DNA of 32,788 bases from Thermoplasmata archaeon. Its GTDB lineage: Archaea; Thermoplasmatota; Thermoplasmata; Thermoplasmatales; Thermoplasmataceae. Below are positions 1 to 32,788 of the stretch, piece after piece; position 1 is the stretch's first letter; each line of letters begins with the position of its first letter. The position numbers and the translations under genes were made by a program. Location of the stretch: NCBI GenBank assembly GCA_021794355.1, contig JAJYRA010000024.1, positions 1-32,788 on the forward strand. The letters are read 5' to 3'. The notes beneath the pieces were generated by a model. It was not told the DNA's origin, ran no database searches, and saw nothing but the letters and a program-made list of their open reading frames with translations.

Positions 1-1
1 T

Positions 2-1048
2 CTTATCCCTTTACTGAAGAAGGAATATCCATGGCTTAATGAAATCAATTCCCAAAGTATCCAGCAGGTTGTGATGCATCTGGACAGTGCCTTTCATGGT
101 TTCTTCAAGAAAATCACCGGATACCCAAGATTTAAGAAGAAGAGGAACAGCGGATCATTCTCTGTGCCTCAACATTTCAGCATTGATGACAACCATCTCA
201 GAATACCGAAATTCAAAGCACCATTACGGTTGATCATGCACAGGGAGATTCAAGGTACAATGCATTCACTTACAATATCCAAGACAAGTTCAAGCAAATA
301 CTACGTTTCAATCCTTTCAGAAACACAGAATGAAATACCTGAATCCAGAGAGATAAAACCATCCACAACGGTAAGCATGGATGTGGGTATAACTGAATTC
401 CTAACACTGTCCAGTGGTATACAGATCAGCAATCCAAAGAACTTGATGAAATCAGAAAAGAAACTTGCAAAAAGACAGAGACAGATGGCAAAGAAACAGA
501 AAGGATCAAATAACTGGAATAGAGTAAGGATAAAAGTAGCAACACTACAAGAACATGTTGCAAACCAGAGAATGGATTTCCACAACAGGATATCAGATGT
601 ACTGACACGCCAATACGATACAATGATAACAGAAGGACTGAACGTATCAGGCATGATGAAGAATCACAAACTTGCAAAGAGTATAGCAGATGCAGGATGG
701 TATTCCTTCTTTACAATGCTGAAAACCAAAGCACTGTCAAGAGGAAAGAACACAATCGAGATAGGAATGTTCGATCCATCATCAAGGATGTGTTCTCACT
801 GTGGATACATCTATGATGATCTGAAACTCAGTGAAAGAACATGGACATGCCCTCGGTGTAATATCACACATGACAGGGAATGGAATGCAGCAATAAACAT
901 AAAAAGATTTGGTCTGATAAAGGCCAGAGTACCCACGGACAGTGGGAAACTAACGCCTGTGGACACAATCGCCTCTACCCTATCCCTTCTTGAAAAGGAA
1001 GGGATAAGGCAAGTGAAGTGGTTGAAGCATGAAGCTCCGAGGTTTTAA
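2..1048 (+). CDS. tnpB: TnpB, IS605 OrfB-family RNA-guided endonuclease (5' truncated by window edge)
   Basis: TnpB is the RNA-guided DNA nuclease of IS200/IS605 elements and the ancestor of Cas12. The frame is open from base 2 without a stop, so the GTG at 71 is probably not the true start; the N-terminus is outside the window. About 348 residues are visible against a usual 370-400. The RuvC-type triad appears intact: Asp in SMDVGI (codon 380-382), Glu in TEGLNVSGM (codon 632-634) and Asp in HDREWNAAINI (codon 872-874). A zinc ribbon is formed by CSHC (791-802) and CPRC (848-859). No internal stop or frameshift is seen in the visible part, so the nuclease may be active. The guide RNA of this family is transcribed from the 3' end of tnpB and the adjoining right end, here about 900-1066. 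A P450 gene follows directly. Confidence 0.93.
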   Translation, partial: LIPLLKKEYPWLNEINSQSIQQVVMHLDSAFHGFFKKITGYPRFKKKRNSGSFSVPQHFSIDDNHLRIPKFKAPLRLIMHREIQGTMHSLTISKTSSSKYYVSILSETQNEIPESREIKPSTTVSMDVGITEFLTLSSGIQISNPKNLMKSEKKLAKRQRQMAKKQKGSNNWNRVRIKVATLQEHVANQRMDFHNRISDVLTRQYDTMITEGLNVSGMMKNHKLAKSIADAGWYSFFTMLKTKALSRGKNTIEIGMFDPSSRMCSHCGYIYDDLKLSERTWTCPRCNITHDREWNAAINIKRFGLIKARVPTDSGKLTPVDTIASTLSLLEKEGIRQVKWLKHEAPRF

Positions 1049-1056
1049 CCGAGGAG
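1035..1056 (+). other. IS605-type right-end hairpin with tandem G-A mismatches
   Basis: CTCC (1035-1038) pairs with GGAG (1053-1056) and GGT (1041-1043) pairs with ACC (1048-1050) around a TTTA loop. The two stems are separated by opposed GA/GA dinucleotides, which can form sheared tandem G-A pairs. The hairpin overlaps the tnpB stop. In this family such structures are bound by TnpA at the right end and also form the 3' part of the TnpB guide RNA. The guide-RNA role is inferred from the family. Confidence 0.6.
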
Positions 1057-1072
1057 AGGATGTCACGACATT

Positions 1073-2224
1073 ATGAGGGAGATGGACGAAATGCACAGAG
1101 ATCTGATCAATCCTTTTCCATGGTATGAAAAGATGAGGAGGGAAAAGCCTGTTTTTTATGATCCAGATTATGGACTCGTGAACGTGTTCAAATATGCAGA
1201 TGTAAAGCGTGTTCTCGGCAACTTTAATGAATTTTCTTCCCAGTTTGGAAAGGCATTTAACCCGGCTGGTGGCCCAATTTCAGAAAGTATAATCAATCTG
1301 GATCCACCGAGACATACCAAATTGCGGAATATTGTATCCCGGGTTTTTACACCCAGAGCAATTGAGAAAATGGAACCCAACATAAGGGAAATTGCAGAAT
1401 CCCTGATGAAAGGAAAGAAGGGGAAAGAAGTGGATATTGTAAAATCGTTCACTTCACCACTCCCCATAACGGTAATAGCAACATTGCTGGGAATCCCCCT
1501 GGAGGATATGGATAAATTCAAGCTATGGTCGGATAATATTGTGGGTGGATCACAAAAGGATTATGAAAATTTTCCAGTGATGATGAAAGAAATGATCTCA
1601 TATTTTCAGAACCTGATGGTTGAAAAGGAAAAGAACCCGGACGATAGTCTCATTTACTCAGTGATAAATGCAGAAGTGGACGGAGAAAAGCTGAGTATGA
1701 TGGAAAGCCTTGGGTTTTTCATTCTTCTCCTTGTGGCAGGAAACGAGACGACAACCAATCTCATCTCAAATGCCCTGCTGACAATGGACGATAATGAAGG
1801 GAGCTACGAGTCATTAAGAGGAGATATAAATCTCATACCTCCTGCCCTGGAGGAAGTCCTTAGATATCGCAGTCCAGTACAATCCATTTACAGGGTAGCA
1901 AGAGAGGATACTGAGATCCAAGGTGTCTCAGTGAAAGAGGGAAGCGTTCTGGTTCCATGGATAGGTTCAGCCAACAGGGATGAAGGAATATTCCCCGATG
2001 CAGACAGATTCATCATGGATCGAAAGGAAAACAGGCATATTGCCTTCGGTGAAGGAATTCATTACTGCCTTGGGGCACCCCTTGCCAGATTGGAATCGAA
2101 GATTGCCCTTGAGTATATGACCGAGAATTTCAGATCATACGATGTTCTCAGGAACAGACCCATGGTTCCACAGAACAGTACCATAGTTTATGGGTTCAAG
2201 GAGCTGTGGGTGTCCTTGAATTAA
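1073..2224 (+). CDS. Cytochrome P450, CYP119/CYP231-like
   Basis: A soluble haem monooxygenase of 383 residues, close to the size of archaeal CYP119 (368). The hallmarks are present: I-helix oxygen-activation motif AGNETTTN near residue 222, ExxR motif in EEVLRYR, and haem loop FGEGIHYCLG with the axial thiolate at Cys332. The CYP119-like stretch around GNETTTNLISN is nearly identical to the thermoacidophile enzymes. There is no N-terminal membrane anchor, so it is cytoplasmic. Substrate and redox partner are unknown; no ferredoxin reductase is adjacent, although a Rieske ferredoxin lies about 27 kb away. The start sits only about 7 bp beyond the inferred IS right end, and the nearest purine-rich site (GGAGAGGA, 1053-1060) lies within that end, so the insertion may have replaced the native promoter. 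A HAD phosphatase follows after 40 bp. Confidence 0.93.
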   Translation: MREMDEMHRDLINPFPWYEKMRREKPVFYDPDYGLVNVFKYADVKRVLGNFNEFSSQFGKAFNPAGGPISESIINLDPPRHTKLRNIVSRVFTPRAIEKMEPNIREIAESLMKGKKGKEVDIVKSFTSPLPITVIATLLGIPLEDMDKFKLWSDNIVGGSQKDYENFPVMMKEMISYFQNLMVEKEKNPDDSLIYSVINAEVDGEKLSMMESLGFFILLLVAGNETTTNLISNALLTMDDNEGSYESLRGDINLIPPALEEVLRYRSPVQSIYRVAREDTEIQGVSVKEGSVLVPWIGSANRDEGIFPDADRFIMDRKENRHIAFGEGIHYCLGAPLARLESKIALEYMTENFRSYDVLRNRPMVPQNSTIVYGFKELWVSLN

Positions 2225-2264
2225 TCAAAAGAGCGCTTGAAATAAGTTAATTATTAATTTAATA

Positions 2265-2912
2265 ATGAGGCATACGATGATAAAAACTATAATTTTTGAT
2301 ATGGATGGAACCTTACTGGATAGTGAGACCCTATCAAGAATTGCAACCGATTATGGCTTCCAGCAAATTTTCGGAAGAAAACTATCAGATGAGGAACATG
2401 CAAGACTCATCGGAAGACCGGTTCAGATCCTGATGAAAGAATATTATGATAAGGAGGGGGAAACGGCATATCTGAAGGGGAGGGAATTTTTTAAGAAGAA
2501 CCTCAATAGCATTTCACCCTTTGAGGGCATAAGGGATATACTGGATTATCTCAAATCAAAAAAAATGGTTATGGCAGTTGTTACTTCGAGTCACAGGGAT
2601 AGCGCCTTCTCTCTTCTTACAATGACAGGTTTAATAGATTATTTCAATCTTGTGGTTGGGCAGGAGGATACTCAGTATCATAAACCGGATCCTGACCCCC
2701 TGCTATATTGTATGGAAAAACTTGGTGCAGAGAAGGGGAGCACAGTCTATGTTGGGGATCAGCCCTATGACATCATGGCCTCAAGGGCTGCCGGTATAAG
2801 GAGCATAGGGGCCACTTGGGGAACGGGGGATAAAAAAACATTGATGGAACATATGCCTGACCACGTCTGTGGAACTGCTCAGGAGTTCATATACCTCATC
2901 AGAAAAATCTAG
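2265..2912 (+). CDS. HAD-superfamily phosphatase, beta-phosphoglucomutase/phosphoglycolate phosphatase-like
   Basis: A cytoplasmic HAD hydrolase of 215 residues with all four motifs: motif I DMDGTLLDSE (nucleophile Asp12, acid/base Asp14), motif II Thr in VVTSSHRDS, motif III Lys in YHKPDPDP, and motif IV VGDQPYDIMAS. The helical cap between motifs I and II is of subclass I, as in phosphoglycolate phosphatase and beta-phosphoglucomutase. The substrate cannot be assigned. Two starts compete: ATG 2265, and ATG 2277, which gives a conventional MIKTIIFDMDG N-terminus and lies about 26 nt after an AT-rich TATA-like stretch near 2250. The stop codon overlaps that of the convergent aminopeptidase by 4 bp. 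Possibly co-transcribed with the P450 40 bp upstream, though the functions have no evident link. Confidence 0.88.
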   Translation: MRHTMIKTIIFDMDGTLLDSETLSRIATDYGFQQIFGRKLSDEEHARLIGRPVQILMKEYYDKEGETAYLKGREFFKKNLNSISPFEGIRDILDYLKSKKMVMAVVTSSHRDSAFSLLTMTGLIDYFNLVVGQEDTQYHKPDPDPLLYCMEKLGAEKGSTVYVGDQPYDIMASRAAGIRSIGATWGTGDKKTLMEHMPDHVCGTAQEFIYLIRKI

Positions 2913-5293
2913 GGTGTTCTGATTCTCAGTGTCTTATGGATCTCAAGGAGTTCAAATCCCTTCTCAGCACCCATCCTGATCTTGTTATAATCGAATTTAG
3001 ACACCACTTTCCTCACCTTTTTCTCATTCTCAAGACCGAGCAGGGGTATGGCCATGTACATTGCAGTGGAAAGTAAACCGGTATCGCCCATGAATTTATT
3101 CAATCCCTTCATCAGTGGGCCTAATATTTGTGTGATATAGGATCGGGCATCAGGGTTTCTTATGAGTTCCAGCACAACATAGGGTGAGTCCTGTCTTTTT
3201 ATTTTACCTCTGATAATCATTTTAATAATCTGCTTATGATTCTTCTTTCCCCTTGCCCATCCCATGGCCATGATCAAAGTTACCCTATCAGAATCATCCT
3301 CGGCCTTCGTGAGCATCTGCTCCATATCCGTGATATCCTGGCTGGTCAATGCTTTGGCCAGGGCGCAATTCTGCCTCTGATCCGGAGGCAATTCATAAAA
3401 TTTTGAAAATGGTTCTGCCAGCTTTATTGCAAAATTCATGTCAACTGTGGATAGGGCATTTTTTATTTTCTGCACTGCAATTATATCCAGTGATCCCTTC
3501 TCCTTTTTCTCCTCTGATGATTGCAGGAGATTGTTCAATACCTCTTTGAATTTCTTAAGGAACTGATCCCTGTCATATAGAACTCTATAGAGACTTACAA
3601 GGTTTTCAGTTAACAACAGGGAGGCGGGATTGTCAAATTTCTTTGAAACATTCAGGGCAAGTTCAAAATACTGATCCATTGTTATATTCCCAGACATGAA
3701 AAGGAAATATGTTTCGTTGATCATTTCCGCCCTATCAAGGGGTGATAGGGAACCCATATTCTGTTCTATCCTCTTCCTGATTTCTGAACTGTATTCACTC
3801 TGGTAATATCCATACCCTTTGCTGTTAATCTTAACAAGATCCTGAATTTCCACGAGGATGGTTTTTTCCTCCATGAGTATTTTTTTCTCCTCATTTTGTG
3901 TTTTTATGAACAGGGGTATTTTCCATATTTTCCCGGATTCTCCTCCATTCAAGAACAACTGTTGTTGTTCCACCTTTAGGGTTCTACCATCATAATCCGC
4001 CTTCAACAGGGGAAATCCAGATTGATTGATCCAGTTATCCATAATTGAAGAAACTTTCATTCCGGAGGCCTTTTCCAGTTCGTTCCACAGATCAGAACCC
4101 ATGGCATTGGAGAACTGGAACTTTTTAAGGTATGAAGACAATCCCTTTCTGAAGTTTTCATCTCCCACGTAATGGTGTATCATTCTCAAAATACTCCCAC
4201 CCTTTCCATAACTGATCTCATCGAAGATCTGATCTATCTCTTCGGGATTATTGACGTCCACATTTATTGGATGAGAACTTTTCAGTGTATCGCTGTTCAT
4301 GGAGTATACTGTGTCATGGAGAAAATAGGTCTTTTCCTCCTCATATTGAGGGTATATGCTATTGATGCAAAGAGATGACATGAAGGTTGCAAAACTTTCA
4401 TTCAACCATAGATCATTCCACCATTTCATGGTGACCAGGTCTCCAAACCACTGATGGGCTATTTCATGGGCTATAACAACTGATATGGATATTTTTGTTT
4501 CCAGATCTGTGTTTTCATTATGAAGCAATAGCTCTTCCCTGAAAGTGATTGCGCCCCAATTCTCCATTGCTCCAGCCGCAAAATCAGGGACGGCTATAAG
4601 ATGCATTTTTGGAAGAACATAGGGTATGCCAAAATATTCCTCATAGAAAGACATGCACCTGTCTGCAACGTCCAGAGGATAATCATCGGATCTCATCTCC
4701 TTTCCCGGTCTTGCTAAAATTATTTCGCAATTTCCATGCTTCCTTGTTTTGGTAGTGAAATTCCCCACTCCAAAATAAACGAGATAAGTGGACATAATAG
4801 GTGTTTCCTGAAAGGTTATTTCCACATTTCCATCCTCTCCATGCTTTCTTGATGCTTGAGGCATATTGCTTATGCCATCCATTCCATCTCTTACCCTCAT
4901 TGTTATGAGAAATGCGGACTTCATCTCCGGATTATCATAGCAGGGGAAAGCATAGGAGGCACCTGTTGCCTCAAACTGAGTGGTGATCATTTGCAAGTCT
5001 GGGCTTCCAGCTATGTATACCCCCGTCAGGCCGGTGTTATATGTGCTCTTATACCCTATTTGAATTTCATGATCACCGTGGGGTATTCCATCTATTACGA
5101 GCTTTTTCCTCTGATCAATCTGTGTGAATTTCCAATCTTTCCCATCCAATCTCACGCTTATAATATCCATATTTTTTGCATCCAAGATTGTGGATGTTTC
5201 ATCAGTTTGAATAGAAATGGTGCATTTTCCTTCAAAAAATTCAGCACTAGTAAAATCCAGATCTATGGCATATTGTCTTACTTTCAGGGACAT
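2909..5293 (-). CDS. M1-family zinc aminopeptidase, tricorn-interacting factor F2/F3 type
   Basis: A gluzincin aminopeptidase of 794 residues, matching Thermoplasma tricorn-interacting factors F2 and F3 (about 780). Those factors trim the small peptides released by the proteasome and tricorn protease to free amino acids in the cytoplasm. Visible motifs are the exopeptidase signature GAMENWG (241-247), the zinc site HEIAHQW with His276, Glu277 and His280, and the third ligand Glu299 in LNES. The beta-rich N-terminal domain and helical C-terminal domain are full length. The ATG lies about 25 nt downstream of a TATA-like stretch at 5309-5323, suggesting a leaderless transcript. Sequence alone does not tell F2 (basic/neutral residues) from F3 (acidic residues). 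Tricorn itself is not in the window. Confidence 0.93.
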   Translation of the reverse strand: MSLKVRQYAIDLDFTSAEFFEGKCTISIQTDETSTILDAKNMDIISVRLDGKDWKFTQIDQRKKLVIDGIPHGDHEIQIGYKSTYNTGLTGVYIAGSPDLQMITTQFEATGASYAFPCYDNPEMKSAFLITMRVRDGMDGISNMPQASRKHGEDGNVEITFQETPIMSTYLVYFGVGNFTTKTRKHGNCEIILARPGKEMRSDDYPLDVADRCMSFYEEYFGIPYVLPKMHLIAVPDFAAGAMENWGAITFREELLLHNENTDLETKISISVVIAHEIAHQWFGDLVTMKWWNDLWLNESFATFMSSLCINSIYPQYEEEKTYFLHDTVYSMNSDTLKSSHPINVDVNNPEEIDQIFDEISYGKGGSILRMIHHYVGDENFRKGLSSYLKKFQFSNAMGSDLWNELEKASGMKVSSIMDNWINQSGFPLLKADYDGRTLKVEQQQLFLNGGESGKIWKIPLFIKTQNEEKKILMEEKTILVEIQDLVKINSKGYGYYQSEYSSEIRKRIEQNMGSLSPLDRAEMINETYFLFMSGNITMDQYFELALNVSKKFDNPASLLLTENLVSLYRVLYDRDQFLKKFKEVLNNLLQSSEEKKEKGSLDIIAVQKIKNALSTVDMNFAIKLAEPFSKFYELPPDQRQNCALAKALTSQDITDMEQMLTKAEDDSDRVTLIMAMGWARGKKNHKQIIKMIIRGKIKRQDSPYVVLELIRNPDARSYITQILGPLMKGLNKFMGDTGLLSTAMYMAIPLLGLENEKKVRKVVSKFDYNKIRMGAEKGFELLEIHKTLRIRTP

Positions 5294-5530
5294 TTAAATT
5301 CATTGTTTTATTATATATGAAAATTACCTATTTTTCACCCATTCGATTGTAAGCGAACAGTAAGAAGTTCCCCTTTAGCTGAGTTCTTTGAAAAGATCTA
5401 TTTAATGAAAATTCGTTTCATGGATTTTCTTGATTATACGTTGTTAGAATAACCCAAAGGTCACATTTCTCTGGCGAATTAAATCTTAAACAGAAAAAAA
5501 GGATAACGTAATGCTATGAAAAAAATGACT
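5294..5530. other. Intergenic region, promoter of the aminopeptidase only
   Basis: This 237-bp gap holds the TATA-like stretch at 5309-5323 that serves the minus-strand aminopeptidase. A weak 6-bp hairpin (5405-5421, ATGAAA/TTTCAT) is present. No gene, RNA or repeat is recognised. Confidence 0.4.
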
Positions 5531-6127
5531 TTACATCTCCTTTTCAAAGTCTAGAACCGCTGCAAATATTATTGCTTCTAGATCCTTACTTGTATCGTTT
5601 ATTTCCAATTTCCAGACGTCCCTGATCGCAACGATTTTGTGCCGAACCTTTGCGATTTCTTTGCCGTCTGGTGAAAGCATTCTGTATTTTCTTTTCATCA
5701 CGTTTCCCTTTACAGTAATAAGAGGGTTGTCGTTTTCCTTGTTAACCCACCTGGCCTTGATCCCGCCGATGAGGAAACTCCTTTTTAACCAGATTTTGCC
5801 TACAACAACGTTGCTGTCAGGTTCAACAACCTCAAAGGCAGTCTTCCATGATCCATTGTATTTTCTAACTTCAATGCCAATATTTTCCTGTGCATCCTTT
5901 ATTAGATAGGTATATTTCATGGCTCTTCCTGCCCACTTCCCCACGTACCTGCTCATACCCTCACCGCCCATATTCTGCCACAAACTCAAATGAACTGAGC
6001 ATAAAATATTCTCATCCTTGTCCATAACATTATAATGCTTTCCAAGAGCAATTATCTTCTTTTTCATCAGGACCTCGTTCCTGTTTTCAACCGCTTTTAA
6101 TATTGCTTCATATGCCTGTTGTGTCAT
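5531..6127 (-). CDS. LURP-one-related / tubby C-terminal-like domain protein
   Basis: A 198-residue protein. After a helical N-terminus of about 25 residues it shows the repeating beta-strand pattern of LURP-one-related proteins (phospholipid scramblase/tubby C-terminal fold). Segments such as YRMLSPDGKEIAKVRHK and DVWKLEINDTSKDLE, and the C-terminal helix LEAIIFAAVLDFEKEM, match that family. The biochemical role of archaeal and bacterial members is unknown, with membrane or lipid association suspected for the fold. No transmembrane segment or signal peptide is seen. A clear TATA box (6151-6160) is centred 27 nt before the ATG, so the gene probably has its own leaderless promoter. Family assignment is from pattern recognition and is moderately sure. 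Confidence 0.65.
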   Translation of the reverse strand: MTQQAYEAILKAVENRNEVLMKKKIIALGKHYNVMDKDENILCSVHLSLWQNMGGEGMSRYVGKWAGRAMKYTYLIKDAQENIGIEVRKYNGSWKTAFEVVEPDSNVVVGKIWLKRSFLIGGIKARWVNKENDNPLITVKGNVMKRKYRMLSPDGKEIAKVRHKIVAIRDVWKLEINDTSKDLEAIIFAAVLDFEKEM

Positions 6128-6150
6128 ATTGAAAGGAGTACATTTTTGAG

Positions 6151-6160
6151 CATATAAAAT
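6151..6160 (-). promoter_or_regulatory. TATA box of the LURP-one-like gene
   Basis: CATATAAAAT on the plus strand (ATTTTATATG on the coding strand) is centred about 27 nt upstream of the ATG at 6127. That is the archaeal spacing from TATA box to transcription start, so the mRNA is predicted to be leaderless. Confidence 0.5.
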
Positions 6161-6233
6161 TTAGCTCCATGAAATGCATGTGAATTTATGTTTCAACTAT
6201 TAAGAATAATCATTGATAACGGTAGCGATGGAA

Positions 6234-6992
6234 TTACTTCTCTCTCCATCTGGTGAGATATTTTGCAATGGAAAAGTACACGGCAGTTTCCACGATCATT
6301 ATAACTATCATCGTCATAAGCTCAGCGTAATTCCACGGTTCCAGACCGAAGAAAATCTGTGCAGAAACGGCGGCGGGAGTGGCTGGAGATAGGGATAGTA
6401 AGTAGATGAGCCCGTTAGTCCCAAGTTTTCCCTGAAGGTATGTATAGGGGTAGAATGTAGGTGGTATAACGGTCATTATTATGGAAAGTATGGATGTTAT
6501 CCCCCATATATTCCTCACATGTTTCACCATGCTGGAAATGATGAAAGATATGGCAGATGTGGAAAGAATGAGAATGAAAATGAGGAACATCATATATAAT
6601 GTAGTATAGAAATTATAGAGGTGATAATAGGAGCCAAGGAATCCATATACAATTATACCTGGAATGGAAAATGCCAGGAAACTCATGGTCATGCTGAGCA
6701 TATAATCAATGGGCGATACTTCACTTGCCACGTACATTTCCTGAATCCTCAATTGTAACCTCATGAAGGTTGCATCTCCCGCACTCTGCAAACCTATGGA
6801 CGCAATGAGTGTTATCATTCCTCCAACAATGGCAAACTGAACCAGTTCCCCCTTGGTGAGGACATACACAACAAAAAGCAGTGTGAGTGGGGTTGCAAGG
6901 GATGCTATGATATAGGAGGGTCCACGAACTATGACCTTTATGCCGTAATACCATGCGAAATAGAAAATAAATTTAAGATTCAAGATCAACAC
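6234..6992 (-). CDS. ABC-2 type transporter permease
   Basis: An integral membrane protein of 252 residues with about six hydrophobic segments arranged as in ABC-2 permeases (DrrB, NodJ, ABC exporters). It forms the membrane channel for the ATPase encoded just upstream, whose 3' end overlaps it by 20 bp, so the two are translationally coupled and work as one exporter. The start is a GTG with GAGGGG immediately upstream; nearby TTG codons are alternatives. The exported substrate is not deducible: the family moves drugs, glycans, lipids or peptides. The sequon-rich membrane protein at the head of the operon may be an accessory subunit. Confidence 0.85.
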   Translation of the reverse strand: MLILNLKFIFYFAWYYGIKVIVRGPSYIIASLATPLTLLFVVYVLTKGELVQFAIVGGMITLIASIGLQSAGDATFMRLQLRIQEMYVASEVSPIDYMLSMTMSFLAFSIPGIIVYGFLGSYYHLYNFYTTLYMMFLIFILILSTSAISFIISSMVKHVRNIWGITSILSIIMTVIPPTFYPYTYLQGKLGTNGLIYLLSLSPATPAAVSAQIFFGLEPWNYAELMTMIVIMIVETAVYFSIAKYLTRWREK

Positions 6993-7812
6993 CCCTCATG
7001 ATGAACAGATCATCCAGGGTTATCTTTTTCACCGTTTTTCCCTCCCTGATGTAATTCTCTGAATTTTCAAGGTCATCATACTTTACGTAAATGCCACCAA
7101 CCCTGAATGAATGGGACAACTCTTCATGGGATTCCACCCTAACTCTTCCGGAAAACCTGGAAAGCAACTGCTTTACAGTACCCCTATCAATAATGTGCCC
7201 CCTATCCTGAAGAAAGACCTTATCGGAAAGACTTTCGGCCTCCTCCATGTAATGGGTTGTAAGAAGAACGTTTCCAGACAGTTTCTTTATGGCTGACCAC
7301 ACTTCAAGTCTTGAGAGTGGATCAAGACCCGTGGTTGGTTCATCAAGGAATACGAGTTCTGCATTTGATGCCAGGGCCAGTGCAACGAACATCTTTCTTT
7401 TCATCCCACCACTGAGTGTATCCGAGGGTTTATTTCTGACATCCCAGAGACCCACGGTTTCAAGGGCTTCATTGGCAGCCCTCCTTGCATCAGGAATGCT
7501 AAATCTTCTGCCGAGGAGATACATGTTTACCTGTTCATATGGGGAAAGAATTCCAAGTGGAGACGCCTCCTGGGGAATGCTTGCCACGATCTTCCTTATT
7601 TTGTTAGCTTCATGCACAATATCATATCCATTAATGAGTGCAGTACCTGATGATGGGTATAGTTGGGTGGAAAGCATTCTTAGAAGTGTTGTCTTTCCAG
7701 CACCGTTCCTTCCAATCAGGGTTGTAATTCTGTTATCCATGGTCTCCGATATGCCATCTACAGCCACCTTACCCCCGTGATAAATCTTTCTTATATCCTT
7801 GATTTCAATCAT
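6973..7812 (-). CDS. ABC transporter ATP-binding protein, ABC-2 exporter class
   Basis: A cytoplasmic ATPase subunit of about 279 residues. It has Walker A GRNGAGKTT (34-42), a Q-loop region, signature LSGGMKRK, Walker B LVFLDEPTTGLDP and H-loop LLTTHYMEEAE. The form is that of DrrA/CcmA-like exporters. The reading frame extends to a GTG at 7821, but the ATG at 7812 has a well-spaced AGGTG upstream and starts the protein at MIEIKDIRK, where the family usually begins. The permease gene overlaps its 3' end and a small membrane protein lies 19 bp upstream, giving a three-gene operon. The C-terminal 60 residues after the H-loop are a short, divergent regulatory tail. Confidence 0.93.
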   Translation of the reverse strand: MIEIKDIRKIYHGGKVAVDGISETMDNRITTLIGRNGAGKTTLLRMLSTQLYPSSGTALINGYDIVHEANKIRKIVASIPQEASPLGILSPYEQVNMYLLGRRFSIPDARRAANEALETVGLWDVRNKPSDTLSGGMKRKMFVALALASNAELVFLDEPTTGLDPLSRLEVWSAIKKLSGNVLLTTHYMEEAESLSDKVFLQDRGHIIDRGTVKQLLSRFSGRVRVESHEELSHSFRVGGIYVKYDDLENSENYIREGKTVKKITLDDLFIMRGVDLES

Positions 7813-7831
7813 CCAAAACACCTGATTTCTA

Positions 7832-8353
7832 TTACAACTCCTTCAGGTCCATGCTCTCCATGGGAGGTTTAGACTTATTTTTCAAAAGGAAACCCGCTAT
7901 GAGAATTATTATGGAAATTACGATAAGGAAAAGCCCCAGAAGAAGAATTATGCCAAGATCCGTAAAGGTGCTGAAATTACTGGTGAATGAATATACTACT
8001 CCCGAGGATGGTGCCAGGAATGATACCAGATAGTAGGATCCTGCACCCACAAGAAATTCATTTCCAAAGCCGTTGTGTGTTGGTCCAGTGGAAGCAATTG
8101 AATAGTTCCCAACGTTTGTTTTATTCACAAGGCTGATGTTATTAGCGTGAATTAGATAAAAAGTGGAATTACCGTTAAGGGCAACAAGTCCATCGCTGGT
8201 GATATTTATCTCCTGAGAACGATACATTGTGCCGTCCCTCACATAATTGTGGCTGACTGTGAGATAATCCGATGTTAGTCCTATGCCTGCAACCACCATT
8301 ATTATCCCAACCACGATAAGTACCAATCCTATTCTTACAACTTTCCCTCTCAC
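7832..8353 (-). CDS. Membrane protein with two TM helices and a sequon-rich external domain
   Basis: A 173-residue protein of unknown family. A hydrophobic helix spans roughly residues 8-28 and a second about 130-155, followed by a charged tail (KNKSKPPMES). The loop of about 100 residues between them is predicted to lie outside the cell. It carries at least six N-X-S/T sequons (NIT, NST, NIS, NKT, NYS, NFS), consistent with a heavily N-glycosylated surface domain of the kind common in acidophilic archaea. The start is GTG with an AAGG motif 5 nt upstream. It heads the operon with an ABC-2 ATPase and permease, so it is plausibly an accessory or sensor subunit of that exporter. The function is inferred from position only. 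Confidence 0.75.
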   Translation of the reverse strand: MRGKVVRIGLVLIVVGIIMVVAGIGLTSDYLTVSHNYVRDGTMYRSQEINITSDGLVALNGNSTFYLIHANNISLVNKTNVGNYSIASTGPTHNGFGNEFLVGAGSYYLVSFLAPSSGVVYSFTSNFSTFTDLGIILLLGLFLIVISIIILIAGFLLKNKSKPPMESMDLKEL

Positions 8354-8491
8354 AGCCTTCTGACCATAATTAGGTTAAGGTAAATCAATTTAATGCTACC
8401 TATCTAACTCATCAACCCTGCATAGTGTTGCGGATTCATGTGCATAATTTTTCACTATAAAATTTAAGTGTAAGGGTAGCATAATGTATTA
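8354..8491. promoter_or_regulatory. Divergent promoter region between ABC operon and MBL-fold operon
   Basis: This 138-bp spacer separates divergent operons. ACTATAAAATTTA (about 8453-8465) is the TATA box for the plus-strand gene. An 8-bp inverted repeat, ATGCTACC (8393-8400) and GGTAGCAT (8475-8482), brackets the spacer. It could bind a shared regulator, but arms this short can arise by chance. Confidence 0.4.
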
Positions 8492-9247
8492 TTGTCAAAC
8501 CTTTTCATGAATGTGATATCCAGTGGAAGCAAGGGGAATTCAACAATCATCTGGGATGAAAACGATGCCATAGTTGTTGATTTTGGCATTTCTGTCAAAC
8601 GCTTCAGGCAGAGGCTGGAAGAACTGTCTGTTACTGATATTCCCACATCCATAATTATAACACACGAGCACAGCGATCACAGCTCAGGACTGGGTGCCGC
8701 ATCAAGGAGACTGGATGCCGATATATATTTGAGGCCAAAGGCAAGAATGGTACTCAGGCTTGATAATGCTTATACCATCAACGAGGAACTTGCCATTGGA
8801 AATTTCTATATAAGGAGTGTTTCCGTATCTCATGACGCTGTTGATCCTGTGGGATACGTCATAGAAAATAGGGGAAGAAAAATCTCAATCTTTTCCGATC
8901 TTGGATATTTTCCAATGGAGAATAAAGATATTATAAAGGATTCCGACATTCTTGCCATAGAATCAAATCATGATACGGAAATGCTCAAAACAGGGACTTA
9001 TCCAGAAAATCTGAAAAAAAGAATAATGAGCAGTTATGGGCATCTTTCCAATGACCAGTGCGCACTGGCCCTTCAGGAGTTGAGTGGCCCAAAATCAAGC
9101 ATTGTACTCCTTCATTTATCCGATGAGAACAATACACATGAAATTGCTTCAATGACCGTGCGGGATCATCTGAACAACCGGAATATAAAATACAGGAGCA
9201 TAGAGAGTGCAAGGCAATTATATGGATCATCAACCTATGAGGTGTAA
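8492..9247 (+). CDS. MBL-fold metal-dependent hydrolase, YycJ/WalJ-like
   Basis: A metallo-beta-lactamase-fold phosphodiesterase-type hydrolase of 251 residues. The metal site is ITHEHSDHSSGL with His58, His60, Asp62 and His63. Further ligands are the His of VSHDAVDP, Asp of FSDLGY, and a C-terminal histidine in LLHLSDEN. The N-terminal SGSKGNS block is diagnostic of the YycJ/WalJ group, thought to act on nucleic acids as 5' exonucleases. The start is TTG 8492, which aligns with the bacterial N-terminus in which SGS lies near residue 11; ATG 8507 is the alternative. First gene of a tightly packed plus-strand run; the next gene starts 1 nt after its stop. Confidence 0.87.
   Translation: MSNLFMNVISSGSKGNSTIIWDENDAIVVDFGISVKRFRQRLEELSVTDIPTSIIITHEHSDHSSGLGAASRRLDADIYLRPKARMVLRLDNAYTINEELAIGNFYIRSVSVSHDAVDPVGYVIENRGRKISIFSDLGYFPMENKDIIKDSDILAIESNHDTEMLKTGTYPENLKKRIMSSYGHLSNDQCALALQELSGPKSSIVLLHLSDENNTHEIASMTVRDHLNNRNIKYRSIESARQLYGSSTYEV
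9239..9244 (+). promoter_or_regulatory. Shine-Dalgarno site deciding the dehydrogenase start
   Basis: GAGGTG lies 4 nt upstream of ATG 9249 and overlaps the stop region of the preceding gene. It supports 9249, rather than the upstream TTG at 9207, as the start of the dehydrogenase. Confidence 0.6.
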
Positions 9248-9248
9248 T

Positions 9249-10112
9249 ATGAAAAGAATTGGGTTTATTGGAATGGGAAGGATGGGTATCCCAATTTCCA
9301 TCAGGATATCAAGATCATTTCCCATAACAGCCGTGTTTAATAGGACAAGGGAAAAAATTCCAGAGGAATTCAGGAAAGTATCAAGGGAAGGCGTGGATTC
9401 CGTACCATCGGAAGTAGACATCATATTTATGATCGTAACAGATTCAAAGGCGTCTTCGGAAATTCTTAACCAGTTGATAAATGGTGGAAAGTGTCAGGGT
9501 AAAATAGTCGTCGATATGTCCACCATTTCTTACGAACAGAGTATGGAGAACCATGGAATTGCAGAAAAAGAAGGGGTAGAATATATGGACTGTCCGGTGA
9601 TCGGGAGTGTGCCGGCAGCTCAGGCAGGAAATCTTGCTGCCTCATGTGGTGGATCAGAAAAGGTATTTCATGAAATAAGAGATATCCTCAAAACTTTTAC
9701 CGCAAGGCAGATTTACGCCGGTGGCCCTGGGAACGGGATCGCAATGAAACTTGTAAATAATCTCATAATGGGTGTTAATATGGTCGCTCTCAGTGAAGGT
9801 ATGTCACTATCGAGGGCAATTGGCATAAGGGATGATACCTTCATTGAAGCGGTACAATCAGGTGGAGCTGCATCAAAAATCCTTGATCTGAAGGGGGAGA
9901 AATTGAAGAATAGGGATTTTTCGGCCCAATTTCTACTGGCCCACCAGTTCAAGGATCTGAACTATGCCATAGAATTACAGAAAAAACTCGGCCTTCCAGA
10001 CTTCATATCATCCATTGCTGACAGCATATATTCCCAGGTAATGCCGGATCACTCAGAGGAAGATATGAGTGCAGTGATTGAGTTTTTCACGAAAAAGAAG
10101 AAAGATGAATGA
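9249..10112 (+). CDS. 3-hydroxyisobutyrate dehydrogenase-family (beta-hydroxyacid) oxidoreductase
   Basis: A 287-residue NAD(P)-dependent beta-hydroxyacid dehydrogenase. It has the N-terminal Rossmann motif GFIGMGRMG and the substrate-binding block DCPVIGSVPAAQAGNLAA. The catalytic Lys167 lies in GNGIAMKLVNNL, followed by an all-helical C-terminal domain. The family includes 3-hydroxyisobutyrate, tartronate-semialdehyde and glyoxylate/succinic-semialdehyde reductases. Valine catabolism would fit a peptide-degrading archaeon, but the substrate is not fixed by sequence. The frame is open from 9207, but ATG 9249 is preceded by a good Shine-Dalgarno site and starts directly with MKRIGFIGMG. It lies 1 nt after the MBL gene and overlaps the next gene by 8 nt, indicating translational coupling. 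Confidence 0.88.
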   Translation: MKRIGFIGMGRMGIPISIRISRSFPITAVFNRTREKIPEEFRKVSREGVDSVPSEVDIIFMIVTDSKASSEILNQLINGGKCQGKIVVDMSTISYEQSMENHGIAEKEGVEYMDCPVIGSVPAAQAGNLAASCGGSEKVFHEIRDILKTFTARQIYAGGPGNGIAMKLVNNLIMGVNMVALSEGMSLSRAIGIRDDTFIEAVQSGGAASKILDLKGEKLKNRDFSAQFLLAHQFKDLNYAIELQKKLGLPDFISSIADSIYSQVMPDHSEEDMSAVIEFFTKKKKDE

Positions 10113-10806
10113 ATTCTTTCTCTATGGCCTTTATTTACTCCTGTCCTTAACTCTGATCATAGCATCATTTTACGATCATAAAAAGAGAAGCATCTGGTAT
10201 CTTCTTTTCGTTCCAGTTTTTATTGCCGCGGCGTTCATCAATGTATATTTCTATGGCTTCATAATATTCACACTGTTCAGTGTTCTATTATTCCTGTGTC
10301 TTTTCACTGCAACCAGCACAAGATTCTATGTGGCCGCCTATGGGATTACTGCCTCTGTGGGTACCATGTTCATTATTTTCTTCAATTCATATTCATTGAT
10401 TCCATGGATGGTGGAAGTTATCTTTTCAGGTATGGTCATAGGTGAGAGGCTTTTTGGCGTGGGCGACATAAAGGCTATCCTGGCGGTCATTTTTTCCCTG
10501 GCCCCAGAGTATGAAACATTTTCATATTCCACAGTTCATATTCCCTCTTCCATCATTTTTTTCCTCAATCTTGGTATTACTTCTGTGTGCGCTTTAATTT
10601 TCTCGCTTTTCTATACATTCATGGTCACGGGTGTTTTTTCTTACTCAGCAGAAGTTGGGGAGTCGGATCATGTGGACACTGACAGGTTCAGGATATTTTA
10701 TCACCATGATAAGAGGTATGTCAGTTACAAAATACCCTTTACCATTTTCATAACTGGTGCTTTTTTTATAACTTTAGTATCTCTTAAATTGTCTCTGTTG
10801 ATATAG
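10105..10806 (+). CDS. Archaeal type IV prepilin/preflagellin peptidase, A24 family
   Basis: A polytopic membrane aspartic protease of 233 residues with about six transmembrane helices. It shows the two catalytic aspartates of the GXGD family: Asp24 in SFYDHKKRSIW at the cytoplasmic end of the first helix, and Asp121 in FGVGDIKAILAV. PibD/FlaK enzymes of this type cut the class III signal peptide of archaellins, type IV pilins and sugar-binding adhesins at the membrane. The reading frame extends further upstream, but ATG 10105 begins right before the first helix and overlaps the preceding stop by 8 nt. The C-terminal extension contains a soluble loop (about 185-210) before a last helix. No pilin or archaellin gene lies nearby, so it probably serves targets encoded elsewhere. 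Confidence 0.8.
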   Translation: MNEFFLYGLYLLLSLTLIIASFYDHKKRSIWYLLFVPVFIAAAFINVYFYGFIIFTLFSVLLFLCLFTATSTRFYVAAYGITASVGTMFIIFFNSYSLIPWMVEVIFSGMVIGERLFGVGDIKAILAVIFSLAPEYETFSYSTVHIPSSIIFFLNLGITSVCALIFSLFYTFMVTGVFSYSAEVGESDHVDTDRFRIFYHHDKRYVSYKIPFTIFITGAFFITLVSLKLSLLI

Positions 10807-10810
10807 GATC

Positions 10811-12064
10811 ATGGTGAGGGAAAAAATAATATATAACCCTGAAAAAATATATATCCCGGAGACCATAGAAAATATAAGAAAGGGAAATCAGGGTTCTGTG
10901 GATGTTTTACAGGACAAGTCCATAGTCATAAGGAATAACAGGATACTTTCCATAATAAATACGGGCACTTTGAGAAACAATCCTGATAATTATACATGCA
11001 TAGATACATCAGGTAAGATTGTAACACCGGGGTTTGTGGACAGTCATACCCACATGGTGTATGCCGGCGATAGGAGTGAAGAATTTGAGATGAGATCAAG
11101 GGGAATAAAATACGTTGATCTTATAAAATCTGGAAATGGCATCCTGAAGACCGTAAGGGACACAAGAAAGGCGTCGGAGGGAGAAATTACCTTTCAGAGC
11201 CTCAAACGTGCCATAAAACATATGATCAACGGTGTAACCACAATGGAAATTAAATCAGGTTACGGCCTTGATCTTATAAACGAAGGAAAGATGCTTGATG
11301 TTATGGATCGTTTACAGGGAATAATCCCTGCAAAAATAGTGAAAACACTCCTGCCTCTTCATGCCGTACCACCTGATTCTGACAGGGAAAGTTATGTCAG
11401 AAAGAGTTGTAATGAAATTCTTCCAACACTGCAGGAAAGGGTTGATTTCGTTGATTCTTTCTGCGATGAGGGTGCTTTCACCATGAGAGACACAGAGAAG
11501 TTCTTCTCGAAGGCCGTGGAGGCAGGTAAAAAATTGAGGCTTCATGCCGATGAGATAGGGGATATTGGGGCACTTGGGCTCCTAAGAGAATTCCCCATAA
11601 GTTCCATAGATCATCTTCTGCATTCATCTGCCTCAGGAATGGATAATGCCATGTATAAGGATGTTGTGGCAACCATTCTTCCAGGAACAGCCTTCTCACT
11701 GGGAGAGAATTATGCAAGGGCAGGGGAATGGATCGAAAGGCATGTTCCAGTGGCTGTTGCCTCGGATATTTCACCACTTTCTCCAGTTGCAGATATTAAA
11801 TTTCATGGAAACCTCGCCATAAGGCACTGTGGGATGACTACCGATGAGCTTTTCAACGGCCTAACTACGGTACCCGCCCACTCACTAGGTCTTGAAAGGA
11901 ATAAGGGTAACATTGGTTCAGGTTACGATGCAGATCTGCTCATAATAGAAACCGGTGCCCTGAGGAACGTGTTCTATGATTGGGCAAACATCCAACTGAC
12001 AACAGTAATTGGGGGAAATGTTCTGGACGTGAAAAAAATTATGAGAAAAAGCATTAAGCCTTGA
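10811..12064 (+). CDS. hutI: Imidazolonepropionase
   Basis: A cytoplasmic amidohydrolase-superfamily enzyme of 417 residues, typical for HutI. It opens 4-imidazolone-5-propionate to N-formimino-L-glutamate in histidine degradation. Visible motifs are the metal-binding VDSHTHMVYAGDR (His79, His81), the family-specific FEMRSRGIKY, the substrate-binding EIKSGYGLD, LHADEIGD, and the catalytic ASDISPLSP. The ATG at 10811 follows the prepilin peptidase stop by 4 nt, with AGGAT just upstream. Other hut genes (hutH, hutU, formiminoglutamate hydrolase) are not in the window, so the pathway is dispersed if complete. Confidence 0.93.
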   Translation: MVREKIIYNPEKIYIPETIENIRKGNQGSVDVLQDKSIVIRNNRILSIINTGTLRNNPDNYTCIDTSGKIVTPGFVDSHTHMVYAGDRSEEFEMRSRGIKYVDLIKSGNGILKTVRDTRKASEGEITFQSLKRAIKHMINGVTTMEIKSGYGLDLINEGKMLDVMDRLQGIIPAKIVKTLLPLHAVPPDSDRESYVRKSCNEILPTLQERVDFVDSFCDEGAFTMRDTEKFFSKAVEAGKKLRLHADEIGDIGALGLLREFPISSIDHLLHSSASGMDNAMYKDVVATILPGTAFSLGENYARAGEWIERHVPVAVASDISPLSPVADIKFHGNLAIRHCGMTTDELFNGLTTVPAHSLGLERNKGNIGSGYDADLLIIETGALRNVFYDWANIQLTTVIGGNVLDVKKIMRKSIKP

Positions 12065-12079
12065 TCCAATTCCTTTCCA

Positions 12080-13090
12080 TTGGCATACGTGGACCCAGGA
12101 AGGGTCATAGAGAAGCTTAGGGAAATGGGTGCAAGGAGGATACTTCTTCAATTACCGGATGGTCTGAAACCACAGGTGTTCCATTACTTCGCGGAACTTT
12201 CAAAATATTTCAACGTGATTGTCAGTTCCTCAGGTTTTTATGGTGCATGTGACACCGGAACTATGGATGAATGGAAGAATGTGGATGCAGTGGTTCAGCT
12301 TGGGCATACAGAAATACCCAACATTGACTACAAAGTACCAGTTATCTTCGACGAATACACATACAGGGATGAAAGGAGCTTCAACGAACTGGATTTAAGT
12401 GAGCTCAGGGAGAAAAAATACAATCGGATCAGCATGGCCTATTCCATTCAGTACAGGGAGAGTGCGGGCAAACTGGTAGAACTCCTCAGGAAGAAGGGTT
12501 TTGAGGTGTCTGTGGGAAAACATGATACGCGGTTAAAGTATGATGGTCAGCTTCTTGGTTGCAATTTTAGTCCACTTCATGATCAGGACAGATGGGCTGA
12601 TTGCCACATCATTGTTTCAACTGGAGTATTCCATTCACTGGGTGCACAGCTTTCAGTGGATAAGGAGGTATTTGTCCTGGATATGAGCGAACCCTTTAGA
12701 CTGAGGTCCATGAAGGAAGAGGCTGACAGGCACATTCGAAGAAGATATGCAAATATGGCAAGGGCGTTGGATGCACAGAAATTTGTTGTGGTCGTGGATA
12801 CAAAAATTGGTCAATACAGGATGAAGCTCGCAGAAAAAATGGTTGCTGAGATAAGATCCATGGGAAGGGAAGCCATCATAGCATACTCCAACGAGTCATC
12901 TCCCGTGGAATTCGAGAACATGATGGCAGACTGCATAATATTTACCGGTTGCCCAAGGGTTGCGACGGACGATTTTGACAGATACAGAAGTCCAATTCTT
13001 ACTGCTCAGGAATTCAATATGATCTTCAAGAAAAAGGGTAATGGAAAGTATATCATGGATGAAATTGTAAATGTTGATCCTATGCCCTGA
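12080..13090 (+). CDS. dph2: 2-(3-amino-3-carboxypropyl)histidine synthase (diphthamide biosynthesis)
   Basis: A homodimeric noncanonical radical-SAM enzyme that transfers the 3-amino-3-carboxypropyl group of SAM to a histidine of elongation factor 2, the first step of diphthamide synthesis. Its 336 residues match archaeal Dph2. The three cysteines that bind the 4Fe-4S cluster, one per domain, are Cys57 (FYGACDTG), Cys161 (LLGCNFSP) and Cys291 (TGCPRVATDD), close to the Pyrococcus spacing of 59/163/287. The start is TTG 12080, with GTG 12089 an alternative; neither has a strong ribosome site. Last gene of the plus-strand run, 15 nt after hutI. Its 3' end overlaps the convergent e-MtaB gene by 11 bp. 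Confidence 0.93.
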   Translation: MAYVDPGRVIEKLREMGARRILLQLPDGLKPQVFHYFAELSKYFNVIVSSSGFYGACDTGTMDEWKNVDAVVQLGHTEIPNIDYKVPVIFDEYTYRDERSFNELDLSELREKKYNRISMAYSIQYRESAGKLVELLRKKGFEVSVGKHDTRLKYDGQLLGCNFSPLHDQDRWADCHIIVSTGVFHSLGAQLSVDKEVFVLDMSEPFRLRSMKEEADRHIRRRYANMARALDAQKFVVVVDTKIGQYRMKLAEKMVAEIRSMGREAIIAYSNESSPVEFENMMADCIIFTGCPRVATDDFDRYRSPILTAQEFNMIFKKKGNGKYIMDEIVNVDPMP

Positions 13091-14297
13091 GAAGTGTTCC
13101 CATAAGATACGTTGGGCCAATCTCAACAATACGGCAATTAATCGTGGAAAATAGTGGTATCCCTCCTTTCACGACCACGGGTCTATAAGCATTATCCCTC
13201 CCTATCATGGTGCCGGGTTTACCAACTTCAGTGATGAAGATATCCTTTTCTTTTCCAATCAATGGTTCATAATTCTCTCTCAGGATCTCCCTGTGTATTC
13301 TCGTGTACTCTCCACTCCACCTCTTTATGAGGTTTGAAGGGGGCATTTTCTTTGAAAAATCCCTGGTATACTGCCTTGGCGAAAAGGTTGTTATGTTGAC
13401 TATGTCAGGCCTGCTCATATAAAGCAGCTCGCAGGTATTCTGGAACGACTCCTCATCGCTTCCAGGGTATCCCACAATAATATCCGTTGAAAATACACTG
13501 TCCCTGAAGGTTTTCCTGAATACCCTGTTTATTTTATAATATGAATCAACCATATACTCACGATTCATCAGTTCAAGTATTCTATTGTCCCCATCCTGTA
13601 CAGGGAGATGAAGAAATTTAAACACCTTTTCATCACCGTATGCGCCCATCAGATCATCCAGGATCTCCTCCGTGTTCTTGGGCTCCATCATTCCCACTCT
13701 GAGTTTGAAGTTGCCCCTGAGGGAAACTATATTATGGATTAGGTCTGGAAGTCCTGTGTTAATATCCTTCCCATAGGCCGCTGTATCAAGGGAACTTATC
13801 CTGATCTCTTTCTGTCCCCTACTCAGGATCATTGATACCTGATTGCATATTTTTTCCACCGGCCTTGAAAGAAGTTTTCCCCTGGAGATCCTTGATATAC
13901 AGAAATTACAATTCCCCGTGCACCCCTGATTTATGGGTATACCATCAAGGATGGATGGTTCCCTTATCTCAATTTCATCCAGTCCTCCCTCATAGAAACC
14001 CCTGAATTCCCTGGAACTTATAATTTCAACATTCTTTTCCTTCAGGGTTCCTGAAGATATGGGTGGTAGGCAGCCGATAACCTCAGTCTTCCCCATGTCT
14101 GCCAGTAAGCTTATACGTTCCAGCATCTTGGTTTCCGTTTTCTTTATAACTGCACAAGTGCCAATAACCCTGAGATCTGCGTCCTCAGGATTTCTTGAAA
14201 GAGTGTCCCCTTCCTGCATTATTTTATTGACGTAAAGGCCTGCCTCTGACTTCTCCTGAGTACAGCCATAGGACTCCACATAAATCTTTCTCGACAT
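13080..14297 (-). CDS. tRNA (N6-threonylcarbamoyladenosine-C2)-methylthiotransferase, e-MtaB type
   Basis: A radical-SAM methylthiotransferase of 405 residues that adds a methylthio group to t6A37 of ANN-decoding tRNAs. The N-terminal MTTase domain carries the auxiliary-cluster cysteines Cys12 (YGCTQ), Cys48 (GTCAV) and Cys76 (GCLPP). The radical-SAM cluster is Cys126, Cys130 and Cys133 in QGCTGNCNFC. The C-terminal about 70 residues form the tRNA-binding TRAM domain. The archaeal/eukaryal CDKAL1-like subgroup is favoured by the GCLPP and GCTGNC forms. The ATG lies about 26-28 nt after a TATA-like AAAAGTTAAAAG (14319-14330). Its convergent neighbour is dph2, another Fe-S translation-modification enzyme, and their 3' ends overlap. 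Confidence 0.9.
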   Translation of the reverse strand: MSRKIYVESYGCTQEKSEAGLYVNKIMQEGDTLSRNPEDADLRVIGTCAVIKKTETKMLERISLLADMGKTEVIGCLPPISSGTLKEKNVEIISSREFRGFYEGGLDEIEIREPSILDGIPINQGCTGNCNFCISRISRGKLLSRPVEKICNQVSMILSRGQKEIRISSLDTAAYGKDINTGLPDLIHNIVSLRGNFKLRVGMMEPKNTEEILDDLMGAYGDEKVFKFLHLPVQDGDNRILELMNREYMVDSYYKINRVFRKTFRDSVFSTDIIVGYPGSDEESFQNTCELLYMSRPDIVNITTFSPRQYTRDFSKKMPPSNLIKRWSGEYTRIHREILRENYEPLIGKEKDIFITEVGKPGTMIGRDNAYRPVVVKGGIPLFSTINCRIVEIGPTYLMGTLLRA

Positions 14298-14931
14298 TTT
14301 CCAATGGTATTTTTCCCTAAAAGTTAAAAGTTGTTATTGGAAGTTATTATGCAATAAAGAGAAAACCCTACAATTCATGAAACTTGAAGGAATAAAATTT
14401 TTTGTATTTGTATAGCTTCGTTGGAAGCAGTATTTTTAAGCGTTTATAGCCATACAAACTTGAACACCTTAGGCTTAAATAAAAAGCCCAGAGTAAGATG
14501 CCTTTGTTCAATCAATTAGCTCTATACGGCTTTTCCCTCTGATTATCAAGACAAACTTTTGCAATTCCATCCTCTGTTTGTGGGGTGGCCAGGTATTCAT
14601 AAGAATCTCCAAATACACCGGAAAAAAGGGCTTGCTCATTAATAGCAAGGCCTAGCTATACAAATACAATTTTTTCAGTGATAATAGAATAAGGAACCTA
14701 TTTTCATGGAAGAATCACATGCCTTATCCAGGGGCAGAATGTACAGAAGGTCTTTACCGTTGTTTCACAAATGACCATTATCAACTAACTCATCACAACC
14801 TGAAAAATATAATGAAGCAGCCATCAACTTAAATATTTTTCACACATCTGGATGATTTATGCGCCCTAATTCAAGACTATGGTTAAAAATTGAGTTTGTT
14901 TCAAAATATATTGAGGAGAGTTTTGGATCAC
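14298..14931. other. Gene-poor region with an inverted-repeat-bounded insert
   Basis: This 634-bp gap has no convincing intact gene. It begins with the e-MtaB promoter (14319-14330). The middle is a 268-bp segment bounded by perfect 16-bp inverted repeats (listed separately). The remainder, 14670-14931, is AT-rich with only short frames that lie partly opposite the end of the amidohydrolase. Confidence 0.5.
14402..14669. repeat. MITE-like element with 16-bp perfect inverted termini
   Basis: TTGTATTTGTATAGCT at 14402-14417 recurs as its exact reverse complement at 14654-14669, delimiting 268 bp. Inside are a GCTTC-GTTG-GAAGC hairpin (14415-14428) and a CTTGCT/AGCAAG hairpin (about 14634-14649). 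There is also a stop-free minus-strand stretch of 47 codons (14512-14655) without a start codon, which may be a decayed coding fragment. The flanks are T-runs, so a target duplication (TTTT at most) cannot be proved. A non-autonomous transposable element is the likeliest reading; no related copy is seen in the window. Confidence 0.45.
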
Positions 14932-16062
14932 TCACTCCTCATGTATCAACCTGCCCTCCCCAAAAACCATCTTCGGAAATGCATCCAGTTCAAAGGGATC
15001 CTTATTCCACACCGAAAAAGATGCGAGTTTTCCATTTTCAACGGTTCCAAGATCTTTGAGTCCAAGTATTTCAGCAGATCTGGATGAAACATAGGATATG
15101 CACTGTTCTTTTGTTGCTCCAAACCTCATGAAGTGTCTGGTTGTCAGGAACAAGGTTCTTTGTAGAATAACAGGGTGATCTGAAATAAGGGAGAATCTTA
15201 CCCCTGAATTCTGCAATAGCTTAACATTTCTCCATGTTTCGTGCTTGAGTTCCACCTTATAGGGATGAGAGTCCAGTGGACCATAAACAAGGGAAAGATC
15301 CCTTCTCTTAATCTCCTCAAAGATCTCCTTACTGTGAAAATCCATCCCATGATTTATAATGGGTTTTACTCCGAACTTATCCACAAGAGACATCAGGAAC
15401 AGTGCATCATCTTCTTTATGTAGATGGCACATAATCCTGTATTCTCCCTTTATGAGTTTTATTAGGAATTCTGTTTCTGCATCTATCTCATCTACGGTTT
15501 TCTTCCCCTTATCCATCAGGTTGGATGCTTTCTGTGCCATGGTAAATTTTTCCCTTATCATGGCTCCAACTCCCATCCTGGTTGTTGGCCTCTTTCCTTT
15601 CCACTCTGTTGTACTCCTGGGGTTATAGCCAAGAGCCATTTTGACACCTATATCTTGAACAAATGCATCCTTTATATTTTGGGAGAAGTTCCTTATGAGG
15701 GATCCCATTCCACCCATTATATTGCCGGATCCTGGTAGAACCACGGAATATAGAACACCACTCTCAACAGATTCCTTGAATGCATGGTCATCCATATAAA
15801 CCCCGTCTACTGCCCTTCCAAGGGGTATCATTGCATCAAGCTTGTCGTTTGCTTCGCTTTCCGATCCCGGTTCCCCTGCTCGATCCAATCCAATATGACT
15901 GTGTGGATCAATAAATGCTGGTGTGACAATGCCTTCTCCCACAATATCACAATCAGGTTTCTTGTCTGTTACTTCAGTTATATTCGTTCCATCAAAACAA
16001 ACGAACACGTCTTTCTTAGTTCCCTTTCCATCATATAATCGGTTGGCCTTAACCGCTTTCAT
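14932..16062 (-). CDS. Amidohydrolase-superfamily protein, imidazolonepropionase-related (COG1228-like)
   Basis: A cytoplasmic metal-dependent hydrolase of 376 residues. The N-terminal beta-sandwich ends in VTPAFIDPHSHIGLD, giving metal ligands His54 and His56. Further ligand candidates are His in MCHLHKED, His in IINHGMDFH, and Asp of LISDHPV. The C-terminal SAEILGLKDLGTVENGKLA is the usual return strand of the sandwich. The central GYNPRSTTEWKGKRPTTRMG is typical of imidazolonepropionase-related archaeal and bacterial amidohydrolases whose substrates (cyclic amides, dipeptides, prolidase-like) are unsettled. It is not a second HutI, since the HutI-specific FEMRSRG motif is missing. A TATA-like AT stretch at 16080-16096 precedes the ATG, so it is probably a single-gene unit. 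Confidence 0.82.
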   Translation of the reverse strand: MKAVKANRLYDGKGTKKDVFVCFDGTNITEVTDKKPDCDIVGEGIVTPAFIDPHSHIGLDRAGEPGSESEANDKLDAMIPLGRAVDGVYMDDHAFKESVESGVLYSVVLPGSGNIMGGMGSLIRNFSQNIKDAFVQDIGVKMALGYNPRSTTEWKGKRPTTRMGVGAMIREKFTMAQKASNLMDKGKKTVDEIDAETEFLIKLIKGEYRIMCHLHKEDDALFLMSLVDKFGVKPIINHGMDFHSKEIFEEIKRRDLSLVYGPLDSHPYKVELKHETWRNVKLLQNSGVRFSLISDHPVILQRTLFLTTRHFMRFGATKEQCISYVSSRSAEILGLKDLGTVENGKLASFSVWNKDPFELDAFPKMVFGEGRLIHEE

Positions 16063-16138
16063 AGACCGAATATGATCTCATATAATTTAATATTAATGAG
16101 GGTTTGGAATGGTTAAAATACAGGTGTTGTGTGGAAGA

Positions 16139-16214
16139 CAATCAATTGGAAGTCTGAAACAAAAAAGTGTGAGGATTTCTAATAACCGCAAAAATGGAAT
16201 CTTTCAATTGATTG
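16139..16214. repeat. Short inverted repeat in the intergenic region
   Basis: CAATCAATTGGAAG (16139-16152) is matched in inverse orientation by CTTTCAATTGATTG (16201-16214), 13 of 14 positions, with a 48-bp spacer. It lies between divergent promoters of the amidohydrolase and methyltransferase genes. It could be a paired operator or a relic of mobile DNA. Confidence 0.35.
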
Positions 16215-16321
16215 ACTCTTGATGGAAAAGGTGTATTCATCTGTGTTTGTGGAAACTTGTTAAGCTAGGGTTCTCCAAGAAATCGATGTTTTTAGAAATC
16301 GTCGCGTGTATAAAAATTCTC

Positions 16322-16331
16322 ATTTATAAAT
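16322..16331 (+). promoter_or_regulatory. TATA box of the methyltransferase gene
   Basis: ATTTATAAAT is centred 26 nt before ATG 16353. At archaeal spacing this puts transcription initiation at the start codon, a leaderless mRNA. Confidence 0.55.
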
Positions 16332-16352
16332 TAATTATGTATTACCTTCAGG

Positions 16353-16958
16353 ATGAAGAAAAGGGAAACAATAGATGCTTATGACGTTTACTACGAGGTC
16401 TATGACGCTGAAACCATGGATTTCTGGGAGGAATTTCCAAGAAGCATGATTTTGGAATTCCAGAGGTGTATTAAAGGAAAAAATATACTCGATCTTGGAA
16501 GTGGTCCCGGAAGGGATGCAGAAATTCTAAGGAGTTTCGGGATGGAAGTAACCTGTGTTGATGCATCTAAAAATATGGCAAAGACCACGGAGGATAGGGG
16601 CTTCAAAACCATAGTTGCAGACATCAGAGAAATTAATTTTGATCTATGGGATTTTGATGGTGTTTGGGCCTATTCATCCCTGATTCACATAACGTTTGAA
16701 GAGGCAAAGAAGGTAATTTTCAATCTCTCCAACGGGCTAAAATCAAACGCTATCCTGTTTCTCGGGTTAATAGGGGGAAAAGATAGTGAGATCAAGAATA
16801 TTGGAGGGTCCGGGTACAAACGATATTTTGAATTGTATGACGATGAGAAAGTGATGAGGCTTATGGAAGGAACCGGATTTGATTTGATATCAGTGAAAAG
16901 ATTCCAACCAAAAAACCACGTTTATCTCAATTATCTTTTCAGATTGAGAGGAAAATGA
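16353..16958 (+). CDS. Class I SAM-dependent methyltransferase
   Basis: A small Rossmann-fold methyltransferase of 201 residues. Motif I is ILDLGSGPGRD (residues 45-55), followed by the acidic residue of CVDASKNM at strand beta2. An acidic motif with SAM-adenine-binding character appears in VVADIREINF, and motif IV is WDFDGVWAYSSLIHI. There is no added substrate domain, so the target (small molecule or protein) cannot be named. The gene stands alone, with a leaderless promoter upstream and the convergent aspartase gene 63 bp downstream. Confidence 0.83.
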   Translation: MKKRETIDAYDVYYEVYDAETMDFWEEFPRSMILEFQRCIKGKNILDLGSGPGRDAEILRSFGMEVTCVDASKNMAKTTEDRGFKTIVADIREINFDLWDFDGVWAYSSLIHITFEEAKKVIFNLSNGLKSNAILFLGLIGGKDSEIKNIGGSGYKRYFELYDDEKVMRLMEGTGFDLISVKRFQPKNHVYLNYLFRLRGK

Positions 16959-17021
16959 ACTGGTAAATTTGGAATTATTCAGGAAGATCCATAAAGTTAA
17001 TGAAATTGATATTTGGAAAAT

Positions 17022-18392
17022 TCAGTCCTTTTTCCCTGTCATCACTTTTGTGTAGGTTGCTTCATCAATCTTTCCAGTCTTTAAGGCAACTTCCTTTATG
17101 GATCTGTGTGTGTCCAGTGCTTCCCTTACGATCTTTGCCACATTGTCGTAACCCAGAATAGGGTTCAAAAGAGCTGCCGATCCAAAACTCTTGGAAAGGT
17201 GTTCATCGCATGCCTCAACATTTGCCTCTATGCCGTCAATAAGAAGAGTCCTGAACATCTTCATGCCGTTGGTCATTATCTGAAGTGATCTTGAGAGTTC
17301 ATAGTCTATGTTTGGCATCATTACGTTGAGTTCAAACTGGCCAGCCTGAACTGAAAAATTTAATGCCTGCTGTGCTCCAATGGTGGAGTGACATATCATG
17401 TTCATTGCTTCAGCAATTGACGGGTTGATCTTGCCTGGCATAATGGAAGAACCCTGTTGAACAGCAGGTATGAATATTTCATGAATACCGGTACCAGGTC
17501 CAGAATACATGAGCCTTATATCGTTGGCCATTTTGTTCATGTCCAGGGCATTTGTGGCCACTGCATTCATCATTCTTGCAAAATCAGATTGAAACTCCAT
17601 TATTCCTGGTAAATTATCACTTGGCCTGAAATTAAATCCAGTAAAATTTGATATTTCCTTCACTATTTCTTCCTTATACCCAGCAGGTGTGTTTATACCT
17701 GTTCCCGTTGCAGTTCCCCCAATATTAAGTTCAAGAACAAAATCCATGGAATTCTCAAAATCTTTCAGGTTCCTCCTCAGGGTATAAGCATATGCGGAAA
17801 ATTCCAACCCAAGAGTTACAGGGGCTGCATCCTGAAGGTGTGTTCTTCCGGGTTTCTTGACATTCTTGAATTGTTCTGCCTTTTTTTCCATTGATTTTAT
17901 TAGCTCTTTCAGTTCATTCACACATCTTTGTGCCTTCATTATGGCACAGATCCGCATCATTGTTGGATATGAATCGTTGGTGGACTGGCTCATGTTTACA
18001 TGATCATTTGGGTGTAAATATTCATATTCACCCTTCTTTTTCCCCCAGAGTTCCAGTGCAATATTGGCAATGACCTCGTTTGTGTTCATGTTGAAGGAGG
18101 TTCCAGCTCCTGCTTGATAGACATCAATGACAAATTGGGAGTCGAATTTTCCCTTAAGAATCTCATCACTTGCCTTTACTATGTAATTTTTTTTATCATC
18201 CGGAAGTGCCCTTAACCTGTTATTTGCTATGGCAGCTGATCGCTTCACTATGGTCATAGCCCTTATATGATCCTGGTCTTCCACAATACCTGATATCTGA
18301 AAATTGTTTTTTGCCCTGAACGTATTTATTCCATAATACACATCGTCCTCGATTTTTACATCACCTATGACATCCTTTTCAATTCTTGACAT
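17022..18392 (-). CDS. aspA: Aspartate ammonia-lyase (aspartase)
   Basis: A cytoplasmic fumarase/aspartase-superfamily lyase of 456 residues, predicted to deaminate L-aspartate to fumarate and ammonia. Family blocks are QAGAGTSFNMNTNEV, SQSTNDSYPT, GRTHLQDAAPVTLG, TGTGINTP and the catalytic SS loop signature GSSIMPGKINPS (314-325). The GAGTSxNMNTNEVxANI and GxNTP blocks favour aspartase over class II fumarase, but the two are close and activity needs testing. The frame extends to a TTG at 18413; ATG 18392 starts the protein at MSRIEKDVIGD, the canonical aspartase N-terminus, so it is preferred. An asparaginase gene 3 kb downstream would supply aspartate. Confidence 0.87.
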   Translation of the reverse strand: MSRIEKDVIGDVKIEDDVYYGINTFRAKNNFQISGIVEDQDHIRAMTIVKRSAAIANNRLRALPDDKKNYIVKASDEILKGKFDSQFVIDVYQAGAGTSFNMNTNEVIANIALELWGKKKGEYEYLHPNDHVNMSQSTNDSYPTMMRICAIMKAQRCVNELKELIKSMEKKAEQFKNVKKPGRTHLQDAAPVTLGLEFSAYAYTLRRNLKDFENSMDFVLELNIGGTATGTGINTPAGYKEEIVKEISNFTGFNFRPSDNLPGIMEFQSDFARMMNAVATNALDMNKMANDIRLMYSGPGTGIHEIFIPAVQQGSSIMPGKINPSIAEAMNMICHSTIGAQQALNFSVQAGQFELNVMMPNIDYELSRSLQIMTNGMKMFRTLLIDGIEANVEACDEHLSKSFGSAALLNPILGYDNVAKIVREALDTHRSIKEVALKTGKIDEATYTKVMTGKKD

Positions 18393-18474
18393 ATATAGAT
18401 ATGATAAACTCAATTAAAAGCATTTCAAATGCTTATATGGAATGGAATTGAAAATCTAAATTTGGCAAATTTTT

Positions 18475-18500
18475 GTGTAAATTATCAATTTGATTTACAC
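18475..18500. promoter_or_regulatory. 8-bp inverted repeat upstream of aspA
   Basis: GTGTAAAT (18475-18482) and ATTTACAC (18493-18500) form a perfect 8-bp inverted repeat with a 10-bp spacer, about 85-110 bp upstream of the aspA ATG. It resembles a regulator-binding palindrome. There is no experimental basis. Confidence 0.3.
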
Positions 18501-18676
18501 CCATGATGGTAACTTTCCTGTTCAAGTAAACATGATACCTGGAATAAATTTTACTGTTGTGGAAGCGTTGAACAGCCAGATCTGTACTGCATGTGACGGA
18601 TCATACGGATTCAGGCTATGAAATACAGGAATAGAATCAAGTATATTCAAAGGGGGTTGAGATTCCTGCCAAAACG

Positions 18677-18916
18677 TTAAGATTGCTCCTTCCTACGGGA
18701 TTTTATAGCATTCTTAAGGGATATGGCATAAAAATAAAACCATATTCCAGCAGATACTATAAACCAAAAACCCACATAGGACACAATAAAACTATGCCAA
18801 TACGGGTGATATTTAATTTCAGCACTGGCAAGGTATAGAGAGATAGGTAAGCCTACAATTCCTCCAGGTATTATGACAATGAGATATTTTCTCCTTTTTG
18901 GACTTAATTTAATCAT
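18677..18916 (-). CDS. Small two-helix membrane protein
   Basis: A 79-residue protein of unrecognised family. It has a basic N-terminus (KLSPKRRKY), two hydrophobic helices at about residues 11-30 and 42-66, and a basic tail (KSRRKEQS), predicting a hairpin in the cytoplasmic membrane with both ends inside. AT-rich ATTATATAAT (about 18938-18947) lies about 26 nt upstream of the ATG, supporting a leaderless transcript. The helix pattern and basic flanks argue that it is a real gene. Its function is unknown; neighbours are aspA and a transposon relic. Confidence 0.55.
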   Translation of the reverse strand: MIKLSPKRRKYLIVIIPGGIVGLPISLYLASAEIKYHPYWHSFIVSYVGFWFIVSAGIWFYFYAISLKNAIKSRRKEQS

Positions 18917-19018
18917 GGAATGATCTAATAAATAAATATTATATAATTACTTGGTTGATAGTGTATTGAAACAGTGGTAAAATTGAGTGGGTCTGTTAAT
19001 GAAGAAATAATTTTTAAT

Positions 19019-19421
19019 GGATCTCTTCAACATTAGATGGGTATATAAATAATCCAATCTATTCATCTCTGTAGGAGAGTCGATAGTGTGAGTTTCTATA
19101 CAACGAGGAATATCATTGTGTCTCTGCATTCTGGATTCTGGAAATCATGGGACTGCTAGAACACAGTCTTGGACCAATTATTTATCCATTCTGCAAGTAC
19201 CTTGTTCAGATCAGGAACTATTGTTATGTTGATAAAATCAATGAAGTGTCTCTCCATTCGAGGATCTTTTCTATATATACCAGCTCTTTCAAGTATAGAT
19301 CAACTTTTACCTCGTGTACATACGACATTTCTCATGAGAAGGTGTTTAGGCTATAATTCACTGCCAAGCATAATAAGTAAGAATCATCCATTTATATACC
19401 CATCACGGGTTGATTAGATCC
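19019..19421. mobile_element. MITE-like non-autonomous transposon with 8-bp target duplication
   Basis: The ends, 19019-19050 and 19390-19421, are inverted copies of each other over 32 bp, with 26 matches including a perfect 15-bp inner block (GATGGGTATATAAAT). The element is flanked on both sides by the identical octamer TTTTTAAT (19011-19018 and 19422-19429), a clean target-site duplication. At 403 bp it is too short for a transposase. The inner minus strand carries a broken reading frame. An 8-bp duplication fits DDE-transposase families such as IS256 or IS1595; which one is not determined. The preserved duplication suggests a fairly recent insertion. Confidence 0.72.
19166..19371 (-). pseudogene. 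Decayed reading frame inside the transposon relic
   Basis: Starting at a minus-strand ATG (19371), one frame reads protein-like text broken by two in-frame stops. The last 42 codons (including RKDPRMERHFIDFIN and LAEWINNWSK) are uninterrupted. A TATA box in the terminal repeat (19390-19404) is centred about 25 nt upstream of the ATG, as for a leaderless gene. It may be the degraded start of the transposase of the parent element or captured host sequence. The family is not recognised. Confidence 0.35.
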
Positions 19422-19475
19422 TTTTTAATGTGTTTTGAAAATTGACAGTGTCTAATGAATCTACAGAATATTTGT

Positions 19476-20297
19476 CTAAGAGTTGATGAATTCCAGTATA
19501 TCCATGTTAACCTGCTGCTTATGCGTTGTGCACATCCCATGCGGTGCACCTTTGTATATTTTTAATATAGATTTTTTAATGAGCTTAGATGAACGCATTC
19601 CGCTATTGGCAATAGGAACTATCTGATCATCATCTCCATGAAGTATTAGAGTAGGAACGTCAATCTTCCTGAGGTCTTCTGTCATATCAGTTTCTGAAAA
19701 TGCTTTTATACCAACGTAAGCCGCAGGGAATCCGGTCATCATTCCCTGCATCCAGAAAGAATCGCGAACTTCTTCTGAGATCTTTACGCCAGGTCTATTG
19801 TAGCCATAGAATGTAATTGTAAGATCCTTAAAAAACTGAGATCTGTTCGCTGCAACTTTCGTACGCATCTCATCAAAAGCCTCCATCGGTATGCCTTCTG
19901 GATTTTTCTGTGTTTTCAACATTAGTGGAGGTACTGCCCCTATTAGCACGACTTTGGCGACATTCTTTGAGCCATGCCTACCTATATATCTTACAACTTC
20001 CCCACCACCAGCAGAATGTCCAACATGAATGACATTTTTTAGCTCCAGATGTTGAACAAGTTCTGCAAGATCGTCAGCGTACGTGTCCATATCATTTCCA
20101 TCCCATGGCTGGCTAGACCTTCCGTGACCCCTGCGATCGTGAGCGATGCATCGATAACCTCTAGATGCGAGAAAAAACATCTGATCTTCAAAAGCATCAG
20201 AAGAAAGAGGCCAACCATGACTAAAAACTATGGGCTGCCCACGGCCCCAATCTTTGTAATAAATTTCAGTTCCATCTTTAACTTTCAATGTCGACAT
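19476..20297 (-). CDS. Alpha/beta hydrolase, non-haem chloroperoxidase/arylesterase-like
   Basis: A cytoplasmic serine hydrolase of 273 residues, the usual size. The nucleophile elbow is GHSAGGGE with Ser95, the oxyanion region is [11 protein letters not shown], the acid is in [11 protein letters not shown], and the catalytic His is in [11 protein letters not shown] near the C-terminus. The segments [13 protein letters not shown] and [17 protein letters not shown] are characteristic of bacterial cofactor-free haloperoxidase/arylesterase proteins. The natural substrate is usually an ester or lactone. CGA and CGC arginine codons appear where neighbours favour AGG/AGA, and the gene sits between mobile-element relics, which suggests acquisition from bacteria. 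The ATG at 20297 lies about 20 nt from a TATATATT shared with a possible divergent small frame. Confidence 0.87.
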
Positions 20298-20905
20298 ATT
20301 AAAACACTGATCTATATATTGGCATTATCATATTAAAAGTTTATGTATTTATCAGTTCTAGACAAAGTTAACTGCGGGAATTCCACAACTTCGCTTAGTC
20401 ATTCAGAGTTGTTCAATTCTACCATCGAGAGAGAAGTTGTGAGAAGATTCGTGTTAGAGAACTTTGAGAGTTGCCAAATGCTGGATAGTGCTATAAGACT
20501 TTACGCCAAATAATATGAACAAAGCATGTGAGGTAGAGAACCAAAAAGCTTGAGGTCGATTAAGTCAATAATGATTCCCAATTAGTGAGCCTAAACAGCT
20601 ATTGGGTGAGCGTGAAAATCTTATTACAATTAAAAAGGGAAAAGAACAGGTAGTTTTGGATCTAATAGAAAGTGCAATTTATCTGAATATGATGTCAACA
20701 ATTAAGTTAACATTTCAAGGCTGTGTGGAGTGAAGTTGAAAAACATCCAGGAAAGGGTCGTTCGTATGCTGTATTAAAATGTCTAAAGATAAATGATAAT
20801 TCATTGTAGGTTTATTAATTACCACAAAGAGTTGAAGAGAGCTAAAATTTTTCACTGTAGTTCACCATCAATAACTGTTCTTATCCAAACGTCCTATTTT
20901 TTAAT
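20298..20905. other. Gene-poor region with possible decayed coding sequence
   Basis: This 608-bp stretch has no recognised gene. Three successive plus-strand open stretches in three different frames cover most of it: 20343-20513, 20575-20733 and 20711-20809. That pattern would fit a gene broken by frameshifts, but chance is not excluded. It lies between the putatively transferred hydrolase and a tRNA gene. Confidence 0.35.
20343..20513 (+). CDS. Possible small protein or 5' fragment of a pseudogene (56 aa)
   Basis: ATG 20343 opens a 56-codon frame ending in TAA 20511-20513. TATATATT (20313-20320) is centred 26 nt before the ATG, ideal for a leaderless transcript divergent from the hydrolase. 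The encoded peptide has a polar first half and an amphipathic helix-prone second half (IEREVVRRFVLENFES). No family is recognised. It could be a genuine small gene, or the first fragment of the broken coding sequence that seems to continue to 20809. Confidence 0.3.
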   Translation: MYLSVLDKVNCGNSTTSLSHSELFNSTIEREVVRRFVLENFESCQMLDSAIRLYAK

Positions 20906-20976
20906 GGGCCCGACCGGATTTGAACCGGTGACCTCCTCCGTGTCAGGGAGACATCATACCGCTAGACTACGAGCCC
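20906..20976 (-). tRNA. tRNA-Val (anticodon GAC)
   Basis: The 71-nt cloverleaf reads on the minus strand. The acceptor stem is GGGCTCG/CGGGCCC with one G-T pair, the D arm contains AGCGGTA, and the anticodon stem TCTCC/GGAGG encloses the loop CTGACAC, giving anticodon GAC (valine, GUC/GUU codons). A 5-nt variable loop and T arm ACCGG-TTCGAAT-CCGGT follow. CCA is not encoded and there is no intron. An AT-rich TAATTAT at about 20999-21005 lies 26 nt upstream of the 5' end and probably serves as the TATA box. Confidence 0.93.
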
Positions 20977-21570
20977 TCAAAGGTGAATGGGATTATGGAT
21001 AATTAGTTTTTTCATAGGAGACTCATCAAATTAGAACTTATAAAATACAAATAAACTATCACTCTGGTTAAATTAGTTTGTTCTTAATCACCAGACTTTT
21101 TCAAAAATAAATCTCCAGCAGAAATTTATAAAAAAAGTTATCATCATTGCCCCCTATGTTTGTTTCCTTACGGCGAAGAAAGAGGAGACATAGAATCATT
21201 GTGCATTTCCCAGAAGACTGATTGTTTATTGGGCAATAATCCGGAAGCAAGTTGGGATGAATAGAATCTCAATGAATATACAATGACTAAAAGAAGCAAA
21301 GTGAAGTCACAGCTACCATTCTCCCTCATTTCATATTAGGAATTTGATTAGAAAAGGATTGAAGATGGTCTTTTCAGAAATAATTTCCCGGAAGAGAGGA
21401 AAGGAATGGAGGAGAAAGGAATAATGCAGATAATTCATAAGAAATTCTTGAGAAAACGAATTTGAAGGAAAATATCTAAACGGGAGTCAGAATGTACCCC
21501 CAAAATTAAGGGATTAAATTCACTTGGCAATAGAGTTATTTCTTTTTATAGGGAATATGGATTTACCATA
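20977..21570. other. Gene-poor region between tRNA-Val and asparaginase
   Basis: This 594-bp gap holds the tRNA promoter on the left and, on the right, the asparaginase promoter (TTTTTATA at 21543-21550, centred 24 nt before the ATG). A plus-strand frame is open from 21088 to 21264 with a CPLC motif and further cysteines, but lacks an ATG, so it is not called. No repeat or RNA is recognised. Confidence 0.4.
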
Positions 21571-22413
21571 ATGACTGGTATTCTTCTATGCCATGGTGGT
21601 GTTGGAACAAGGGGTAGACAGCTGGAAGACATGAGTGGTATTGCATCCAAAAGCAAAGATGAAGATCCTTTGAAAGCAGTCTTAAACGCAGTTGTTTTGA
21701 TGGAAGATGATCCAAGATTCAACGCAGGAACAGGATCTGTCATGAGGATTGATGGTTCAATTCAAATGGATGCTGCAGTTTCAGTACCTGGAAAATTTGG
21801 GGCAGTGATAAATATTGAAAGGGTGAAAAATCCCGTTCTGGTTGCACGGGACGTGATGGAAAAAACCCCGCATATAGCCATATCCGGATCAGGAGGAATT
21901 AATTTCGCAAGAAGGCTTGGCTACCCTGATTACGATCCCAATACGGAAAAGGCTATGAATGCCTATAAACGGATGATATCCGCACTTAAAGAGGAGGATG
22001 ATGAAGAAAGATTCTCAGTTATAAGGCAAATGATAAGTCAGGGAATTATTGACGGTCCCCATGATACAGTTGGTGCAGTATCCTGTGTGGATGGAAAATT
22101 TGCAGCTGCAGTCTCCACAGGTGGAGCATCTCCCATGATGCGTGGAAGAGTTGGGGATGTCCCTCTTGTTGGTGCAGGCATATATTGTGGTGAAGAAGGA
22201 GCAGTTGTAGCCACAGGTCTTGGTGAAGAGATAGCAAAGAGACTTCTGTGTTTCAGAATCTACCAGAGAATAGGAAGTGAACCACTGAACAGGATTTTAA
22301 TGGAAGAAATAGAGAACATGGAAGGTAAACTTGCAGGAGTGATAGCGGTTACCAAATCCGAGAACGGGTTTTTTTCAAACGGGTCCATGGGAGTTGACAG
22401 TTGTCAGTTTTGA
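21571..22413 (+). CDS. Plant-type L-asparaginase / isoaspartyl peptidase (Ntn-hydrolase)
   Basis: A 280-residue N-terminal-nucleophile hydrolase precursor. It starts with the family-typical HGGVGTRG and carries FNAGTGSVMRIDGSIQMDA. The autocleavage site DGPHDTVGAVSCVDG makes Thr166 the new N-terminal nucleophile, and the substrate loop is STGGASPMMRGRVGD. Mature alpha and beta chains would hydrolyse asparagine to aspartate and ammonia and/or beta-aspartyl dipeptides arising from protein ageing, a relevant repair role in a hot acidic habitat. A TATA-like box 24 nt before the ATG suggests leaderless expression. It may feed the nearby aspartase. Confidence 0.9.
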   Translation: MTGILLCHGGVGTRGRQLEDMSGIASKSKDEDPLKAVLNAVVLMEDDPRFNAGTGSVMRIDGSIQMDAAVSVPGKFGAVINIERVKNPVLVARDVMEKTPHIAISGSGGINFARRLGYPDYDPNTEKAMNAYKRMISALKEEDDEERFSVIRQMISQGIIDGPHDTVGAVSCVDGKFAAAVSTGGASPMMRGRVGDVPLVGAGIYCGEEGAVVATGLGEEIAKRLLCFRIYQRIGSEPLNRILMEEIENMEGKLAGVIAVTKSENGFFSNGSMGVDSCQF

Positions 22414-22502
22414 AGCCACAACATTCTACTAACAGGGGTAAATCATTTTTATCTTGCATAGATATTTTCCTTTTTTTATGAAAATTTATATTGAAAGAAT
22501 GC

Positions 22503-23582
22503 ATGAATACGACATCTGAGATCATGGAGTTCGACAAATTTAAGTTTATGCAGTTCCCACGGGACATTTACGTGGGACATGGTGTTTTGCAGCGAATAAG
22601 TGAGGTGACAAAGAAAAACTTGAGGGGAGGCGTAGTTTGCATTGTCACTGGAAAGAATACGGTTGAAGCTGCAGGAAGGGAAATTTCTGAGATGCTGTCA
22701 GATAATTCCATTGACAATCAAATAATAATTACAGGAAATGCAGATGAAGAGAACCTTACCAGGGTCACGGAACTTGCAAAAGAATACGGTGCAGGTATGA
22801 TAATAGGTGCGGGAGGAGGCAGCAAGATCGATCTTGCCAAAAAGACTGCATATTATTTGGATGTTCCATTGATCAGTGTTCCAACAACACCCAGCCATGA
22901 TGGGATCGCATCTCCTAGGGCTTCCATCAAGAGAAAGGGCTGGTCCGTTTCGGAAGAGGGTGTTATGCCCGTTTCCATAATAGCCGACACGTCGGTTATG
23001 ATAAAAGTGCCATTCAGGTATCTTTCAGCAGGCGCTGCAGATGTCATATCCAATGAAACGGCCATACTGGACTGGAAACTGGCTAACAGGATAAAGGGGG
23101 AAGATTACAGTAGCAGCGCGGCAGCCATAGCGGAATATGCCGCAAGAGAGCTCATAGAAAAATCTCATTTAATAATGCCAGGCGTGGAAGAATCTGTATG
23201 GCTGGTTACCAAGCAGATTCTGGCATCAGGCACATCAATGGCCATTGCCGCTTCATCCAGGCCTGCCAGTGGAGGGGAGCACCTTATAGCTCACGCACTG
23301 GACATGATGGCCCCTGGAAAGGCAATACATGGTGAACAGGTTGCACTTGGTTCCATAATTACAATGTTTCTGCACGGTGGAGACTGGAGATCTCTGGCGC
23401 AAGTATACAGGAACATAGGTATTAAAACGAGAGCCAGTGACTATGACATCAGTGATTCCATTATGGTTCAGGCCGTAAGGACTGCCCACAGGATACGGCC
23501 AGAGAGATTTACCATACTGGGAGATATGGATTTGAGTTACAGCGCTGCTGAAAGTGCCCTTAAAATAACCAATATAATTTAA
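22503..23582 (+). CDS. egsA: sn-Glycerol-1-phosphate dehydrogenase
   Basis: A zinc- and NAD(P)H-dependent cytoplasmic enzyme reducing dihydroxyacetone phosphate to sn-glycerol-1-phosphate, which sets the stereochemistry of archaeal membrane lipids. About 359 residues, as in the family. Visible motifs are the N-terminal FPRDIYVGHGVL, the dinucleotide loop GAGGGSKIDLAKK, the substrate block VPTTPSHDGIASPRASI, and metal-ligand regions GGEHLIAHALD and AIHGEQVALG. The frame opens at TTG 22491. ATG 22503 is preferred, because a TTTTTATGAA stretch is centred about 26 nt upstream; ATG 22524 is also possible. UPF0179 and YchF-type genes follow in the same orientation. Confidence 0.94.
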   Translation: MNTTSEIMEFDKFKFMQFPRDIYVGHGVLQRISEVTKKNLRGGVVCIVTGKNTVEAAGREISEMLSDNSIDNQIIITGNADEENLTRVTELAKEYGAGMIIGAGGGSKIDLAKKTAYYLDVPLISVPTTPSHDGIASPRASIKRKGWSVSEEGVMPVSIIADTSVMIKVPFRYLSAGAADVISNETAILDWKLANRIKGEDYSSSAAAIAEYAARELIEKSHLIMPGVEESVWLVTKQILASGTSMAIAASSRPASGGEHLIAHALDMMAPGKAIHGEQVALGSIITMFLHGGDWRSLAQVYRNIGIKTRASDYDISDSIMVQAVRTAHRIRPERFTILGDMDLSYSAAESALKITNII

Positions 23583-23587
23583 TGAAT

Positions 23588-23595
23588 AGGAGGGG
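23588..23595 (+). promoter_or_regulatory. Strong Shine-Dalgarno site of the UPF0179 gene
   Basis: AGGAGGGG sits 9 nt upstream of ATG 23605, one of the few strong ribosome-binding sites in the window. It marks the UPF0179 gene as internal to a transcript with egsA rather than leaderless. Confidence 0.6.
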
Positions 23596-23604
23596 TCAAT
23601 ATAA

Positions 23605-24057
23605 ATGGCAGCAAAAATATCCTTAATAGGACTGGATCAGGCAGAGGTAGGGCATGTTTTTAAGTTTGTTCAGCCACTGCAGACGTGTTCTGAATGTAAG
23701 ATAAAGAATGTGTGTTTCAACCTTGAACATGGCAAGACATATCGGATAATAGAGGTCAGGAAACAGCAGAATCCCTGTAATGTTTTTAACCATGACAAAG
23801 TGGCGACAGTAAGGGTGGAGGAAGTTGAAGATGAACTGGTTGTAGAATATGGGAACAGGATACAGGAGGGTTCCACCATAACATTAAAGGGAAGGAACTG
23901 TGACCATATTACATGTGAGTTTATAGAAAAATGCAACCTCACCTATTATGGCGATGAGGTAAAATTCAATATAAAGAAAATTGTAAAAAAGGTGGACTGT
24001 CCCAAGGGGTACAACATGAAGAAGATAGAGGCAGGTCTTATCAACGGGAACAGGTAA
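23605..24057 (+). CDS. UPF0179 family protein
   Basis: A 150-residue archaeal protein of unknown function. It matches UPF0179 by length and cysteine pattern: CSECKIKNVCF near residues 27-37, then Cys58, and a second group CDHITCEFIEKC (about 98-109) with a further Cys in KKVDCPKGYNM. The eight or so cysteines imply metal or Fe-S binding. The middle is beta-rich with VATVRVEEVEDELVVEYGNR, suggesting a small barrel. It lies 22 bp after egsA with a strong Shine-Dalgarno and 8 bp before the GTPase gene, so it is probably co-transcribed. The conserved archaeal distribution hints at an informational role, but this is unproven. Confidence 0.87.
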   Translation: MAAKISLIGLDQAEVGHVFKFVQPLQTCSECKIKNVCFNLEHGKTYRIIEVRKQQNPCNVFNHDKVATVRVEEVEDELVVEYGNRIQEGSTITLKGRNCDHITCEFIEKCNLTYYGDEVKFNIKKIVKKVDCPKGYNMKKIEAGLINGNR

Positions 24058-24065
24058 ACTGCCAG

Positions 24066-25223
24066 ATGTCATCACTTAAAATTGGAATAGCTGGAAAGCC
24101 CAATGCCGGAAAATCAACACTTTTTTCATCCATAACGGGGACTATGGTTGCCATAGGAAACTACGCATTCACAACAACGGAACCCAACGATGGAATTGGC
24201 TTCATGGACACTCAGTGTCCTCACGTTGAACTTGGAAAGTTCTGCAATCCAAAGAGGGGAAGATGCGAGAATGGTATAAGGTTCATACCCGTTGAAATGG
24301 TTGATGTGCCAGGGCTCATAGAAGGGTCCAGCGAGGGGAAGGGCATGGGTAACATGTTCATGGATGCCCTGAGAGACACCACTGCCATTATCAATCTTCT
24401 GAATCCAATTGGAGAGGACAGGAAATTGTTAAATCCAGAAGAACTAAACATGGAGGCGGATGCTATTGAAAACGAAATTGTACAGTGGTTCACATCCAGA
24501 TTCAGCAGCGACTGGGATAAATTCTCAAGAAAGCTTTCTCAGTCACACATTCCCCTTGAGGAAGCTCTCTTACAGAAAGCTTCCTTTTTCAATATGAAGC
24601 AGAAGGACATAAGGGAAACATTACAGAAACACCATTTCCAGGAAGATATAACAAAGTGGACAGCAGATGATAAAAAGGAGTTCTCAAGAGCAGTTACGAG
24701 CGAAATCAGGCCTATCATAAGAATACTGAATAAGGGTGACCTCATTGAAGACAGGAAAAAGTATGTTGATGCAGGATTCACCATAATATCCTCTGATTAT
24801 GAACTTTCCATAGAAAGGGCATTTAATGGCGGGCTAATTAAGGGAATCAAGGATTTAACGCCCACGGAAAGGGGAAACGAAAAGCAGAAGCATGCTCTCA
24901 GTAAGATACAGGAAGATTATGCATCGGGTACCATGATCAGGATATTTGATGTAATGGCATGGGTAATAAAGGAAAAATTGAACAAAATAGTGGCATATCC
25001 TGTATATGATGAAACCAAATGGTGTGATAAGGATGGAAACATCCTTCCTGACGCCTTCATTATGAATTACGGTGATACAGCTGAAGATCTCGCATTTGAG
25101 GTGCATACGGATATAGGGGAGGGATTTATAAGAGCCCTCAATGGCAGAACAAAGATGATTCTGGGCAGGAACTACCAGTTGAAAGATTCAGACGTTATAC
25201 GTATTATTGCAAAAACAAAATAG
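24066..25223 (+). CDS. YchF/Obg-related GTP-binding protein with TGS domain
   Basis: A translation-factor-class P-loop NTPase of 385 residues. G1 is GKPNAGKST (10-18 region), G3 is DVPGL with Asp80, and G4 is NKGD (222-225). G4 is the canonical guanine-specific form, unlike the NxxE motif that makes bacterial YchF prefer ATP, so this archaeal protein is expected to use GTP. An inserted helical region follows G3, and the C-terminal about 80 residues form a TGS domain (FIMNYGDTAEDLAFEVHTD), typical of ribosome-associated factors. The start ATG lies 8 nt after the UPF0179 stop, indicating operon membership. The name YchF is by homology class only. Confidence 0.9.
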   Translation: MSSLKIGIAGKPNAGKSTLFSSITGTMVAIGNYAFTTTEPNDGIGFMDTQCPHVELGKFCNPKRGRCENGIRFIPVEMVDVPGLIEGSSEGKGMGNMFMDALRDTTAIINLLNPIGEDRKLLNPEELNMEADAIENEIVQWFTSRFSSDWDKFSRKLSQSHIPLEEALLQKASFFNMKQKDIRETLQKHHFQEDITKWTADDKKEFSRAVTSEIRPIIRILNKGDLIEDRKKYVDAGFTIISSDYELSIERAFNGGLIKGIKDLTPTERGNEKQKHALSKIQEDYASGTMIRIFDVMAWVIKEKLNKIVAYPVYDETKWCDKDGNILPDAFIMNYGDTAEDLAFEVHTDIGEGFIRALNGRTKMILGRNYQLKDSDVIRIIAKTK

Positions 25224-25306
25224 AATTAAGATATAACTAACAAACTCTTTATATCAAATAAGTTTTATGCAATAATTTGATTAATATTCAAAGGAAGTGT
25301 CCCAAA

Positions 25307-26092
25307 ATGAAAAATAGAAAATGTCCCCATTGTGGAAAAATTATGAGCAAGGAGCTGGATTTCTGTCCCAACTGTGGAACAATGGTTGAAAGAAAGGGAT
25401 CAGGATTTCATTCAGGGCAGGAAAGGGGTGAATATGATACTAGAAGCCTTGAAAACCTAATCCCAGGAGAAAAAATAATGGGTGAATTTGAACCATCAAA
25501 GGTGATTTACAATCAGATAATTAAAGATAAACTGAAAGGTTCATTCATCTCCGTAATAACCTTAGGCGTAGTTGGTACCTTAAGCACCATATCCGCAGGT
25601 CTAGGATCAGGGGAATTTTTAATTCAGGAAGTTGTTGGTCTCGGAGTATTCCTCATCATCTCATTCTCGGTGGTTTTTGTTTATCTTTATGCTTTAAGGA
25701 GGAAATTCTCGGAGAAGTATGTGATTACCAATTCACAGGTTCTCCGTTTAAGGAAGGGGAAGATTCTGATGTCTATTTCCCTGAAGGATATGGAGAATGC
25801 CTTAATCCTGAGGAACATGTTTGGTAGGAACACGGGCTTTACAGTCTTCTTTCCTCCTAAGGGTTATATGGATCTGAAAGAGGTTGATGTAAGAATACCA
25901 ATTGTAAGAAGTTACCTGTACCAGCTCAGGAGGAATCAGGAAGCGAACCCGGACAATAAACGTCTCAGGGAATGGATGAAATTAGCCCAGAGGGTTAGAA
26001 AGGTGGTAGCAGCCCGTTCTTTTCCATATCTCAATGAGGAAACGGCAACAAAAATCGGAGAAACTTTGAGGCAAGTGAATAGTTTTTCATGA
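25307..26092 (+). CDS. Zinc-ribbon, two-TM protein with PH-like domain
   Basis: A 261-residue protein built from three parts. An N-terminal zinc ribbon is formed by CPHC (Cys6, Cys9) and CPNC (Cys20, Cys23). Two transmembrane helices lie at about residues 85-105 and 112-138. A C-terminal segment starting KYVITNSQVLRLRKGKILMSISLKDM resembles the first strands of the bacterial PH domain of membrane-anchored proteins. The ribbon and PH-like domain should both face the cytoplasm. Function unknown. The frame opens at TTG 25277, but ATG 25307 sits just before the ribbon and about 26 nt after a TTAATATT stretch (25280-25287), so it is chosen. It is probably a single-gene unit. Confidence 0.75.
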   Translation: MKNRKCPHCGKIMSKELDFCPNCGTMVERKGSGFHSGQERGEYDTRSLENLIPGEKIMGEFEPSKVIYNQIIKDKLKGSFISVITLGVVGTLSTISAGLGSGEFLIQEVVGLGVFLIISFSVVFVYLYALRRKFSEKYVITNSQVLRLRKGKILMSISLKDMENALILRNMFGRNTGFTVFFPPKGYMDLKEVDVRIPIVRSYLYQLRRNQEANPDNKRLREWMKLAQRVRKVVAARSFPYLNEETATKIGETLRQVNSFS

Positions 26093-26159
26093 GGCTGCCA
26101 CTTCCACATCAATCTAAAATGAGTTAATTCTTGATATCAGGCAACAACGAATGAAAGTC

Positions 26160-26699
26160 TTACTGGAAATTGGGATTAAAGATTTCATAGGTTCTCTCAT
26201 CCGCGTATCCCTCCCCAGGAATATAGTGATTTCTAATCATGGTTCCACAGTGTCTGAATCCGTTCTTTTCAAGCACTTTTCTGGACCCCACATTACTTTC
26301 ATACACATTGGTATAAATCTTTCTCAAATTCATGGTATGGAAGGCAAAATCCATCATGAGTGAAAGGGCTTCAGTCATGTAGCCCTTTCCCCAGGAGTCC
26401 CGTGAAAGAAAGTAACCAATGTGCCCCTTTCCGTCACTTTCCAGCGGATTTATCCCAATTACTCCAATGGTCTGGCCCGTTTCATTCTCCAGTATGGCAA
26501 AGTTAATGGCCTGTCCGAATACATTGGCTGCATTATCTATCCATTCATATTCATCCACAAGGGAATATATTCTCGAGGGTGAAGATAGATATTTATGAAC
26601 CTCAGGATCATTTATGATCCTGTATAATACTGGAGCATCCTCTCTCACCAGTATGGCGAGGGAAGTTTTCCCCCCCTTCCTTATTATGACTCTTTCCAT
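26160..26699 (-). CDS. GNAT-family N-acetyltransferase, RimJ/RimL-like
   Basis: A 179-residue GNAT enzyme that transfers acetyl from acetyl-CoA to an amino group. The acetyl-CoA motif A is in GHIGYFLSRDSWGKGYMTEAL, with the pyrophosphate-binding loop SWGKGYM, followed by motif B NLRKIYTNVYESNVGSRKVLEKNGF. This is the RimJ/RimL (Acetyltransf_3) pattern acting on protein N-termini or small amines; the substrate is not determinable. Length is normal. An AT-rich TTAAATAAATTTAT (about 26720-26733) is centred roughly 27 nt upstream of the ATG, as for a leaderless transcript, and is divergent from the next membrane-protein gene. Confidence 0.87.
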   Translation of the reverse strand: MERVIIRKGGKTSLAILVREDAPVLYRIINDPEVHKYLSSPSRIYSLVDEYEWIDNAANVFGQAINFAILENETGQTIGVIGINPLESDGKGHIGYFLSRDSWGKGYMTEALSLMMDFAFHTMNLRKIYTNVYESNVGSRKVLEKNGFRHCGTMIRNHYIPGEGYADERTYEIFNPNFQ

Positions 26700-26804
26700 G
26701 ATAATGGCATCATGCTGACATTAAATAAATTTATCTTTACCTGAATTTATTATTGTGGTAATATCACAGTCATAAAATATAAGTTGATCATATCATAATA
26801 TAAT

Positions 26805-27392
26805 ATGGATTTTGTAACAACTCACCACCTGTTACCCTCAAACCTATTTGGATATACTTCCTTTACTGTTAATCTAATCCTGCTTCTCATAGGAATTGCG
26901 CTCAGTTTCAGGGGGGAGAAATCATGGAAGGTCATCATGCTTGCTCTGGGGGCCTATGGAGGTTTTGTAATTACGGCATATATTCTTGTGAGGTTTCATT
27001 TCACCGGATTGCCAACGATTCTCATATTTGCCATAGGGGCTGTAATTGGTGCTGTACTGTTCAAGTTTCTTGCTGAAATTGCCATATGTGCATCCATAGG
27101 ATTCACCGTTTTCATAGGGTTGGCCTATGTTACAGGTGCAGGTGTCGTGGTGGCAGGCATTGCTGCCCTCATAGCCTTTGCCTTTACCTATTATCGATTC
27201 AATAAAGTTGTCATATATGTAGCGGGTTTTGCCGGTGCCCTGGCCATATGGATAGCCCTCTATGGTCTGGGGCTTCCGGATATTAGTGCCCAGGTATTTG
27301 CAGCAGCAGCCATGATCATAGGAATATCCATGCAGAAATACGAAGAAAATCAGGATAAAATAAATAATAGAAGGGTCAGGAGTGACTACTGA
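26805..27392 (+). CDS. Multi-spanning membrane protein, DUF4203-like
   Basis: A 195-residue hydrophobic protein with about seven predicted transmembrane helices from residue 20 to 178, rich in Gly and Ala, and a charged cytoplasmic tail (QKYEENQDKINNRRVRSDY). The repeated Gly/Ala helices with short turns resemble DUF4203/TM7S3-type proteins of unknown function; this match is tentative. A TATA-like AAAATATAAG (about 26774-26783) is centred 26-27 nt before the ATG. The 3' end overlaps that of the convergent ETF gene by 17 bp. Confidence 0.65.
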   Translation: MDFVTTHHLLPSNLFGYTSFTVNLILLLIGIALSFRGEKSWKVIMLALGAYGGFVITAYILVRFHFTGLPTILIFAIGAVIGAVLFKFLAEIAICASIGFTVFIGLAYVTGAGVVVAGIAALIAFAFTYYRFNKVVIYVAGFAGALAIWIALYGLGLPDISAQVFAAAAMIIGISMQKYEENQDKINNRRVRSDY

Positions 27393-29100
27393 TAAGTCCC
27401 TCCAGTTTTTCTATGAAATTCTGCACGTCATCTACGCATCCATAGTCAGAATATTTGAATATGGGTGCCTGGGGGTCGTTATTAATGGAAAGGATATGCT
27501 TTGCATATCTCAGTCCCACGATGTGGTAATCCATTCCAGAAACCCCCAGGGCAACGTACAGTTCTGGGGAAATTGCGAGTCCTGTGAGTCCTATCTGCTG
27601 CTGTCTTGGTAACAGTCTCATATCCACAACAGGGCGAGAGCCACCCACTGCAATGCCCAGTTCCTGACCTATTTTAACAATACGATCAACGTTCTGTTTT
27701 CCCTTTACTCCCCTCCCTATACCAATTACTATATTCGCCGACTGAAGGGGTAGATACCTGGATTCCATCACTCTATCTTCCAGAATCTTATATTTTCCAG
27801 AATTTCTGAGATCAATTTGAATCACTTCAAGTTTATCCTCACATATCTTCTCAATGAAAATTCCGGGCCTTACCGTTGCCATTTCAGGTTTAGTCTTGGA
27901 TGTAATTCTTGCCACGATTCCGCCACCAAAGGCCGGTTTGAACTGTATGAGTGATTGTTCTTCATATCTTATATCAACACAATCTGCCGTCAGTCCAAGG
28001 GAAAGACCTGCGGAAATCATTCCTGCCACATCCTTTCCTGTGGAATTGGAGGGCAATATGACAAATTTTGGTTTTTCATTCTTTATATAATCAGCAATAT
28101 ACAAGGATATGGAATAAACATCCGAGGAATTAAAATGGATGTACTTGTTTGCAGCCATTCCACTTAGCAATTGTGGATCAACATTTCCCATGATCACCGT
28201 TTCGGTTTTAATTTCCCCTGAAATATCATTCAATTTTGCGGCTATCTGCATGGCAGAATCCCTATCGTCAAGCACAACTCCAAGAACCGTTCCACCGGTA
28301 AAATCCCTATTGAGAGTTGTTTTTTCTATCCTCTTTTTAGTATTCCCCTCTCTTATTATCCTTTCTAGGATGGAAAATGCTTCATCCGATGAGATCATTT
28401 TTACATTTCTCTGGTTGTGCAATGCCTCCGTTCCGGAAACCACCGTAAGAGAAGCTTCCACAGCATTTATGTCAAGATTCATCGTTTTTGAATCAACCAT
28501 CTGGACCCTGTCCTTCATTGGAGGAGCATCCTCAGGAACCTTTCTTGCCCTGTTTATTTTTTCACTTACAGATATGAGTAGGGGAAGGGATACCTGCAAA
28601 ACCCTTGTACCCCTCTCATAATCCTGTTCCACTGTTACCATGGAACTCCCAGTGTCCATATCAATCTTACTGACATTGGAAACAAAATTCATTCCACTCA
28701 TGAGGGATGTCTGTGGGGGCACCTGAGAAGTCTCGCCATCAAGGGAATATTTTCCAGCCAGAACAAGGTCTGGCTTTTTCATCCTTATAAAATGGGAGAG
28801 GATAAAGGATGTGGCCCAGGTGTCGGCTCCTCCAAATTTTCTGTCAGTAATTAGAAAAGCCTCATCTGACCCCATCTTAAGGGATTCTTCAAGCACGTCA
28901 ATTGCCTGTGGTGGACCCATGGAGGCAACAATCACATGAGCACCCGATTTCTCCTTTATTCTGAGGGCTTCTTCCACTGCTCTCCTGTCGAAGGAATTCA
29001 TGTTAAGAGGAACGCCTTCTCTTACTATTCTTCCCGTTTCTGGATTGAATGTGATCTTGCTGACATCCGGAACCTGTTTTATAAGGACCAGGATATTCAT
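27376..29100 (-). CDS. Fused electron-transfer flavoprotein, EtfB-EtfA in one chain
   Basis: A 574-residue fusion. Residues 1 to about 250 are the beta subunit: MNILVLIKQVPD, then the nucleotide loop LAGKYSLDGETSQVPP. Residues about 265-574 are the alpha subunit, ending in the FAD-binding C-terminal domain with GGSRPVVD (486-493), QIGLTG (502-507) and SGMDYHIVG near 521. ETF carries electrons from acyl-CoA and related dehydrogenases to a membrane quinone reductase, or in bifurcating types to ferredoxin. One-chain EtfBA proteins are known from other thermoacidophilic archaea. The start ATG overlaps the Rieske ferredoxin stop (ATGA), so the two are translationally coupled. No FixC/FixX genes are adjacent, which makes the Rieske protein a candidate partner. 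Confidence 0.93.
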   Translation of the reverse strand: MNILVLIKQVPDVSKITFNPETGRIVREGVPLNMNSFDRRAVEEALRIKEKSGAHVIVASMGPPQAIDVLEESLKMGSDEAFLITDRKFGGADTWATSFILSHFIRMKKPDLVLAGKYSLDGETSQVPPQTSLMSGMNFVSNVSKIDMDTGSSMVTVEQDYERGTRVLQVSLPLLISVSEKINRARKVPEDAPPMKDRVQMVDSKTMNLDINAVEASLTVVSGTEALHNQRNVKMISSDEAFSILERIIREGNTKKRIEKTTLNRDFTGGTVLGVVLDDRDSAMQIAAKLNDISGEIKTETVIMGNVDPQLLSGMAANKYIHFNSSDVYSISLYIADYIKNEKPKFVILPSNSTGKDVAGMISAGLSLGLTADCVDIRYEEQSLIQFKPAFGGGIVARITSKTKPEMATVRPGIFIEKICEDKLEVIQIDLRNSGKYKILEDRVMESRYLPLQSANIVIGIGRGVKGKQNVDRIVKIGQELGIAVGGSRPVVDMRLLPRQQQIGLTGLAISPELYVALGVSGMDYHIVGLRYAKHILSINNDPQAPIFKYSDYGCVDDVQNFIEKLEGLISSHS

Positions 29101-29417
29101 TGCAATTCAACCATTACTTCTCCATTTTCTATCCTGGTCTTGTATGATTTTAAAGGAGATATATCCCCTGCCCCCTCTGGTGGGCTGACAACCTCCCCAT
29201 TTTTGGGGTTGAATGTTGCAAAATGGTTTGGACATATGAGTTCATGGTTGTCCATGAATCCCTCCGAGAGGTCATATTCTTCGTGTGTGCACAGATGCGA
29301 CGTTGCAAAATAGTCATTCCCGTCCTTAATCAATAACACTTCAATACCATTTACCTTGAACTTTGCCAGATCGCCATCTTTCATGTCCCCTTCTTTCGCT
29401 ACTTTGTACCATGCCAT
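29097..29417 (-). CDS. Rieske-type [2Fe-2S] ferredoxin
   Basis: A soluble 106-residue Rieske protein without transmembrane helix or signal. Cluster ligands are CTH (Cys43, His45) and CPNH (Cys62, His65) separated by 16 residues, as in dioxygenase-type and arsenite-oxidase-like ferredoxins. The disulfide cysteines of bc1 Rieske proteins are missing, so a mid-to-low potential is expected. It heads a two-gene operon whose second gene, the fused ETF, overlaps its stop by 4 bp. TATAAAT (29439-29445) is centred 26 nt before the ATG, giving a leaderless mRNA. The coupling suggests it exchanges electrons with the ETF; it might alternatively serve the P450. Confidence 0.93.
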   Translation of the reverse strand: MAWYKVAKEGDMKDGDLAKFKVNGIEVLLIKDGNDYFATSHLCTHEEYDLSEGFMDNHELICPNHFATFNPKNGEVVSPPEGAGDISPLKSYKTRIENGEVMVELQ

Positions 29418-29438
29418 AGGGGTTTCATCAATTCAAAC

Positions 29439-29445
29439 TATAAAT
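29439..29445 (-). promoter_or_regulatory. TATA box of the Rieske-ETF operon
   Basis: TATAAAT (plus strand) is centred 26 nt upstream of the Rieske ATG at 29417. This predicts transcription starting at the initiation codon. Confidence 0.55.
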
Positions 29446-29498
29446 TACTATTGTGTCTTTTGGGAATTCTTTTCATTCACTGTCCTTAGCTTGAGATA

Positions 29499-29518
29499 AA
29501 TAAATCCTATGATTTATT
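29499..29518. promoter_or_regulatory. Palindromic operator candidate
   Basis: AATAAATC-CTAT-GATTTATT is a perfect 8-bp inverted repeat with a 4-bp centre. It overlaps a TATA-like GATAAATAAATC that could drive transcription toward the SufR-like gene, and lies 82-101 bp upstream of the Rieske start. The dimeric winged-helix regulator encoded next door is the obvious candidate ligand, by inference. Confidence 0.45.
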
Positions 29519-29574
29519 CATGTGAGCGGAGAGACTCCTTGACTTGGCAAGTGGAAGAAAGTGAACACTAATAT

Positions 29575-29685
29575 GTGAATGTGTTCAAACGTGTATTGTT
29601 TGATTATAATAACGGGAAGGGATTGCCTGAAGGGTTCAACGAAAAGGACATAAATGTCGCTATAAAGAGGAAAAGGGGGTTTTGA
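29575..29685 (+). CDS. Possible leader mini-frame upstream of the regulator
   Basis: GTG 29575 opens a 36-codon frame ending at TGA 29683-29685. Its text (including LFDYNNGKGLPEGFNEKD) looks protein-like but no family is recognised. It ends in AGG GGG TTT TGA, where a +1 slip continues into the next frame, reading to TGA 29768-29770. It could be a leader peptide, part of a frameshifted 64-residue protein, or a pseudogene remnant. Confidence 0.25.
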   Translation: MNVFKRVLFDYNNGKGLPEGFNEKDINVAIKRKRGF

Positions 29686-29686
29686 G

Positions 29687-29770
29687 GTGGCTCAAACAGT
29701 GAATCTCTATGAAGCAACCCCTTTCATGAAAATCATTAATAAAGATAATAAAATATTGTGGGGTGAGTGA
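29687..29770 (+). CDS. Possible coupled mini-frame overlapping the regulator start
   Basis: GTG 29687 opens a 27-codon frame whose stop TGA (29768-29770) overlaps the start region of the regulator (GTG 29763 or TTG 29772). AGGGGG (29674-29679) sits 7 nt upstream as a plausible ribosome-binding site. The arrangement would couple its translation to that of the regulator. No homology is recognised. Confidence 0.25.
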   Translation: MAQTVNLYEATPFMKIINKDNKILWGE

Positions 29771-30398
29771 ATTGGCAAGGGGAAAGCCCTCAAAAGTGAG
29801 ATTATTTGAGACGGTGAAGAAAATGGAATCTCCAACACTTACGCAATTGAGCAACGAAATGGGGATATCAAAAACCGCTATACTCAAGCAGGTTAATCTT
29901 CTTGAAAAGGATGGGGTGATTTCCAGAACCTACGTACCCACGGGAAAGGGACGTCCCGTATGCAAGGTGAACGTTACCAACAGATCCTATGACCAGCTAC
30001 AGGACACATATAGAAGTATTGCAGAAGATGCACTATCATACGTTGAGGAAAAGTTCGGATGCACACTCATAAACGAAATTATGGCCACAAGAAACATCAG
30101 ACTGGTGAACAAATACAGGTTGGAACTCCAGGATACCAGCTGGGAATTAATGCTCAAAAGATTTGAAGAAATGAGGAATACCGAAGGCTATCTGGCTGAA
30201 ATAAGCCAGTGGGATGATGGTACCATAGAAATTGCCGAATTCAACTGTCCTCTGATGAGGATTGCAGAGAAATATCATGACGCATGTGAATATGAGAAGA
30301 AATTCTTTCAGGAAATATTCCATATGGAGGTCATTAAAATGACCACCGTTCTTGAAAATACAAGGGCCTGTCGTTTTGTGCTGAAGGAAAGGGAATAG
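29763..30398 (+). CDS. Winged-helix transcriptional regulator, SufR-like
   Basis: A 211-residue DNA-binding protein. The N-terminal winged helix runs from TLTQLSNEMGISKTAILKQVNLLEKDGVI to the wing RTYVPTGKGRPV (about 25-70). The C-terminal half carries the ArsR/SufR-type cysteine motif Cys162-x12-Cys175, with Cys203 near the end. SufR regulators hold an Fe-S cluster on C-x12-C-x13-C-x14-C and control suf or redox genes. Here the third cysteine is absent (Glu at the expected site, His187 close by). The start is GTG 29763, or TTG 29772, which has GGTGAG well placed. Divergent from the Rieske-ETF operon, which it may control in response to Fe-S or redox state. The SufR-like label is moderately sure. 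Confidence 0.8.
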   Translation: MSELARGKPSKVRLFETVKKMESPTLTQLSNEMGISKTAILKQVNLLEKDGVISRTYVPTGKGRPVCKVNVTNRSYDQLQDTYRSIAEDALSYVEEKFGCTLINEIMATRNIRLVNKYRLELQDTSWELMLKRFEEMRNTEGYLAEISQWDDGTIEIAEFNCPLMRIAEKYHDACEYEKKFFQEIFHMEVIKMTTVLENTRACRFVLKERE

Positions 30399-30861
30399 GC
30401 AATCTAGGGTTATGCTTTCTGTTAACTGTTTTAACATCAATCTTTAGAAGTTATCATCTTTATCCAATCAGATCTTGAACTTCATGACTCCAACCCAAGA
30501 GCCGCTATCCCGTCCCCTTTTGGTTCAGGAATTGCGCTTCTCACTTCTACGATCACTTTTCAGAAGATCCCAAGCAAGCATGACCTGTTTTGCCTGTGTC
30601 TCATGGCAGGTCGCCAACCCCATACACATATATCAGTACAGTCTTTGCGGGAGAGACCTCATCTATGTTCATCGTTTTCCTACTTCTCTGTACGAAGAGC
30701 TTATGCAGTTATGCAGAAAATGTCGAAAAAATGGATATTTTCACCAAATGTAAAGATTTCATAAACCGCTGCAGTGTGTTGTACGTTGATATCATTGGAG
30801 ATGGTGGTTAACACTTTCAATAAAACACTTGACTATAAATTCATTGATAAAATACCAAAGC
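30399..30861. other. Gene-poor region of less AT-rich composition, possible coding relic
   Basis: This 463-bp gap looks less AT-rich than most gaps here (about 30475-30660) and contains cysteine-rich open stretches on the plus strand and broken protein-like stretches on the minus strand, none with a recognisable family. The right end holds the methionine aminopeptidase promoter. It may be a decayed gene or foreign insert. Confidence 0.35.
30833..30840 (+). promoter_or_regulatory. TATA box of the methionine aminopeptidase gene
   Basis: CTATAAAT is centred about 26 nt upstream of ATG 30862. This supports a leaderless start there rather than at the upstream in-frame TTG (30829), which would lie at or before the TATA box itself. 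Confidence 0.55.
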
Positions 30862-31734
30862 ATGGATCCTGAAGAAAAAAGTAAGATACTTGAAGCAGGA
30901 AGGCTGGGAAAAAAAGCTCTTGAACTGGCCGCATCTCTTGTGGAACCGGGTGCACTTTTTCTTGATGTTGCGGAAAAGACTGAGAATTTTATCAGAGAAA
31001 ACGGAGGAAAACCATCATTTCCCTTGAATCTTTCCATAAACAACGAAGCCGCACACTATACTCCTGCACCAAACGATAAAAAAACATTCAAAACTGGAGA
31101 CCTGGTAAAGATTGATATTGGAGCATCCATTGATGGATACCTTTCGGATAATGCAATGACCGTAGAGGTTGGAAATAAGGGTGAATACAGTTCCCTGATA
31201 GACTGCTCCAGGGAAGCCTTGAATGCAGCCCTTAAGGTACTCAAGCCAAACATAGAAATCTATAGGATCGGACAGGCCATAGGAGAAAAGATTGAATCCT
31301 TTGGGTTCAAGCCTGTAAAGAATCTTGGGGGTCATGGCATGAGGAAGAACGATCTCCATTCTACCATATTCATCCCCAATTACGACGATGGTAACGGAAG
31401 GAGAATTGAAAATGGTCAACTGATAGCCATTGAACCCTTTGCATCCACAGGTATTGGATTGATTCACAATGGAATGGGAGGAAATATATACATCTTCAGT
31501 GGAACCAAGCCCGATCCAAGAGACCCGGTAATAGAAAATTTCAGCACTCTTCCCTTTGCCGAGAGATGGCTGGCCAGGGTAAAACCGGATTATAAGGACT
31601 ATCTGAAAAAGAACCTTTTCATGAAGCAGATTAGCCACTTTGCAGTGCTAAAAGAGCACAGAGGATCAATGATATCCCAGGCTGAACATTCAATCCTTTT
31701 TGATGGGGATCAGATTATAGTGACAACTCAATAA
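30862..31734 (+). CDS. map: Methionine aminopeptidase, type II (archaeal)
   Basis: A cytoplasmic dinuclear metalloprotease of 290 residues that removes initiator methionine cotranslationally. All five metal ligands are in place: Asp85 and Asp96 (KIDIGASIDGYLSDNAMT), His158 (LGGHGM), Glu191 (IEPFA) and Glu275 (AEHSILFDGD), with substrate His in INNEAAHYTP. Spacing closely follows the Pyrococcus enzyme. The type II insertion between His158 and Glu275 is present (about 60 residues after IEPFAS). The frame opens at 30829, but the TATA box at 30833-30840 rules that start out for a normal transcript, so ATG 30862 is chosen. It ends 2 nt from the convergent thymidylate kinase gene. Confidence 0.94.
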   Translation: MDPEEKSKILEAGRLGKKALELAASLVEPGALFLDVAEKTENFIRENGGKPSFPLNLSINNEAAHYTPAPNDKKTFKTGDLVKIDIGASIDGYLSDNAMTVEVGNKGEYSSLIDCSREALNAALKVLKPNIEIYRIGQAIGEKIESFGFKPVKNLGGHGMRKNDLHSTIFIPNYDDGNGRRIENGQLIAIEPFASTGIGLIHNGMGGNIYIFSGTKPDPRDPVIENFSTLPFAERWLARVKPDYKDYLKKNLFMKQISHFAVLKEHRGSMISQAEHSILFDGDQIIVTTQ

Positions 31735-31736
31735 AG

Positions 31737-32357
31737 TCAGAGATATTTTTCCAGTTTTGAGATAGTGTCCAAAAGCATCTTTTCCTTTGATGCATTTCCA
31801 TCAACCACAATACCCGGATCGAAGAATATTTTTTTGGAAATTGCCATGTTGTAAAGATCATAAACTCCACCCAGATATTCCTTATCCTCAAATATCTCCA
31901 GCTCTCTTTTCTCATCATTTCCCTGCCTGTAATACTTTCCGTTATAATCAATGAATACTGTGACATCCGGTTTATAATGGCTTACGGTTAGAACAGTTTC
32001 CATCCAGTTCAAAAAGGAATCATTGTCATTAAACAGATCTCTTATGAATACACCCTGATAGGCAAAGGAAGAAAGAGAGTAACGGTCGCATATTATAATT
32101 TTACCACTTTCCAGATTCTCCTTTATGATTTTGTTGTGTTCTAATCTATCCCTGATGAACATTGCAAGAAGAATCATATAGTCATCCTTTTTCAGGCGAT
32201 TCAAGACATCCAGTCCCGTGTCAAAGAAAGATGTGGGTTCGTGTGTAAGGTAAACCTTATTTCCTCCTCTCTGAAACTCTTTTGCCAGATTTCTGGAGAG
32301 TGTGGTTTTCCCAGATCTGTCTATCCCTTCTATCACAACGAACCTTCCCTTTGCCAT
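31737..32357 (-). CDS. tmk: Thymidylate kinase
   Basis: A cytoplasmic kinase of 206 residues that phosphorylates dTMP to dTDP with ATP for DNA synthesis. The P-loop is GIDRSGKTT (11-19), the EPT motif follows in THEPTSF, and the family DRY motif is ICDRYSLSSFAYQG. The lid region is divergent, with a basic and acidic stretch (YRQGNDEKRELEIFEDKEYL). The frame continues to TTG 32375. ATG 32357, which starts MAKGRFVVIEG, has AAGGATG upstream and is preferred. A 16-bp palindrome overlaps its promoter position. Convergent with map, 2 nt apart. Confidence 0.9.
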   Translation of the reverse strand: MAKGRFVVIEGIDRSGKTTLSRNLAKEFQRGGNKVYLTHEPTSFFDTGLDVLNRLKKDDYMILLAMFIRDRLEHNKIIKENLESGKIIICDRYSLSSFAYQGVFIRDLFNDNDSFLNWMETVLTVSHYKPDVTVFIDYNGKYYRQGNDEKRELEIFEDKEYLGGVYDLYNMAISKKIFFDPGIVVDGNASKEKMLLDTISKLEKYL

Positions 32358-32377
32358 TAGTACATCCTTCAACATTC

Positions 32378-32393
32378 ATGCATACTTATGCAT
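32378..32393. promoter_or_regulatory. 16-bp palindrome over the tmk promoter
   Basis: ATGCATA-CT-TATGCAT is a perfect 7-bp inverted repeat. Outer CATGCA (32377-32382) and TGCATG (32395-32400) extend the symmetry. The palindrome sits about 21-36 nt upstream of the tmk ATG, where the TATA box should be, so a repressor bound there would block initiation. This is an inference. Confidence 0.4.
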
Positions 32394-32721
32394 TTGCATG
32401 GATGTTATTTCCCTGGTTAATGTTTCTCCTTTTTGGATTAGCCACATAGTTTAGCAGTTCTTCCTTTTAATTTAAAATAGAGACAATTTCTAAAAACCCA
32501 CGAAAACAGACTTGCGATGACCGTTCATAAGATTGAAGAATCAGTCATATTACCAATTTCTCAGAGTTAAACAAATTTTGAGGTTCGAACAGAACTGGAG
32601 TTTATAGAAATCTTCTTTTGAGAATGAAATAAGGATTATTTTCCTTATCATATATTTACAACTTACTTTCCGCATGAATTAAAAGGCTTATCCCGGAATT
32701 AATCTCTAGCGTCAGCATTAC
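32394..32721. other. Intergenic region with no recognised feature
   Basis: About 330 bp of AT-rich sequence between the tmk promoter and the partial gene at the right edge. Short T-rich runs are present, but no gene, tRNA or repeat is recognised. Confidence 0.4.
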
Positions 32722-32788
32722 CTATTTCTCTGCCTCCCGGAGTACTTTTAGATCTTCCTCCGTAGGCTCTATAATTCTTTGATCTACT
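32722..32788 (-). CDS. C-terminus of an unidentified protein (cut by window edge)
   Basis: The minus strand is open from the right edge to TAG (32722-32724). It encodes a charged, helix-prone C-terminal tail of at least 21 residues, including RIIEPTEEDLKVLREAEK. The sequence looks coding because of its acidic and basic heptad-like content, but is too short to name. The rest lies outside the window. Confidence 0.4.
   Translation of the reverse strand, partial: VDQRIIEPTEEDLKVLREAEK

Follow-up and report, generated by a model that had tools for sequence, protein, structure and literature searches.

A Rieske ferredoxin gene linked to a one-chain electron transfer flavoprotein of predicted bifurcating type in Thermoplasmata

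In the window (the whole 32,788-nucleotide stretch of DNA that was analysed), a gene for a Rieske ferredoxin overlaps the start of a gene in which EtfB and EtfA are joined in one chain (EtfBA). Judging by how the genes are arranged and conserved, how they co-occur, and the motifs and folds of their products, as described below, we consider it moderately probable that the two products form a two-component soluble module, composed of an NAD(P)H-oxidising, bifurcating-type electron transfer flavoprotein (ETF) and a low-potential Rieske ferredoxin as its dedicated one-electron partner. An earlier sequence-only reading had described a soluble Rieske gene overlapping the fused gene by 4 bp, and the open reading frames agree with that layout (Table 1). 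ETF classes are set by the partner of the flavoprotein. Rieske ferredoxins were not among the ETF partners in the open literature searched, and no paper on the Rieske-EtfBA pair was found in the open-licence literature.

Table 1. Features of the Rieske-EtfBA locus (positions in the window).
Feature	Position	Strand	Remarks
EtfBA fused gene	27376..29100	-	574 aa ORF
Rieske ferredoxin gene	29097..29417	-	106 aa ORF; soluble, dioxygenase-type [2Fe-2S]
SufR-family winged-helix regulator gene, divergent	29763..30398	+	211 aa, GTG start
Rieske stop / EtfBA start overlap	29097..29100	-	4 bp, ATGA; translational coupling
Probable archaeal TATA element	29438..29446	-	AATTTATAG; 21-29 nt before Rieske ATG
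Rieske ligand motif	29223..29291	-	C43-T-H45-E ... x16 ... C62-P-N-H65-F-A
Beta-FAD motif of EtfB part	28714..28740	-	residues 121-129, DGETSQVPP; counterpart of DGDTAQVGP
NADH-site residues of EtfB part	28828..28842	-	R87-x-F89-x-G91
SVSEKINRAR	28543..28572	-	residues 177-186; occupies N-x-P-R dehydrogenase-recognition loop position
N5-site lysine	27937..27939	-	K388; aligns with LctC R205
Alpha-FAD domain of EtfA part	27511..27747	-	residues 452-530; Pfam ETF_alpha

The association of the two genes was followed through 390 genomes of the phylum and through 70 GTDB loci. The EtfBA clade occurs in 32 of the 390 genomes; 30 of these also carry the Rieske gene, which was present in no other genome, and the two genes are directly adjacent in 26 of the 30. 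They are likewise adjacent at 50 of the 70 loci, where 46 of the 50 pairs overlap (by 4 bp in 24 and by 1 bp in 19) or abut (3), a degree of overlap that exceeds chance. The pair was found in all eight genomes of a second order, and in genus g6 one genome (G151) has both genes and four (G016, G034, G206 and G311) have neither. The remaining neighbours vary among lineages. Conservation of the pair in relatives, one of the points on which the sequence-only reading had staked its proposal, is thus upheld. Adjacency is not obligatory, since the genes are separated in four genomes (G022, G403, G023 and G017); two others (G045 and G048) contain EtfBA and no Rieske orthologue, and G028 has only a Rieske paralogue alongside EtfBA. 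In a mirror-tree test on uncorrected distances with one control gene, Rieske and EtfBA distances remained correlated beyond the control (partial Mantel 0.47; 0/5000 permutations). An apparent natural fusion of the two genes in G013 (a 718-aa open frame) was rejected, because a TAG stop separates them. At four loci where the Rieske gene is not adjacent (L098, L101, L104 and L107), a gene for a CDGSH [2Fe-2S] protein lies beside EtfBA; the CDGSH gene is also present in f3 genomes that lack the clade EtfBA, and we suggest only weakly that its product stands in for the Rieske protein.

The Rieske protein matched the Pfam Rieske family (1.4e-17), and its predicted model (pLDDT 96) matched the ferredoxins CarAc and BphA3 and that of naphthalene dioxygenase. 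Like dioxygenase-type ferredoxins, it is soluble, is about 105 residues long, carries C-x-H ... C-x2-H ligands and has no disulfide cysteines; neither the membrane anchor nor the disulfide cysteines of respiratory (bc1-type) Rieske proteins were found in the 106-aa protein. Because the disulfide is missing, its potential is probably low. The ligand loops read CTHE and CPNHFA, where two aligned dioxygenase ferredoxins have CTHG and CPLHQ or CTLHF, and both the x16 spacing and the Glu after the first cluster His were seen in 51 of 51 ETF-linked homologues, which are acidic (net charge -4 to -12) and contain two or three Cys each. In its solubility, its two His and two Cys ligands and its want of a disulfide, the protein also resembles the Sulfolobus ferredoxin ARF (PMC2946596), a likeness drawn from the described properties.

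EtfBA matched both Pfam ETF (4.8e-53) and ETF_alpha (1.9e-23), and its AlphaFold model (pLDDT 90) matched ETF chains. Its best sequence matches in the PDB were the bifurcating ETFs 5ol2, 6fah, 7qh2 and 4kpu; bifurcating ETFs scored 120-155 bits, whereas non-bifurcating ones reached at most 98 bits. The motif DGDTAQVGP, which defines bifurcating ETFs at the beta-FAD (PMC9232219), has its counterpart in DGETSQVPP, with D conservatively replaced by E, A conservatively replaced by S, and P standing in place of G; among 64 EtfBA homologues D121, E123, T124 and Q126 are invariant and the other positions are kept in at least 60. The predicted NADH site has the same spacing as R87/F89/G91 of the cited study (PMC9232219), with G in 64/64, F or Y in 59/64 and R in 51/64; R87 is changed in the other 13, mostly to P or K, and is kept in the window protein. 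K388, invariant in all 64, aligns with the LctC Arg that contacts N5 of the beta-FAD, where Arg or Lys has a described role (PMC9232219). The alpha-FAD domain contains invariant R489, T506 and H526, followed by a clade-specific R531-Y532. These motifs predict that EtfBA belongs to the bifurcating type (group 2), a class assignment in which the motif is not proof of bifurcation itself. With bifurcating complexes such as C. difficile EtfAB-Bcd, CarCDE and Ldh-EtfAB it shares the fold, the beta-FAD motif, the alpha-FAD domain, the NADH-site residues and the basic residue at the N5 position. It differs from them in being one chain, in having neither a dehydrogenase subunit nor an N-terminal 4Fe ferredoxin domain, in its Rieske partner, and in the dehydrogenase-recognition loop: the N-x-P-R motif was found in none of the 64 homologues, and the nearly invariant, clade-specific SVSEKINRAR takes its place.

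The near-perfect co-occurrence, the conserved overlap and the loss of the standard recognition loop together argue that the Rieske protein is the dedicated partner of EtfBA. Other ETFs use an acyl-CoA dehydrogenase (ACAD) or FixC as partner, and the host has such systems elsewhere: a FixC-FixX-EtfB-EtfA set, separate from EtfBA, on contig C89, and a second ETF that sits with acyl-CoA dehydrogenases and whose EtfB, on contig C50, has the N-x-P-R loop. Neither FixC nor FixX genes were found at the Rieske-EtfBA locus. The sequence-only reading mentioned neither the bifurcating-type motifs nor these two further ETFs. In the mechanism that we propose, a hydride from NAD(P)H would enter the beta-FAD in the EtfB part, and electrons would pass one at a time to the alpha-FAD on the mobile EtfA domain. 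This domain would dock on the co-translated Rieske ferredoxin in place of an acyl-CoA dehydrogenase or FixC, with direct transfer from ETF to Rieske, and the ferredoxin would ferry single electrons onward to a further acceptor; the second electron may go to a 4Fe/3Fe ferredoxin, which would make the reaction a true bifurcation. The arrangement resembles FixABCX/EtfABCX in that an ETF gene adjoins a gene for a small Fe-S protein and in NADH oxidation, known for FixABCX and predicted for EtfBA; unlike those systems, it has no FixC, and a Rieske [2Fe-2S] protein replaces FixX. Transfer from a flavoprotein to a Rieske protein has a precedent in the BphA4-BphA3 complex (2yvj), in which an NADH-dependent flavoprotein likewise hands electrons singly to a soluble Rieske ferredoxin of matching fold; here, however, the reductase would be an ETF, and no Rieske oxygenase was found in the host genome. 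That Rieske proteins can serve as high-potential acceptors is known from the quinol-bifurcating cytochrome bc1 complex, and a new flavin-based bifurcation, with NADH giving electrons both to a ferredoxin and to a Rieske protein as the high-potential acceptor, is possible, if doubtful.

The sequence-only reading had allowed the Rieske protein to be a dedicated donor or acceptor for the ETF. The genomic evidence favors the dedicated partner and leaves both directions in play, with acceptor the likelier. In the opposite direction, ferredoxin and reduced Rieske protein would donate to EtfBA, which would reduce NAD(P)+. Such confurcation is the direction in which the Ldh-EtfAB complex runs (PMC9232219), and ferredoxin reduced by 2-oxoacid oxidoreductases is abundant in Thermoplasma and Sulfolobus (PMC2946596); nevertheless, no Rieske reductase is visible, and a Rieske ferredoxin is more natural as an acceptor from NADH than as a donor for NAD+ reduction, so that we regard this reading as unlikely. 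It is similarly improbable that an acyl-CoA dehydrogenase feeds EtfBA and that the Rieske protein replaces ETF-quinone oxidoreductase in sending electrons toward the respiratory chain. An AidB-like ACAD gene is found in most of the family and lies immediately upstream of EtfBA at G023 and L143, but another ETF is divergent to the same gene, the host has its separate ACAD-linked ETF, and the recognition motif is missing throughout the clade. Furthermore, G017 has EtfBA and no AidB-like gene, whereas G016 and G032 have the AidB-like gene and no EtfBA, a distribution that rules this ACAD out as an obligatory donor.

The two genes might instead share a promoter and no electron path, the Rieske protein serving another enzyme, for example a molybdoenzyme or one that removes peroxide. 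A molybdopterin oxidoreductase gene does adjoin the Rieske gene of genus g7, with the ETF gene 5.7 kb away; however, neither the host genome nor its genus contains this molybdoenzyme family, which rules it out as the general Rieske partner, and co-occurrence that persists even where the genes lie apart argues for a shared function. We therefore hold separate roles to be quite unlikely.

The sequence-only reading had further suggested that Fe-S status sets expression of the pair through the divergent winged-helix protein. The C-x12-C motif noted there is present, and a third Cys extends it to C162-x12-C175-x27-C203, all three being kept in adjacent orthologues, with the spacing of the ligands C203, C216 and C244 of M. 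tuberculosis SufR (PMC6034842), another winged-helix protein. The match to NCBIfam SufR_cyano (7e-17) was 61.8 bits, well below the cut-off of 178.8 bits. Unlike SufR, the regulator is encoded away from the suf operon, which carries another SufR homologue (22% identity to the regulator; SufR_cyano score 38.4 bits). The regulator adjoins the pair at only 13 of the 70 loci, all in the Cuniculiplasma and E-plasma groups. Given this limited adjacency and the other homologue at suf, control by Fe-S status is suggested weakly, and at most as a lineage-specific feature. The TATA candidate of the operon, called by consensus judgement only, is alignable in relatives, and none of the inverted repeats examined between the regulator and Rieske genes represented a conserved operator.

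The pair occurs in acid-loving archaea and spans two orders, and its components are small, soluble and testable in vitro. Four Rieske-domain matches were seen in the host genome, in open frames of 111, 120, 115 and 249 aa, and none is as large as an oxygenase. The pair suggests a role for Rieske ferredoxins in genomes without Rieske oxygenases. Thermoplasmatales lack NuoEF, and Cuniculiplasma also lacks NuoG. For Cuniculiplasma and other Thermoplasmatales, the literature describes a complex I that lacks the subunits for oxidising NADH, and leaves open how NADH is oxidised (PMC5155288). EtfBA-Rieske may be one such route in acid-loving archaea and, if it bifurcates with the Rieske protein as high-potential acceptor, it would be a soluble NADH oxidation that charges ferredoxin for the truncated complex I.

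The sequence-only reading had placed a Rieske gene, an EtfBA gene and a winged-helix gene in this region, and all three were found where it had put them (see table). A 4-bp ATGA overlap joins the end of the Rieske gene to EtfBA. The host genome is 2.05 Mb and 97% complete. The predicted membrane protein encoded next to EtfBA has no Pfam match, and its family is present in 28 of the 70 loci described below.

Features of the window, and of other contigs (C) or collected loci (L) where these are named
Feature	Location	Strand
Rieske gene, 106 aa	29097-29417	minus
EtfBA gene, 574 aa, EtfB and EtfA halves in a single chain	27376-29100	minus
Winged-helix regulator gene, 211 aa, divergent	29763-30398	plus
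Predicted membrane protein gene, 195 aa, tail-to-tail overlap with the EtfBA 3' end	26805-27392	
Second Rieske-domain frame of the host, internal TAG	G000:C55:59258-59512	
Pair of tandem Rieske paralogues, CSHLG type, genome G028	L160:9194-10945	
Rieske gene relocated beside small molybdopterin oxidoreductase gene (PF00174), genus g7	L150:5927-6942; L154:4630-5645	
AidB-like acyl-CoA dehydrogenase gene immediately upstream of EtfBA	L153:9342-12842; L143:2029-5553	

The Rieske-EtfBA pair is conserved. The two genes mostly adjoin in 61 relatives, and across lineages only they are kept, the other neighbours varying. The EtfBA clade occurs in 32 of 390 genomes from the phylum; the Rieske protein was found in 30 of these 32 (G028 solely through a paralogue) and in none of the remaining genomes, a tally that takes in related genomes and incomplete drafts and is not a probability. 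Coordinates place the genes directly adjacent on the same strand in 26 of the 30 genomes, 1-4 kb apart in G022 and G403, and on separate contigs in G023 and G028; in G028 EtfBA has no adjoining Rieske orthologue. In genus g6, both genes occur in a single genome (G151) and both are missing from four others. Adjacency, which the sequence-only reading wanted surveyed, also held in a GTDB collection of 70 loci, whose records are almost all named Thermoplasmata, Thermoplasmatota or genera thereof: the Rieske gene lies directly upstream of EtfBA in 50, with a 4-bp overlap (n = 24), a 1-bp overlap (n = 19) or abutting ends (n = 3). One further locus, in Thermogymnomonas (L146), has an upstream Rieske gene in a frame-shifted assembly, and eight more carry one inside the retrieved flank. 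In a different order of the class, that of G364, a Rieske motif protein overlaps EtfBA in 8/8 genomes. A partial Mantel comparison of Rieske and EtfBA distances (30 loci, one control gene) gave 0.47. A search of open-licence papers turned up no publication on the pair.

Some lineages without an adjacent Rieske gene have a CDGSH-type [2Fe-2S] protein gene adjoining EtfBA (L056, L057, L098, L101, L104, L107), possibly a replacement carrier. The Rieske gene is not at this position in L153 and L143, and there a second ETF, encoded by two genes, is divergent from the AidB-like gene.

The regulator was less constant: it adjoins the pair at just 13 of the 70 loci, all in Cuniculiplasma and the E-plasma group, and at the other loci that side is taken by methionine aminopeptidase or by different genes. 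Its cysteine spacing is identical to that of the ligand cysteines of M. tuberculosis SufR, and the cysteines are retained in all pair-adjacent orthologues, making an Fe-S cluster plausible. Since the suf genes are preceded by another, distinct SufR homologue and the regulator is so restricted, the proposed regulation of the two genes by Fe-S status would be lineage-specific at most. The same assembly holds a second thymidylate kinase-methionine aminopeptidase-SufR-like-metallo-beta-lactamase block (L190, G000:C25, 5430 bp), with a 70% identical SufR-like protein and neither Rieske nor EtfBA; it is perhaps a stray contig from a second Cuniculiplasma species.

The closest PDB matches of EtfBA are bifurcating ETFs, and its AlphaFold model (pLDDT 90) matches ETF chains. 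Bifurcating ETFs have the beta-FAD recognition motif DGDTAQVGP, absent from non-bifurcating ones, R87/F89/G91 as the NADH site, and Arg or Lys at N5 of beta-FAD (PMC9232219). The window protein carries DGETSQVPP, R87/F89/G91 and K388; D121, E123, T124, Q126, G91 and K388 are invariant across 64 homologues. None of the 64 has the N-x-P-R signature of the dehydrogenase-recognition loop, which is replaced by a nearly invariant S-V-S-E-K-I-N-[RK]-A-R. The usual ETF partners are already placed with other host ETFs: the EtfB of contig C50 retains the recognition loop and adjoins a thiolase and two acyl-CoA dehydrogenases (names assigned by inspection), and contig C89 encodes FixC-FixX-EtfB-EtfA.

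By its sequence and its model, which is confident (pLDDT 96), the Rieske protein groups with soluble aromatic-dioxygenase ferredoxins. An oxygenase partner is unlikely because none of the four Rieske-domain matches in the host is of oxygenase size. The second Rieske-domain frame is probably a decayed gene or an assembly error. All 51 ETF-linked members examined have the x16 spacing and Glu after the first cluster His. Unlike respiratory Rieske proteins, the window protein lacks the disulfide cysteines that set high-potential forms apart (PMC2946596), so a low potential is expected. The major ferredoxin studied in this organism group has a cluster at -280 mV (PMC2946596), so that bifurcation is possibly unnecessary. 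We therefore regard true bifurcation by EtfBA and Rieske as rather unlikely. If the ferredoxin were near -420 mV, we estimate that the two-electron reaction from NADH would remain downhill by about 70 mV.

Dioxygenase-type Rieske ferredoxins usually have potentials close to the alpha-FAD semiquinone/hydroquinone potential of the C. difficile ETF, so one-electron transfer to the Rieske protein would be almost level. That alpha-FAD potential is -136 mV (PMC5691135). The simplest scheme that draws on every conserved feature is that electrons would pass from NAD(P)H to beta-FAD, then to alpha-FAD, and from there to the Rieske protein.
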